A stretch of DNA of 64,000 nucleotides from Deefgea tanakiae (GTDB lineage: Bacteria > Pseudomonadota > Gammaproteobacteria > Burkholderiales > Chitinibacteraceae). This document shows positions 1-64,000 of this stretch, in pieces. Both the position numbers and the translations under genes were made by a program. The number at the start of each line of letters is the position of its first letter. The first letter of the stretch is position 1. Location of the stretch: assembly GCF_019665765.1 (NCBI RefSeq), contig NZ_CP081150.1:3286001-3350000 (forward strand). The letters run 5' to 3'. Under the pieces are notes generated by a model. It was not told the DNA's origin, made no database searches, and was given only the letters and a program-made list of their open reading frames with translations.

Positions 1-446
1 ACAATCAAAAACTGCAAGCGGCTTTGTCTTTCCCTTATCTGTATCCGCCGACCCAAATCGATGACGATTACTATATCGAAGGTGCCGCGATTGATTGCTT
101 GAATTTTAAAGCCTTGATCGATCATTACGATGGCGATTTGGCCGAAATCGTGATTTTTGACTTACTCGGTGCCGATAAATTATTGCGCCCACCACGTGAT
201 TTGTACGATGCGTGGGTGATGTCCATCATGACGCCCTTAGTGGAAATTGCGCGCGATGATGTGAAATTGTTTGAGGCTTTGCATAATGCCGAAGGGCGAA
301 TCAAGCTGCACAAGGTGCCACTGCTGGAAGCGATTCCCGCTGAGGATCTGCCCGATGTCTTTGATTGGTCACGCAGTAATCTGAGTAAGCTCTATCAATT
401 AGGTTATCAAACAGGCAAGGCCTACGCGCAACAGCATTTATTGTGA
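1..446 (+). CDS. C-terminal part of a patatin-like phospholipase family protein (5' end outside window)
   Basis: The frame is open to the left edge, so only the last ~147 residues are present. A TTG at 24 is unlikely to be a true start because coding continues upstream. The segment contains YYIEGAAIDCLNF, which resembles the second catalytic-dyad region of patatin-like acyl hydrolases (usual motif DG[GA], here EGA), followed by DLLGADKLLRPPRDLYDAW and a C-terminal helical stretch. I assign the family from recalled similarity to bacterial patatin-like proteins; the GxSxG serine motif would lie outside the window and cannot be checked. The stop codon is TGA at 444-446, followed at once by a palindrome. 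Confidence 0.5.
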   Translation, partial: NQKLQAALSFPYLYPPTQIDDDYYIEGAAIDCLNFKALIDHYDGDLAEIVIFDLLGADKLLRPPRDLYDAWVMSIMTPLVEIARDDVKLFEALHNAEGRIKLHKVPLLEAIPAEDLPDVFDWSRSNLSKLYQLGYQTGKAYAQQHLL

Positions 447-447
447 T

Positions 448-492
448 GTATTGGCCTGTAGTCTTTTTATTTAAATGCATATAGGCCGATAC
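448..492. repeat. GTATTG-type palindrome, copy a
   Basis: Starting one base after the stop codon, GTATTGGCCTGTA pairs with TATAGGCCGATAC across a 19-nt AT-rich loop, giving 13 pairs including two G-T wobbles. No T-run follows, so it is not a standard intrinsic terminator. It belongs to a scattered family (see also 1383, 16223, 18014, 34645, 46926). Confidence 0.6.
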
Positions 493-534
493 TTAATAAA
501 AATAACGATTAAGAATGGATTCTGGCTGGAATGC

Positions 535-566
535 AAAAAGCCCAACTTTTCAGCTGGGCTTTTTAC
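535..566. terminator. bidirectional intrinsic terminator
   Basis: AAAAAGCCCA pairs with TGGGCTTTTT around a short loop, giving a T-run on both strands. It lies between the plus-strand patatin-like gene and the minus-strand tRNA-Lys cluster and can serve both. Confidence 0.8.
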
Positions 567-579
567 TTGGTATTGGGTG

Positions 580-652
580 TGGGTCGTGCGGGATTCGAAC
601 CTGCGACAAACGGATTAAAAGTCCGCTGCTCTACCAACTGAGCTAACGACCC
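580..652 (-). tRNA. tRNA-Lys(TTT), copy 2, CCA not encoded
   Basis: On the minus strand the gene reads GGGTCGTTAGCTCAGTTGG and onward, with anticodon loop CTTTTAA (anticodon TTT), T-loop GTTCGAATC and acceptor end CGACCC plus discriminator A. The bases after the discriminator are CAC, so the 3' CCA is not encoded, unlike the two neighbouring tRNA-Lys genes. The mature region appears identical to the copy at 768-840. It is the promoter-distal member of a three-gene cluster. Confidence 0.95.
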
Positions 653-679
653 AACGAGTGGGGTACTACTTATTACTGG

Positions 680-752
680 TGGGCTGTGGCGGGTTCGAAC
701 CGCCGACCTACGGATTAAGAGTCCGCTGCTCTACCAGCTGAGCTAACAGCCC
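680..752 (-). tRNA. tRNA-Lys(CTT)
   Basis: The minus-strand cloverleaf begins GGGCTGTTAGCTCAGCTGG, has anticodon loop CTCTTAA (anticodon CTT) and ends CAGCCC-A with an encoded CCA (677-679). It is the middle gene of the tRNA-Lys cluster and reads AAG codons, complementing the two TTT genes around it. Confidence 0.95.
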
Positions 753-767
753 GTTTTGATTGGGTGG

Positions 768-840
768 TGGGTCGTGCGGGATTCGAACCTGCGACAAACG
801 GATTAAAAGTCCGCTGCTCTACCAACTGAGCTAACGACCC
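768..840 (-). tRNA. tRNA-Lys(TTT), copy 1
   Basis: The same cloverleaf as at 580-652, with anticodon TTT. Here the 3' CCA is encoded (765-767). It is the promoter-proximal gene of the cluster. Confidence 0.95.
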
Positions 841-863
841 AACTGCTTCGTTCAGAGACAGCG

Positions 864-891
864 ATTATAGATGGTTTTAAAATGGCGTCAA
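864..891 (-). promoter_or_regulatory. sigma70-type promoter of the tRNA-Lys cluster
   Basis: On the minus strand there is TTGACG (886-891), a 16-bp spacer and a perfect TATAAT (864-869), placing transcription start close to 857, about 17 bases ahead of the first tRNA. Confidence 0.8.
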
Positions 892-998
892 CCCCTTTTT
901 GCAAAAAACATTGAGTAAGTGACAGTAAAATGACACTGCAATCCCAAACTATCCTCGCGTACAATGCGCTAACAATTTGATTTAAGGGGAAATAGCAC

Positions 999-1379
999 AT
1001 GCGTTTATTACATACAATGTTGCGTGTCGTCGATTTAGATCGTGCAATTGCTTTTTATTGTGATGTGCTTGGGATGCGTTTATTGCGCCGGCATGATTTT
1101 CCAGCGGGTCGTTTTACTCTGGCCTTTGTGGGTTACGGCGATGAGTCTGAGCATAGTGTGATTGAACTTACGCATAATTGGGACACGAAAGCGTATGACT
1201 TAGGCACAGCATTTGGGCATTTAGCGATTGAAACGGATGATATCGTGGCCACTTGTGATGCGGTGCGAGCCAAAGGCGGTAAAGTTGTCCGTGAGCCGGG
1301 CCCGATGCAGCACGGTACGACGGTCATCGCTTTTGTTGAAGACTGTGATGGGTATAAAATTGAATTTATTCAACGCTAG
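999..1379 (+). CDS. gloA: lactoylglutathione lyase (glyoxalase I)
   Basis: A cytosolic enzyme that isomerises the hemithioacetal of methylglyoxal and glutathione to S-lactoylglutathione. The 126 residues match the usual bacterial GloA length. The two VOC-fold modules are visible: MLRVVDLDRAIAFYCDVLGM near the N-terminus and FGHLAIETDD at about 73. The expected metal ligands are present: His5 (MRLLH), a Glu near 56 (SVIELTHNWD), a His near 74 (GHLA) and a Glu near 122 (GYKIEF). The ATG at 999 is preceded by AAGGGGA (984-990). It lies divergent from the tRNA-Lys cluster and stands alone in its transcription unit unless transcription runs on into the antiporter gene. Confidence 0.95.
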   Translation: MRLLHTMLRVVDLDRAIAFYCDVLGMRLLRRHDFPAGRFTLAFVGYGDESEHSVIELTHNWDTKAYDLGTAFGHLAIETDDIVATCDAVRAKGGKVVREPGPMQHGTTVIAFVEDCDGYKIEFIQR

Positions 1380-1382
1380 GGG

Positions 1383-1427
1383 GTATTGGCTTATATGCAT
1401 TTTTGGATAGTGCTTATAGGCTTATAC
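1383..1427. repeat. GTATTG-type palindrome, copy b
   Basis: Four bases after the gloA stop, GTATTGGCTTATA pairs with TATAGGCTTATAC (13 positions, one mismatch, two wobbles) around a loop containing TTTTT. Stem length and outer bases match copy a at 448, with several substitutions that keep pairing. Confidence 0.6.
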
Positions 1428-1458
1428 ATGTGAGATTTGAATTTAACTGAGTATCTTA

Positions 1459-2850
1459 ATGAATAAAAAAATATTAGGCTTGTTGGCGCTGTTGCCGAAC
1501 GTTGCCATGGCGGCCGATTTTGATGGTGCGCAATTGTCCTTGCTGTGGGCTGCGCCATTTGCTGGTTTGCTGTTGTCGATAGCACTGTTTCCCATTTTCT
1601 CGCCTGGATTTTGGCATCACCATTTCGGCAAAATTTCAGCATTTTGGGCCGCGGCATTCTTGCTACCATTTATTGCCTCGTTTGGTCTTGATACAGCGGC
1701 GAGTTTGGTTGTACACGCGATGCTCGCTGAATATATCCCATTTATTTTGATCCTGTTCGCGCTGTACACGGTGTCAGGCGGGATTTTGGTATGGGGTAAT
1801 TTGCATGGCTCTCCAGCATTAAATACCGGAATTTTGGCATTTGGCACGGTGATTGCCTCTTTGATGGGCACGACCGGCGCGGCGATGCTGTTGATTCGTC
1901 CTTTGCTGAAAGCAAACGATAATCGCAAACACAATGTGCATGTGGTGGTGTTTTTTATCTTTTTGGTCGCCAATATTGGCGGCGGCTTGACGCCGCTGGG
2001 TGATCCACCTTTGTTCTTGGGTTTCTTAAAAGGGGTTGATTTCTTGTGGACTGTCGAGCATATGCTGGCTCCGGTTGCATTTGCCGCCAGTATCTTGCTG
2101 GTGATGTTTTATGCCATCGATAGTTATTACTACAAGAAAGAGGGCGTGTTGCCGGTCGATAAAACCCCAGACAGCAAATTGCAGTTCTTTGGTTTGTGGA
2201 ACTTTGCTTTGATCGCGGCCATTGTGGCTTGCGTGGTGATGTCGGGCGTTTGGAAGCCGGGCATTGCTTGGGATGTGATGGGCACGCATGTTGAATTGCA
2301 AAATGTTGTTCGTGATGTGTTGCTAGTGGTGATCGCACTGCTGTCGTTAAAATTCACGCCCAAGCAAGTTCGTGCCGGCAATGATTTTAATTGGGGCCCG
2401 ATTTTAGAAGTGGCTAAATTGTTTGCGGCTATTTTTATCGCTATGGCGCCGGCGATTGCTATTTTGCGCGCAGGTTCGGCCGGGGAAATGGCTGACTTGG
2501 TGCAAATGGTGAGCTACTCAGATGGCGCGCCAATTGATCATATGTATTTCTGGATGACAGGCCTACTGTCGGCCTTCCTCGATAATGCCCCAACGTATTT
2601 GGTCTTTTATAATTTGGCGAGTGGGGATGCAGAAATCTTGATGGGGCCAATGGCTTCAACGCTATTAGCCGTTTCGGTCGGGGCTGTGTTCATGGGCGCA
2701 TTGAGCTATATCGGTAATGCACCTAACTTCATGGTGAAGGCGGTCGCTGAAGATCGTGGTGTGAAAATGCCTAGTTTCTTTGGTTATATGCTGTGGTCTT
2801 GTGTTTGCTTATTGCCGATTTTCTTTGTGATGACGTTTGTCTTCTTTTGA
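1459..2850 (+). CDS. NhaD-type sodium:proton antiporter, ion transporter superfamily
   Basis: An inner-membrane protein of 463 residues with about a dozen hydrophobic segments. The short leader MNKKILGLLALLPNVAMAA is signal-peptide-like. Conserved-looking polar stretches are GGGLTPLGDPPLFLGFLKG (about 172-190) and SAFLDNAPTYLVFYNLASG (about 374-392), typical of NhaD/ArsB-like transporters in which Asp and Asn-Ala-Pro lie in discontinuous helices. The likely role is Na+/H+ exchange for pH and sodium homeostasis; the substrate is inferred from the family. It stands between gloA and a sensor kinase with its own terminator after it. The ribosome-binding site is weak. Confidence 0.8.
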   Translation: MNKKILGLLALLPNVAMAADFDGAQLSLLWAAPFAGLLLSIALFPIFSPGFWHHHFGKISAFWAAAFLLPFIASFGLDTAASLVVHAMLAEYIPFILILFALYTVSGGILVWGNLHGSPALNTGILAFGTVIASLMGTTGAAMLLIRPLLKANDNRKHNVHVVVFFIFLVANIGGGLTPLGDPPLFLGFLKGVDFLWTVEHMLAPVAFAASILLVMFYAIDSYYYKKEGVLPVDKTPDSKLQFFGLWNFALIAAIVACVVMSGVWKPGIAWDVMGTHVELQNVVRDVLLVVIALLSLKFTPKQVRAGNDFNWGPILEVAKLFAAIFIAMAPAIAILRAGSAGEMADLVQMVSYSDGAPIDHMYFWMTGLLSAFLDNAPTYLVFYNLASGDAEILMGPMASTLLAVSVGAVFMGALSYIGNAPNFMVKAVAEDRGVKMPSFFGYMLWSCVCLLPIFFVMTFVFF

Positions 2851-2871
2851 TTTTTGAGTCAATTGATCAAG

Positions 2872-2897
2872 AGGCCAGCTTTGCTGGCCTTTTTTAT
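2872..2897 (+). terminator. intrinsic terminator after the antiporter gene
   Basis: AGGCCAGC, a TTT loop and GCTGGCCT are followed by a T-run. It begins about 20 bases after the stop codon. Confidence 0.9.
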
Positions 2898-2972
2898 TGG
2901 CTACGAGTTTGCGCTGCGAATTAAGTATCAACTTCTATAGTGAATACACTGTGTATGCTTAGGGGCTGAGTG

Positions 2973-5405
2973 ATGCCCGTATTGGTTTTACGATTTGCTT
3001 TTTTGTTACCTGTTTTGATGCTGCTGAGTGGCGTTCTGAGTACCGAGTACATTGCAGAACAAGAGAAAACCCGTGCTTGGGAAACGGAGAAAGAACGCGT
3101 ACTGGGCGATGCGGCTGCTTTACGTTCTCGCATTGAAACCGAGCTGAGTTCGACTTTATATTTGGCTTCGGGTATCGAAGCCTATATTCGTGCCGCATAT
3201 CACCCAGACAAATCGGCCGAGCTTAATCGCATGCTGGCCAATATCTATTTCCGTGGTCGCAATATTCGTAATATTGGTATCGCTCCTGATAATCGAATTC
3301 GTTACATCTATCCTTTTAAAGGAAATGAACAGGCCATTGGACTTTACTATCCAGATATTCCAACGCAGTGGCCTGCGGTTGAGCGCGTGATTTTATCGAA
3401 AAAACCTTTTTTGGCCGGCCCCGTGAGGTTGGCGCAAGGCGGCGAAGGCCTCATTTATCGGGTGCCGGTGTTTACTGCCGAAGACCAATATTGGGGAATG
3501 TTTAGTACCGTGCTGGATATTGAGCCTTTCTTGCGTTCAGTTGGTTTGCACGAGGGCAATAAAAACGATGTCTTATTACGTGGGAAAGACGCACAAGGTA
3601 TTGAAGGCGGCGTAATTTGGGGGAGTCTACAAAGTATAGATCGGCACGCGCGAGTTGAAATGGCGATTGCGGTACCTGGCGGCTACTGGAGTTTGTGGTT
3701 AAAGATTCCAGAAACGATTGGCTTAGCCAAGAGGATTGATCGAATTCGTTGGGTGGGTTGGGGTTTGACTGCGCTGTTGTCTGGATGCGTAGCACTATTA
3801 TTATATGGTTATCGGCGAGGACGACGCTTGATGGTGGATTTGGCGATTGCCAAAGAGGCCGCTGAGGCGGCTTCGCGTTCCAAAAGTGCATTTTTAGCCA
3901 ATATGAGCCATGAGGTTCGCACGCCGATGAATGGCGTGATTGGAATGAGCCAATTGCTGCTCGATAGCCCTTTGAATTCACAGCAGCAAGAATACGCAAC
4001 GATTATTCGCCATAGCGCAGATGCCTTGTTGACCGTTTTGAATGATATTTTGGATTATTCCAAAATTGAGGCGGGCAAGTTATCGATTGAGCGGCTCGAG
4101 TTTGATTTTCGTGAGTTGCTCGAAGAGGTGACGGATCTTTTAGCGTTACGAGCGCAAGAAAAAGGCTTGGAGTTGATGTGTGATATCGACCCTCGCTTGC
4201 CTGTGAAAGTCATGGGCGACTCGACTCGATTGCGGCAAGTGTTGACTAATTTAATTGGGAACTCGATTAAATTTACCGCGCGGGGCGATGTTGCACTGTT
4301 TGCGCGGCTGCTCAGCCAGCATGAAAACCAAGCCACCATTGAATTGAGTGTGCGCGACAGTGGGATCGGCATGGCTGCCGATCAGCTTGAATCGCTCTTT
4401 GAAGCATTCAATCAAGCCGATAGCTCAATTTCTCGACGCTTTGGCGGGACGGGGCTGGGCTTGTCGATCTCACGTCGCCTTGTGCAAATGATGGGTGGCG
4501 AGTTGCACGCAGCGAGTCAGCTGGGCGAGGGCGCTTGGTTTACCTTCACGATTCAGGTTGGTTTTTCGGCGGCTTTATATCCTCCGTTGCAGTTGCCTGA
4601 ATCCCTGCTCGGTATCGAAGTGTTGGTGGTTGATGATGGCGCATATAGCCGCGCTCAACTGGCGGTGCTACTGGGGCATTTGGGGGCAAAGGCCAATTTG
4701 ACTGCCAATGTTGCCGAGGCACAAATGGCTTTGCAGCGCTCAGAGCGAAGTGCGCAAGCCATACGGCTGATCTTGCTTAAACGAGATTTGCCCTTGGTGG
4801 GCGACGGCGACTTTGTTCAGCAAATGAATGCGGTCACGATTCAACTGCCACCGATTGTTGTGATGACCACGCATCAGTACCCCGTGTCATCGTCCTCGCA
4901 ATATAGCGCCAGTTTGATGAAGCCGATTAAGTTAGGGCGCTTGCAAGAGTGTATTTGCCGGGTCTTATTAAGCCCTGCGAATCGAATTGTGAGTCTGCCG
5001 CAAGCCATTTTGCCACAGCCTGCGGCGCTCCTTAGAGTCCTCTTGGTTGAAGACAATCCAGTGAATCGCAAGGTGGCACGAGCCATGTTAGGGCGTTTAG
5101 GTTGTGAAGTCGAAAGCGCTGAAAATGGGCTTGAGGCTCTGCATATGCTGGAGAATGCCGACTACGAATTGGTCTTGATGGATATTAATATGCCCGAGAT
5201 GGATGGCTTGTCGGCAACACGGGCGATTCGTAGCCCGCAGAGTAGAGTTAGGCAGCGTGATATTCCGATTGTCGCGATGACGGCGAACGCCATGTCGGGG
5301 GACGAAGACATGTGCCGCCTTGCGGGAATGAGTGACTATTTAAGTAAACCCGTCAATTTTGAGCGACTTAGCTTGATTGTTTCTAAGTTCATCAAATCAA
5401 TGTAA
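2973..5405 (+). CDS. CHASE-domain hybrid sensor histidine kinase with two receiver domains
   Basis: A membrane-bound hybrid kinase of ~810 residues. The N-terminal helix is followed by a periplasmic CHASE-like domain (about 60-230, including QWPAVERV and [20 protein letters not shown]), a second membrane helix (about 255-275), then HisKA with [13 protein letters not shown] (phospho-acceptor His about 313). The ATPase domain shows [18 protein letters not shown] and [11 protein letters not shown] first receiver (about 550-665) has the acidic LVVDD pocket, but Lys replaces the phospho-acceptor Asp (LLKRDLP), so it is probably a pseudo-receiver. The last receiver (about 690-805) is intact, with [13 protein letters not shown] (Asp about 737). 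There is no Hpt domain, so a separate phosphotransfer partner is needed. ATG 2973 fits AGGGG (2961-2965) better than GTG 2970. The ligand is unknown. Confidence 0.88.
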
Positions 5406-5567
5406 TTTTTGCCAGTGGTCATAACGTATTTGTCATTAGCAAAATTTACTTCTTCTGTTAGTATTTAGATCGACTTCGCCGATGGTGGTCTGAGTTTGTG
5501 TCGGAACGGGCTTTTTTTGCTTTGCGTCAAATAGAAATAGCCGAAATCTATATGTCCTGCCGCAACT

Positions 5568-5608
5568 TTGATTTGTATCAGTAGCCAGTCCGGCTGTCTC
5601 CGTATACT
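5568..5608 (+). promoter_or_regulatory. candidate FNR/ANR-activated promoter of the phosphoketolase gene
   Basis: TTGAT-TTGT-ATCAG (5568-5581) matches the FNR box TTGAT-N4-ATCAA at 9 of 10 fixed positions. A TATACT -10 hexamer (5603-5608) follows, so a start near 5615-5616 would put the box centre at about -41.5, the class II activator position. No good -35 hexamer is present, as expected for an activator-dependent promoter. The rest of the 279-bp gap between the kinase gene and this promoter shows nothing I can name. This is inference from spacing and consensus only. Confidence 0.45.
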
Positions 5609-5684
5609 GCATCACATAAGGTGATTCACTGATAAGGCAAATCACCGAGCAATTACACTATCACAACCCAGAAGAGGTTTAACC

Positions 5685-8087
5685 GTGGCTCAACTATCAA
5701 AAGAACAAATTGGTAAAATGCATCGTTACTTTCAGGCAGCGAATTACCTGTCTGTAGGTCAGATTTATTTGCTCGACAACCCAATGTTGAAACAACCGCT
5801 GAAACGTGAGCACATTAAGCCACGTTTGTTGGGTCACTGGGGCACGACTCCGGGTTTGAACTTCATCTTCGTTCACGCCAATCGCGTTATTGTTGAGCGC
5901 GATGTATCAATGATTTACATCACTGGCCCTGGCCATGGTGGTCCTGGCTTTGTTGCCAACACTTGGATTGAAGGTTCATACGAAGAATTCTTCCCTGCGA
6001 TTGATCGCACTGAAGCAGGTATGCAACGCTTGTTCAAGCAATTCAGCTTCCCACGCGGCATACCTTCACACGTAGCGCCTGAAACTCCAGGTTCTATGCA
6101 CGAAGGTGGTGAATTGGGTTACAGCGTTTCACATGCCTACGGCGCAGCGTTGGACAATCCAGACCAAGTGGTAATCGCAGTGGTGGGTGACGGTGAAGCA
6201 GAAACTGGCCCATGCGCAGCATCTTGGCACTCGACTAAATACATTCACCCGATCAATGACGGTTTTGTATTGCCAATCTTGCATTTGAACGGCTACAAAA
6301 TTGCAAATCCAACACTTCTAGCCCGTATGGACAAAGAAGAAGTGACTGCATTGTTCACAGGTTACGGTTACGAGCCAATCTTCGTTGAATTGAAACAAGA
6401 AACATTTAACGACAAGTTAGAATCTTTTGACCAAATTCACCAAGACATGGCTGCGGCAATGGACTTGTGTATGGATAAATTTGCTGCGATTCGTGCTAAA
6501 GCTGAAGCCGAAGTGGCAGCAGGTCAACCGATCGTTCGCCCACGTTGGCCAATGATTGTAATGCGCACGCCAAAAGGCTGGACTGGCCCGAAAGAAATTA
6601 AAGGCAAAAAAGTAGAAGACTACTGGCGCAGCCACCAAGTTCCGTTCTCTGATATCGATGCAGAAAACGTGATCAACTTGGAAAACTGGATGCGTTCGTA
6701 CCAAGTTGAAACTTTGTTCAACGATGATGGTTCTGTGAAACAAGATATCGTTGATTTGGCACCAAAAGGTATCAAACGCTTCGGTTCTAACCCAATCGTG
6801 CACGGTCAAGTTTCGAAAGACCTGAAAATGCCTGACTTCCGTAACTACGAAGTGAAGTTTGCAAAACCAGGTACTGAAAATGCAGAAATGACTCGCGTTA
6901 TGGGTAATTTCCTAGCCGACGTGATGAAAGAAAACGAAGCTGAGAAAAACTTCCGCATTTTTGGCCCTGATGAAACCGCATCAAACCGTTGGAATGCAAC
7001 GATTGAGTATTCAGGTAAAACTTGGTTGGCGAATCACTTTGAAGTGGATGGCATCAACAAGAACGACAATCTGCAACAAGATGGTCGTGTAATGGAAATC
7101 TTGTCTGAGCACACTTGCCAAGGTTGGCTCGAGGCATACAACTTGACCGGTCGTCACGGCTTCTTTAGCTGCTACGAAGCGTTTATCCACGTGATTGATT
7201 CAATGTTTAACCAACACGCAAAATGGTTGAAAACAACGAAACACATCAACTGGCGTAAACCAATTCCGTCATTGAACTACTTATTGACTTCACACGTTTG
7301 GCGTCAAGACCACAACGGCTTCTCTCATCAAGATCCAGGTTTCTTGGATCACGTGATCAACAAGAAAGCTGAAGTGATTCGTGTGTACTTGCCAGCAGAT
7401 GCGAATACTTTGTTGTCGGTAACTGACCATGTATTGCGCTCACGCCACTATGTGAACGTGATCGTTGCGGGTAAACAACCTTGCTTGCAATACTTGACTA
7501 TGGACCAAGCGATTAAACACGCTACCACTGGTTTGGGTATCTGGGACTGGGCATCGAACGACCAAGGCGGCGAGCCAGATGTAGTTATGGCGTGTGCGGG
7601 TGAAATCCCAACAATGGAAGCATTGGCGGCAACTGATTTGTTGCGTCAACACTTCCCTGACTTGAAAATCCGCTTCGTTAACGTTTGCGATTTGATGACC
7701 TTGCAACCACAAGAAGAGCATCCACACGGCTTGTCGGACCGCGAATTTGACGCGATCTTCACGACTGACAAACCAGTGATGTTTGCCTTCCACGGCTACC
7801 CATGGTTGATTCACCGTCTGACTTACCGTCGTAACGGCCACAGCAATATCCATGCTCGTGGTTACATCGAAGAAGGCTCTACTTCGACACCGTTCGACAT
7901 GGTTGTAGTGAATCAGTTGGATCGTTTCAACTTGGCCATCGACGTGATTGATCGTGTACCGCAATTGCAAAAAATCGGTGCTCACGTTCGTCAAAAACTG
8001 GTTGGTAAACTCGTTGAGCATGCTGAATACATTGCTAAATACGGCGATGATATGGACGAAGTTAAAAACTGGAAATGGACTTACTAA
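5685..8087 (+). CDS. xfp: phosphoketolase (xylulose-5-phosphate/fructose-6-phosphate)
   Basis: A thiamine-diphosphate enzyme that cleaves xylulose-5-P (and often fructose-6-P) with phosphate to acetyl-phosphate plus a triose or tetrose phosphate. Its 800 residues are full family length. Visible signatures are [11 protein letters not shown] (about 50-60), GPGHGGPG (about 82-89) and the TPP/Mg segment [11 protein letters not shown] (about 166-176). The start is GTG 5685 with AGAAGAGG (5670-5677). Codon choice is strongly biased (GGT, CGT, AAC, GAA), resembling the ATP synthase genes and unlike the preceding kinase, which suggests very high expression. It is monocistronic: a terminator lies 40 bp downstream and a candidate FNR promoter upstream. 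An acetate kinase or phosphotransacetylase partner is not in the window. Confidence 0.95.
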
Positions 8088-8126
8088 TTAGCAATCTCAC
8101 CCAGTAATGGGTGTTTGCTAAATGAT

Positions 8127-8157
8127 AAAAGCCCGTGCAAACTGCACGGGCTTTTTC
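8127..8157 (+). terminator. intrinsic terminator of xfp
   Basis: AAAAGCCCGTGCA pairs with TGCACGGGCTTTTT around a tiny loop; a strong stem followed by a T-run. Confidence 0.92.
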
Positions 8158-8170
8158 TTCGTGAGTGCCT

Positions 8171-8440
8171 TAGGCTCTGTTTACGTTTGTTTTCCACTCG
8201 CGTTTGTGCGGATTTTGGCCTGAAACAAGGCACGGAGCGCGAAGTGTAGTCATTCTACACAAGTGCTTCGTAACGCAGCGTAAGGCCAAAAGCCGCCAAA
8301 CCCTGAGGGCTGGGCGCTTTTCGAGGCGACACTGCGTTTACGAGCGCTCACATAGAATGACTATGAATCGCTTCCTACGCCTTGTTTCGCCTTGAAAATC
8401 GCTCCAGCGCGATGCGTAAAACAAACGTCAACAGAGCCTA
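8171..8440 (+). repeat. 270-bp structured repeat, copy 1
   Basis: A non-coding element of exactly 270 bp, also found at 32891 and 60734 in the same orientation. The ends are inverted repeats (GGCTCTGTTTACGTTTG at the left, its near-complement at the right with one mismatch) inside TA dinucleotides. Inside are a left module (8217-8287) with hairpin GTGTAG-TCATT-CTACAC and a right module (8325-8391) with CATAG-AATGA-CTATG; the right module is an inverted, diverged copy of the left. No transposase or convincing reading frame is present. It fills most of the gap between the xfp terminator and the next gene. Confidence 0.9.
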
Positions 8441-8549
8441 GATAAAATGAGCGCCAACTAAAGTAAAACCCCCGCAGCAGAGTGGCTCGCTCTCCGATAC
8501 AATGCTGCAAAGCAATAGTATTGCCAGACATTTTGAAAAGAGATTGAAC

Positions 8550-9350
8550 GTGTCCCAACCCAGCGAAACATTACAAGCTTTATGTGCTATTGCCCGCAAG
8601 GTGGCCGCCACCGAAGTGATGCCGCGCTATCAAAAAGTAGTCGCAGAAATCAAGCATGACGGTAGCTTGTTTACCGAAGCTGATTTGGCTGCGCAACAAG
8701 CGTTGCAACGGCTACTGCCTGCCTTAGTTGATTGTCCTGTGCTGGGCGAGGAGATGACGCAGGATGAGCAGGAAAAGCTGTGGGAAACCTGCACGGATGG
8801 CTTGTGGGTGGTCGATCCGATTGATGGCACCAGTAATTTCGCGCATGGATTGCCCTACTTTGCGGTATCGATCGCCTTGTTTCGCGCGCATCGCCCAGTG
8901 ATGGGGGTTGTGTATGTGCCAGTACTGGATGAGTGCTTTGCCGCCGAAGCAGGGCAGGGCGCTTGGTTAAATCAAGATCGCTTGCCGTTTTTGGGTGACG
9001 ATAAAAAATTAAAGCACGCGATGGCTGCCGTTGAAACTAAATGGTTGTCGGGTCATTTGGCGACGCGAATTGTGACCGTGAATCCCTATCATAGCCACCG
9101 AAACTACGGAGCCTCAACCATTGACTGGTGCTGGCTCGCGGCAGGGCGCACAGATGTCATGCTGCATGGTGCTCAGAAACTATGGGATTACGCCGCTGGG
9201 GTGTTGATCTTGCTGGAGTCGGGCGGGCAGGTGGGCTCTATTTTTCATGCAGACTATTGGCAAGAGAATCCATGGCACCGCAGCGCTGTCGCCGCACGGA
9301 CGCCATCACTCTATAAAGCCTGGCAAGCATGGGTACAAGCGAATAAGTAG
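8550..9350 (+). CDS. inositol monophosphatase family protein
   Basis: A Mg2+-dependent phosphatase of the IMPase/FBPase/CysQ superfamily. It shows the three metal-site motifs: GEEMT (about 80), VVDPIDGTSNFAHG (about 99-112) and WDYAAG (about 213-218). The GTG at 8550, preceded by AAAGAGA (8537-8543), gives 266 residues and is preferred over the upstream ATG at 8502, which lacks a ribosome-binding site. Substrate cannot be told from sequence: candidates are inositol-phosphate, histidinol-phosphate, or 3'-phosphoadenosine-5'-phosphate. It stands alone between repeat copy 1 and the convergent rlmJ gene. Confidence 0.88.
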   Translation: MSQPSETLQALCAIARKVAATEVMPRYQKVVAEIKHDGSLFTEADLAAQQALQRLLPALVDCPVLGEEMTQDEQEKLWETCTDGLWVVDPIDGTSNFAHGLPYFAVSIALFRAHRPVMGVVYVPVLDECFAAEAGQGAWLNQDRLPFLGDDKKLKHAMAAVETKWLSGHLATRIVTVNPYHSHRNYGASTIDWCWLAAGRTDVMLHGAQKLWDYAAGVLILLESGGQVGSIFHADYWQENPWHRSAVAARTPSLYKAWQAWVQANK

Positions 9351-9376
9351 GTATTGCTCTGTAGGCTTTAATAAAT

Positions 9377-9404
9377 AATGGCTAGGTGTCTATACCTAGC
9401 CATT
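9377..9404. terminator. hairpin between convergent genes, probable bidirectional terminator
   Basis: AATGGCTAGGT and ACCTAGCCATT form an 11-bp stem with a 6-nt loop, midway between the converging phosphatase and rlmJ genes. There is no long T-run, so termination strength is uncertain. The sequence begins next to GTATTG (9351), suggesting a degraded relative of the palindrome family. Confidence 0.5.
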
Positions 9405-9425
9405 GTGCTGTCTACCCCTTACCAC

Positions 9426-10274
9426 TTAAGCCGCCAATTGCTCCAGTATGTATTTAGCGCCTTTATCGATACCTAAATGTTGCACTAAATAGGGCATCAT
9501 TTCTTTGAGTTCTTTGGCCAAAGTCCATGGCGGGTTCAGGATGAACATCCCGCTGCCATGCATACCAAAGCCATCAACACGTGGCGCATGAATGGTGAGA
9601 GCCACATGCACCCAGCTCTTTGCACCAAGTTTTTTTAATTTCTCTGGCAGTTGCTTGGTTTCTTCGCGTGATAACTGCGGATACCACACGGCATAGGTTC
9701 CCGTTGGGAAGCGTTCCAGTGCCTCTTTGAGCGTTTCTACTACACGCACATAATCATGTTTCTCTTCATACGGCGGATCAATCAACATCAAAGCACGGCG
9801 TGGTGGTGGCGGTAGCACGCTTTTGATGCTGGCAAAACCATCTGCTTGCACTACCTTGGCAGCGCGGCCGGCATCTAGGAAATTTTCGGTGAGTAATTTA
9901 CTGTCGCTCGGATGCAATTCAAATAAACGCAATTTATCATCACGACGTTGCAAAGCCTGTGCTACATATGGCGAGCCAGGATAAAGCTGCAAATGCGCGC
10001 TGCCTGCGTTCAGCTCTTTAACGACATCGATATAGCGTTGCAGCGGCGCGGGTAAATCATTGCGCTGCCACAGCCGCGCGATGCCGGTTTCAAACTCGGC
10101 ATTCTTGGTTGCATAGCCTTGCGTCAGCGAATATACACCCGCACCGGCATGGGTATCGATGTACCACCAAGGCTTGTCTTTTTGATTCATATAGTCGAGC
10201 AACATGACTTCGATACTGTGCTTGAGAACGTCGGCATGATTGCCGGCGTGGAAAGCGTGGCGATAACTGAGCAT
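9426..10274 (-). CDS. rlmJ: 23S rRNA (adenine(2030)-N6)-methyltransferase
   Basis: Methylates A2030 of 23S rRNA using S-adenosylmethionine. The 282 residues match RlmJ length (E. coli 280). It starts with the family signature MLSYRHAFHAGNHADVLKH, has the SAM-site segment IDTHAGAGVYSL (about 39-50) and the catalytic motif LMLIDPPYEEK (about 162-172). It is a single gene on the minus strand, with its start about 210 bp from the rRNA promoter on the other strand. Nothing in the sequence suggests defects. Confidence 0.95.
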   Translation of the reverse strand: MLSYRHAFHAGNHADVLKHSIEVMLLDYMNQKDKPWWYIDTHAGAGVYSLTQGYATKNAEFETGIARLWQRNDLPAPLQRYIDVVKELNAGSAHLQLYPGSPYVAQALQRRDDKLRLFELHPSDSKLLTENFLDAGRAAKVVQADGFASIKSVLPPPPRRALMLIDPPYEEKHDYVRVVETLKEALERFPTGTYAVWYPQLSREETKQLPEKLKKLGAKSWVHVALTIHAPRVDGFGMHGSGMFILNPPWTLAKELKEMMPYLVQHLGIDKGAKYILEQLAA

Positions 10275-10483
10275 ATATATACATATTAAAGAGAACTTGA
10301 ATGCGCTAATTGTACTCGTTCAGGCGTTTTACTTAAGTTTTGATTGCTCCGAAGGTGATTTATTGACGTGCAGCGGACGATAGTAGATTTGCTATTGGCT
10401 ATTTAGTGCGCTTTGGTCTAGATTTAGATGTTATGAAAATCAAAGACTTATCACCTTGCTTGGATTTTCTTTGCCGATAGGTG

Positions 10484-10512
10484 TTGACGGGTCTGCGGGG
10501 CGTGGGTATAGT
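10484..10512 (+). promoter_or_regulatory. rRNA operon promoter
   Basis: TTGACG (10484-10489), a 17-bp spacer and TATAGT (10507-10512) are followed by a GC-rich discriminator (TCGGCCTC), the arrangement expected for a growth-rate and ppGpp controlled rRNA promoter. The 10275-10483 stretch holds no gene; only AT-rich sequence is seen there. Confidence 0.8.
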
Positions 10513-10582
10513 TCGGCCTCTCTGCTGCTGACACAGCAAACGAAACAAGCGGTTCTAAAGCAAGTTTCGGTGTCTAAGCCAC

Positions 10583-10596
10583 TGATCTTTAACAAA
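10583..10596 (+). promoter_or_regulatory. boxA antitermination element in the rRNA leader
   Basis: TGATCTTTAACAAA resembles the boxA consensus bound by NusB/NusE. A near copy, CGATCTTTAACAAA, lies ahead of 23S at 12657. Confidence 0.8.
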
Positions 10597-10597
10597 A

Positions 10598-10621
10598 TAC
10601 AGCCGATGAGTGTGAGTGCTT
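10598..10621 (+). other. left arm of the 16S processing stalk
   Basis: The 24 bases here are complementary, with one exception, to 12292-12315 downstream of 16S. The two arms would form the long stem that RNase III cleaves to release pre-16S rRNA. Confidence 0.85.
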
Positions 10622-10736
10622 GATTTGCAAGTCAAACAAGTGCTTGCATTCACAAATGAGAAATAACTCGATGTTTACATCGAGGCGCTTTAAGTTTTGA
10701 GCGCAAGCCAAGTAGTACAAAATTAGCACAGAGATT

Positions 10737-12271
<1,535 letters not shown>

Positions 12272-12374
12272 AAGAGAAAGACGAACAAATTAAGTACTCA
12301 CACTCATCGGCTGTAGATTTGAAGAATGTCGGATTGATTGAGATGAATAATCTGAATTGAGATGACAACGATAT

Positions 12375-12451
12375 GGGTCAGTAGCTCAGTTGGTTAGAGC
12401 ACCGTGTTGATAACGCGGGGGTCATAGGTTCGATTCCTATCTGACCCACCA
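12375..12451 (+). tRNA. tRNA-Ile(GAT)
   Basis: A 77-nt cloverleaf beginning GGGTCAGTAGCTCAG, anticodon loop TTGATAA (GAT), ending CTGACCC-A-CCA with CCA encoded. It sits in the 16S-23S spacer. Confidence 0.97.
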
Positions 12452-12459
12452 CCTTAGTT

Positions 12460-12535
12460 GGGGGCTTAGCTCATCTGGTAGAGCACCTGCTTTGCAAGCA
12501 GGGGGTGAACGGTTCGAGTCCGTTAGCCTCCACCA
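12460..12535 (+). tRNA. tRNA-Ala(TGC)
   Basis: A 76-nt cloverleaf beginning GGGGGCTTAGCTC, anticodon loop TTTGCAA (TGC), ending AGCCTCC-A-CCA. It is the second spacer tRNA, 8 bp after tRNA-Ile. Confidence 0.97.
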
Positions 12536-12656
12536 TTAGTTTGGTCTGGAACTACCTAGTAGAAAATAGAATTCTATGGATTGCACGATGTATTGTGCAG
12601 TGTATTTTATTCTGGTTTCTAAAATTAGAATGATTCACGAAAGTGAATTGAAATAT

Positions 12657-12686
12657 CGATCTTTAACAAAATAGAAGAAGTAATTA
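12657..12686 (+). promoter_or_regulatory. second boxA and left arm of the 23S processing stalk
   Basis: CGATCTTTAACAAA (12657-12670) repeats the leader boxA. It abuts AATAGAAGAAGTAATTA (12670-12686), which is perfectly complementary to 15912-15928 after 23S, forming the 17-bp outer processing stalk. The remaining 12536-12903 spacer has a further short complement, TTGGGTTGA (about 12768) with TCAACCCAA (about 15831), and no gene. Confidence 0.8.
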
Positions 12687-12903
12687 ATTCCAATAAACAT
12701 TGTTGTGGAATTAGATTTAGAGATTACTGCTTGCAGTGATGGATAAATTTGATTTCAAAGTAAATATATTGGGTTGATTGTATCTGTTCAGTTGAATTGG
12801 TCTCATGCCAGTTTGATTGAACCGCAAGTGAAATGAGAACTCACTTGCAAGTCGCAAATACGATTTCAGTAACTTGAAATACGTTTACGTGTTTGAGGTT
12901 ATA

Positions 12904-15795
<2,892 letters not shown>

Positions 15796-16028
15796 TATAA
15801 CCTGAGACGCGTAATGCGACGAAGATATAGTCAACCCAAAGAAAGTAGAGTGTACGTAAGTGCATGATACGAAAGATAAATACTGAGACAGTGTGGTTGG
15901 AAAGTGTAGTATAATTACTTCTTCTATTGATTTGTGAGTTAGCGCTGTAGGCGTGTTACTAGAAATAGTGCAGCTGAATGCGATAATTCAAAGTGTGGTG
16001 AGAAAACTCACCGCACCAGACAGTTTAA

Positions 16029-16145
16029 TGTCTGGCGACCATAGCGAGGTGGTCCCACTCCTTCCCATCCCGAACAGGACAGTGAAACACCTCAGCGCCG
16101 ATGATAGTGCGGATTGCCCGTGTGAAAGTAGGTCATTGCCAGACT
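16029..16145 (+). rRNA. rrf: 5S ribosomal RNA
   Basis: Begins TGTCTGGCGACC and ends with the complementary GCCAGAC, giving the closing helix. It contains the conserved CCCATCCCGAAC loop. Length is about 117 nt. Confidence 0.95.
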
Positions 16146-16156
16146 TCCCTAAAGAG

Positions 16157-16185
16157 AAGCCCGATTCGAAAGAGTCGGGCTTTTT
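16157..16185 (+). terminator. intrinsic terminator of the rRNA operon
   Basis: AAGCCCGA and TCGGGCTT with an inner TTCGAAAGAG loop, then TTTTT. Confidence 0.93.
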
Positions 16186-16222
16186 GCTGTCCGAAGGAAA
16201 TAGATTGGAATAGACGGGACTA

Positions 16223-16267
16223 GTATTGCTATATAGCTAATGTATATCAATGCATTGATAGTAATAC
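16223..16267. repeat. GTATTG-type palindrome, copy d
   Basis: GTATTGCTAT pairs with ATAGTAATAC (10 pairs, one wobble) across an AT-rich loop containing a second small palindrome. It lies just after the rRNA terminator. Nothing else is visible between 16186 and 16432. Confidence 0.5.
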
Positions 16268-16432
16268 CCGCTACTATTTGAATGCTCGTTAGTTAGGCCA
16301 ATCTCTTTCATTGCCGTATTTTAAATAGCAATAATCGGTGGCAACCAATCGAGATCATCGTGTTGTTGCAAGCATAATCAAATACATACCGCTTTGAATT
16401 TAAGTCTAATCGATTGAACTGGATGTTTTGGC

Positions 16433-16753
16433 ATGATTTGGTATGTCTATATCTTAAATTGTCGCGGTGGGCGCTTATATACGGGGGTCGCACTTGATGT
16501 TGTGCAGCGCTTTGAGGCGCATTGTGCAGGTAAGGGGGCGCGATTTACTCGCGCATTCCTACCCGAGTCGATAATGGCACAATGGCCTTGTGTGAATCAG
16601 CGTGTCGCGCTGCAACTTGAGTATGCAATTAAGCAATTAAGTGCGGCAGACAAAAAGGCATTTGCAGCCGGTCAGCATGGCAAAGTCGGAAAGCATTTAA
16701 GATTTGAGGACTGCATGTGGAGTGCGCCGCCTACTGTAATCGATGAGGATTAA
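16433..16753 (+). CDS. GIY-YIG nuclease superfamily protein (UPF0213/YhbQ-like)
   Basis: A 106-residue single-domain protein. The GIY-YIG core is visible as WYVYILNCRGGRLYTGVALD (residues 3-22, with YVY and YTG standing for the namesake motif), a conserved Arg in VVQRFEAH and a likely catalytic Glu in QLEYAIKQL. Family members of this size are predicted endonucleases of unknown biological role. The gene converges on the permease gene and the two stop codons overlap on the palindromic TTAA at 16750-16753. The ATG at 16433 has no strong ribosome-binding site. Confidence 0.8.
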   Translation: MIWYVYILNCRGGRLYTGVALDVVQRFEAHCAGKGARFTRAFLPESIMAQWPCVNQRVALQLEYAIKQLSAADKKAFAAGQHGKVGKHLRFEDCMWSAPPTVIDED

Positions 16754-18012
16754 AGATCGGCTTGGCTTTCGTTTGTACTTTGGTCGAGCTGTTCTATCGT
16801 TTGGCGTAGCCACCAGACTAATAATAAGCCAGGTATCGCGATGATAGCGGAAGCAACAAAGAAGTTGGCCCAGCCGAGAGAAACAACTAAATAACCCGAA
16901 GCAGGCCCAACGTAAACGCGGCCAAATGAAGCCAGTGCAGATAGAAGCGCATACTGTGTGGCGGTGAAATTAGGGTTACATAAACTCATCAAGAGTGCGA
17001 CCGCAGCTGTGGTGCCCATGCCGCCGGCTAAATTTTCCGCGCTGATGGCAAACATAAGTAGCCCAATGTCGGGGCTACCATGAACTGCAATGAGCCAATA
17101 GCCTAAATTGGTAAAGGCTTGCAGTAGGCCAAAAATCAGTAGTGAGCGAAATAAGCCCCAGCGCAGCATCAGGATCGCGCCCAGAAATCCACCTAACAGC
17201 GTAGCGACTAAGCCAAACACTTTGTAGGCTTGGCCGATAATTGACTTGCTATAACCCATGTCCAATAGAAATTTGGTCGATAAACTGCCCGCAAATGCAT
17301 CACCTAGTTTATAGCCGATCACCAGTGCCAATAAAATCCAAGCCCCTTTTCGAGAGAAAAACTCCTGCAATGGCGCAAAAACGGCTTCACTCAAAGTCCG
17401 AGGAGGGCGTATTTGTAGCCTAGGTTCGGGTGCGATAAAGGTAATGAGAGCCATCCCGCCCATCAATGCCGCCATGACTAGGTATGTTTGCTCCCACGTT
17501 AAATAGCCATCGGCCAAGATGAGCGCAATGGCACCCGAGGTGAGCATCGCCATGCGGTAGCCAAAGACACCAACCGCAGCACCTGCACCACGTTCTTCGG
17601 GTTGTAAAACCTCAGTGCGATAGGCATCAATCACTACGTCTTGGGTGGCGGAGAAAAATGCAATCATCACAGCCAACAAGGCAAACGTGGCTAAATGAGT
17701 TTTGGGGTCGAGGCCACTCATGGTGGCGATAGTGAGGGCGAGTGCAATCTGGCTGACCAAAATCCAGCCGCGTCGGCGGCCGAGCAGCGGCATTGGAAAG
17801 CGGTCGACTAGAGGGGACCAAAGAAATTTCCACGTATACGGCTGGCCAACCAGCGTAAACCAGCCAATCGTTTTAATGTCTAAACCCGCATCAGACAGCC
17901 ATGCCTGAAGCGTCGAGCCGGTGAGCGCCAATGGCAGGCCAGAGGCAAATCCCAGTAACATTGCGGCACAAATACGGCGATTGTTAAAAACGGCGAAGTA
18001 CTTTGAAAACAT
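16750..18012 (-). CDS. ampG: AmpG-like MFS permease (muropeptide transporter family)
   Basis: A 420-residue inner-membrane protein with about 12 hydrophobic segments. N-terminal features of AmpG are present: LLGFASGLPLALTGSTLQAW (about 20-39), the loop with PLVDRFPMPLLGRRRGW (about 68-84), and TQDVVIDAYRTEVL (about 125-138). AmpG imports anhydromuropeptides from the periplasm for cell-wall recycling. The assignment is from recalled family pattern; another sugar-peptide substrate is possible. It is downstream of the exonuclease III gene on the same strand, with a strong palindrome in the 118-bp gap. Confidence 0.8.
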   Translation of the reverse strand: MFSKYFAVFNNRRICAAMLLGFASGLPLALTGSTLQAWLSDAGLDIKTIGWFTLVGQPYTWKFLWSPLVDRFPMPLLGRRRGWILVSQIALALTIATMSGLDPKTHLATFALLAVMIAFFSATQDVVIDAYRTEVLQPEERGAGAAVGVFGYRMAMLTSGAIALILADGYLTWEQTYLVMAALMGGMALITFIAPEPRLQIRPPRTLSEAVFAPLQEFFSRKGAWILLALVIGYKLGDAFAGSLSTKFLLDMGYSKSIIGQAYKVFGLVATLLGGFLGAILMLRWGLFRSLLIFGLLQAFTNLGYWLIAVHGSPDIGLLMFAISAENLAGGMGTTAAVALLMSLCNPNFTATQYALLSALASFGRVYVGPASGYLVVSLGWANFFVASAIIAIPGLLLVWWLRQTIEQLDQSTNESQADL

Positions 18013-18013
18013 G

Positions 18014-18060
18014 GGTATTGCTCTCTATGCTTTTTTTGGTAATTGCTAGGAGGCAATACC
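18014..18060. repeat. GTATTG-type palindrome, copy e
   Basis: GGTATTGC pairs perfectly with GCAATACC. Weaker pairs continue (TCTCTA with TAGGAG) around a loop rich in T. It begins two bases before the ampG start codon on the opposite reading, so on the minus strand it forms part of the ampG 5' untranslated region. Confidence 0.6.
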
Positions 18061-18130
18061 TATTAATTTTTATATGATTAACGCGCGTTGTTGTTTACTG
18101 ATTATGCTTCACTGTATTGCTCGGAATACC

Positions 18131-18904
18131 TTAAAGCGCGTAATCGTAATCAACAATCAATGGCGCGTGATCCGAAAATTTCTCGTTTTTATAAATACTC
18201 GCCTGAGTTGCCGTAGGCGCTAATTTTGGGGTCACGATTTGATAATCAATACGCCAACCGACGTCCTTGGCATAGGCTTGACCGCGATTACTCCACCATG
18301 AGTAGCCAGGAATTTCTGGGTAGAGCGTACGCCAAATATCAACCCACTGCAGCTCACTGAGCATCTTGCTAAACCAAGCCCGCTCTTCAGGTAGAAAGCC
18401 AGAGTTTTTTAGATTACCTTTCCAGTTTTTCAAGTCGATCTCGTTGTGCGCGATATTCCAGTCGCCCATGATGATCACCTCACGGCCCGATGCGGCCAGC
18501 TCGGCTAAGCGAGGCCAGAAATGATCTAGGAATTGGAATTTAACCGTTTGTCGTTCTTCTGATGATGAACCCGATGGTAGGTAGAGCGAAATAATCGAAA
18601 GGTTGCCAAACTGAACCTCTAAATAACGGCCTTCGCTGTCGATGTCGGCGATGCCGAGTCCGACGATGACCTTGTCGGGTTGGCGGCGACAATAGAGACC
18701 GACGCCGCTGTAGCCTTTTTTTTCTGCGTAGTTAAAGTACCCGAATAGGCCGTTGGGATTTTGCATTTCTGGCGTGAGATCTGCTGCTTGCGCTTTTAAT
18801 TCTTGTACGCCGACGACATCAGCATTTTGGGTCGCTAGCCAGTTTAAAAAGCCCTTGGTGGTGGCAGAACGAATACCGTTAAGATTGGCTGAAATGACGC
18901 GCAC
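18131..18904 (-). CDS. xth: exodeoxyribonuclease III / AP endonuclease
   Basis: A DNA-repair nuclease that nicks at abasic sites and degrades 3' ends, acting in base-excision repair. The 257 residues fit the family. Active-site motifs are seen in order: ISANLNGIR (Asn7), VGVQELK (Glu about 34), IIMGDWNIAHN (Asp and Asn about 147-149) and the C-terminal SDHAPLIVDY (Asp-His about 246). The gene starts 77 bp from pyrE on the other strand, sharing a divergent promoter region. Confidence 0.93.
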   Translation of the reverse strand: MRVISANLNGIRSATTKGFLNWLATQNADVVGVQELKAQAADLTPEMQNPNGLFGYFNYAEKKGYSGVGLYCRRQPDKVIVGLGIADIDSEGRYLEVQFGNLSIISLYLPSGSSSEERQTVKFQFLDHFWPRLAELAASGREVIIMGDWNIAHNEIDLKNWKGNLKNSGFLPEERAWFSKMLSELQWVDIWRTLYPEIPGYSWWSNRGQAYAKDVGWRIDYQIVTPKLAPTATQASIYKNEKFSDHAPLIVDYDYAL

Positions 18905-18981
18905 GTAGAGAAATCCTTGTTCAAGGGTGATATGCTTCGGGGCTATTAAAAATGTGTAACGTTTTAGAGGAAATACACCGC

Positions 18982-19623
18982 ATGACTGATTTTCGCCGCG
19001 ACTTCATCCAATTTGCTGTTGATAGCCAAGTACTTTGTTTTGGCGATTTTATCACCAAAGCAGGGCGTGCTTCGCCGTACTTCTTTAATGCGGGACTTTT
19101 TAGCGACGGTACATCGGTCGGCGAATTGGCTCGTTTTTATGCGCAAGCTGCTTTGGCATCGGGTGTTCAATTCGATATTTTGTTTGGGCCTGCCTATAAA
19201 GGTATTGTTCTGGCTTCTGCGACCGCAGTGGCTTTGGCCAATGCAGGGCACAATGTACCATTTGTCTTTAACCGTAAAGAAGCAAAAGATCACGGTGAAG
19301 GTGGTGTTTTAGTTGGCGCTCCCCTCAAAGGCCGTGTGATGATTATTGATGATGTGATTTCTGCTGGCACGTCGGTCCGTGAATCCGTTAAGATTATTCG
19401 CGATGCCGGTGCTGAGCCTGCAGGCGTTTTGATTGCACTAGATCGCATGGAACGAGGTCAAGGCACTTTGTCGGCAGTCCAAGAAGTTGAGCAATCCGTT
19501 GGTATTCCTGTTATTCCTATTGCCAGCTTGCAAGATTTGTTGGGATTTCTTGCAGAGAAAGAGGGAATGACTGACAATCTAACTCGTGTGCAAAATTACC
19601 GTAATCAATACGGTATTGAATAA
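18982..19623 (+). CDS. pyrE: orotate phosphoribosyltransferase
   Basis: Transfers phosphoribosyl from PRPP to orotate to form OMP in pyrimidine synthesis. The ATG at 18982 ([11 protein letters not shown]) has a GAGGAAA ribosome-binding site (18966-18972) and gives 213 residues, the usual length; the ATG at 18952 has none. Motifs are [11 protein letters not shown] (substrate loop), FGPAYKGI (about 70), [13 protein letters not shown] (flexible catalytic loop) and the PRPP signature [13 protein letters not shown] (about 119-131). It is followed after 16 bp by a DUF4124 gene and may be co-transcribed with it. Confidence 0.96.
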
Positions 19624-19639
19624 TTTTTGAAGGTTGGCT

Positions 19640-20227
19640 ATGCGCTATGTGTTGGTTTTGATATTCGCTGTACTTTGTTTGCCTAGCTATGCTGCGCCAG
19701 TTTATCGCTGGGTGGATGAAACAGGCAAAGTCCAATATAGCGATAAGCCACCAGCAGGTCAGTCGAAAGCGCTGATGGAATTAGATAAGTCAGGTCGCAT
19801 TCGCAAGGGCAATGAGCCGCAGCTTTCTCCGGTGGAGAAAGCTGAGTTAGAGGAAAAAAAGAAAGCGGAACAAGAACGCCGTCGAACAGATAAAGCATTA
19901 TTGCAGTCATTCTCTAAACCAGAAGAAATTGATTTACTCCGCGATCGTCAGGTTGAAGCGGTTCAGGCGGGTATTCAGACGAATCGACTACGCCGTGAAG
20001 CAGTAATAAAACGTGCGGACCAGCAACAGCAACAAGTGCAGCGTTTGCAAAAGTCTAAACGCGCAGTCCCTGCGGACTTGCAAGCGGGTATTGATGTGAG
20101 CCAAAAAGAAATAGAAGACATCGATAAACTATTAATGGCACAACAAAATGAAATCGTCATGATTCATGACCGTGCTGCCACGCAGAAAAAGCGTTTTATT
20201 GAGTTGAAAAACGTTCAGCCTAATTAA
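19640..20227 (+). CDS. DUF4124 domain-containing exported protein
   Basis: About 195 residues. A signal peptide (MRYVLVLIFAVLCLPSYA, cleavage after YAA) precedes a DUF4124 segment, VYRWVDETGKVQYSDKPP, a small domain common in betaproteobacterial periplasmic proteins. The rest is charged and Gln-rich (KRADQQQQQVQRLQKS), predicted coiled coil. ATG 19640 has GAAGG (19630-19634); an in-frame TTG at 19634 is inside that site. No function is established for the family. It sits directly behind pyrE. Confidence 0.8.
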   Translation: MRYVLVLIFAVLCLPSYAAPVYRWVDETGKVQYSDKPPAGQSKALMELDKSGRIRKGNEPQLSPVEKAELEEKKKAEQERRRTDKALLQSFSKPEEIDLLRDRQVEAVQAGIQTNRLRREAVIKRADQQQQQVQRLQKSKRAVPADLQAGIDVSQKEIEDIDKLLMAQQNEIVMIHDRAATQKKRFIELKNVQPN

Positions 20228-20341
20228 GATTGCGTTTTGACAAGGCCTGTTTGGCACGATGATTTTAAGCTGCGGGTTTTACCGTGTTTGATGAGCGCTA
20301 CGGTAATGGCACAATCCCTCCTTTAGAAGAAGTAAGCAAAA

Positions 20342-21115
20342 ATGATAGAACAAAATACGCAAGTACGTGCGGTCCTTGGGATTGATATTGGCGGGACTGG
20401 CATCAAAGGTGCACCAGTTAATATTGATACGGGTGAGTTTTTGGCTGAACGGCATAGGATCGAAACGCCACAGCCAGCGACGCCTGAAGCGGTTGGTAAG
20501 GTGGTTAAAGCCCTGGTGGATCATTTTAAATGGACTGGGCCGATTGGCTGTACGTTTCCGGCGATTGTGCATAACGGCATGACGATGTCGGCTGCGAACG
20601 TTGACCAAAGTTGGATCCAAGCCCCTGCGCAAGAGATTTTGGCTAAAGCAGCGGGACTTCCTTTGGTGTTACTCAATGATGCCGACGCTGCTGGGTTGGC
20701 TGAAGTCGTTTTCGGTGCGGCCAAAGGTCGTGGTGGTAAAACTATTGTCATTACTCTCGGAACGGGGATTGGCAGTGCTTTGATTGTCGATGGGCAACTA
20801 ATCACGAATACTGAGTTTGGCCATCTGATTTTTCCAAGAAATGAGATTGCAGAGAAATATTGCTCAGCCAAAGTGAGAGAAGATTCTGACATGAAGTGGT
20901 CTGAATTTACTGAGCGACTAAATAAATATTTGCTTCACCTACAGTTACTATTTTCTCCTGATTTTATGATCATCGGAGGAGGGATTAGCAAAAAGCATGA
21001 GAAATTCATCCCCGATTTGAAGGATTTGCGTTTTCAAGTTGTTCCTGCGGATTTAAAGAACGATGCTGGTATTGTAGGAGCTGCATTAGAGGCCGCGCGT
21101 TGTAATGGCATCTAA
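20342..21115 (+). CDS. ppgK: polyphosphate glucokinase (ROK family)
   Basis: Phosphorylates glucose using inorganic polyphosphate (often also ATP). The 257 residues match PpgK length and are shorter than typical ATP-only ROK glucokinases. Motifs are the phosphate-binding [14 protein letters not shown] (about 12-25), the catalytic Asp in [13 protein letters not shown] (about 117-129), [18 protein letters not shown] (about 138-155) and NTEFGHL (about 157-163). A polyphosphate kinase gene lies in the same window (37014), so donor synthesis and use are both encoded. Single gene with its own terminator. Confidence 0.88.
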
Positions 21116-21137
21116 CTGAGTTTCGTGTTCAGTACAT

Positions 21138-21169
21138 AAAAATCGCCTGGCATCCGCTGGGCGATTTTT
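21138..21169 (+). terminator. intrinsic terminator of ppgK
   Basis: AAAAATCGCC pairs with GGCGATTTTT around a 12-nt loop. The following 21170-21442 gap upstream of mnmG holds a short CTAGT-AAAA-ACTAG hairpin near 21358 and no gene. Confidence 0.85.
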
Positions 21170-21442
21170 ATGGTGCACTCAGATTTTTGTTTGAATGCCG
21201 ATATTGTTGTCCTTGATACTATAACTACTTTCATTGAGTTACGACGTTAATGTTGATTTACTTGGATAAAATTGAATTAAGCCAGCCGTGCTGCTATCTA
21301 TTTTTGTCGCATCTAACATTTCATCATCAAAACGCTCATCGCTCTATCAGTAAATTTTCTAGTAAAAACTAGTGAATGACTCGCGCAAGTCTCTGTTTTG
21401 CCTTAGAATATTCGCCCTTTGCCCTTATTTTGGAACTGCGCC

Positions 21443-23350
21443 ATGCGCTATCCCGTTCGATATGATGTGATTGTAGTTGGTGGTGGCCATGCCGGTACCG
21501 AAGCTGCACTAGCCAGTGCCCGTATGGGGCGTAAAACATTACTGCTGACCCACAATATCGAAACCTTAGGGCAAATGAGTTGCAATCCTTCGATTGGCGG
21601 GATTGGTAAAGGCCATTTAGTGCGTGAAGTGGATGCATTGGGTGGCGCTATGGCCTTGGCGACGGATATGGGGGGGATTCAATTTAAGACCCTTAACGCC
21701 AGTAAAGGCCCCGCAGTACGCGCAACGCGAGCGCAAGCGGATCGAGTGTTATACAAAGCTGCAATTCGTGGCATGCTTGAAAATCAAGACAATCTCGATA
21801 TCTTCCAGCAAGCGGTAGATGATTTATTGCTCGATGGCGATAAAGTCATTGGTGCGGTGACACAAATCGGCATTGAGTTCATGGCCTCCAGTGTCGTACT
21901 CACTGCTGGCACCTTCCTCGGTGGCAAAATTCACGTCGGGATGGAAAACTCAGTCGGTGGCCGAGCTGGCGATCCGGCATCGATTACTTTGTCGCATAAA
22001 TTGCGCGAGCTGAAATTACCTGTTGGCCGTTTAAAAACGGGCACGCCGCCTCGTATTGATGGTCGCACGATTAATTTAGCTATTCTCGAAATTCAGCCGG
22101 GTGATACACCAGAGCCCGTGTTCTCGGTGCGCGGCAATCAAGCGATGCATCCGCGACAAATGCCGTGTTGGATTGCGCATACCAATGAACGCACGCATGA
22201 CATTATTCGTTCTGGCTTTGATCGTAGCCCGATGTTTACTGGCAAGATTGAAGGTGTTGGCCCGCGCTACTGCCCAAGTATTGAAGACAAAATCAATCGT
22301 TTTGCTGACAAAGACAGCCATCAGATTTTCCTTGAGCCTGAAGGCCTCACGACGCATGAGTTTTATCCGAACGGGATTTCAACCAGTTTGCCGTTTGATA
22401 TTCAATTGGCCGCGGTGCAGTCGATGGTGGGCCTTGAAAATGCGCGCATTATTCGTCCTGGCTACGCGATTGAATATGATTATTTTGATCCGCGAGCACT
22501 CAAAAATAGCTTTGAATCGAAAGCGATTGCGGGCCTGTTTTTTGCTGGCCAAATCAATGGTACGACCGGTTACGAAGAAGCGGCTGCGCAAGGTTTGTTT
22601 GCGGGCTTGAATGCAGCACTCTATGCGCGTGATGAAGCGCCATGGTGTCCAGGGCGTGATGAGGCGTATATAGGGGTATTGGTCGATGACCTAGTTAGTA
22701 AGGGCGTTACCGAGCCATACCGTATGTTTACGAGCCGAGCGGAGTTCCGTCTCCAATTGCGTGAAGACAATGCGGATTTGCGCTTGACTGAACATGGCCG
22801 TCGTTTAGGCTTGGTCGGTGATGCGCAGTGGCAAGCGTTTGAAACCAAGCGCGAAGCGGTAGCGGTGGAATTGGAGCGCATTAAGTCAACGTGGGTAAAC
22901 CCAAAAATCCTCGCCGCTTCAGAGGCTGAGCGCGTGCTGGGTAAGGCGATTGAGCGTGAATACACCTTGGCCGATTTATTGCGCCGCCCAGAAGTCACTT
23001 ATGCGAGTTTGATGACTTTGGATGTGGCTGGGCCAGGCGTTGCAGATGAAAAAGTCGCCGAACAAATTGAGATTCAGGTTAAATATCAAGGTTACATTGA
23101 ACGGCAACAGTACGAAGTCGCAAAACGCGATACCCTAGAGGACGTCGTGTTGCCCAACGATTTCGATTACAGCGTGGTTTCTGGTCTGTCGAAAGAAATC
23201 CAGCAAAAATTAACGACCCAACGTCCACAGACTTTGGGCTTAGCTTCGCGCATTTCGGGTGTTACGCCTGCTGCGTTGGCCTTATTGGTCGTCTATCTCA
23301 AGAAAAGTCAGTTGGTCGCCGCAAGCCAGCAAAATAAGGTAGAAATTTAA
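21443..23350 (+). CDS. mnmG: tRNA uridine-5-carboxymethylaminomethyl modification enzyme, FAD subunit
   Basis: With MnmE it installs the (carboxymethyl)aminomethyl group at wobble U34 of several tRNAs. The ATG at 21443 ([18 protein letters not shown]) matches the family start and gives 635 residues, normal size. Visible are the FAD dinucleotide fold [19 protein letters not shown] (about 10-28), [23 protein letters not shown] (about 46-68, shortened here), [13 protein letters not shown] (about 194) and [14 protein letters not shown] (about 371). First gene of the mnmG-rsmG-parA-parB block, whose conserved position in related bacteria is near the replication origin. The stop overlaps the rsmG start by one base (TAATG). 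Confidence 0.97.
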
Positions 23351-24000
23351 TGAATGCAGTGACAGATAAAAGTCTAGCCGACACTTTAGCGCAAGGCTTG
23401 GTGGCAATGGGCCTAGCGCTCAGTACTGAGCAGCAAGCAAAATTACTGGCGTATGTGGGTTTGCTGGATAAATGGAATAAAACCTATAGCTTAACGGCGA
23501 TTCGTGAGCCTGAGCGCATGGTGCCGCATCATCTGCTCGATTCCTTGGCGCCGTTGAATAAATTACCAGCCCACGCCTTGCGGATGTTGGATGTGGGTTC
23601 TGGCTTTGGCACGCCAGGCATTCCATTGGCGATTGCGCGCCCTGATTGGCAGCTCACTTTGCTCGACTCAAACCATAAAAAAACGACGTTTTTGCGCCAA
23701 GCGATTTTGGAGTTGAAGCTCGATAACGTGACGGTGGTGACCGATCGTGTTGAAGCGTATCAGCCAGAAGCAGGTTTTCAGGTGATTACTTCTCGCGCGT
23801 TCTCTGAATTGGCTGAATTCATTCGTCTGACAACACACTTGTTGGCTGAAGGTGGCGAGTGGGCCGCGCTCAAAGGGGTATATCCCTACGAAGAAATCGC
23901 GCTATTACCTAGTAGCGTACACGTGGTAGGGGTAGATAGTTTGGCGGTACCTGGACTGGATGCAGAACGCCACTTGGTGCATGTGGCTAAAGTTGTTTGA
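23350..24000 (+). CDS. rsmG: 16S rRNA (guanine(527)-N7)-methyltransferase
   Basis: Methylates G527 of 16S rRNA; loss confers low-level streptomycin resistance in other bacteria. The 216 residues fit the family. Motifs are [25 protein letters not shown] (about 38-62, shortened in family comparison), the SAM site [17 protein letters not shown] (about 79-95) and [10 protein letters not shown] (about 140). Translation is coupled to mnmG through TAATG at 23348-23352. Confidence 0.96.
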
Positions 24001-24049
24001 TCTTCAGGCAGTTCACTCTAAAGCGACTCCAACCCCAGCGGGAACGACG

Positions 24050-24835
24050 ATGAAAGTGTTGGCCATAGCAAATCAAAAAGGTGGCGTAGGTAAAACGACG
24101 ACCGCAGTCAATTTGGCGGCGAGCTTGGCGCACTTGGGCAAGCGTGTGCTGCTGGTTGATTTGGATCCACAAGCGAATGCGACGATGGGTTCGGGTATCG
24201 ACAAATCGAAACTTAAACATTCGACGTATTCCTTATTGCTGGGCGACTCAAGCATTGAACAAACGCTCAAAACTTCTGAAAGTGGTGGCTATGATTTGCT
24301 ACCTGCGTCACGGGATTTAGCGGGCGCAGAAGTAGAGTTGGTGGATGCCGATTCGCGTGAAACCCGCTTGAAAACTGCTTTGGCACGTGTTGCAGTCAAT
24401 TACGATTACATTTTGCTTGATTGCCCGCCAGCTCTGAATTTGCTGACCTTGAATGGCTTAGTTGCCGCGGATGCGGTGATGATTCCGATGCAGTGCGAAT
24501 ATTTTGCGCTAGAAGGTTTGTCGGATTTGGTCAATACGCTGCGCAGAATTAAGCAAAATCTAAATAAGAAAATTGAGATTGAAGGTTTGCTTCGGACGAT
24601 GTTTGACCCGCGCTCGACCTTAGCGCAGCAAGTCTCTGAGCAGCTCGTCAAGCATTTCACCAGCAAGCTCTACCATACGGTGATTCCGCGTAATGTGCGC
24701 CTTGCCGAGGCGCCGAGTTATGGCCGTCCTATTTTGGCTTACGATAAGTCCTCCAAAGGTGCGCAAGCCTACTTGCAGCTCGCTGAAGAAATGTTAGCGC
24801 GGCACGATGCACTTGAAGCAGTCCCCACGGTTTAA
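24050..24835 (+). CDS. parA: chromosome partitioning ATPase ParA
   Basis: A Walker-type ATPase that drives segregation of the origin region with ParB. ATG 24050 (MKVLAIANQKGGVGKTT) gives 262 residues and places the deviant Walker A KGGVGKTT at about 10-17; the upstream in-frame ATG at 23960 lies inside rsmG and is rejected. Walker A' DLDPQANAT (about 41-49) and Walker B YILLDCPPAL (about 118-127) are present. The N-terminus is short, as in chromosomal Soj-like ParA proteins. Confidence 0.95.
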   Translation: MKVLAIANQKGGVGKTTTAVNLAASLAHLGKRVLLVDLDPQANATMGSGIDKSKLKHSTYSLLLGDSSIEQTLKTSESGGYDLLPASRDLAGAEVELVDADSRETRLKTALARVAVNYDYILLDCPPALNLLTLNGLVAADAVMIPMQCEYFALEGLSDLVNTLRRIKQNLNKKIEIEGLLRTMFDPRSTLAQQVSEQLVKHFTSKLYHTVIPRNVRLAEAPSYGRPILAYDKSSKGAQAYLQLAEEMLARHDALEAVPTV

Positions 24836-24851
24836 TTGGAATTCAATTTTT

Positions 24852-25688
24852 ATGGTAAGTAAAAAATTCAAAGGTCTTGGCCGTGGTTTGGATGCCTTGA
24901 TGGGCGACCCATCGGCAGGCGATATGCTGAAAACTTTGCCGCTCGATGCGCTGCAGCCGGGTAAATACCAGCCGCGAACTTTGATGAATGAAGAAGCACT
25001 CGAAGAATTGGCCGATTCCATCCGCGCACAAGGCTTGATGCAGCCGGTGCTAGTGCGTGAAATTGATATTGATCGTTATGAAATTATTGCCGGGGAGCGT
25101 CGCTGGCGCGCCTCGCAACGCGCCGGATTGACTGAGATCCCCGCGCTGGTTCGTGTGATTGCCGATGAAACGGCATTGGCAATGGCCTTAATCGAGAATA
25201 TTCAACGTGAAAATCTCAATCCACTCGAAGAAGCAGTTGGGATCCAACGTTTAGTCGACGAGTTTGGTTTAACGCAAGAGTCGGCCGCGCAAGCGGTTGG
25301 CAAGTCTCGCTCGAGTGTTGCTAATCTATTACGGCTACTGAATTTAACAGAGCCCGTGCGCGACATGTTGATGGCGGGGCATCTGGATATGGGCCATGCG
25401 CGTGCTTTGCTGCCGCTCGATACCCTACAACAGCTTGAGGCCGCACGATTAGTCGTCTTGAAAGGTCTGTCGGTACGTGATGTAGAAGCGTTGGTCAAAA
25501 AAATGCAGCAAGAGCCGGTCGCCGCTAAAGAAAAACAAGTTGACCCTGATGTATTGCGTTTACAGGAAAGTGTTTCGGAGCGAATCGGCGCACGTGTGCT
25601 GATTCAATCTGGCAAGAAGGGGAGTGGCAAGGTGACGATTGAATATGGCAGTCTTGATCAGCTGGATTCATTGCTGAGTCGTTTGTAA
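24852..25688 (+). CDS. parB: chromosome partitioning protein ParB
   Basis: A CTP-dependent DNA clamp that loads at parS. ATG 24852 (MVSKKFKGLGRGLDALMGD) gives 279 residues. Motifs are the ParA-interacting N-terminus KGLGRGLDALMG, box I GKYQPRT (about 36-42), the CTP-site GERRWRASQRAG (about 81-92), ENIQRENLNPLEEA (about 115) and the helix-turn-helix QESAAQAVGKSRSSVANLLRL (about 140, shortened here to the core AVGKSRSSVANLL). No perfect parS palindrome is seen nearby. Confidence 0.95.
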   Translation: MVSKKFKGLGRGLDALMGDPSAGDMLKTLPLDALQPGKYQPRTLMNEEALEELADSIRAQGLMQPVLVREIDIDRYEIIAGERRWRASQRAGLTEIPALVRVIADETALAMALIENIQRENLNPLEEAVGIQRLVDEFGLTQESAAQAVGKSRSSVANLLRLLNLTEPVRDMLMAGHLDMGHARALLPLDTLQQLEAARLVVLKGLSVRDVEALVKKMQQEPVAAKEKQVDPDVLRLQESVSERIGARVLIQSGKKGSGKVTIEYGSLDQLDSLLSRL

Positions 25689-25834
25689 GTTTTTGGTGCA
25701 TGCTAAAGCTTCAAAATGAAGCGTGACTGTGAAAGCGGCCGCAATATTCGATTTGTTACTGTTTTTGAAAGAATTTATGCCGTTTTTTATTTGTCATGAA
25801 ATAAAAATAAATCTGATAAAGTCAACGGTAAAAA

Positions 25835-25864
25835 TTGACTCAGGGCAAATCAACTACGTATAAT
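25835..25864 (+). promoter_or_regulatory. promoter of the ATP synthase operon
   Basis: TTGACT (25835-25840), an 18-bp spacer and a perfect TATAAT (25859-25864), with start of transcription expected about 20 bases before the atpI ATG. The upstream gap is AT-rich. Confidence 0.78.
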
Positions 25865-25890
25865 CGCGTCGTTTCTCTTACGGTGGTGCT

Positions 25891-26262
25891 ATGTACGGGA
25901 AGGCACAGATTCGGGGCGTGATTCGACTCAAGGTCGCTTTTACAATAGTCCTTACAATTGCGCTTTTTTTGATCGTAGGTCAAAAAGCGGCAATTGCCAG
26001 TTTTTTCGGTGGTTTGATCGCCGTGCTAGGCAGTGTGTTGTACTCACTGATTGCCTATAGCGCGGGGATTGCCGCCGCCGCAGAATTGCTGCGCAGACAC
26101 TTCGCTGCAGAAATGGCCAAGTTGTCGCTGACGCTGATTGCGTTTGCAGCATTCTTTATGTTTTATCGGGAAGTCGCTTGGGTTTGGGTGTTCGTCGGAT
26201 ACCTTGTTGCAGCAAGCGCCTACTGGTTTGGGCTTTTAATTAAATTTGACGGTAAAAAGTAA
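25891..26262 (+). CDS. atpI: ATP synthase subunit I (AtpI assembly protein)
   Basis: A 123-residue membrane protein with four predicted helices (about 12-30, 35-57, 73-92, 97-116). AtpI proteins help assemble the c-ring and are not part of the finished enzyme. It is first in the operon, with the stop 3 bp from the atpB start. The sequence is poorly conserved across bacteria, so the call rests on position, size and topology. Confidence 0.85.
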   Translation: MYGKAQIRGVIRLKVAFTIVLTIALFLIVGQKAAIASFFGGLIAVLGSVLYSLIAYSAGIAAAAELLRRHFAAEMAKLSLTLIAFAAFFMFYREVAWVWVFVGYLVAASAYWFGLLIKFDGKK

Positions 26263-27069
<807 letters not shown>

Positions 27070-27093
27070 GATTTCTGTCTGATAGCGTGTGTC

Positions 27094-27140
27094 GGTTGGG
27101 TGCACGATGTTAGACAAAGCTTTACCCAACCTTGTTTTTT
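27094..27140 (+). promoter_or_regulatory. terminator-like hairpin between atpB and atpE
   Basis: GGTTGGGT (27094-27101) pairs with ACCCAACC (27124-27131) across 22 nt and is followed by TTGTTTTTT. It could be a partial terminator, an RNA-processing or stability element, or a translation enhancer ahead of subunit c, which is needed in roughly tenfold excess. Confidence 0.45.
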
Positions 27141-27147
27141 GATTTAA

Positions 27148-27459
<312 letters not shown>

Positions 27460-27492
27460 TCATTTGATCAGCCTTTAAGGAGGACAATCAGC

Positions 27493-27963
27493 GTGGAATT
27501 TAATTCGTCTCTCATAGGTCAGATGATCACTTTTGGTCTCTTGATCCTGTTCACGATGAAGTTCGTTTGGCCTCCGCTGACTAAGATGATGGATGAGCGT
27601 GCTAAACGCATTGCGGACGGCCTAGCCTCTGCAGATCGTGCTAAGCAAGACCTCGAAAATGCTGAGAAAAAATCAGCAGAAAAATTGCGTGAAGCTAAGC
27701 AAAGCGCAGCCGAGATCATCGCCCATGCAGAAAAGCGTGCAGCGCAACTTCTCGATGAAGCCAAAGGCAATGCAAAAGTGGAAGGCGAACGCCTGATCGC
27801 TGGCGCCCAAGGTGAAATCGAACAGCAAATTCAGCAAGCAAAAGAAACGCTTCGCCAACAAGTCGCTACTTTAGCGGTTGCGGGTGCTGAGCAAATCTTG
27901 CGTCGCGAAATCGATGCCGCTAAACATGCTGAGATGCTGACATCTATCAAAGCGGAACTGTAA
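27493..27963 (+). CDS. atpF: F1Fo ATP synthase subunit b
   Basis: The peripheral-stalk subunit: one N-terminal membrane helix (about 5-25, ending MKFVWPPL), then a long charged coiled coil to residue 156. It starts with GTG at 27493 behind a perfect AAGGAGGAC (27478-27486). Eight bases separate it from atpH. Confidence 0.96.
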
Positions 27964-27970
27964 GACAGTC

Positions 27971-28507
27971 ATGGCAGAACTTATAACCGTCGCTAGACCC
28001 TACGCCGAGGCCGTATTCCGGCTGGCTAAAGAAAGCAATGCGCTTTCTCAATGGTCAGATGTGCTTGGTAACTTGGCATTAATTGCTGATAACCAATCTG
28101 TTCTAGACGTAGTGGCTAATCCGAAGTGTTCTGTTGATCAAGTACAGGAGCTGTTGGTTGGGCTCCTGGGTGCTGACGCAAACGCCGAGGTTAAAAACTT
28201 CCTGGCAGCAGTGCTCGAAAATCGTCGATTTGCCACTTTACCTGCGGTATCGACTTTGTTTGAACAACTGAAAGCGGCAGACGAAGGTGTAGCGCAAGCT
28301 CACATTGAATCTGCTTTTGCTATGACTGATGCCCAACTGGCCGAACTGACGGCTACACTCACTCAGCAACTTAACCGCAAGATCAGTGCCGACGTTAGCG
28401 TCAACCCCGAGTTAATCGGTGGTGTGAAAATTACGATTGGTGACTTGGTTATTGATGCCTCTGTTAGTGGCAAATTAACCACCCTTGCGACAAGCCTGAA
28501 GAGTTAG
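27971..28507 (+). CDS. atpH: F1Fo ATP synthase subunit delta
   Basis: 178 residues, joining the b dimer to the top of F1. It has the N-terminal [16 protein letters not shown] and C-terminal [20 protein letters not shown] motifs that define the OSCP/delta family. Tightly spaced between atpF and atpA. Confidence 0.96.
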
Positions 28508-28515
28508 GAGAAATC

Positions 28516-30057
28516 ATGCAACTTAATCCGTCCGAAATCAGTGAACTGATTAAAGCTCGGATCCAAAATCTACCGCAAGGCGCACAATCCAGCACGACTG
28601 GTACTGTTGTGTCGGTAACTGACGGTATCGTGCGTGTGCACGGTTTATCGGAAGTTATGCAAGGTGAGATGTTGGAGTTCCCGGGTAATACCTTCGGTTT
28701 GGCGCTTAACTTAGAGCGCGATTCTGTTGGTGCTGTTATTTTAGGTGACTACAAACACATCGCTGAAGGCGATGAGGTTAAATGTACAGGTCGCATCTTG
28801 GAAGTCCCAATCGGTCGTGAATTGATCGGTCGCGTTGTTAACGCATTGGGTCAACCTATCGACGGCAAAGGCCCATTGGGCACAACGCTTTCTGCTCCGA
28901 TTGAAAAAATCGCACCAGGCGTTATTGCTCGTCAATCAGTATCACAACCATTGCAAACCGGTATCAAGTCAATTGATACCATGGTTCCAGTGGGCCGTGG
29001 TCAACGTGAGTTGATCATTGGTGACCGTCAAACAGGTAAAACTGCTGTTGCTCTTGACGCGATCATTAACCAAAAAGGTACTGGCGTTACTTGTATCTAC
29101 GTGGCGATTGGTCAAAAAGCGTCTTCTATTGCGAACGTGGTTCGTAAATTGGAAGAGCACGGTGCTTTGGGTCACACGATTGTTGTTGCTGCTGCCGCTT
29201 CTGAAGCTGCTGCATTGCAATACATCGCTGCATACTCTGGTTGCACGATGGGTGAGTACTTCCGCGACCTCGGCGAAGATGCGTTGATCGTTTACGATGA
29301 TTTGTCTAAGCAAGCTGTTGCTTACCGTCAAATTTCGTTGCTATTGCGCCGTCCTCCGGGCCGTGAAGCATTCCCTGGCGACGTTTTCTATCTCCACAGC
29401 CGCTTGTTGGAACGCGCATCGCGTATCAATGAAGTTGAAGTTGAGAAATTGACGAATGGCGCAGTGAAAGGCAAAACTGGCTCATTGACTGCATTGCCTA
29501 TCATCGAAACGCAAGCGGGTGACGTTTCTGCTTTCGTTCCAACGAACGTAATTTCGATTACTGACGGTCAGATCTTCTTGGAAACTGACTTGTTCAACGC
29601 GGGTATTCGCCCAGCGATGAATGCGGGTATTTCGGTTTCACGTGTTGGTGGCGCTGCGCAAACTAAAGTCATCAAGAAATTGGGTGGCGGTGTGCGTTTG
29701 GCATTGGCTCAGTATCGTGAATTGGCAGCTTTTGCTCAGTTCGCATCTGACCTTGACGAAGCAACACGCAAGCAATTGGAACGCGGCAAGATGGTTACTG
29801 AGTTGATGAAACAAGCTCAGTACGCACCAATGAAAGTCGGCGAGTTGGGTGTTACCCTGCTTCTGATTAACAAAGGCGTTTATGATGACGTTGCTGTTGA
29901 TCGTGCCTTGGCTTTTGAAGCTGCATTCTTGAGCGAACTGAAAGCCAATCACGCTGATGTATTGGATCGCGTTGATGCCAAGGGCGACCTGTCATCTGAC
30001 GACGAAGCAGTCATCTTGAAAGCGGCGAATGCCTTTAAAGCCGGCGCTGCTTACTGA
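28516..30057 (+). CDS. atpA: F1Fo ATP synthase subunit alpha
   Basis: 513 residues, the non-catalytic nucleotide-binding subunit. The Walker A GDRQTGKT is at about 169-176 and the family signature [14 protein letters not shown] at about 364-377. It has a clear AGGAG eight bases before the ATG. Strongly biased codon use indicates high expression. Confidence 0.98.
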
Positions 30058-30085
30058 TTTGAGACGTTGATAAAAGGATCAAATC

Positions 30086-30955
30086 ATGGCAAGCGGTAAA
30101 GAGATTCGTACTAAGATCAAGAGCGTAAAAAACACGCAAAAGATCACCCGCGCCATGGAAATGGTTGCCACGTCGAAAATGCGCAAGGCTCAAGAGCGTA
30201 TGAAAGCGGCCCGCCCTTACGGTGAAAAAATCCGTAATGTGGCTGGCCACTTGAGCCAAGCTTTAGTCGACTATGAGCATCCATATCTCCAAACGCGCGA
30301 CACCGTCAAGCGGGTTGGCCTGATTATGGTGTCTTCGGACAAAGGGTTGTGCGGTGGTTTAAATACCAACGCCCTGCGTTCGGCTTTCAATAAAATGAAA
30401 GAATTGCATAACAATGGCGTTGAAACCGTTGTAACAGCAATCGGCAATAAAGGTTTGGGTTTCATGAAGCGCAATGGCGCGAAGGTGGTTTCTTCGGCTA
30501 TTGGTCTTGGTGATACGCCACACTTGGAACAGCTGATTGGCCCGATCAAAGTGATGATCGATGCGTATATCGCTGGTGAAGTAGACGAAGTACATATCGT
30601 TTACACGCGTTTTATCAATACGATGAAACAAGAGCCAGTAATTGAGCAATTGCTACCACTAGCAAGCGAAGCGTTTGAAAAACCGAAGTCTGCGCACAAC
30701 TGGGAATACCTGTATGAGCCAGATGCAAAAACGGTTGTTGATGATTTGATGAACCGCTATATCGAGGCCTTGGTTTACCAAGCCGTAGCGGAAAACATTG
30801 CATCAGAACAAGCTGCACGTATGGTGGCAATGAAGGCTGCAACTGACAACGCGGACAATGTAATCGGCTCCCTGCAACTGCTGTACAACAAAACGCGTCA
30901 AGCGGCAATTACGAAAGAACTTTCGGAAATTGTTGGCGGCGCAGCAGCAGTTTAA
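30086..30955 (+). CDS. atpG: F1Fo ATP synthase subunit gamma
   Basis: 289 residues, the rotating central shaft. The N-terminus [20 protein letters not shown] and C-terminus [19 protein letters not shown] form the coiled coil inserted into the alpha3beta3 hexamer. The internal [13 protein letters not shown] is a conserved gamma signature. Confidence 0.97.
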
Positions 30956-32371
<1,416 letters not shown>

Positions 32372-32382
32372 GGGGTTAAGCG

Positions 32383-32811
32383 ATGGCCATGAGCATGCGT
32401 GTGGACGTAGTTAGTGCTGAAGAACTGATCTACTCTGGTGCCGCTGAGTTTATCTCGGCGCCTGCCGATAAGGGTGAGATTGGTATCTTACCGCGGCACG
32501 CTCCGTTGCTGACCCGCATTCGCCCGGGCGCGATCCGTATTAAGATCGCAAACTCGAACGAAGATGATGTCATTCTGTTTGTTTCAGGTGGCATGCTCGA
32601 AGTTCAGCCGGATGTGGTTACGGTATTGGCCGACACTGCGATTCGTGGCGCTGACATTGACGAAGCAAAAGCGTTGGAAGCTAAACGCCGCGCTGAAGAA
32701 TCATTGAAAAATTATTCGACGTCGATGGACTTTGCTATGGCGCAGGCCGAATTGATGGATGCAGTAGCGAAACTCGCTGTTGTGTCGAAATTGAAACGGG
32801 GCGGCCACTAA
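32383..32811 (+). CDS. atpC: F1Fo ATP synthase subunit epsilon
   Basis: 142 residues. An N-terminal beta-sandwich with [19 protein letters not shown] is followed by a C-terminal two-helix inhibitory domain containing the [12 protein letters not shown] segment. Last gene of the operon, with a terminator 40 bp on. Confidence 0.96.
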
Positions 32812-32851
32812 TCCTGCATTGAATGGTGCAAGATTAGCGATCTAAAAAATG

Positions 32852-32878
32852 AAAAAGGCAGCTTAGGCTGCCTTTTTC
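32852..32878 (+). terminator. intrinsic terminator of the ATP synthase operon
   Basis: AAAAAGGCAGC, a short loop and GGCTGCCTTTTT. Confidence 0.92.
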
Positions 32879-32890
32879 TTTGTCTGAACT

Positions 32891-33160
32891 CAGGGTCTGT
32901 TGACGTTTGGTTTGCGGATCGCGTTTGAGTGGCTTTGGGCCTGAAACAAGGCACGGTGCGCGTGACTTAGTCATTCTAAGTGAGCGCTTCGTAACGCAGT
33001 GTCAGGCCCAAAGCCGCCAAACCCGCAGGGCTGGGGCGCTTTTCGCGGCATCTCTTCGTTATTTCGTGCTCGAATAGCGGGCTATTGGTCGCACGAACTG
33101 CCTTGATCTGCCGCGAAAATCGCGCCAGCGCGACCGTAAACCAAACGTCAACAGACCCTA
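32891..33160 (+). repeat. 270-bp structured repeat, copy 2 (diverged)
   Basis: The same length and plan as copies 1 and 3 but clearly diverged. The termini are GGGTCTGTTGACGTTTGG and its exact complement. The left module (32938-33008) has hairpin ACTTAG-TCATT-CTAAGT and closing stem GGCTTTGGGCCTGA/TCAGGCCCAAAGCC. The right module (33047-33112) has TTTTCGCGGCA/TGCCGCGAAAA and inner AATAG-CGGG-CTATT. Changes relative to the other copies occur on both sides of each stem. It occupies most of the atpC-glmU gap; 33161-33263 holds only the glmU upstream sequence. Confidence 0.88.
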
Positions 33161-33263
33161 GGGCATGACAGATAAATTGCAATAAAGTGATGTCATGCTG
33201 TCCGTGCATTACGTTGAAGATTAGAATAGCGACAATTAATCAATTTTTTCTCAGGGATCCAAG

Positions 33264-34637
33264 ATGAGTTCTGCATTAAACGTGGTGATTTTAGCGGCCG
33301 GACAAGGTAAGCGGATGTATTCAAGTCTGCCTAAAGTCTTACATCGTTTAGCAGGCAAACCTTTGGTTCAACACGTTATCGATACCGCACGGCAATTGCA
33401 GCCACAAAAAATGGTCATCGTGTATGGTCATGGCGGGGAACAAGTCCAAAAGCAATTGGAAGCTCAAGCCGATTTAGCGTGGGCACATCAGGCCGAGCAA
33501 CTTGGTACGGGGCATGCGCTTGCGCAAGCTATTCCACAATGCGTAGGTGGCATTACCCTGATGTTGTATGGTGATGTGCCACTCACACGTTTAGCCACCA
33601 TTCAGTCCTTGCTTGAGGCCAGTGCAGGCGACAAGCTTGGGATTCTGACTGATATTTTAGAAGACGCTACCGGCTACGGTCGTATCGTCCGCGATGCCGC
33701 TGGCAAGGTGACTTGCATCGTCGAGCAAAAAGATTGCACACGTGAGCAAGCGCAGATTGGTGAAATGAATACCGGCATTTTGGCCTTGCCGACAGCGCGC
33801 GTAGCGGGTTGGTTGTCGGAACTCAAAAATGACAACGCCCAAGGCGAGTATTACGCAACGGATTTGATCGCGCTTGCTGTGCGCGATGGCGTTGAAATCG
33901 CAACCGTGCAGCCACAAGATCATTGGGAAGCTGAGGGTATCAATAACAAATTACAGTTGGCGGGTTTAGAGCGTATTCACCAAGCTGAAATCGCCAAGTC
34001 TTTGCTGACCGCAGGCGTGGGCTTGGCTGACCCTGCGCGGATTGATGTTCGTGGTACGCTCAAACATGGTCAAGATGTGTTGATCGACGTGAATTGCGTG
34101 TTTGAAGGTGACGTTGTACTCGGTAAAGGCGTAACGATTGGTGCCAATTGCGTACTGAAAAACGTGACAATTGCCGATGGTGCGGTGATTCATCCCTTCT
34201 GCCATTTGGAAGACGCCGTAGTTGGTGCTGGCAGCTTGATCGGCCCATACGCGCGTTTGCGCCCTGGTGCAGAGTTGGCCGAGCAAGTGCATATTGGTAA
34301 CTTTGTCGAAGTTAAGAAATCAACGGTGGGCGTCGGCTCGAAAGTGAATCATCTGAGCTATATTGGCGATGCAAAAATTGGTACTGGCGTGAATGTGGGC
34401 GCAGGGACAATTACTTGCAATTACGACGGTGTGAATAAATTCACCACAGTGATTGAAGACAATGTTCGAATTGGTAGCAATAATTCGCTCGTAGCACCTG
34501 TCACGATTGGTGCTGGTGCGACAACGGGCGCTGGTTCGGTGATCACTAAAGATGCGCCGGCTAATGCGTTGACGATTGCACGTGCCAAGCAACTCACGCT
34601 CAGTGGCTGGCAACGTCCCACAAAAATTACAAAATAA
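33264..34637 (+). CDS. glmU: bifunctional UDP-N-acetylglucosamine pyrophosphorylase / glucosamine-1-phosphate acetyltransferase
   Basis: Makes UDP-GlcNAc for peptidoglycan and LPS. 457 residues. The N-terminal uridyltransferase has [21 protein letters not shown] (residues 7-27, core LAAGQGKRM), QLGTGHAL and MLYGDVPL. The C-terminal left-handed beta-helix has hexapeptide repeats and the acetyltransferase residues around GNFVEVKKS and [12 protein letters not shown] (about 350-372). It starts downstream of repeat copy 2, probably from its own promoter. Confidence 0.97.
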
Positions 34638-34644
34638 TTGATAT

Positions 34645-34689
34645 GTATAGGCTTGTGGCCATTGATAAATAATGTCCACAGCCTAATAC
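34645..34689. repeat. GTATTG-type palindrome, copy f
   Basis: GTATAGGCTTGTGG pairs with CCACAGCCTAATAC with two single-base bulges, 8 bases after the glmU stop. Same outer sequence, length and position as copies a and b. Confidence 0.55.
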
Positions 34690-34738
34690 TTGTTGATTCT
34701 GTGTTGTTCGATTCAATGTTTCACATCTGGAGTACGCT

Positions 34739-35350
34739 ATGTCCCTATTACTTGACCAACCATTAACTGATGAAGAAATGGATCAGCTCGATCAATTTTT
34801 GTATTCAGATGCGGTCGGTAAAGACGCGATGTCTTTGTCGATGCTGCACGGTTACCTGACTGCCATTTTAATTGGCCCAGCGTCCGTGATGCCGAGCCAG
34901 TGGTTAGGCCAAATTTGGGATCGACCTGAAGCCGCGATTTTTGCCATGCCAGAAGGGGATGCCATCATTAATTTGGTGATGCGTTTATACAATCAAATTG
35001 CTGATGAATTGGCACAAGATCCGCCAGTTTATGAGCCATTGTTGTACTGGGAAGATGAGTCAATGCAAAATTCGAGCATCGAAGAATGGAGCTTGGGATT
35101 CTGCTTTGGCGCCGGTTTGGCCGAAGATGAATGGCAGCCGCTGATTGATGAAGAAGAAGGTCAGTTTATGTTTATGGCGATCATGAGCGGTTCGGACGAT
35201 GAAATGCGCGAAGATATGGTCAAAGAAGGGATTGATTTAGTTCGTCATGACAATGAAGTCGCTGAGCAAATCCCTGAAATGGTGATTGAAATTCGCGATT
35301 TCTTCCGCGAAAACACCGAGTCAGCGCGCAGCAAACATCAATTGCATTAA
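34739..35350 (+). CDS. UPF0149 (YgfB/YecA-like) family protein
   Basis: An acidic, helical 203-residue protein. The family pattern is seen in LSMLHGYLTAILIGPASVMPSQWL (about 33-56, core LHGYLTAILIGP), then EWSLGFCFGAGLAEDEW (about 116-132). There is no C-terminal SEC-C zinc motif, unlike longer YecA proteins. The role of the family is poorly known. It begins with ATG 34739 behind TGGAG. Independent of glmU by a palindrome-containing gap of 101 bp. Confidence 0.82.
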   Translation: MSLLLDQPLTDEEMDQLDQFLYSDAVGKDAMSLSMLHGYLTAILIGPASVMPSQWLGQIWDRPEAAIFAMPEGDAIINLVMRLYNQIADELAQDPPVYEPLLYWEDESMQNSSIEEWSLGFCFGAGLAEDEWQPLIDEEEGQFMFMAIMSGSDDEMREDMVKEGIDLVRHDNEVAEQIPEMVIEIRDFFRENTESARSKHQLH

Positions 35351-35403
35351 TTTGCCGCATCTTTTGGCAAAATAGTGCAGGAATATGGCTGTGTAAGACA
35401 GTC

Positions 35404-35425
35404 GGAGGCGCCATAAGGGCGCCTC
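35404..35425 (+). terminator. GC-rich hairpin, possible terminator
   Basis: GAGGCGCC and GGGCGCCTC form a strong stem with a tiny loop between the UPF0149 gene and ychF. No T-run follows, so it may be an attenuating or mRNA-stabilising structure. Confidence 0.5.
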
Positions 35426-35483
35426 ATCAGTTAAAATTGACGGTTTAGTATTTAAAGGGCGGCATCGCCCAGCAAGGAAACTC

Positions 35484-36575
35484 ATGAGTCTCAAGTGCGG
35501 TATTGTTGGCTTGCCCAACGTCGGTAAATCTACGCTTTTTAATGCGCTGACTAATTCTGGTATCGAAGCAGCTAACTACCCATTCTGCACCATTGAGCCG
35601 AATGTCGGTATCGTTGAAGTGCCAGATCCTCGTTTGGCCGAATTAGCGAAAATTGTCAATCCACAAAAAATTCAATCGGCGATTGTCGAGTTTGTCGATA
35701 TTGCAGGTCTGGTGGCTGGCGCGAGTAAAGGTGAAGGTTTGGGTAACCAATTCTTGGCCAATATTCGTGAAACCGATGCGATTGTGAATGTGGTACGTTG
35801 TTTTGAAAACGACAATATCATTCACGTTGCAGGTCGTGTTGATCCGATCGACGACATCATCGTGATCGGTACTGAATTGGCGCTAGCCGATATGAACACG
35901 GTGGAAAAAGCGATTCAACGTGATGGCAAGAAAGCACGTTCGGGTGATAAAGAAGCCTTGGCCTCTATCGCGGTGCTTGAAAAACTACTGCCGCATTTGA
36001 ACGAAGGCTTGCCAGCGCGTTCACTGAAGCTGAGCGATGAAGAGAAAGCCGCGATTAAACCGCTTTGCTTGTTGACGATTAAGCCAGCGATGTATGTAGC
36101 CAACGTCGCTGAAGATGGTTTCGAAAACAATTCTCTGCTCGACAAAGTACGTGCGCACGCAGAAGCCGAAGGCGCGCCCGTTGTTGCGGTTTGCGCATCG
36201 ATTGAAAGCGAAATTGCAGAACTCGATGAAGCCGATAAAGTTGAATTTTTGGAGTCACTCGGTCAAGACGAGCCAGGCTTGAATCGCTTGATTCGTGCTG
36301 GTTATGAGTTGCTCGGTTTACAAACCTACTTCACCGCAGGCGTGAAAGAAGTACGTGCTTGGACCATCCACAAAGGTGATACCGGCCCACAAGCGGCAGG
36401 CGTGATTCATACCGACTTTGAGCGCGGTTTTATTCGTGCGCAAACGATCGCGTTTGAAGACTTCATCGCCTACAAGGGTGAGCAGGGCGCAAAAGAAGCT
36501 GGCAAAATGCGCGCCGAGGGCAAGGAATACGTCGTTAAAGATGGTGATGTATTGAACTTCTTGTTCAATGTTTAA
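35484..36575 (+). CDS. ychF: redox-regulated ATPase YchF (Obg-related)
   Basis: 363 residues, the standard length. P-loop [12 protein letters not shown] (about 8-19), switch region [20 protein letters not shown] (about 69-88) and the altered G4 motif NVAE (in [10 protein letters not shown]), which explains ATP rather than GTP preference, are all present. The C-terminal TGS-like domain ends [16 protein letters not shown]. Associated with translation and stress in other bacteria. Confidence 0.97.
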
Positions 36576-36623
36576 TACTTGTCATTCGTTTGAAATATAT
36601 TTGTCATAAAATTGGAGCCTTAA

Positions 36624-36890
36624 ATGAGCCGTACTGTTCAATGTGTCAAATTAGGCCGTGAAGCTGAAGGTCTGGATTTTCCGCCTTTGCCGGGTGAATT
36701 AGGCAAGAAAGTTTATGATGCAGTTTCAAAAGAAGCATGGGCAGCTTGGGTTAAGCACCAAACGATGTTGATCAATGAAAATCGTTTAAGCCTCGCTGAT
36801 CCAAGTGCTCGTAAATACTTGCAGCAACAGCTAGAGAATTATTTCTTTGGCTCTGGCGCAGATGCCATCCAAGGCTACGTGCCACAGTAA
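36624..36890 (+). CDS. yggX: Fe(2+)-trafficking / oxidative damage protection protein YggX
   Basis: 88 residues, the usual size. The N-terminus [20 protein letters not shown] has the conserved Cys7, and the central [20 protein letters not shown] is the family signature. It is implicated in protecting Fe-S clusters. Follows ychF by 48 bp and may share its transcript. Ends at a hairpin. Confidence 0.95.
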
Positions 36891-36900
36891 TGTCATTACA

Positions 36901-36921
36901 CAGGCCGCATAATGCGGCCTG
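36901..36921 (+). terminator. hairpin after yggX, probable terminator
   Basis: A near-perfect palindrome: CAGGCCGCAT followed by ATGCGGCCTG. The T-rich tail is weak. Confidence 0.6.
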
Positions 36922-37013
36922 TTGCGTCTATTACTCCGTTTAATGACGTTTGTTTTTGGACTCCGAAAATAAACCTCATTCAATTTCATCGATCGCCACC
37001 AAAGAGCGCTGCC

Positions 37014-39092
37014 ATGACTTATAAACCTGCCGATAACCAACTCTTACTTAATCGTGAATTGGGCTTGCTCGAATTCAATCGCCGCGTTTTGGCTCAGGCA
37101 GAAGACGTACGTAATCCATTGCTAGAGCGCTTGAAGTTCCTCTGCATTGTATCGAGCAATTTGGATGAGTTTTTTGAAGTGCGGATGGCTTGGTTAAAAG
37201 AAAACATGCGCCTTAACCCTTCACGCTTATTGCCTGAAGGCATGACGCCGCATCAGGCCTTTGATTTGGTTGCCAAAGAAGCGCATGACTTAGTCGAGCG
37301 CCAGTACCGTATCTTGCGTGAAAATGTATTCCCAGCGATGGAAACCGAAGGCATTTATTTCTTCCGCCGCAGCTTGTGGACCGATGCGCAGCGTGCTTGG
37401 GTAAAAGACTTCTTTTTCCGCGAATTGATGCCGATTTTGACGCCGATTGGTTTGGATCCTTCACATCCGTTTCCACGCTTATCGAATAAAATTTTGAACT
37501 TTATCGTTGAGCTGGAAGGTCGCGATGCATTTGGCCGTAATTCAGGAATTGCGATTGTGCAAGCGCCACGGATCTTGCCGCGCTTTGTCAAAATGCCGGA
37601 TGAGATCGCGGGCACGCAACACGGATTCGTATTTCTGTCGTCGATTCTGCACGCGCATATTGATGAGTTGTTTGCCGGTATGCATGTGCTTGGTTGCTAT
37701 CAATTCCGCGTGACGCGTGATTCGGATGTGTCGGTGGATGATGAGGATATCAAAGATCTGCGCGCAGCGATTGAGGGCGAATTGTCGCAACGGCCTTATG
37801 GCGATGCGGTGCGTTTAGAGTTGGCGGATAATTGCCCGCGTCACTTGCAAGACTTCTTGTCGGAGCAATTTGGGCTACATGCAGACGATATTTACCGCGT
37901 GAATGGGCCGGTTAATATGGTCCGTTTGATGCAAGTACCGGATCAGGTTGATCGTCCTGATTTGAAGTTTTTACCATTTATGCCCGGCATTCCACCGGAA
38001 CTGCGCAAACAAGCCGATTTCTTTGCGGCAATCCGCCATGGCGATATTTTACTTCACCATCCTTACCAAAGCTTCACACCCGTGGTGGATTTGCTGCAGC
38101 AAGCGGCGCGTGATCCGCATGTGGTGGCATTAAAGATGACGATTTACCGTACTGGCGCTGAGTCGGTCTTGATGGATGCTCTGCAAGAAGCCGCTGCACG
38201 CGGTAAGGAAGTCACGGTTGTCGTTGAGTTAATGGCGCGCTTTGATGAAGAAGCCAATATCAACTGGGCGGCCAAACTCGAGCGCGCAGGCGCGCATGTG
38301 GTGTACGGCGTGTATGGATATAAAACACACGCGAAAATGCTGTTGATTGTGCGCCGTGAAGAGGGCCAGCTTAAGCGCTATGCCCACGTCGGCACCGGCA
38401 ATTACCATCCACGAACTGCCAAGTTGTACACTGATTTTGGTTTGTTGACTGCCAATAGTGAAATCACCAGTGACGTGAATGATGTGTTTATGCAGCTCAC
38501 GGGTTTGGGCCTGGCGGGCGATCATCATCAATTGTGGCAAGCGCCATTTACTTTGCACAGCAAGTTTATCTCTGCGATTGATCGTGAGATTGAACATGCC
38601 AAGGCAGGTAAAAAAGCGGTCATTATCGCCAAGATGAATTCGCTGCTTGAGCCGTCTATCATTGATAAATTGTATGAAGCTTCGACAGCGGGTGTGACGA
38701 TTCATTTGATCGTACGTGGCGTATGCGCGTTGCGTCCTGGTATTCCAGGGGTTTCAGAAAACATCCGCGTTCGTTCAATTATCGGTCGTTTCCTTGAGCA
38801 TCATCGCGTGTTCTACTTCCTTAATGATGGGGAGGAAAATGTTTATCTTTCGAGTGCGGATTGGATGGGGCGTAATTTATTCCGCCGTATTGAAATCGCC
38901 TTCCCAATCTTGAATCCAAAAGTTAAGCGTCGCGTAATTCGTGAAAGCTTGCGCCCATTCTTGGTCGATAACACGCAAGCGTGGGAAATGCTGTCTGATG
39001 GTCGTTATCGCCGCAAAGTGGCGCGCGGTGACAAAATTCGTTCGGCACAAGGCCAATTACTGGCGGATTTGGCCGCGGGTGAGCGTACGTAA
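37014..39092 (+). CDS. ppk: polyphosphate kinase 1
   Basis: Reversibly polymerises the gamma-phosphate of ATP into polyphosphate. ATG 37014 (MTYKPADNQLLLNRELGLLEF) with AAAGAG upstream gives 692 residues; an open frame back to 36912 crosses the yggX terminator and is rejected. Signatures are NRELGLLEFNRRVL (about 13), SSNLDEFFEVRMAWL (about 47), the catalytic phospho-His region YGVYGYKTHAKMLLI (about 427-441) and HVGTGNYHPRTAKLYTDFGL (about 459, core GTGNYHP). The stop TAA overlaps the sixA ATG (TAATG at 39090-39094). Confidence 0.96.
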   Translation: MTYKPADNQLLLNRELGLLEFNRRVLAQAEDVRNPLLERLKFLCIVSSNLDEFFEVRMAWLKENMRLNPSRLLPEGMTPHQAFDLVAKEAHDLVERQYRILRENVFPAMETEGIYFFRRSLWTDAQRAWVKDFFFRELMPILTPIGLDPSHPFPRLSNKILNFIVELEGRDAFGRNSGIAIVQAPRILPRFVKMPDEIAGTQHGFVFLSSILHAHIDELFAGMHVLGCYQFRVTRDSDVSVDDEDIKDLRAAIEGELSQRPYGDAVRLELADNCPRHLQDFLSEQFGLHADDIYRVNGPVNMVRLMQVPDQVDRPDLKFLPFMPGIPPELRKQADFFAAIRHGDILLHHPYQSFTPVVDLLQQAARDPHVVALKMTIYRTGAESVLMDALQEAAARGKEVTVVVELMARFDEEANINWAAKLERAGAHVVYGVYGYKTHAKMLLIVRREEGQLKRYAHVGTGNYHPRTAKLYTDFGLLTANSEITSDVNDVFMQLTGLGLAGDHHQLWQAPFTLHSKFISAIDREIEHAKAGKKAVIIAKMNSLLEPSIIDKLYEASTAGVTIHLIVRGVCALRPGIPGVSENIRVRSIIGRFLEHHRVFYFLNDGEENVYLSSADWMGRNLFRRIEIAFPILNPKVKRRVIRESLRPFLVDNTQAWEMLSDGRYRRKVARGDKIRSAQGQLLADLAAGERT

Positions 39093-39556
39093 TGGATCTG
39101 ATCCTTTGGCGCCATGCGGATGCCGAGGACGGCGTTGATGATCTAGCTCGGCCTTTGACTCCGAAAGGCATCAAGCAAGCGAAAAAGGTGGCAACTTGGC
39201 TGCGTGAGCAATTGAAAGATGCTGCTGAGTATCGCGTGATCGCTAGTGAAGCCGTGCGCAGTCAAGCGACGGCACAGCAGCTACGCGCCGATTTTGAGAT
39301 CAATGCCAAAATCAATCCAGGCTGCCATAACGCTTGCTACCTCGAAGTCGCGCGATGGCCACGTGATATCGGTAAGTTCGTGGTGGTGGTTGGGCATCAG
39401 CCCAATTTGGGTGAAGTGGCGGCTTTACTTCTCACGGGCAAAGAATTGGAGTGGAATACCCGCAAGGGTGGAATTTGGTGGATCCAACGTAAAGTGATGG
39501 ATGATGGCCGAGTGAAGTACGTGCTGAAAGCAGCCTTAAGTCCAGATCTGCTTTAA
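39092..39556 (+). CDS. sixA: phosphohistidine phosphatase SixA-like
   Basis: A histidine-phosphatase superfamily protein of 154 residues. The phospho-acceptor His is in LILWRHADAED (about 3-13) and the second catalytic His in VVVGHQPNLGE (about 93-103). SixA removes phosphate from His residues on phosphotransfer proteins. Translation is coupled to ppk, which suggests a role linked to polyphosphate metabolism or to the phospho-His intermediate of Ppk; that link is inference from context. Confidence 0.88.
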   Translation: MDLILWRHADAEDGVDDLARPLTPKGIKQAKKVATWLREQLKDAAEYRVIASEAVRSQATAQQLRADFEINAKINPGCHNACYLEVARWPRDIGKFVVVVGHQPNLGEVAALLLTGKELEWNTRKGGIWWIQRKVMDDGRVKYVLKAALSPDLL

Positions 39557-39573
39557 TTGGATGACTCAATCGC

Positions 39574-39610
39574 TATAAAAAAAGGTGGCCAAGGCCACCT
39601 TTTTTATAGA
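39574..39610. terminator. bidirectional terminator between sixA and hemY
   Basis: CTATAAAAAAAGGTGGCC and GGCCACCTTTTTTTATAG form a long stem with T-runs on both strands between convergent genes. Confidence 0.93.
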
Positions 39611-39618
39611 GCTCATTT

Positions 39619-40815
39619 TCATTTAGCCAATGCAATTGCCAAGCTAGCACGATAGTGAAAGTTGGATTCTTCATTACGCTCAAGAAAATCAAGCAAGCCA
39701 GCCAATTCCGCATGGGCAATCGCGGTTGCTTTAATGGCAATACTTGCTTCAAAGTAGGTTTGTGCTTTGCCCCAAAGTTCGCGTTGGCTGCAGAGGCGAC
39801 CCAAAGTGAGCAATAAGCGATGATCATTCGGGTGTAATTTGAGCCACTGTTCTGCTTGTTGCAACTGCTGGGTCAGTGCCTCACCCGTTAGATCAAGCTG
39901 ACCATACTGCTCAATCAATTCCGCGCTCCACTCGGCATCAATCGCGGCAGCCAAGGTGTCGCGTGCTAAGAGACTCTCACCTTGTTCCTGATATTGGCTG
40001 GCAACGCTGGCTGTGAGTTGCGGGTTCAGGCGTTCAGTCTCTGGTAGCTTGCGCGACCAATCTTTTAATTCTCTCGCCGTCATTGGGTGTTGACGAAGCT
40101 GCTGTTGATACGCAGCAATGCGAATATGCGCCGCTTGCTCAGCATCCATCGCGTCACTGCGAGTGAGCTGCTCAACTAATTTGAGAACCGCTTCTGGATT
40201 ACGCTCTTTTTGACGAAGACGCAATTCAATCTTCATGGCCGCAGTGAGTTTTGGCGTAATTTCACGTGCAGCAACAATGGCTTGGCTGGCTTCGTTATAA
40301 CGACGTTCATCTAAAAATAAATCTGCCATCGACATTAAGGTTGCTAAGTGCTGTTGGCCTAGTCGCGCTTGTAGTTTTTCAAAGTAAGTATTGCGCTTGT
40401 CGTAGTCGCGCATGGCATGCGCGGCACGAGCGCCCAAAAGACCGTTGGCGGCAAAAGCATCATCGGCATGCAGCGCTGCAGCAAAGGCTTCGCTCGCTAG
40501 GCGCTCAGCACGTTGATAGCGGCCTTCATAAAAAGCAATCCGCGCTTCCCGTTCAAGTTGTACTGATGCGCGCTCTTGCTGGCGAGCTCGATACTGGCGA
40601 ACCCGTTCCGGTAGACCGCTCAACTCAGCAAACATCCGCAAGGCGAGGTAGAGCAAAATCACACTGGTGATCAATAAAACAATAAAAATATTGAGAGAAA
40701 TTTCAACACGCCATGGCGGCAAGAATATTAGGGCGTAGCCAGAATTAAACTCAGCAAACAGCGTTAAGCCGACCGCCAGTGCAAATAAGCCAATAAACCA
40801 AATCAAGAATTTCAC
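39619..40815 (-). CDS. hemY: HemY-like tetratricopeptide membrane protein
   Basis: 398 residues: two N-terminal membrane helices (about 3-22 and 40-62) and a long soluble part made of TPR-like helices. This is the proteobacterial HemY of the hemCDXY operon, not the oxygen-dependent protoporphyrinogen oxidase of the same name. Its start overlaps the hemX stop by 4 bp (ATGA). The exact role in heme synthesis is unknown. Confidence 0.92.
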   Translation of the reverse strand: MKFLIWFIGLFALAVGLTLFAEFNSGYALIFLPPWRVEISLNIFIVLLITSVILLYLALRMFAELSGLPERVRQYRARQQERASVQLEREARIAFYEGRYQRAERLASEAFAAALHADDAFAANGLLGARAAHAMRDYDKRNTYFEKLQARLGQQHLATLMSMADLFLDERRYNEASQAIVAAREITPKLTAAMKIELRLRQKERNPEAVLKLVEQLTRSDAMDAEQAAHIRIAAYQQQLRQHPMTARELKDWSRKLPETERLNPQLTASVASQYQEQGESLLARDTLAAAIDAEWSAELIEQYGQLDLTGEALTQQLQQAEQWLKLHPNDHRLLLTLGRLCSQRELWGKAQTYFEASIAIKATAIAHAELAGLLDFLERNEESNFHYRASLAIALAK

Positions 40816-41855
40816 GGTTTAGCCCTCTCTGCCGTTGTGCGTGCACTGCGAACTGCAGTCAAGCTGGCACTGAGGTCAGGTAAGGTGATTGCCAATTGTT
40901 GGGTTTCCAATTGGCGTAAAACTTTGATGGCGTTGTCGGTGGTGGGGGCTTTTGCATCAAAAAATTGCTGTAGATAGCGCACGGTGGCTGTGATGTCGGC
41001 ACGGAAGGCCGCTTCGTTCCGTAATAGGAGTGCTGAGCGAGCATTTAAAAGGCGCAGTTTGATATTTTCGCGTAAAAAGAAACCTTGCTCAGGCGAAAGC
41101 AAAATCAAATCGGGCTGGTCAATCCGGCGAATTTGAATGAGTTGCTTAAATTCATGCCAAACCTCTGCGCCAAATTGTTGAACCGAGTTATGGTTTGGAT
41201 TGGCTTTGAATGGATTGTCTTTGGGATTGTGCCCCGCATCAACGAGCAGCGGCAAACGCTCAACACCGTCAATTAGGCTATTGAGTTTAGCAGTTACACC
41301 AATCACGTCGACGTAAGGCGTGCTCTTGAGTGTATTGATGTCTTGTGTGAGGGCTTGGCGCACGCTGATTAGCTCAGGACGATTTAAGCGCAGCAATTGT
41401 TGATCAATATTGTTGAGCGCGGTCAGTGCGCTATTCACGTCACCCGCGATTTGCAGCTGCTGGCTGGCAAACGACAGCATTTGCTCGATTTCAGCCAAGC
41501 TGTGCAATGCTTCGCCACGCGTGAGCGTGTCATACATATTGTTGAGTGATTCTTGGCGCGCTAAAGCTTCGGCTTGCTTACCTTCTTGCACGGTGAGTCG
41601 CGCTAATAGTTGTTGCTGAGTTTGGTTTTGTGCCACGGCTTGTGCACGTAACTCTTGTTGTAGTTTGTTATTGCTAGCGAGTTCACGACTCAAATCGAGT
41701 TTGAGTGTTTCCATCGCATTTTGTTGGTATAGCCAAGCGCCGCCACTGGCCAGAAGTGCGACCAAGGCCAAAATCAGCGCCGGTTGCGGCAAGCTGCGAC
41801 GCGGTGGCTGGCTGAGTGCAGCGGAAAAAGTATTGGATGCGTTGTCTTGATTCAT
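40812..41855 (-). CDS. hemX: HemX-like membrane protein
   Basis: 347 residues. A short Pro-rich cytosolic leader, one membrane helix (about 25-43, PALILALVALLASGGAWLY), then coiled coil and a helical domain with the family segment LSFASQQLQIAGDVNSAL. Often mis-named uroporphyrinogen methyltransferase, but no methyltransferase motif is visible. It lies 21 bp behind hemD. Confidence 0.92.
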   Translation of the reverse strand: MNQDNASNTFSAALSQPPRRSLPQPALILALVALLASGGAWLYQQNAMETLKLDLSRELASNNKLQQELRAQAVAQNQTQQQLLARLTVQEGKQAEALARQESLNNMYDTLTRGEALHSLAEIEQMLSFASQQLQIAGDVNSALTALNNIDQQLLRLNRPELISVRQALTQDINTLKSTPYVDVIGVTAKLNSLIDGVERLPLLVDAGHNPKDNPFKANPNHNSVQQFGAEVWHEFKQLIQIRRIDQPDLILLSPEQGFFLRENIKLRLLNARSALLLRNEAAFRADITATVRYLQQFFDAKAPTTDNAIKVLRQLETQQLAITLPDLSASLTAVRSARTTAERAKP

Positions 41856-41876
41856 CAGGCTCTACACTTTTAGAGA

Positions 41877-42647
41877 TTACTCTTTTGGAGATAAAACCGG
41901 TGCAAAATACCGGCAAATCGAATGGGTAATGCCATCATCACCCGCCTCGGTTTGCACGATATTGTTGGCCCCATTGGCCTGCAGTGCCTCGGCAATTCGG
42001 TGGTGCGGAACAAAATATAATGCACATTGTAGCTTGTGGCGCGTCTCGCCTCCAGCCCAGTTGAATAAGTGTTGTGCCGCTTCTGAACTGGAAATGACAA
42101 TGCCATCACAGCCTAGTTGCAATTGACGTTCGATTTCGCTTGCATCGAGCGTAGGGGCGCTACGCTGATACGCTGTCACTAAAGTAACATCAGCACCCGC
42201 AGCGCTTAAACCGGCCGGCAGAATATCGCGCCCACCATTCCCGCGAAACAGTACGATTTTTTGGCCAGTTTGTGCGCCGAGTTCTTTTAGTAACCCTTCG
42301 CCATCAAATTGTGTGGCGGGGCAGATGATGTGCTTCACCCCTAGCTCCGCCGCTCGTTTTGCGCTGCCAGGACCAACCACCGCAACGGGTAAATCGCTCG
42401 GCCATGGTGTACTTAGCTTGGTAAAGACCGCATTTAAAGCTGAAGGGCTAATAAATACCGCTAAATCAAATTGATTCAAGCAGGCAATCGCATCGTCCAA
42501 TTGACCTTGATCGATGGCAGGGCTGATGGTAAGTAGTGGTGAGGTATAAGTCTGCGCGCCATTTTTAATAATGGCTTCAGTCAAATACCTGGCTTGATCT
42601 GCTGGTCGGGTAATCCATATCCGATAGCCGCTCAGTGGCAAACTCAT
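41877..42647 (-). CDS. hemD: uroporphyrinogen-III synthase
   Basis: Closes hydroxymethylbilane with inversion of ring D. ATG 42647 ([19 protein letters not shown]) overlaps the hemC stop (ATGA), giving 256 residues; an extension to 42689 inside hemC is not needed. The low overall conservation of HemD makes the N-terminal ITRPADQA and the segment [17 protein letters not shown] (about 168) the best support, together with gene order. Confidence 0.93.
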
Positions 42648-43579
42648 GGCGCGAGTTGTTTGAGAATCTCGCGTGCGCCTTCGGTACACAATAAATCGGC
42701 AACAATACGGCCCAAGCCATCGGCTGCGGCGTGCGAACCATTGGATTCTGCGACGACGCGGTGGCTACCATCGGGCATGGCGACTAAGCCGCGCAGTCGT
42801 AAAAAGCCTTCTTCATCGGTGGCATAAGCAGCCAGTGGAATTTGGCATGAGCCATTCAAACGGCGTGATAAAGCGCGTTCAGCGGTGACGCAAGCGGCAG
42901 TGATCGCATGATTGAACGGCGAAAGTAGCGCCATTAAATCCGCACGATCCGCACGAATTTCAATGCCGACGGCACCTTGGCCTGGGGCGGGTAAACTGAT
43001 TTCTGGCGATAGTTCGCAGGTGATTCGTTCCGCTAAACCCAAGCGTTTTAAACCTGCTGCGGCGAGAATAATCGCGTCAAACTCAGCGTCATCAAGTTTT
43101 TTGAGGCGTGTACCGACGTTGCCGCGCAGAGGCTTGACGACTAAATGAGGGTAAAGGGCGCGGATTTGGCTTTCACGGCGTAGGCTGGCTGTACCCACAA
43201 TGGCGCCTTCCGGTAATTCATCCGGATGTTTGTAGCGATTCGAAACAAAGGCGTCGCGTGGATCTTCGCGCTCACCAATCGCCGCCAAGGCAAAGCCTTC
43301 TGGCAATACCATCGGTACATCTTTCATTGAATGTACGGCTAAATCGGCACGACCCTCAACCATCGCTTGTTCGAGTTCTTTAACGAACAAGCCTTTGCCG
43401 CCGATTTTATTGAGCGTGACATCAAGAATTTTATCGCCTTGCGTCGTGATGCCCAATAGTTCAACGTTCAGCGTCGGATAAGTGCTTTCTAGCCAAGATT
43501 TCACATGATGAGCTTGCCACAAGGCCAATGGGCTTTCGCGGGTGGCGATGACCACTTTAGAGGGCAGGGTTGGGCTCAT
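42644..43579 (-). CDS. hemC: porphobilinogen deaminase (hydroxymethylbilane synthase)
   Basis: Polymerises four porphobilinogen units. ATG 43579 ([21 protein letters not shown]) sits behind GAAGGA and gives 311 residues; the longer frame to 43621 has no site. Motifs are [37 protein letters not shown] (catalytic Asp about 85), ASLRRESQI and the dipyrromethane-carrying Cys in [12 protein letters not shown]. First gene of hemC-hemD-hemX-hemY. Confidence 0.96.
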
Positions 43580-43663
43580 ATGAACATCCTTCGGCAAACT
43601 TGAAAAACAGCAGTTTAACATGGCCGCTGCCGCACTGAACTTGGATTGCGGCTGCGGCGCGGA

Positions 43664-45565
43664 TCAAGTGCTGGTTTTAGGCGGCTTTGGTTCTTGTGGT
43701 GCCAACTCCAGCGATGGTTCATCCCAGCTTAAGTTCGCGTCGTTAGCATCAAATGGCGGCAAGAGATCAACTTCAAAGAAAGCCTCTGCGTCAAACTCTG
43801 TGTTGATTGTGCCACTGCCTTGAATTTGATGGTTAGTGGGATCGGGCAGCTGAAAATCGAGCGAGATTTCTTCAATCGGCGGAGCCGCAGTCACTGCAGC
43901 GGCTACGTACGCGCCTTTAACTTCTGGTTTGGGTTCTAGGAAGGCACGCATCATTGATGCGGGGCTAGCCTCAGGGTGAATGTCTAAATCGACATGGGGT
44001 GCTGGCGGACGAGTACTGTCGGCCACTTCGCTGAGTGGGTTTTCAGTTCGGCGATAAAGGTGATTGTCCGGATCAAGTTTTGCGCCAATATTACGCACCA
44101 ATTCCCAATCGGCTTCGTCTTTGACCACTAAGCGTAGGTTTTTGGCGAGCGCCGCATACTCGGTTTTCATGCCTTGTTGGCGGAAGACCCGAAATAGCAT
44201 CAGCCAGCGTTCAATGTCTTCTGGGTCTTCATCAATGGTCTTGTACAATAAATCAATCGCCTCAGAAACATCACCTTGTGCCAGCATAATTTGTATTTGT
44301 GCTAGATCATTACTGCCGTAGTCACTGACTTCAATCCCTTGGCCTGGCGCATGCAGCATCGACATCATTGTGGCGTATTCGGTCGATTTGCTGCGTTTGG
44401 TAAAGGCATTGAGGTGCCCGATTAAAGTATGGGGTACTGGTTCGTCTTCCGGAGCCCAATCGTCATCTTTCGATCGGCGACGACGCCATGCGATCAAGGC
44501 TGAGCACGCGGCAAGTAAAGCAAGCCCTGCACCCATTAACCAGCGGCTGAATCCCGAGGCGGGTTCGGATTCTGCAGGAGCAATGACGACTTGGCTGGCT
44601 GCTGGCCTACTCGTTTGTACCGCACTAGCGACTACGGGTGCTACCGGAGCAACCGTCACCGCCGCGACAGGGCTGGCAACGGTGCTTGCTGCATTCAGTT
44701 GGCTGAGTTTTTGATTGAGCTGCTCGACTTCAAGTTGCATTTGCAACTGCAAATCTTCGAGCATTTTTACTTTTTGCTCTAAATCTTTAGTGTATTGCGC
44801 GGCTGATGGTGGGGCGGCAGGTCGGCTGTTAGTGCTAGGCGTTGCCGCATCGAGTCGCAATTGGCCACTTTCTATTGTGGGCGCTGGGGCTGATTTTTTC
44901 TTGATTGAGCGTAGTCGCTCGGGAATGATCACCGTGGTGCCCACGCTTAATTCTGCATTCGGATCAAGGTCGGGATTGGTGTTGCTGAGTTTTTGTAGAT
45001 AGCGGGGATATTGTGGTGTATTGGCTGGATAGTAGCGTTTAGTGAGTTCTTTGAGCGTCATCGGCTTTTTGATGACGAACTCTTCCACTTCTTTGAGTGG
45101 CGTTGTTTCTAGATCGCGCGATTTTTTCTCAGTCTCACGTATCGTAAAACGGCTTATTTTTTCACGTTCATTATTGACCGGCGCAATATTTAAAAACGCC
45201 GTAAAGTCGCGTGAGATTTGTTGATTACCGCAGGCGATTCTAATGGCAAAGGCGACCATGGGCTCGCCCACGGCCGAACGAGACTCAATGACGAAAGCGC
45301 CAGATTGTCCATTGTTTGGGCGCAGTTGAATGGTGGCTGAGCCTATGCTGGGTAATTCAGAATCACCATGTTGCAATTCAATACATTGCTCATGGATGGT
45401 TTCGCCCGCATTTAAGCGATAGGGCACTAGGCCACGAAATTGTTGTCCTACAAAAGATTGGATTTGCAATTCGCCCAGTGTCACGCTGTGTGCCAAAGGC
45501 ATAGCTAGGCCTAACATGGTGATGGCGACGTAAAGCGGACGGAGGCGAAGAGTAAAATAGGGCAT
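43664..45565 (-). CDS. fimV: FimV-like pilus assembly / polar hub protein
   Basis: 633 residues. Signal peptide (to about AHS, residue 27), FimV N-terminal domain (LGELQIQSFVGQQFRG), a LysM-like segment (FVIKKPMTLKELTKRYYP), a coiled coil (about 262-292), a Pro/Ala/Val-rich linker, a membrane helix (about 345-363) followed by RRRR, then an acidic cytoplasmic part with TPR-like repeats (about 420-490). Pseudomonas FimV organises the pole for type IV pili. The C-terminal conserved FimV hairpin is not obvious. Lies 84 bp upstream of hemC on the same strand, so may read into it. Confidence 0.85.
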   Translation of the reverse strand: MPYFTLRLRPLYVAITMLGLAMPLAHSVTLGELQIQSFVGQQFRGLVPYRLNAGETIHEQCIELQHGDSELPSIGSATIQLRPNNGQSGAFVIESRSAVGEPMVAFAIRIACGNQQISRDFTAFLNIAPVNNEREKISRFTIRETEKKSRDLETTPLKEVEEFVIKKPMTLKELTKRYYPANTPQYPRYLQKLSNTNPDLDPNAELSVGTTVIIPERLRSIKKKSAPAPTIESGQLRLDAATPSTNSRPAAPPSAAQYTKDLEQKVKMLEDLQLQMQLEVEQLNQKLSQLNAASTVASPVAAVTVAPVAPVVASAVQTSRPAASQVVIAPAESEPASGFSRWLMGAGLALLAACSALIAWRRRRSKDDDWAPEDEPVPHTLIGHLNAFTKRSKSTEYATMMSMLHAPGQGIEVSDYGSNDLAQIQIMLAQGDVSEAIDLLYKTIDEDPEDIERWLMLFRVFRQQGMKTEYAALAKNLRLVVKDEADWELVRNIGAKLDPDNHLYRRTENPLSEVADSTRPPAPHVDLDIHPEASPASMMRAFLEPKPEVKGAYVAAAVTAAPPIEEISLDFQLPDPTNHQIQGSGTINTEFDAEAFFEVDLLPPFDANDANLSWDEPSLELAPQEPKPPKTST

Positions 45566-45761
45566 TGTTCAAGCAAACCATGAATATTTTATTTCAATCA
45601 TTGTCGGGCCTTATGCCTTTCAATTCAACATTTATTAAAGCACTGCAGTTGATTCGGTTTATTTATGCAAATCACTTTAAGTGTTTTTAAAAAATAATCG
45701 AATATTAATGCTATTGCGGGATATTAAATTAAAGCGGGATAAAAGTTAAAAATTGCGCCCG

Positions 45762-46817
45762 CTACCAGAGGCAAAGTTGTTGAGGCGTGGTGGGAGATTC
45801 ATTAAAACGTACGCCAACGCCAAGGAGCCTCACTGCTTGAGCATTGCGTTTGAGGCCTTGCTCAAGCAAACCCAGATACACACTCAAACTCGGCTCAGCG
45901 CAGATGCATTCGACAGTGGTTTGGGTGAAGTCGGCAAATTTGATTTTAACGAACGCTTTATGTGCGCGCTCGCCGCTGGCGCGCCGCATCCGTGATTGCC
46001 AATCTTGAAACAGGGCGGGTAGCGCGTTTTTACAGTCTTGTGGACTGCTCAAATCATGGGCGTAGGTGTTTTCAACCGATAAAGATTTTCTACGTTCTGC
46101 CATCGCAACGGGTCGATGGTCGATGCCTTGGGCTTGTTCATACAATTGCCTGCCAAGCCGGCCCCATTCGCTAATCAGTTGCTCTAATGATCGAGCATGG
46201 ATATCGGCACAGGTATGTATACCCCGCTTGGCTAGACGTTCTGCTGTTACCTTGCCAATACCCCATAGTTTTCTGACGGGTAAATTTGGCATGAATTCTG
46301 AAATATCTTGCGGGCGAATAACAAATTGTCCATTCGGTTTGTGCCAATCGCTGGCGATTTTGGCGAGGAGTTTATTTGGTGCAATGCCTGCGCTGGCGGT
46401 GATGCCAATCTCTCGTTCAATGCGGTCACGGATTTCTGCAGCCATTCGCGACGCACTGCCTTCGCAATGCGGCTGACCACTGACATCGAGATAGGCTTCA
46501 TCCAGCGACAAGGGTTCAATGACATCAGTGTAATCGGCAAAAATCGCCCGCATCGCCATCGAAGCGGCTTTGTAGCGCGGAAAGTCGGGTGGCACGATGA
46601 TGAGATTGCGGCAGAGTTGCTGTGCACGGTAAGTCGACATCGCTGCGCGAATACCGAGCTGGCGCGCCGGATAATTGCTGGTACACAACACGCCACGCCG
46701 GTCGCTAGCGCCGCCCACGGCGAGTGGTACATCGCGCCATTCTGGATGGTCGCGCATTTCCACTGCAGCATAAAAGCAGTCGCAATCGATATGAATGATT
46801 TTGCGTTGAATTAGCAC
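45762..46817 (-). CDS. dinB: DNA polymerase IV (translesion, Y family)
   Basis: 351 residues. Catalytic motifs are IIHIDCDCFYAAVE (residues 7-20, first Asp) and PLSLDEAYLDV (about 101-111, Asp-Glu). The C-terminal QQLCLW fits a beta-clamp binding tail. The gene has lost nothing visible. No LexA box was recognised upstream. It is separated by 197 bp from fimV, a gap in which I see only AT-rich sequence. Confidence 0.95.
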   Translation of the reverse strand: MLIQRKIIHIDCDCFYAAVEMRDHPEWRDVPLAVGGASDRRGVLCTSNYPARQLGIRAAMSTYRAQQLCRNLIIVPPDFPRYKAASMAMRAIFADYTDVIEPLSLDEAYLDVSGQPHCEGSASRMAAEIRDRIEREIGITASAGIAPNKLLAKIASDWHKPNGQFVIRPQDISEFMPNLPVRKLWGIGKVTAERLAKRGIHTCADIHARSLEQLISEWGRLGRQLYEQAQGIDHRPVAMAERRKSLSVENTYAHDLSSPQDCKNALPALFQDWQSRMRRASGERAHKAFVKIKFADFTQTTVECICAEPSLSVYLGLLEQGLKRNAQAVRLLGVGVRFNESPTTPQQLCLW

Positions 46818-46925
46818 GGTTCATTCGCCGAGCAAATAAAACAAATTGTACGTTCGTTCTATTTGAAAAGCACTTTTTTCTGCGGCAATACTGATTAATG
46901 GCGATGGCTTGTGAGTATTTTTAAT

Positions 46926-46974
46926 GGGTATTGCTATCTAGCTATTTATAGCTAGAGCGTAGATCGATATACCC
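46926..46974. repeat. GTATTG-type palindrome, copy g
   Basis: GGGTATTG at the left and ATATACCC at the right bracket an inner perfect hairpin CTAGCTA-TTTA-TAGCTAG. Outer pairing is six bases (GGGTAT/ATACCC). It lies between dinB and a small minus-strand gene. Confidence 0.5.
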
Positions 46975-46999
46975 TTTCCATGAAGTCACATGTAAAGAT

Positions 47000-47034
47000 C
47001 AGCTCACCCCCAAACGACTGAGGGGGTAGGCTGA
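47000..47034 (-). terminator. hairpin downstream of the small unknown gene
   Basis: CAGCTCACCCCC and GGGGGTAGGCTG pair with a small internal mismatch; on the minus strand it is followed by TCTTT. Probable terminator for the gene at 47045. Confidence 0.6.
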
Positions 47035-47044
47035 CTTGACTTGG

Positions 47045-47290
47045 TTAGCGGCAGTAGCTCGCCATCGAATAGCCGCGTTGCTCCGGATATTTTCGGCCAC
47101 CTGGTGCACAGGTTTTCAGAACAACATCACCTGTATCGCAACGGCGTGACATCGTGACGCGTTGTCCCACGGTGAGTTTTTTGCGTTTCATATTGTAGGC
47201 GTTGAGAATCGAATCGTAGGTGCCGGTCGCAATGGCGCGTTCGGTGCCATGGATGGAAATAAGCTTCAGAATGTAATTGTGCTCTATCAT
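47045..47290 (-). CDS. small protein of unknown function
   Basis: 81 residues, basic, with three Cys (DTGDVVLKTC, SRRC, SYCR). ATG 47290 has TTGGAGACCTC directly upstream, a convincing ribosome-binding site, and a hairpin follows the stop, so I regard it as a real gene. I do not recognise a family. The N-terminus MIEHNYILKLISIHGTERAI has no signal peptide or membrane helix, and the C-terminal half is glycine- and arginine-rich. It is flanked by dinB and a divergent esterase gene, neither of which suggests a role. Confidence 0.6.
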   Translation of the reverse strand: MIEHNYILKLISIHGTERAIATGTYDSILNAYNMKRKKLTVGQRVTMSRRCDTGDVVLKTCAPGGRKYPEQRGYSMASYCR

Positions 47291-47461
47291 GAGGTCTCCA
47301 ATTTACAGCTTATTGAAGAGCGCTGGCCGTTGCCTGAGCGACGACTTTTTGCTCTTAAGAGGACTACAGTATCCGATTATATTTTTACCGATTTGTTGCA
47401 GTTAAGAAATTATTGTCGGGTGTTGTAATTTATGTGTTTTTGTTGATTTAGAGGCTGGGCC

Positions 47462-48064
47462 ATGCGTTTTTTATCGATACTGTTTCTTATTGCGTTGCTG
47501 AGTGCATGCGGTCAAGCCAAGCTCGAACCATTGCCAGCCAACGCCGTCATTTTGGCCTATGGCGATAGCCTGACTTTTGGGACGGGTGCTGCTGCGGGCG
47601 AGGATTATCCAACGCAATTGAGTCGCTTGATTGCGCATCCCGTGATTAACGCTGGCGTGCCGGGCGAAACGACGGCGCAGGGCTTGCAGCGTCTAAATGA
47701 GACGCTGGATGAGGTGAAGCCCAAGCTGGTGCTGCTCGGCTTGGGTGGTAATGATTTTTTGCAACGCTTGCCACCAGAAGAAACCAAAGCCAATCTAGCG
47801 TTGATGCTCAACGAACTCAAGCGACGTAATATTCCAGTGATATTGTTGGCTGTGCCGAGTTTGGCTATCCCGCCGAAACCGCATCCTTTGTTTGCAGAGG
47901 TCGCCGAGCAAGCTGATGTCGTGTTGGCTGAAGAGCAATGGTTTGATATTTTGCCTAAAGGCAGTTTGAAATCCGACGCAGTCCATCCGAACGCGGCGGG
48001 TTATGCGCAATTTGCTGCGGCGATGGCTGAGTTTTTAAAAGAGCAGGGTGCGGTACGTGATTGA
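47462..48064 (+). CDS. tesA: GDSL/SGNH-type esterase, lipoprotein (TesA-like)
   Basis: 200 residues. The lipoprotein signal (MRFLSILFLIALLSACG, lipobox LSAC with Cys16) implies an acylated, envelope-anchored protein, unlike soluble periplasmic E. coli TesA. SGNH blocks are AYGDSLTFGTGA (nucleophile Ser about 36), GVPGETT, GLGGNDFL and SDAVHPNAAGY (catalytic Asp and His about 176-179). Substrate could be lysophospholipid, acyl-CoA or aryl esters. Confidence 0.87.
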   Translation: MRFLSILFLIALLSACGQAKLEPLPANAVILAYGDSLTFGTGAAAGEDYPTQLSRLIAHPVINAGVPGETTAQGLQRLNETLDEVKPKLVLLGLGGNDFLQRLPPEETKANLALMLNELKRRNIPVILLAVPSLAIPPKPHPLFAEVAEQADVVLAEEQWFDILPKGSLKSDAVHPNAAGYAQFAAAMAEFLKEQGAVRD

Positions 48065-48081
48065 TCGCAAAATCCTTTAGT

Positions 48082-48191
48082 CCGCGAAAAACACGAAAGG
48101 CACGAAAAACGACTTGAATAGATAATAAAATTATACTGAATTGGATTCCGTTTTTTTTTGCCGATTTCGTGCTTTTTCGAGCCTTTCGTGG
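48082..48191. repeat. CACGAAA-type long hairpin, copy 1 (upstream of GH13 gene)
   Basis: CCGCGAAAAACACGAAAGG at the left is roughly complementary to the CTTTTTCGAGCCTTTCGTGG segment at the right, giving an imperfect 25-pair stem. A related hairpin lies at 49747, so the pair brackets the GH13 gene. Non-coding. Confidence 0.65.
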
Positions 48192-48234
48192 CCCCCCGTT
48201 GTTGACCTTCTTCAACTAACTTTGTGAGCTTGCT

Positions 48235-49731
48235 ATGACCGATAGTACTCCGCTCGATGAATTAACCCGTCAACGTGCCAGCCAAGTGATTTATCAGATT
48301 TTTCCTGAGCGATTTGCCATTGGCGGCGGTTTGAGTAGCAGTGAAAAGCTCGCTAGTTCTGCCTATGACGTGGCGGATGCGGCCAAATGTGATTGGGATG
48401 CGACGACGCTGAATCAGCCTTGGGGCAAACAATTCTTTGGTGGCGATTTGGATGGCATCGCCGACAAAATCGACTACCTCACCGAATTAGGCGTGACCGG
48501 CGTTTATTTGACGCCTGTGTTTAGCGCGCCGAGCAATCACAAGTACGACGCGACTGATTTTTTTACGATTGATGCGATGTTTGGCGGCGAAGCGGCCTTG
48601 CTGCGTTTAATCGATACGCTGCATCAACACGGCATGAGTTTGACGCTCGATGCGGTGCTCAATCATGTTTCCGAATTTCATCCGTGGTTTTTGGCCGCGA
48701 AAGCGGGGGACGCGGAAAAACGCGATTGGTTTACGTTTAGGGACGATGGCAGCTATTTGTGTTGGCAAGATTACGGCCTGATGCCGGAGCTCAATTTGTC
48801 TAATCCAGCCGTTCGCGATGTGCTGTATGCCAAGCCAAAAAGCTTGGTGCAACATTGGCTAGCGAGGGGTATCGACAACTGGCGCTTTGATGTTGCACAG
48901 GACGTGGGTATACCCGTGGCGCAGGAGATGGCGCAGATTGTTGGCAAAGCTTATCCACAGGCAGGATTGTTGGGCGAGCTAAATGGTTTTTCCGGTAGCT
49001 GGTTTCAAGCCGGTGGTGGTTTTAGCGGCATGATGAACTACTGGTATCGCACCGCGATTTTGGCGTGGCTGGCCGGTGAAATCGACGGTGTGCAAATGAA
49101 CGCGGCGATTCGCGACGCGCGTGAGGCGTATGGGCTGAAAGGTTTGCTGTGCTCGTGGAATATGCTGTCTAGCCATGACACGCCGCGCTTGATTACGACG
49201 GTTGGCAATGTCGCCGATGCGCAGCTGGCGCTGGCGCTACAATTTACGCTGCCGGGGATTCCACTGCTGTATTACGGTGAAGAAATTGGTATGCAAGGCG
49301 GTGCTGATCCAGATTGTCGTCGCCCGATGCGTTGGAACGAGGCGGAGTGGAATCAGGCCCAGCGCGCTTGGGTGAAGCAGCTCATTTATATTCGTAAAAA
49401 GAATCATGCCTTGCAGTATGGTGATATATGCGTTTTAGGCGATAGGCTACAGGGCAATACCTTGGTATTTTTACGATTTACTGATGTGCCGGGCGAAGCC
49501 GCATTGGTCGTCGTGAATTTGAGCGACTCGCCGCTGAGCGCCAAATTGCTGATTCCCTACTCGCACTGGTACGACGGCGTGCCGCTGCGCGATGCGCTGG
49601 GTCATGCGCCGAATTTGAAGTTGAATGCGGGCAGTGTGCAGCTTGAAATCCCCGCACGAACCGTGGCGATTTTTGAGGCGTTCGAGCCGTATCAGAATTA
49701 CACGTTTTTCAAACCGCGCAATCGTGCTTAA
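48235..49731 (+). CDS. GH13 alpha-glucosidase / cyclomaltodextrinase-like enzyme
   Basis: 498 residues, no signal peptide, so cytosolic. It has the (beta/alpha)8 motifs of GH13 in order: region I DAVLNHV (about 139-145), region II WRFDVAQDV (nucleophile Asp about 221), region III GELNG (acid/base Glu about 245) and region IV SSHDTPR (about 305-311). YQIFPERFAIG at the N-terminus and a C-terminal beta domain resemble neopullulanase/MalZ-type members but lack their long N-terminal starch-binding domain. Probably cleaves imported maltodextrins. Flanked by two related long hairpins, which hints at a cassette. Confidence 0.85.
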   Translation: MTDSTPLDELTRQRASQVIYQIFPERFAIGGGLSSSEKLASSAYDVADAAKCDWDATTLNQPWGKQFFGGDLDGIADKIDYLTELGVTGVYLTPVFSAPSNHKYDATDFFTIDAMFGGEAALLRLIDTLHQHGMSLTLDAVLNHVSEFHPWFLAAKAGDAEKRDWFTFRDDGSYLCWQDYGLMPELNLSNPAVRDVLYAKPKSLVQHWLARGIDNWRFDVAQDVGIPVAQEMAQIVGKAYPQAGLLGELNGFSGSWFQAGGGFSGMMNYWYRTAILAWLAGEIDGVQMNAAIRDAREAYGLKGLLCSWNMLSSHDTPRLITTVGNVADAQLALALQFTLPGIPLLYYGEEIGMQGGADPDCRRPMRWNEAEWNQAQRAWVKQLIYIRKKNHALQYGDICVLGDRLQGNTLVFLRFTDVPGEAALVVVNLSDSPLSAKLLIPYSHWYDGVPLRDALGHAPNLKLNAGSVQLEIPARTVAIFEAFEPYQNYTFFKPRNRA

Positions 49732-49746
49732 AGCTCAACAACGGGA

Positions 49747-49844
49747 GTCCACGAAAGGCACGAAAATCACGAACAAAAGTCAGCAGTAAAGAGTAGCAAG
49801 ACCAGCAGATTTTAATTTTTGTGCTTTTTGTGTTTTTCGTGGAC
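49747..49844. repeat. CACGAAA-type long hairpin, copy 2 (downstream of GH13 gene)
   Basis: GTCCACGAAAGGCACGAAAA pairs with the 3' segment ending TTTTTCGTGGAC over about 20 positions, wobbles included. Same repeat type as 48082. It may also help terminate GH13 transcription. Confidence 0.65.
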
Positions 49845-49865
49845 AAAATTTTTTACTAAAAAAGC

Positions 49866-49894
49866 TTGCAAAGCCCAGTGAAATCATGAATAAT
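49866..49894 (+). promoter_or_regulatory. candidate promoter of tRNA-Leu
   Basis: TTGCAA (49866-49871), 17 bp, AATAAT (49889-49894), about 27 bases ahead of the tRNA. Confidence 0.5.
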
Positions 49895-49920
49895 CCGCCT
49901 CCTACACAGAACACACTCAT

Positions 49921-50005
49921 GCCCGGGTGGCGGAATTGGTAGACGCAGCGGACTCAAAATCCGCCGCCGCAAGGTGTGCCGGTTCGAGTCCGGCCCCGGG
50001 CACCA
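49921..50005 (+). tRNA. tRNA-Leu(CAA)
   Basis: An 85-nt class II tRNA with a long variable arm. Begins GCCCGGGTGGCGGAATTGG, anticodon loop CTCAAAA (CAA), ends CCCGGGC-A-CCA. Confidence 0.96.
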
Positions 50006-50013
50006 GATAGAAG

Positions 50014-50045
50014 AAAAAGCCGATCAACAATGATCGGCTTTTTTG
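50014..50045 (+). terminator. intrinsic terminator of tRNA-Leu
   Basis: AAAAAGCCGATCA, loop, TGATCGGCTTTTTT. Confidence 0.93.
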
Positions 50046-50061
50046 CGTTTGGTCGCTTTGA

Positions 50062-50403
50062 TTATCCGCCGCCGCGCTTCACTTTAAACCCGCGTTTGCT
50101 GAGTTCTGCCATCACCGCATCGCGATGTTCACCTTGGATTTCGATTTGTCCTTCTTTGACCGTCCCGCCCGTGCCGCACATTGTTTTGAGTTGTTTGCCG
50201 AGCGCGGTGAGTGCGGCCGCGTCGAGAATTAATCCCGTCACCACAATCACTGCTTTGCCTTTGCGTACTTCGCGGCCAACGCGGGCGATGCCGTCGCCGC
50301 TGGGGAGTGCCGTTTTGCAAATGCAAGCCGCTTGCGGCTGGCGGCATGCTGGGCACATGCTGCCGTGTTCGGTTGAGTAAACGAGTCCGCTGTTCTTACT
50401 CAT
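50062..50403 (-). CDS. yciH: SUI1/eIF1-family translation factor (YciH-like)
   Basis: 113 residues. An N-terminal zinc-ribbon-like [13 protein letters not shown] (about 17-29) precedes the SUI1 domain with [30 protein letters not shown] (about 72-91) and a basic C-terminus. Bacterial members influence initiation-codon selection. Its start overlaps the deformylase stop by 8 bp, so the two are translated from one message, both acting at the start of protein synthesis. Confidence 0.9.
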
Positions 50404-50932
50404 CTTGCCCTGCCTTTAGCTGGGGAAACAGCACATCGGTGTAACCGAACTGCGTCATATCGGTGATGCGTTGCGGGTAGAGCACGCCAAACAGATGGTC
50501 GCATTCATGCTGTACCACGCGGGCGTGAAAGCCGCTGACGGTGCGATCTATTTCATTGCCAAATTGATCAAAGCCTTGGTAACGAATCTGGGTATGGCGT
50601 GGCACAACACCGCGCAAGCCAGGTACCGACAAACACCCCTCCCAGCCCGACTCCATTTCTTCATCAAGGGGGGTAATCACTGGATTGAGCAGAATCGTTT
50701 GTGGCACCGCATCGGCATCGGGGTAGCGCTCGTTTTGCTCGAAGCCAAACACGACCACTTGCAAGCTCACGCCGATTTGCGGCGCAGCGATGCCAACGCC
50801 ATGGGTCGCGATCATGGTGTCAAAGAGATCAACTATGAGCGCATGCAGTTCGGGGGTATCAAATTGGGTAACAGGCTCGGCCGTCGCTAACAGCAGCGGC
50901 TCACCCATTTTTAGAACAGGACGGATTGGCAT
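50396..50932 (-). CDS. def: peptide deformylase
   Basis: Removes the N-formyl group from nascent proteins, using Fe2+. 178 residues. Motifs are [10 protein letters not shown] (about 45-54), EGCLSVPG (metal Cys about 99) and QHECDHLFG (metal His and catalytic Glu about 140-148). The usual fmt partner is not adjacent, so this may be a second def gene of the genome; that is inference. Confidence 0.94.
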
Positions 50933-51002
50933 GATGGCGGTGCGTGTGGATCAAAACACCGATTTTACCTGATGTGTTGCCAGCAACGCGCGTGCTGGCA
51001 GA

Positions 51003-51440
51003 TTAAAACCACGGCTTAACCGCGCTGGCTGGAGTCGATGCGGCAGAGCTGGTGCTGTTGATGACAATTTTATATTCACGGACTTGCACGGCTTCGACAC
51101 TGGCATCTTCCCACGGGCGGCGGTAGAAAAATTGCAGTGTAGTTTCGCCCGATTGGCCAGCGACCAATCGCCAAGTGGTTTCGCCGCCAGCGCCGGGCGT
51201 GTTTTTCTTGCTGGGCGTATGTTTCCAGTTGCCGACCAATTTAATCGTACCATCTTCGGGTGGCTGAAATTGCCACATATAGCCAGTGCTTGGGTTGGCG
51301 GGTAGCGTGACAATAATGGTTTCTTTGGGTTTGACCTGAATAGTTTGCTGCTGATTGGCATCGTTCAATAATTGTTCGGCTTGCGCCAACGTCGGTAAAG
51401 TCAGTAATGCGACTAGGCTGGTGAGGAGGATTTTTTTCAT
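51003..51440 (-). CDS. chagasin-like (MEROPS I42) cysteine protease inhibitor
   Basis: 145 residues from ATG 51440 (MKKILLTSLVALLTLPTLAQA, signal peptide cleaved after AQA); an ATG eight codons earlier is less likely. The three loops that block papain-type proteases are visible: NPSTGYMW (about 49-56), a Gly-rich segment GAGGETTWR (about 82-90) and FFYRRPWE (about 101-108). It should act in the periplasm or outside the cell against cysteine proteases. Flanked by def and a palindrome-bounded YkgJ gene. Confidence 0.78.
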   Translation of the reverse strand: MKKILLTSLVALLTLPTLAQAEQLLNDANQQQTIQVKPKETIIVTLPANPSTGYMWQFQPPEDGTIKLVGNWKHTPSKKNTPGAGGETTWRLVAGQSGETTLQFFYRRPWEDASVEAVQVREYKIVINSTSSAASTPASAVKPWF

Positions 51441-51509
51441 GGCGGGCTCAATCAAATTAATCATTCGCTAGCATGTTGTAGCGATGCTGTTTTAGCTAGA
51501 GAATTATTA

Positions 51510-51594
51510 CCCATAGCGTATGCGTATTTTTGATTTGCATAATGGGTATGTGATTGTATGCTTTTATATTTTTGAACGCCGCCTATATACCCAT
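51510..51594. repeat. tandem palindromes with ACCCAT/ATGGGT ends
   Basis: ACCCAT (51510) pairs with ATGGGT (about 51542), and that same ATGGGTATGTG can instead pair with the TATATACCCAT at the 3' end of the YkgJ gene. Two mutually exclusive hairpins result. They lie in the gap between two minus-strand genes and resemble the GTATTG family in size and AT-rich loops. Confidence 0.45.
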
Positions 51595-51959
51595 CAAACC
51601 AACACTTGCCGCGTACTCGCCATATAGTGATGAATCTGCTGTTCTATCTCGGGATTGATCATCAACTCAGGGCGGCGGCCGTGCGGACAGGGCAGGCTCG
51701 GTGTGGTACCGAATAGTCGACAAATCAGCGGCCGCTCCAGATAAACCGTACAGCCTTTCTCAGCTAAATGCGGACAACGCAATTCCGCCAGCGCGGCTTC
51801 GTGTTCCTTCGTGGTTTTACGCGGTAGCCGCGACATTTCCTCTGGCGACGTCGTCACCGGCCCACAGCAATCATGACAGCCGGGAATACACTCAAAACTC
51901 GGAATGCGCTGGCGTAAAAATCGGATGGTTTGGCTGTGTGGGGTCATGAGTTGATTCAT
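51594..51959 (-). CDS. YkgJ-family cysteine cluster protein
   Basis: 121 residues. The Cys pattern CIPGCHDCCGPV (about 24-35), CPHL (about 62), CTVYLERPLICRLFG (about 70-84) and CPHG is that of the YkgJ family, thought to bind zinc or an Fe-S cluster. No biochemical role is established. The stop codon lies within the terminal palindrome. Start ATG 51959; an internal ATG at residue 5 is possible. Confidence 0.85.
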   Translation of the reverse strand: MNQLMTPHSQTIRFLRQRIPSFECIPGCHDCCGPVTTSPEEMSRLPRKTTKEHEAALAELRCPHLAEKGCTVYLERPLICRLFGTTPSLPCPHGRRPELMINPEIEQQIHHYMASTRQVLV

Positions 51960-52015
51960 TTTAAAGGCGCAATAGTTAGTTTACGCCGATTGCGTCATGA
52001 CTTGCTGCGGCATTA

Positions 52016-52046
52016 TTGGTGAAGCGCAGTGGAATCCTGTTATAAT
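52016..52046 (+). promoter_or_regulatory. candidate promoter of tRNA-Gly
   Basis: TTGGTG (52016-52021), a 19-bp spacer and a perfect TATAAT (52041-52046), 10 bases before the tRNA. The -10 element is convincing, the -35 weaker. Confidence 0.6.
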
Positions 52047-52055
52047 AAGCACTCT

Positions 52056-52129
52056 GCGGGCGTCGTATAATGGTAATACCCATGCTTCCCAAGCATGAGC
52101 CGTGGGTTCGATTCCCATCGCCCGCTCCA
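52056..52129 (+). tRNA. tRNA-Gly(CCC)
   Basis: A 74-nt cloverleaf beginning GCGGGCGTCGTATAATGG, anticodon loop TTCCCAA (CCC), ending GCCCGC-T-CCA. Confidence 0.95.
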
Positions 52130-52137
52130 AACAAATG

Positions 52138-52170
52138 AAAGCCAGAAGTCTGTCGATTTCTGGCTTTTTT
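52138..52170 (+). terminator. intrinsic terminator of tRNA-Gly
   Basis: AAAGCCAGAA, loop, TTTCTGGCTTTTTT. Confidence 0.9.
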
Positions 52171-52219
52171 GCATTGCAGCTCGCTGTGTGTGAGTGGCGG
52201 TAATCTTTGAGGCAAATCT

Positions 52220-53212
52220 ATGCGCGAAAAACCACGTTCTAAACCCGCTTCACCGCGTTCTGCTAGTGCGCCTAAACCGCCGGCGGAGCTGCATCCGCGT
52301 AACCGTCATCGTGGCCGTTATGACTTTCCTGCTTTGATTGCAGCATGCCCTGAGTTGCGCGCTTTTGTGGCGGTGAATCAGTATGGTGATGAGTCGATTG
52401 ATTTTGCCAATCCGGCGGCAGTCAAAACGCTGAATCGGGCTTTGTTGGCGAAGTTTTATGGCGTGAAAAACTGGGATGTGCCCGCGGGTTATTTGTGCCC
52501 GCCGATTCCGGGGCGTGCGGATTATATTCACAATCTGGCGGATTTATTGGATCAGAGCTATCGCGGCAAGATTCCTGAAGTGGTGCGGGTGCTGGATATT
52601 GGTTGCGGCGCGAATTGCGTTTACCCACTGATTGGTGCGGCGGAATACGAGTGGGAAATGGTCGGCTCAGAAGTGGATGCGGTGGCATTGAAAAACGCCC
52701 AGCAGATCGTTGAGGCGAATCCGCAATTGAATATCGAGCTGCGTTTGCAAAAGATTCCGGCTGCGATGTTTTTAGGGATTGTGCAAGACGGTGAGTTTTT
52801 TGACCTAACTTTATGCAATCCGCCGTTTCATGCTTCCTTGGCTGAGGCGACGGCTGGCTCGCAACGCAAGTGGAAAAACTTAGGTAAAGCGCCGAAAACC
52901 GCAGCGCCGCTGCTCAATTTTGGTGGTCAAGGCGGCGAGCTGTGGTGCGAGGGTGGCGAAGAGGCGTTTATTCAGCGCATGATTTCCGAAAGCCGTCAGA
53001 TCGGCAAACGCTGCCTGTGGTTTACTAGCTTGGTGTCAAAAGCCAGCAGTCTCCCTTTGCTATATCGAACGCTGGAAAAAGCCGGCGCGCTGGATGTGCG
53101 CACGATTGATATGAGCCAAGGGCAAAAGCAAAGCCGTGTGTTGGCGTGGACGTTTATTCCGCCAACCTCACACGAGCGGTTTTCCTCGGTTCTTTCTGAA
53201 TCGGGCCGCTGA
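52220..53212 (+). CDS. rlmF: 23S rRNA (adenine(1618)-N6)-methyltransferase
   Basis: 330 residues. A basic, Pro-rich N-terminal tail leads into [16 protein letters not shown] (about 24-39, family signature), the SAM site [16 protein letters not shown] (about 121-136) and the catalytic NPPFHAS (about 200). Modifies A1618 of 23S rRNA. Its last 45 bp overlap the 3' end of the convergent AraC-type gene in a different frame. Confidence 0.95.
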
Positions 53213-54022
53213 AATCCCTTTTTTCGCGCTAAATTGGCGGTGAAAATTACTGAGACTGGGAAAGCCACTGTCGAGTGCCACGCGGGGTAGTGCGTACTGC
53301 GTGGTGAGTAGCAGATTGCAGGCGTGTCCCAAGCGCAGCTCAGACAGCAAATCGCTAAAGCTCTTACCTACTTGCCGCGAGATCAACCGTTTGAGCGTGG
53401 TTTCGTTGATGTTGGCGGCTTTGGCGAGGCTGGTCAGCGTGATGCTTTCACGGTAGTGCTGATGCAAGAAATCTAAGGCCACTTTGAGGCGCGGATCGCC
53501 GACCGGCTCATTAGCGGGGGCGAGCTCCAAATAGCGTGCGTGTGAATCTGTGGGCAGTTGCCGCAACACATCGAGCAAACACAGTACGCGTTCTAGTCCT
53601 TTGAGTTGTAGCAGTTGTGCAAAGTGCGGTGCGAGTTGGGTGGCCAGCTCACGGCTAAAGACGACGCCATGCCGAATTCGTCGCAGCCATTGCCCCAATT
53701 CGCGTAGTTCGGGCAGGCCTTGCTCGGCCAGTTGATGTAGCCATTCTTCACGAAAAAACACCACATGAATTTCGATTTGATCGTGATTGGGCGCGGTTTT
53801 TCCTTGCCAAGAATGCGCTAGATTGGGGGTAATCAGTGTGAGGTCAATATCGGTAAAATCACTGACATCGTCACCCAAATACCGTAAACCACTGGCACCT
53901 GCGGTCAAGGTGATTTCGTATTCTGGGTGGTAGTGAAGATGAAAAGGGATGACTTCACCCAGATAATGATTGTGCCGCCACGGCAGCGCATGCGTGCTAC
54001 CAATCCATTCACGAAATAGCAT
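53168..54022 (-). CDS. AraC-family transcriptional regulator
   Basis: 284 residues. The N-terminal cupin-like sensing domain has [10 protein letters not shown] (about 29-38) and a further His (LAHSW, about 68). The C-terminal double helix-turn-helix spans about 182-278 with [20 protein letters not shown] and a second helix pair ending [16 protein letters not shown]. The gene is divergent from a VOC-family gene with a direct-repeat candidate operator between them, so it probably controls that gene and perhaps itself. The inducer is unknown. Its 3' end overlaps rlmF by 45 bp. Confidence 0.9.
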
Positions 54023-54041
54023 AAGTACCCTTAGACGATAA

Positions 54042-54073
54042 GTGGATTTAGTGTACCTAATGTGGATTTATTG
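54042..54073. promoter_or_regulatory. candidate AraC-type operator (direct repeat)
   Basis: GTGGATTTAGTG (54042-54053) is followed exactly 20 bp later by GTGGATTTATTG (54062-54073). Direct repeats about two helical turns apart are the usual target of AraC-family proteins. It lies centrally in the 97-bp AraC-VOC divergent gap. Confidence 0.5.
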
Positions 54074-54119
54074 CGCAGAACTTCGCAAAATACGGTAATC
54101 AAAATAAAGGAAATCAGCG

Positions 54120-54500
54120 ATGGAAAATTTAGGTTTAAATCACATCAATCTGCGCGTGCCAACCGATTTGCTGGAGGCGATGCGGGCTTTTTATTGTGAG
54201 GTCATCCAGTTGCAAGTGGGCTTTCGCCCTGCATTTGGTACTTTGGGCTATTGGCTGTATGCGGGTGAGCAACCGGTGATTCATTTATCGATATTAAAGG
54301 GCGATACAAGTATCGATCTGAGCTTGCCCCGCGTGGTGGATCATATCGCCTTTACGTGTCGCAATATCGAGCAAACCGTGCAGAATTTGAATTCCCTCGG
54401 GCTGAAGTATCGACGCATGGATTTTGCTGATGAAGGAATTAGCCAGATTTTTATCCAAGACCCAGCGAATAATACGGTTGAATTACATTTTCATCTTTAA
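54120..54500 (+). CDS. VOC (glyoxalase/dioxygenase) superfamily protein
   Basis: 126 residues with two beta-alpha-beta modules. The likely metal ligands are His8 in LNHINLRV, His about 75 in VVDHIAFTC and Glu about 121 in NTVELHFHL, typical of single-domain VOC enzymes such as bleomycin-resistance or fosfomycin-like proteins and small dioxygenases. Substrate unknown. AAAGGA lies before the ATG. It is divergent from an AraC regulator. Confidence 0.82.
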   Translation: MENLGLNHINLRVPTDLLEAMRAFYCEVIQLQVGFRPAFGTLGYWLYAGEQPVIHLSILKGDTSIDLSLPRVVDHIAFTCRNIEQTVQNLNSLGLKYRRMDFADEGISQIFIQDPANNTVELHFHL

Positions 54501-54517
54501 TGTCATTGATGGTGGGT

Positions 54518-54568
54518 ATATCGACGTACTTATTGCTTATTAATAGCTACATTTAAATACATCGATAT
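54518..54568. repeat. palindrome after the VOC gene
   Basis: ATATCGACGTA pairs with TACATCGATAT (one mismatch) across an AT-rich loop, between two convergent genes. Similar in size and place to the GTATTG family, but the stem sequence differs. Confidence 0.45.
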
Positions 54569-54586
54569 TGGTGAGACGGTTTTTGC

Positions 54587-55732
54587 TCAAATTTCTTCGA
54601 GCGAGGCTTTTAGGGTTTGCACGACTTGACTCAGTTTGTTTTGCAGCGCAGCCTCATCAGTATAGGTGGCGGCGATTTTTTCCCAGCCACTGCGAACCAC
54701 ACTTAATAAATTTTCTTCTTGCCGATCGGATAAGCCAAAAGCAGAGAGGGTGCTTTCCATCTGCATCATCACGTCGCCAAATAAGGCGGTTCGTTCCACA
54801 TTGCCTTGCCGTTGTTGTTGATCAATTTCGCTTAAGGTGCTGGTCAAGGATTGAATCGAATTCATGATGGCGAGTTGATTTTGTGTCGCGATCAGCGTGG
54901 TTTTGATTTTGATGGCCTCCAGCCTCGATTCGGCCGCTTCAATCAAAATCGCGAGGTGATCGCGCAGGCGTCCGCAGCGTTCTTCGTCATCGACGGGCAT
55001 ATTGTTGACGACCAATTGCACATTCGGATAGTTGACCGACAGGCGATTACGAAAACGCACAATTCGGTCCATCGTCGCCATTTTTTGTAGCACCGCCAGC
55101 TCTACCCCGGTTGCCACACCTTGCAGATTGAGCGCGACGATGCCCGAGTCGGTTTTTAGCTGGACGACACCGTCGAGCTGAAATTGTTGAAGCGCGGCAA
55201 TCAATAATTGCGCGAGCCCTTGTGCGGTGTTGTTGCCGTTGAAATTTTTCAGTGTTTCCATCAACAAGCCGGTTTCACTCATGCTGCTCATCGCGGTGAA
55301 AGCGGTCGTCGTGGCATAGTTAATTTGCGATTTCATCTGAGCGCGTTCGGCACTCAGTTGTAGCATGTGCGCAGTGCGGGTGAGCAGGACTTTATGGTTG
55401 ATGGGTTTGGTGATAAAACCCTGGCCGCCGACGTCGTATACTTTGAGTAGTTCGTCGGCATTTTCTTCGGCCGACATCAGCATCACGGGGATGTCTGATA
55501 TTTCAAAATCATCACAAATGGCTTTGCATAAATCGAATCCGTTCATTTTGGGCATTTGCACATCGGCAATCACTGCGACGGGATTGATTTCTCGTGCTTT
55601 CTGTAACCCAGCCTCTCCGTCTACGGCTTCGACCACTTGATACTCGGCCTCAAGTATTCGGCGTACCAAGAGACGAATAATTGAATCGTCATCAACGACT
55701 AAAATCACCGGTTTACTGGTCGTTTCTAACAT
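54587..55732 (-). CDS. response regulator with unclassified helical output domain
   Basis: 381 residues from ATG 55732, which has AAAGGA upstream. The receiver (about 8-125) shows VILVVDDDS, phospho-acceptor Asp in VIADVQMPKMNG (about 56), MLMSAEEN and KPINHKVLL. The remaining ~250 residues contain predicted helices and no DNA-binding, GGDEF, EAL or kinase motif that I recognise. It is 128 bp downstream of a chemoreceptor gene on the same strand, so a signalling connection is likely. Confidence 0.82.
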   Translation of the reverse strand: MLETTSKPVILVVDDDSIIRLLVRRILEAEYQVVEAVDGEAGLQKAREINPVAVIADVQMPKMNGFDLCKAICDDFEISDIPVMLMSAEENADELLKVYDVGGQGFITKPINHKVLLTRTAHMLQLSAERAQMKSQINYATTTAFTAMSSMSETGLLMETLKNFNGNNTAQGLAQLLIAALQQFQLDGVVQLKTDSGIVALNLQGVATGVELAVLQKMATMDRIVRFRNRLSVNYPNVQLVVNNMPVDDEERCGRLRDHLAILIEAAESRLEAIKIKTTLIATQNQLAIMNSIQSLTSTLSEIDQQQRQGNVERTALFGDVMMQMESTLSAFGLSDRQEENLLSVVRSGWEKIAATYTDEAALQNKLSQVVQTLKASLEEI

Positions 55733-55799
55733 GTTTTTATCCTTTGCCAATCAGCATGTTTGAAGTGTAGTCGGAGATCAAAGATTTACTATCTACATA

Positions 55800-55839
55800 A
55801 AGAATAGGGCTTTGTGATATTGCACAAAGCCCTATTCTT
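55800..55839 (-). terminator. terminator-like hairpin between chemoreceptor and response regulator genes
   Basis: AAGAATAGGGCTTTGTG pairs perfectly with CACAAAGCCCTATTCTT. On the minus strand it follows the chemoreceptor gene and so may separate its transcript from the response regulator. The T-run is weak. Confidence 0.7.
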
Positions 55840-55860
55840 GAGTGTTGAAATCAACGGTGC

Positions 55861-58350
55861 TTAAAATTCAGCCCATTCTTCGTCTTCATTCTTGACGGTG
55901 GCTTGGCTGGTGGGTTTGCTGATGGGCTTGAGCATCGGTTGGGGGATGGCTTTGGCTGGGGATTTTGCGATGGTCTTTGTTTTGCTCGCGCCATTTTTGA
56001 GTTTGAATACGCCGACTAGTTCTGCGAGTTGACCCGCTTGTTCTTGCAATGATTCGGCGGCGGCGGCGGCTTCTTCGACCAGTGCGGCATTTTGCTGCGT
56101 GACTTCATCCATATTGGCAACGGCCTGATTCACTTGGGCAATACCAGCGCTTTGCTCTTTGGATGCTTCGGCAATTTCCGCCATGATGTGCGTGACCCGC
56201 TGAATGCTGACCTCAATTTCAGTCATCGTACTGCCCGCGGTATTGACGATCTGACTACCGCGCTCGACCTCGCTCACACTGTCGCCAATCAGCGTTTTGA
56301 TTTCTTTGGCGGCGACCGCCGAGCGTTGCGCCAAATTACGCACTTCAGACGCCACCACTGCAAAGCCTCTGCCTTGTTCGCCAGCGCGCGCCGCTTCAAC
56401 CGCGGCGTTGAGCGCCAAGATATTAGTCTGGAATGCGATACCGTCGATAACGCTAATAATGTCGACAATTTTGCGCGAGGCTTCATTGATCGACCCCATG
56501 CTACTTACGGCTTCTTGGACTAAATTCGCGCCTTTCTTGGCGATGAGTTCTGAATTGCGCGCCAGTTGGCTGGCCTCAATGGCATTCTCGGCATTTTGTT
56601 TCACAGTACTGGCTAGTTCTTCGCTACTGGCTGCGGTTTCTTCCAGATTGGCGGCTTGGGCTTCGGTGCGGCGTGATAGATCGCCATTGCCTTGTGAGAT
56701 TTCTTGCGAGGCGATATTAATGGTGCTGCCTGCGACTTGGATCTCACCAACCAACTGTTGCAGCTTATCGACGGTTGCATTGATGCCGTCTTTGGTTTCG
56801 CCAAACAGCCCTGCGTATTCTTTGTCTATGGTTTGCGTCAAATCACCATCGGCGAGCGCATTGGCAACGCGCATCACATCACGTAAACCCGTTTCAGTGA
56901 CCTCTGAGAGTCGATTGAGTAGCGTGGCGAGGCGGGCGCTAAAGCCTTGTTTGTCGCGCAAATCAAGCCGTGGGCTAAAGTTACCTTGCTCCGCAGCGGC
57001 GGCGACGATGCCTTCAATTTCGGCAACGATGCTGCTGAGCGCAAATACCGTGTGGTTGACGCCATCTTTAGCTCGACCAAACAGGCCTGGATAGTCTTTT
57101 TGAATCGTTTGGCTCAAATCGCCCACAGAGAGTGCATTGGCGACACGCAAGATATCGTTGAAACCCACGTCGCAGGTATTGATCAATAGATTTAAATCTT
57201 CGACCATCGCTTTGAATTTGAACTGATAAAGCGATGCATCGACGCGCACGCTAAAGTCGCCCTGCGCGCCAGCTTCGGCCATCAGTTTGATGTCGTTGCT
57301 GATGGCGACGAGGGATTGTTTTACTTGATCAACTGCTTGGGTGATTTGTGCTTGATCGCCATTCAGGCGAACCATATCGACTTCAAAATTGCCTTTGGCG
57401 TATTGGGCGATCACTTGCACCGTTTGTTCGGTCACATTGATATGCGACGTGACCAATTGATTGGTTTCATTGGCCATTTCTTGAAATGAGCCAGAAAAAT
57501 ACTCGGCATTCATTCGTGCGCTCGTTGTTCCTGCGGCATGGCTTTTGGCCATATCGACCTGCGCTTGAATAAACTGCAGCACCGTACATTGCATGCCGTG
57601 CATGGCATTGAGTAATAAGCTCATTTCATCGTAATCGCGTAGCGTAATTTCATTATCCAGCTTGCCACCCGCAATATTTTCAGCAATCACCACGGCGCGG
57701 GTAAGGGGGATAGAAATCGCGCGCAGCAGTAATACGCATGAAATGAGTGCCAGCACGAGCCCCAGTACAATCAAGCTGATGGCAATGAGTTTGACTTGTT
57801 CATAGCTGGCTTGGGCTTGGGTGTATTCCGCTTTGGCTACGTCGAGCTGCAAATTCATCAGTGCCGTGATTTGCTCGCCAACTGGATCAATGACCTCGTA
57901 AAGTGGTCCAATGAACTGGATGAGTTCACCTTGAACAATGTCGGTTTTGCCGACAAGAAATTGCGCTAGTTTGTTAATCTCTTCATTGGCCTTGGCAAAC
58001 CGTAATTCAGATTCAGCCGCGAGTTTCGCTTCTTCGGCAGTCAGCGTAGTGGCTTTATACGCACCCCATTCGCGGGCAATATCGGCTTGAGCTTGATTGA
58101 TATTTTTTGCGGTGTCTTCTGCGCTAATCATTCCCGCATTGGCTTTATTCATTGCGTCGATGATGTTCACTGCATACGAGTCGGCTACCAGCTTGAGTTG
58201 CTTGAGGGGTACCACGCGGTCTTCATACACGGTTTTGAGTGACTGGTTGACCTGTTTGAGGTTGTACAATCCCATGCCGCCCATCAGCACCAACAGTAGT
58301 GATAAGAATAAAACGGTGTAAATGATGCGTTGCTTGATTGAGACTTTCAT
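55861..58350 (-). CDS. methyl-accepting chemotaxis protein with multiple HAMP units
   Basis: 829 residues from ATG 58350 behind GAGGTAATCTT. A membrane helix (about 8-27), a four-helix-bundle periplasmic sensor (about 30-185), a second helix (about 188-212), a HAMP domain, then at least two similar HAMP-like repeats (ILRVANALSVGDLSQTI at about 405 and VMRVANALADGDLTQTI at about 500), and the signalling tip IAFQTNILALNAAVEAARAG (about 660, the invariant hairpin). The tail ends EWAEF, a W-x-x-F pentapeptide of the kind that tethers CheR/CheB. No che genes are in the window. Confidence 0.93.
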   Translation of the reverse strand: MKVSIKQRIIYTVLFLSLLLVLMGGMGLYNLKQVNQSLKTVYEDRVVPLKQLKLVADSYAVNIIDAMNKANAGMISAEDTAKNINQAQADIAREWGAYKATTLTAEEAKLAAESELRFAKANEEINKLAQFLVGKTDIVQGELIQFIGPLYEVIDPVGEQITALMNLQLDVAKAEYTQAQASYEQVKLIAISLIVLGLVLALISCVLLLRAISIPLTRAVVIAENIAGGKLDNEITLRDYDEMSLLLNAMHGMQCTVLQFIQAQVDMAKSHAAGTTSARMNAEYFSGSFQEMANETNQLVTSHINVTEQTVQVIAQYAKGNFEVDMVRLNGDQAQITQAVDQVKQSLVAISNDIKLMAEAGAQGDFSVRVDASLYQFKFKAMVEDLNLLINTCDVGFNDILRVANALSVGDLSQTIQKDYPGLFGRAKDGVNHTVFALSSIVAEIEGIVAAAAEQGNFSPRLDLRDKQGFSARLATLLNRLSEVTETGLRDVMRVANALADGDLTQTIDKEYAGLFGETKDGINATVDKLQQLVGEIQVAGSTINIASQEISQGNGDLSRRTEAQAANLEETAASSEELASTVKQNAENAIEASQLARNSELIAKKGANLVQEAVSSMGSINEASRKIVDIISVIDGIAFQTNILALNAAVEAARAGEQGRGFAVVASEVRNLAQRSAVAAKEIKTLIGDSVSEVERGSQIVNTAGSTMTEIEVSIQRVTHIMAEIAEASKEQSAGIAQVNQAVANMDEVTQQNAALVEEAAAAAESLQEQAGQLAELVGVFKLKNGASKTKTIAKSPAKAIPQPMLKPISKPTSQATVKNEDEEWAEF

Positions 58351-58588
58351 AAGATTACCTCGCTGCCAAGTCATCGTGAATTGCTGAGTGGTTGCGGCTC
58401 GCAATATGTTATTTGATTACTACTTAATTGGTATGCTTGGTAATTCTTGATTAAGAGTTTGTAATGTCAAGAAAATACGGGAACATTTTCTGCGTGGCAC
58501 GCCAAGCGGTGCACTACATAAGTATTTAATAATGTTGAAATTTTTATATTCTGATTGCGCGCCGAAGGGCGTTTGAAGAGGTTTTGCT

Positions 58589-58945
58589 ATGTCGAGTGGT
58601 GATTCACTACAAGGATTAATCGAGCAAGTGAATGCCTTCGCTGACGAGCGCGATTGGCGGCAATTTCATAGTCCGAAGAATTTAACCATGGCGCTGGCGG
58701 TGGAAGCGGCTGAGTTACTCGAGATTTTTCAGTGGGTAGATTCAAACGATTCGCTGGTGCTGACCGATGCGCAGCGCGTCGCCAGTGAGCATGAAGTGGC
58801 TGATATTTTGCTGTATTTATTGCGATTTTGTGAGATGACGGGGATTGATTTAATCGCCGCCGCGCAAGACAAAATCAAGCTCAATGCGCAAAAATATCCA
58901 GTTGAACTGGCCAAAGGAAAAGCGACTCGATCCATCGATTTATGA
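58589..58945 (+). CDS. MazG-like nucleotide pyrophosphohydrolase
   Basis: 118 residues, one all-alpha NTP-PPase domain of the RS21-C6/dCTPase type. The metal-binding EAAELLEIFQW (about 38-48) and EVADILLYLLR (about 70-80) give the EExxE...ExxD pattern; KYP near the C-terminus is also typical. It is expected to hydrolyse non-canonical or cytosine deoxynucleoside triphosphates. Monocistronic with a strong terminator. The 58351-58588 gap upstream is shared with the divergent chemoreceptor. Confidence 0.87.
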   Translation: MSSGDSLQGLIEQVNAFADERDWRQFHSPKNLTMALAVEAAELLEIFQWVDSNDSLVLTDAQRVASEHEVADILLYLLRFCEMTGIDLIAAAQDKIKLNAQKYPVELAKGKATRSIDL

Positions 58946-58950
58946 ATCGA

Positions 58951-59008
58951 GCCGCTTGTGAGAGGTGAATACGCCATATTCACGGCGTTGAGCAAGCGGC
59001 CTTTTTTT
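58951..59008 (+). terminator. branched intrinsic terminator
   Basis: GCCGCTTG pairs with CAAGCGGC, followed by CTTTTTTT, with an inner GTGAAT/ATTCAC hairpin inside the loop. Confidence 0.8.
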
Positions 59009-59087
59009 GACGCCTCTGCAATCGGCATCAGAAGCCGATTGTCTTCTCCACTTCTGCGCGATGCTCTATGTCGAGTAATACAAGACC

Positions 59088-59495
59088 CTAGTCCAAAAAG
59101 TCGGTATTGCGTGGCGGTAACTCATGCCAGAGTTGTAGGCTGCGATGGTCGGTGATTTTTAGCGTGGCTTGATTGCTCAACCACGCGGTCAATCCTTCAC
59201 GCAGGAAATTGAGTTCTTCAACAGCAAAGCCATACAAATCGCGCAGCAGTGCGCCATGTTGAATGCCAATCTCACCCTCAAAAATCGTCGCCGTTGCCAA
59301 AAATCCTTCATCGCCAATGATGGCCAACCAAACCACGCGGTCTTGCTCTTCGAGCAGTGCGAGTGTGCCTTTGGGTTGTTCGGCTAATTCTTGTGCGACC
59401 AAATGTGCGACAGCGTGCAACCACTGCCAACTTTGTTCCGTCACATCATCAGCGCCGTAAGCGGGAATATCGGTGTTGATGGAGGGGATGAACAC
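59088..59495 (-). CDS. protein of unknown function
   Basis: 135 residues from a GTG at 59495 (reads VFIPSINTDIPAYGADD). An AGGAG lies seven bases upstream (59503-59507), so I prefer this start over an ATG 13 codons earlier that would lie beyond that site. The protein is acidic, with no signal peptide or membrane helix and a regular alpha/beta pattern (GTLALLEEQDRVVWLAIIGDEG, given here as its core LALLEEQDRVVWLAII). I do not recognise a family. The region between it and the Na/Pi gene (59496-59814) shows no other gene. Confidence 0.65.
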   Translation of the reverse strand: MFIPSINTDIPAYGADDVTEQSWQWLHAVAHLVAQELAEQPKGTLALLEEQDRVVWLAIIGDEGFLATATIFEGEIGIQHGALLRDLYGFAVEELNFLREGLTAWLSNQATLKITDHRSLQLWHELPPRNTDFLD

Positions 59496-59814
59496 AAAAG
59501 AGCTCCTGTGATTGATGTATACGGCTGTAGCCAATATTTAATATGGATTACAAGGCAATACTAATGTTTTTTATCGGCGAGCGATGTCATGCGATGACAG
59601 GCATTATGCCAGATTCAGCTATGCCGATGGGCGATGCGCCCAACTCGTCAGCCGCTTAGAGCGATTAATAGTACTTTCACCCATTTGGCATCGTTCGATG
59701 CAAGTCACATCGTTCCGCGCTAGAATCGGCGATTACTCAAATGATTCGCACTGAGAGTGCGTTTGCGGCGCCAAGCGGCGAATGGCCGTAAAAAATATAG
59801 GAAGAGAGATACGC

Positions 59815-60729
59815 ATGTTTGAAACACTGATAGCGATTATTGCCGCGATTGCGATTTTTTTGTACGCACTCGAGGGTTTTAGTCGGGAATTACAAGCCGT
59901 TGGTGGCGATACGTTGCAAGATTGGCTCGGTAAGGTCACGTCCAATCGTTGGGCGGGATTTGCAGTTGGTGCATTTGCGACAGCCATTTTGCAATCGAGT
60001 AGCGCGGTGTCTTCGTTGACGACGGCCTTGGTGAATGCGTCGGTGATTTCGTTTCGCGCGAGCTTGGGGGTGTTGCTCGGCGCCAATGTGGGTACGACGG
60101 CTACAGCGTGGTTGGTGTCGTTTAAATTGACAGAAATTGGTCCGATTTTTATTGCTCTAGGGGCGTTAGTTTCCTTATTGCCGAAACGCTACGGTCAATT
60201 TGGTCGTTCGCTATTTTATTTCGGGATGATTTTTGCTGCGCTGGATTTAATTTCTCGTGCAGTGATGCCGCTACGAGAATTACCTGCGGTGATGGATTTG
60301 ATGGCGCAAGCCAATTCGCCCTTGGTTGGCGTGTTAGCGGGGATTGTGATTACCGCGATTGTGCAATCGAGTAGTGTGACCACCGGTTTGGCGATTTTAT
60401 TTGTTCAGCAAGGCTTCTTGCCGCCGCAAGCAGCGATTGCGATTGCGCTGGGCGCTAATGTAGGCTCGACATCGACCGCCTTGATTGCCAGCATGGGTAT
60501 GAGCGCGATTGCGAAGAAAACTGCGTATTACAATTTCTTGTTCAAAGGCGTTGGGCTTTTGATCTTTTTCCCATTTATCGCTCTGATGTCGAATCAACTC
60601 ACTCAACATATTAGCGATACCGGCCAAGTCGTCGCCGCCGCGCATTTGATTTTTAATTTAACGATTTCACTGATGTTCTTAATGTTGCTTGATCCGATTT
60701 TGAAGTTTTCAGAACGAAAAATACATTAA
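59815..60729 (+). CDS. Na/Pi cotransporter family protein (NptA-like), short form
   Basis: 304 residues from ATG 59815, preceded by AGGAAGAGAG; an ATG 11 codons earlier is rejected. The two inverted-repeat halves each carry the QSSS motif of the family: AILQSSSAVSSLTTAL (about 59-74) and AIVQSSSVTTGLAIL (about 183-197). GANVGTTATAW and GANVGSTSTAL are the matching second motifs. It lacks the C-terminal PhoU-like domain of longer NptA proteins. Likely inner-membrane phosphate import or export coupled to sodium. Confidence 0.9.
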   Translation: MFETLIAIIAAIAIFLYALEGFSRELQAVGGDTLQDWLGKVTSNRWAGFAVGAFATAILQSSSAVSSLTTALVNASVISFRASLGVLLGANVGTTATAWLVSFKLTEIGPIFIALGALVSLLPKRYGQFGRSLFYFGMIFAALDLISRAVMPLRELPAVMDLMAQANSPLVGVLAGIVITAIVQSSSVTTGLAILFVQQGFLPPQAAIAIALGANVGSTSTALIASMGMSAIAKKTAYYNFLFKGVGLLIFFPFIALMSNQLTQHISDTGQVVAAAHLIFNLTISLMFLMLLDPILKFSERKIH

Positions 60730-60733
60730 GAAT

Positions 60734-61003
60734 TAGGCTCTGTTGACGTTTGTTTTGCACTCGCGTTTGTGCGTATTTTGGCCTGAAACAAGGCACGGAG
60801 CGCGAAGTGTAGTCATTCTACACAAGTGCTTCGTAACGCAGTGTCAGGCCAAAAGCCGCCAAACCTTGAGGGCTGGGCGCTTTTCGAGGCGACACTGCGT
60901 TGTAGAAAGCTCACATAGAATGACTATGAATCGCTTCCTACGCCTTGTTTCGCCTCGAAAATCGCTCCAGCGCGATGCGTAAAACAAACGTCAACAGAGC
61001 CTA
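60734..61003 (+). repeat. 270-bp structured repeat, copy 3
   Basis: The most symmetric copy. GGCTCTGTTGACGTTTG at the left and its exact complement at the right; left module 60780-60850 closed by TTTTGGCCTGA/TCAGGCCAAAA; right module 60888-60954 closed by TTTTCGAGGCGA/TCGCCTCGAAAA. By eye it differs from copy 1 at roughly 20 positions. It begins four bases after the Na/Pi stop codon and ends 17 bp before a terminator. Confidence 0.9.
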
Positions 61004-61020
61004 AGATGTGAAGCGATTTC

Positions 61021-61043
61021 AAAAGGGGCGAAAGCCCCTTTTT
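61021..61043. terminator. bidirectional terminator
   Basis: AAAAGGGGC-GAAA-GCCCCTTTTT, a stable GNRA-loop hairpin with T-runs on both strands, between repeat copy 3 and the convergent LysR gene. Confidence 0.93.
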
Positions 61044-61079
61044 CAGTTCGATATTCATCAAGTCACTTCGCCTGATGCT

Positions 61080-61970
61080 TTACCAAGTCTGTGCCGCAAA
61101 TCGCGCCACCAAGAAATCCAGTAATGCACGAACAGAAGGGGAGAGGTGGCGGCGCGATGGATAGAGCGCGTAGATCGTCATGGCAGGGACTTGCCATTCA
61201 GGCAGCACAATCTGTAGATCTCCTTTTTCGATGTAGGGATTCGCAAGATAGGTCGGTTGTAAAGCGATGCCGCCGCCAGCAAGCGCCGCGTGCAGCAGTA
61301 CCGTGGCTTCATTGGCACTAAATCGGCTGCTAACGCCAACTTGGGTTTGCTCATCACTGCGCGTGAAGCGCCAGACGCTTTTGCCAAAATTGGCATAACT
61401 GAGGCATTTATGCTGGGTAAGTTCCTCTGGCTCTTTAGGACTGCCGTTTGTAATTAAATACCCTTTAGATGCAACAAGCACCGAATCACATCGCGCCAAT
61501 GGGCGGGCAATCAACATTGGGTCGGGTTCGCTACTAATCCGAATCGCTAAATCAATTCGCGCCTCGACCAAGTTCACCGTGCTGTCACTGACATTTAAAT
61601 CAATCTTGAGCTGCGTATGTAGTGCTAAAAAGTCGCTAATCGCCGCGGCGAGATGAGTATGGCCGAACGACATACTGCTGGTCAGGCGCAATTGGCCGCG
61701 CAGCTCGCCATCGTGGCTGGCGGTTTCTTCCTCGACGTTTTCCATCAACGCCAACATTTGTTGGCAACGCCGCAAGCAGTTTTCGCCCGCGTCGGTCAGT
61801 GTCACGCGGCGCGTCGTGCGTTGCAGTAGGCGAGCCCCCAGCCATTGCTCTAGTTCCGCGATATAGCGCGTCACCATCGCGCGCGACATATCGAGCTTCT
61901 CTGCGCTGGCGCTAAAGCTGCCGCTGTGCGCCACTTCGCTAAATACCTTCATCGCAGTTAGTCGGTCCAT
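61080..61970 (-). CDS. LysR-family transcriptional regulator
   Basis: 296 residues from ATG 61970; a GTG three codons earlier is also possible. The winged helix-turn-helix is at residues 3-60 (LTAMKVFSEVAHSGSFSASA and RTTRRVTLTDAGE) and the periplasmic-binding-like effector domain follows (about 90-290). The nearest divergent gene is the MBL-fold gene at 62351, 380 bp away, a possible target along with its DsbA-like partner. The effector is unknown. Confidence 0.92.
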   Translation of the reverse strand: MDRLTAMKVFSEVAHSGSFSASAEKLDMSRAMVTRYIAELEQWLGARLLQRTTRRVTLTDAGENCLRRCQQMLALMENVEEETASHDGELRGQLRLTSSMSFGHTHLAAAISDFLALHTQLKIDLNVSDSTVNLVEARIDLAIRISSEPDPMLIARPLARCDSVLVASKGYLITNGSPKEPEELTQHKCLSYANFGKSVWRFTRSDEQTQVGVSSRFSANEATVLLHAALAGGGIALQPTYLANPYIEKGDLQIVLPEWQVPAMTIYALYPSRRHLSPSVRALLDFLVARFAAQTW

Positions 61971-61979
61971 AGTGTTCAC

Positions 61980-62350
61980 CTATTACGTTTTAAGTGCCTG
62001 CGGCACGGTGTTTTGCTGTCGCAATCCGCGACTTGGGCTTCTTTCTTTGCGTCGCCAAAGAAAGAAGCAAAGAAAGGCGACCCGGGCGCGCATCGGTCCC
62101 CGATGCCCTCGATCGTTCGTGGGCCAAACGATGAAACCGTTTGTCTCTCTCCTCACTCGGTGCGCTTAGACGGGTTTTTTAACCCCCAGCCCAAAGAGCG
62201 CTGCACAGTATTACCCTTTAACTAGGTTGGGATCTTTTCGATTATTTGTTCGGATATTGCAACAATTATGCGCATTTTAGTCTATTTATCTGAACGTTTC
62301 ATGCAACTACACTGGCGTCACTTTAATCAAACACCAAACGGAGTGACACC
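61980..62350. repeat. gene-free region with a perfect hairpin, probable dispersed repeat
   Basis: At 62037-62068, GCTTCTTTCTTTG and CAAAGAAAGAAGC form a perfect 13-bp stem with a 6-nt loop. Further on are CAAACG/CGTTTG (about 62125-62141) and GGGTTTTTTAACCC (about 62174). The composition (GGGCGCGCATCGG and following) differs from the flanking genes. Comparable sequences are, as I recall, frequent in betaproteobacterial intergenic regions, but this is the only copy here. The last 130 bp should contain the promoter of the MBL-fold gene. Confidence 0.5.
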
Positions 62351-63223
62351 ATGTTTCGCACTACTTTACTCGCAGCTACCCTTGCTCTTACCTTTGCTAA
62401 TGTTCAAGCCGATACAGCCAAACAACCTTTGCAGATGAAAGTCTATAACGCTGATGGCAATAGTTTTCATGCCAATTCAACGCTGATCTACGGCGAAAAA
62501 GAAGCCATCGTCATCGATGCGGGCTTTACTCGCGCTGATGCGCTGCGAATTGGCGCGAATGTACTCGATTCTGGCAAGCAATTGAAAACGATTTTTGTCA
62601 GTCAAGCCGACCCTGATTATTACTTTGGCGTTGAAGTGTTAAAAGAAATGTTCCCAGATGCAGAAGTGGTGGCGACACCTGCCGTATTGGCGAAAATCAG
62701 CAGCAAGCTTGATGGTAAAGTGGCATTTTGGGGGCCAAAAATGGGCGTGAATGCACCGAAGTCGCCTGTTCTGCCAACTGCACTGAAGGGCGATACCTTG
62801 ACGGTGGATGGTCAGAAAATCGAGATTCGCGGCACCACAGGCCCATTGGCACATCGCCCGTATGTGTGGATTCCATCGATTAAAACCATCACGGGCAATG
62901 TCGGTGTACTGGGTGGCTTGCATGTCTGGACGGCCGATACGCAAAACGCGGCTGAACGCATGTTGTGGATTGCCCAATTGGATGAAATGGCGGCATTGAA
63001 ACCGGAAGTCGTCGTGCCGGGCCATATGCAAGCAGGTAGTAAACTAGATGCGAGCAATATCGCCTACACCAAGCAATATCTGCAAACGTTTGAGAAAAAT
63101 GCCGCAGCAGCTAAAGACAGTGCTGAGCTCATCGCCAGCATGAAAAAAGCCTATCCAGACGCTGGTTTGGGAATCGCGCTTGAGATCGGTGCGAAAGTGA
63201 ATAAGGGCGAAATGAAATGGTAA
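62351..63223 (+). CDS. metallo-beta-lactamase-fold protein with degenerate metal site
   Basis: 290 residues with a signal peptide (cleavage near VQA, residue 20), so periplasmic. The fold markers are present: ANSTLIYGEKEAIVIDAGF (about 41-59) and VVPGHM (about 222). The usual HxHxDH zinc motif is replaced by SQADPDYY (about 84-91), losing the three His and keeping one Asp. Catalysis by a normal dinuclear zinc site is therefore doubtful. Stop overlaps or abuts the next gene. Confidence 0.85.
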   Translation: MFRTTLLAATLALTFANVQADTAKQPLQMKVYNADGNSFHANSTLIYGEKEAIVIDAGFTRADALRIGANVLDSGKQLKTIFVSQADPDYYFGVEVLKEMFPDAEVVATPAVLAKISSKLDGKVAFWGPKMGVNAPKSPVLPTALKGDTLTVDGQKIEIRGTTGPLAHRPYVWIPSIKTITGNVGVLGGLHVWTADTQNAAERMLWIAQLDEMAALKPEVVVPGHMQAGSKLDASNIAYTKQYLQTFEKNAAAAKDSAELIASMKKAYPDAGLGIALEIGAKVNKGEMKW

Positions 63224-63993
63224 TGGGCTTGCCTGAAATAAGGTCTTTCTTGGGCGGTCAACAGCAGCTAGAAACCAAGCCAAGCTCTGTTCTGCATTAT
63301 TATTTTGATCCGCTGTGCGGCTGGTGCTATGCGGCGGCACCGCTGATTCACGCGGCGGCGCACATGCCAGAAATCAATCTGCAACTGCACGCTGGTGGCA
63401 TGATGAGTGGCGATAATCGGCAAGCGGTCACACGGGCCTTGCGTAATTACGTTATGCCACACGATCAACGTATTGCCACATTAACTGGCCAGCCGTTTGG
63501 TGAGGCTTATTTTGAAGGTTTGCTCCGCGATGAAAATGCCGTTTTTGATTCAACGCCACCGACTTTAGCTATTTTGGCGGCAGCAGCCTTAGGCTGCGAT
63601 GAGGGTGTTGGGCGTAGCGGATTGGCGATGTTGGCGCGGATTCAACAGGCGCATTATGTTGAAGGGCAACGCATTGCCGATGGTACTGTGTTGTTGAGTT
63701 TGGCGGCGGAGTTGGGATTCGAAAGCGCGGAATTTGCAACGGCGATGGCCGAGCAAGCGGCGAAAGTGGATGCGCATTTTGCGGCGACCCGCCGAGCAAT
63801 GGGCGAACAGTGGCTACGGGGTTTCCCATCGCTGCTGCTGGAGCACGCGGGGCAATTAACGACGATTGATATTTCACCGTTCTTGGGTCAGCCAACTCAA
63901 TTTGTGGCAGCTTTACACGAGCTGATACAAGAAGGAAAACAGCACCACTCGACGCTTGAAATGCCGTTTTGTACTCCGAGCACTTGCGCTTAA
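63223..63993 (+). CDS. DsbA-family (FrnE-like) thioredoxin-fold protein
   Basis: About 256 residues. The active-site DPLCGWCYAAAP (CxxC = CGWC) is near the N-terminus at about 30-41; the rest is the DsbA-type helical insert and a conserved FPSLLLEHAG (cis-Pro loop, about 206). There is no signal peptide, so it is cytosolic. Two more Cys lie in the tail (PFCTPSTC). ATG 63223 overlaps the previous stop (TAATG); ATG 63217 is an alternative with AAGGG at better distance. Likely co-expressed with the MBL-fold gene. Confidence 0.87.
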   Translation: MGLPEIRSFLGGQQQLETKPSSVLHYYFDPLCGWCYAAAPLIHAAAHMPEINLQLHAGGMMSGDNRQAVTRALRNYVMPHDQRIATLTGQPFGEAYFEGLLRDENAVFDSTPPTLAILAAAALGCDEGVGRSGLAMLARIQQAHYVEGQRIADGTVLLSLAAELGFESAEFATAMAEQAAKVDAHFAATRRAMGEQWLRGFPSLLLEHAGQLTTIDISPFLGQPTQFVAALHELIQEGKQHHSTLEMPFCTPSTCA

Positions 63994-64000
63994 GTCTTGC

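Follow-up and report, generated by a model that had tools for sequence, protein, structure and literature searches.

Three 270-bp repeats in the genome of Deefgea tanakiae are insertions of a real mobile element, which is a MITE by the features tested. It is probable that this MITE is moved in trans by IS5-type transposases and is built around a selected, portable double-hairpin core. MITEs are usually regarded as gutted copies of one insertion sequence (IS). In this element it is the interior that is conserved and widespread, with matches in 134 of 369 genomes, and it is joined with several kinds of transposon ends. The core, detected in roughly one third of the sampled related bacteria, suggests a widespread hitch-hiking DNA module, and the role of a non-coding interior in a mobile element becomes testable.

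Insertion sites in Deefgea

Sequence comparison within the window, i.e. the whole 64-kb stretch of D. tanakiae DNA that was analyzed, located three copies of exactly 270 bp each, in agreement with the initial annotation. Copies 1 and 3 are 96% identical, whereas copy 2 shares 77% identity with copy 1. The copies and their parts are listed below; bit scores refer to covariance model R1.

8171-8440, no strand assigned: copy 1, whole element with TA at both ends, between the genes for phosphoketolase (XFP, 5685-8087) and inositol monophosphatase (8502-9350), 3' of a terminator-like hairpin
8173-8189, + strand: copy 1, left terminal inverted repeat, consensus with 1 mismatch
8190-8305, + strand: copy 1, hairpin B (left monomer), 113.5 bits
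8305-8420, - strand: copy 1, hairpin C (right monomer, inverted), 100.7 bits
8422-8438, - strand: copy 1, right terminal inverted repeat
32891-33160, no strand assigned: copy 2, whole element with CA on the left and TA on the right, between the ATP synthase epsilon-chain gene (32383-32811) and a nucleotidyltransferase/hexapeptide gene (33264-34637) that we take to be glmU
32893-32909, + strand: copy 2, left terminal inverted repeat
32911-33026, + strand: copy 2, hairpin B, 115.7 bits
33027-33141, - strand: copy 2, hairpin C, 94.4 bits
33142-33158, - strand: copy 2, right terminal inverted repeat
60734-61003, no strand assigned: copy 3, whole element, starting 4 bp past the stop codon of a Na/Pi-cotransporter gene (59782-60729), with a terminator-like hairpin after the copy
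60736-60752, + strand: copy 3, left terminal inverted repeat
60753-60868, + strand: copy 3, hairpin B, 112.4 bits
60868-60983, - strand: copy 3, hairpin C, 118 bits
60985-61001, - strand: copy 3, right terminal inverted repeat

The element ends are 17-bp inverted repeats of the types GGCTCTGTTTACGTTTG, GGGTCTGTTGACGTTTG and GGCTCTGTTGACGTTTG. As first described, they are flanked by TA or CA, the latter only to the left of copy 2. No open reading frame (ORF) of at least 80 amino acids in the ORF list of the window overlaps any of the three copies, consistent with the annotated lack of coding capacity, and all three adjoin gene ends or terminator-like hairpins, so that their placement in gaps after a gene or its terminator also holds. 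The copies do have the same orientation as read, but this part of the annotation carries little meaning, since copies 1 and 3 resemble their own reverse complements (72% and 71% identity, respectively).

A DNA similarity search of the own genome (3.56 Mb) at an E-value of 0.001 detected no places besides these three, which lie within 53 kb of one another. For three random points such clustering has a post hoc probability of about 6.5e-4. Model R1 gave seven matches in the own genome; the six among the matches listed are the halves of the three copies, and within the window these six half-elements were the only matches up to an E-value of 1. At G000:C1:3411189-3411240, 64 kb beyond the third copy, there is a 52-bp hairpin whose ends are similar (2 mismatches).

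Deefgea belongs to the Chitinibacteraceae, Neisseriales, in the NCBI taxonomy. When copy 3 was searched in 61 genomes, 18 had matches, including all 7 of the genus Deefgea. Each of the six other Deefgea genomes examined contains dispersed copies; they gave 19-26 matches each, which are not copy numbers, as both strands were counted and the best 12 candidates scored. With up to 1 mismatch allowed, the 17-bp end was counted 8 to 57 times per genome in 10 related genomes, compared to 0 occurrences of the reversed control pattern in 10/10. Hence, the family is not confined to the three places in the window.

Sites 1 and 2 lack the element in 6/6 congeners. For site 3 the neighboring gene was found in 3/6, all of them without the element, and of these G006 retains a comparable gene-adjacent sequence. 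A single TA, for which the initial annotation had proposed to check empty sites, is present at site 1 in G001 and G003 and at site 2 in G006, while site 1 of G006 has TG. Around site 1 the sequence is ...GGTTAGATGG... in G001 versus ...CCTTA[element]TAGATAA... in D. tanakiae, and around site 2 it is ...TTGCTAGGCGAGCATGACAG... in G006 versus ...ACTCA[element]TAGGGCATGACAG... in D. tanakiae. The empty sequence of site 3 is too diverged for a TA to be recognized. In G005 and G002 the site-1 gap contains, elsewhere in the gap, a mini-hairpin of ~60 bp with related ends, where G001 and G003 have a single TA. The empty sites and the mini-hairpin insertion therefore indicate movement in Deefgea, either of the element itself or of its small relatives, and show that the sites are not fixed regulatory regions. 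With copies dispersed in the genus, sites empty in the congeners examined, a TA-type target and the ends of an IS5-family IS (see below), the MITE-like mobile element proposed in the initial annotation is substantiated, and the possibility that relatives always carry it at these positions did not hold.

A separate arrangement was seen in G003 (L065, 860-1000), where two direct copies and one inverted copy of the end form a 62-bp hairpin beside a further copy of the 17-bp end.

Element ends and IS5-family insertion sequences

A scan of GTDB species genomes with a 20-base end pattern yielded 99 stretches from 27 genomes (tallied by record title), which belong to Deefgea, Chitinibacter, Pseudomonas, Agitococcus, Halomonas, Aeromonas, Salinisphaera and one more gammaproteobacterial MAG. 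The element ends match the ends of IS5-family IS of ~857 bp at 16 of 17 bp. The stretch from Halomonas sp. SpR1 (L173, 1218-2073) is such an IS of 856 bp and not a MITE. Its IS5-family transposase (NF033580, PF13340) is split into two ORFs of 120 and 74 amino acids, and TA is found at one end only. Among 43 family genomes, six gave any match to the first of these ORFs at an E-value of 0.001, and strong relatives, with E below 1e-20, were confined to G062 and G064. The G062 IS encodes a transposase ORF of 249 amino acids. TA followed by GGGTCTGTTGACGTTTC is present at both IS ends in 11/11 G062 loci examined and in 2/3 places in G064, the third having one further mismatch at one end. Relatives of the IS are also located on plasmids; one copy is annotated as ISPa67 and has the ends GGGTCTGTTGCCGTTTT and GGGTCTGTTGCCATTTC, and the Azotobacter plasmid pAcX50f carries an IS of this type together with a copy of the MITE. 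The related ISAba31 is described as 858 bp long with ends GGGTGTGTTGACACTT / AAGTGTCAACAGACCC and a 2-bp duplication (PMC4776018), and an IS of the IS427 group is reported to have duplicated TA on capture (PMC4133298).

From these likenesses we infer mobilization in trans. An IS5-family transposase (NF033580; IS427-like) supplied in trans would recognize the 17-bp ends, cut the element and re-insert it at the TA within Y-TA-R sites, thereby duplicating the TA. One result counts against this proposal: a search with the Halomonas transposase ORF at an E-value of 0.001 found no matching IS5-family IS in 7/7 Deefgea genomes. A transposase with matching ends, for which the initial annotation had proposed to look, is available outside Deefgea, but none was found within the genus, where the mover is lost, was missed or resides on plasmids.

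In a comparison of five elements with five IS, similarity is essentially limited to the outermost 16-21 bp, and what matches in the interior is short, scattered and weak (best E-value 0.038). With similarity limited to the ends, the element does not seem to have arisen from these IS by deletion.

Other candidate movers were rejected. For the IS630/mariner type, no DDE_3 match was detected in G000-G006, and the IS630-type loci examined elsewhere do not have these ends. Among 30 loci of IS with PF01609 transposases (of 36 matches listed, ten genomes), none is bracketed by an element-like end pair; many of them have ends of the GGCTTTGTTGCACAAAT type. Two long inverted end pairs in G003 (1407 and 2383 bp) were considered as IS, but no transposase was recognized by eye among their ORFs. 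Apart from this, G001 holds ten copies of a PF01609 IS with identical scores (L141, L147, L152, L155, L158, L161, L163, L165, L167 and L169), whose GGCTTTGTTGCACAAAT ends are unrelated to the element.

The double-hairpin core

We compared 96 non-redundant end pairings of up to 330 bp from the loci examined, where one place can yield two pairings. Their length is nearly fixed, with 64 of them at 263-267 bp; the others measure 48-85 bp (13), 115-188 bp (8), 256 bp (1), 269-273 bp (2), 281 bp (3) and 297-314 bp (5). The 67 pairings of 255-275 bp fall into six groups (single linkage, 70% interior identity), between which interior identity averages 51-67%, compared to 46% for shuffled sequences. 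Short hairpins of 48-57 bp with the same ends exist as well, and one of them looks inserted. This counts against a required core, which may be dispensable for movement.

The whole-element fold of copy 1 has an energy of -136.7 kcal/mol (z = -11.6) and that of copy 3, calculated with DNA parameters, a z-score of -11.2; in both cases 0/200 shuffles equalled it. The best single-sequence fold of copy 1 is one long hairpin, because its two halves resemble each other inverted. In the Agitococcus copies the halves are only 43-49% complementary to each other (shuffled arms 47%) and each half forms its own hairpin. Consequently, two hairpins between paired ends are the feature common to all groups examined. 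The interior consists of two imperfect ~116-nt hairpins that are inverted relative to each other; both contain a small apical hairpin and a conserved internal loop in which CAAGGC faces AACGC. By eye, four half-elements in G003 (L066, L079, L080 and L082) extend from one end to the center and stop at CCC-TA, as if the center can act as an end.

For covariation analysis, 29 of 134 halves were chosen at <80% identity; four off-center ones were dropped and two were added, giving 27 aligned monomers. Compensatory changes are found in 35/36 of their pairs. The proportion of paired cells is 90.2% (30.3-42.2% when the pairing is slid, 60.8% when shuffled), double-change cells number 280 (52-89 slid, 81 shuffled) and the covariation score is 0.766 (0.22 shuffled). 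In 83 monomers fitted to the model, 90.7% of cells are paired and 952 are double-change cells, compared to 175-300 when slid. Changes on both sides occur in 35 pairs, a number reached by 14/500 shuffles; the other measures were reached by none. Although the 83 monomers have a mean identity of 51%, each letter of CAAGGC and AACGC is retained in at least 80% of them. This strong compensatory covariation, together with the near-fixed length, is in line with the constraint on structure or length suspected in the initial annotation. Wobble pairs were counted in 27/36 pairs (helix 2 and one pair dropped): G-T occurs in 70 and A-C in 32 of 2226 cells. At columns 65/119 of alignment A4, in the apical hairpin, 41/82 cells are G-U when the monomers are read from the end inwards.

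The core is not restricted to Deefgea and its relatives. GTDB Gammaproteobacteria take in both Neisseriales kin and Pseudomonas, and 369 genomes were drawn evenly from this class, own genome included. Model R1 matched 134 of them from 105/272 genera at an E-value of 0.001 or better, with the best ten candidates per genome scored. The covariance search in relatives that the initial annotation had recommended thus led far beyond the Chitinibacteraceae, and the spread of the core over the class with several kinds of ends goes further than anything it had claimed. At 29 loci from the best-scoring genomes both inverted halves are present in 24, with a span of 228-233 bp in 19/24. End types distinguished by eye are the ISPa67 type (with variants GGGCCTGTTGCCGTTTC and GGGCCTGTTGAGGTTTC), GGGCCTGTTAACACTA, AGAGCCTATCCATGAATA, AGAACCTATCTCAGAATCC, GGGAGACGCTGATTTAA and AGGAACCTCTGGTTAATT, and GGGACTGTTCTCAATGAG. 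No clear end pair was seen at L325, L330, L343, L344 and L347, and L340 has an imperfect pair.

Identity reaches 85% when cores bounded by AGAGCCTATCC-type ends are compared with those bounded by GGGCCTGTTAA-type ends from another family. For 62/83 monomers the nearest relative has the same end type. Monomers of one type have a mean identity of 0.573, compared to 0.548 across types; end types were assigned by hand, and unlisted loci were counted as ISPa67 type. For the most part, therefore, a core stays with its end type, though the association is not strict, and the simplest reading is occasional swapping or a rapid turnover of ends. A PF13340 match is present in 9/27 core-bearing genomes, a low share that counts against IS5-type mobilization. 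IS ends GGGCGTGTTAACACTA (G188) and GGGCGTGTTGCCGTTT (G237) are one letter off the GGGCCTGTTAACACTA and GGGCCTGTTGCCGTTT types, respectively, seen in other genomes; the end of the G237 element itself differs more from the G237 IS end. For the types AGAGCCTATCC, AGAACCTATCTC, GGGAGACGCTG and GGGACTGTTCTC, no IS with the same ends was found, and at the PF13340 IS loci of G343, G235, G087 and G050 the element ends of the own genome were not found with up to 5 mismatches.

Palindromes get evened out by template switching. The element might be no more than a plain MITE that parasitizes one IS5-family IS, with its long palindrome kept only by mutation bias (arm-to-arm copying in replication) and by copying of master elements, around a functionless core. 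The low number of G-T cells is expected from arm copying, and shorter size classes and the predominant linkage of core to end type fit as well. Indeed, arm pairing could be maintained in this way without selection, which counts against our preferred reading. However, arm-to-arm copying explains complementarity and not the preserved mismatched loop, which it would erase. Neither similar cores between different ends nor a length held mostly at 263-267 bp by groups with such divergent interiors is expected of a plain MITE, and we consider this explanation unlikely.

It is also possible that the core acts as RNA, either as a mobile small RNA or as an mRNA 3'-end element such as an RNase III substrate, with selection on the transcript. 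Compensatory changes around a conserved loop are typical of RNA, and copy 3, located between a stop codon and a terminator-like hairpin, may be co-transcribed. The same motif, however, is present on both strands of the inverted dimer, so that no single transcript reads the two halves alike. Wobble pairs tell in both directions: G-T outnumbers A-C two to one and the pair at columns 65/119 is G-U in half of the cells, but elsewhere wobble pairs are few. No Rfam 15 family matched the element at the gathering score in the window and 20/29 class-wide loci. Taken together, a structured RNA appears unlikely. The third explanation, a regulatory or terminator region conserved at the three loci, could appeal to the gene ends and terminator-like hairpins beside all three copies, but the congeners examined, whose sites are empty, and the dispersed copies elsewhere refute it, and we practically dismiss it.

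We therefore return to the MITE moved in trans around a selected core. The core, which is not IS sequence, would be kept by selection on its folded or palindromic form and would be portable, as the same core is located between different transposon end types across the class. An action at the DNA level is favored because wobble pairs are rare and the inverted dimer shows the same motif on both strands. Most likely, the core would be a cruciform-forming or host-protein-binding module that aids transposition or persistence with any compatible transposase, and the element would benefit from it.

Relation to known repeats

Deefgea copy 3 has no match in the plasmid or phage collections. A Pseudomonas copy matches four plasmid records and no phage, and the class-wide copies L323 and L321 match the same four records only partially. 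Neither the E. coli collection nor the phages contain a match to L323, phages contain none to the G062 IS, and viral_contigs has no exact match to the element end. Among the literature titles and abstract openings listed, some of them the first entries of longer lists, none described the element, which does not establish its absence from print. A repeat family of ~287 bp, Pae-2, is listed in PMC2267715. Models R1 and R2 provide one annotation model for intergenic repeats without Rfam coverage.

Several known systems share single features with the element. CIR repeats of Caulobacter and Brucella are described as two hairpin arms with a linker, but they have GANTC at a loop and are listed without terminal inverted repeats (PMC2229807). 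The Tn3-derived TIMEs of Pseudomonas are likewise non-coding and folded, with 262 bp and four isoforms, but differ in their 38-bp Tn3-type ends and duplications of 5-6 bp (PMC4133298). The IS5-family IS of the ISPa67/ISAba31 type (NF033580, PF13340) have GGGTCTGTTGACGTTT-like ends with TA flanks, as does the element, but encode a transposase and lack clear similarity to its interior. REPIN/RAYT systems consist of pairs of REPs of 20-40 bp with a GTAG or CGTC tag and a Y1 transposase, in contrast to the 17-bp ends, TA flanks and 116-nt hairpins found here.

A further comparison is offered by the Correia repeat, the first bacterial MITE described. In its core, CAAGGC and AACGC are spaced almost as in the core of the element. 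Correia/NEMIS (CREE) repeats of Neisseria are also TA-flanked non-coding hairpin MITEs, from the same order as Deefgea. The ends are not shared: those of Correia are TATAGTGGATTAA and those of the element differ. As a test set, 13 IMG/VR stretches (108 kb) were retrieved with a 25-base Correia piece, which includes AAGGC but not AACGC. Model R1 gave only two matches in this set (E-values 0.084 and 0.94), both of them Correia copies in register. With model R2 the best three matches (E-values 0.00031, 0.012 and 0.28; top score 29.0 bits, E-values rough) are Correia in register, with CAAGGC aligned to CAAGGC and AACGC to AACGC of the Correia core. The fourth R2 match (E 3.4) is not Correia, and up to an E-value of 5 Correia copies were reported in only 3/13 loci, namely the short-type copies L376 and L384 and the long-type copy L379; other long-type copies, which have an apical insertion, were not reported. 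With filters off in two loci, the best match was Correia (E 5e-5), while a second short copy ranked fourth, below two other places. A strict motif search (CAAGGC, 36-56 bases, AACGC) of the 108 kb returned three matches, none of them the Correia core in register, and 8/30 shuffles of the window had one match each. The strict motif therefore lends kinship no support.

Based on the weak in-register matches, kinship to the Correia element is likely but not proven. Correia repeats differ as single hairpins of most often 104-108 or 153-157 bp with other ends, some copies contain an IHF site, and the mobilizing mechanism is reported as undetermined (PMC2649163). Tentatively, and with rather less confidence than in mobilization around a selected core, we propose that the double hairpin may be an independent, old and selfish DNA module of the class, carried between several transposon end types and occasionally passed between them. 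Its loop and spacing might be read as folded DNA by a host or transposition factor, and Correia might be its single-hairpin branch. The module is thus a candidate origin for the Correia core, whose origin would be explained if the proposal is true.
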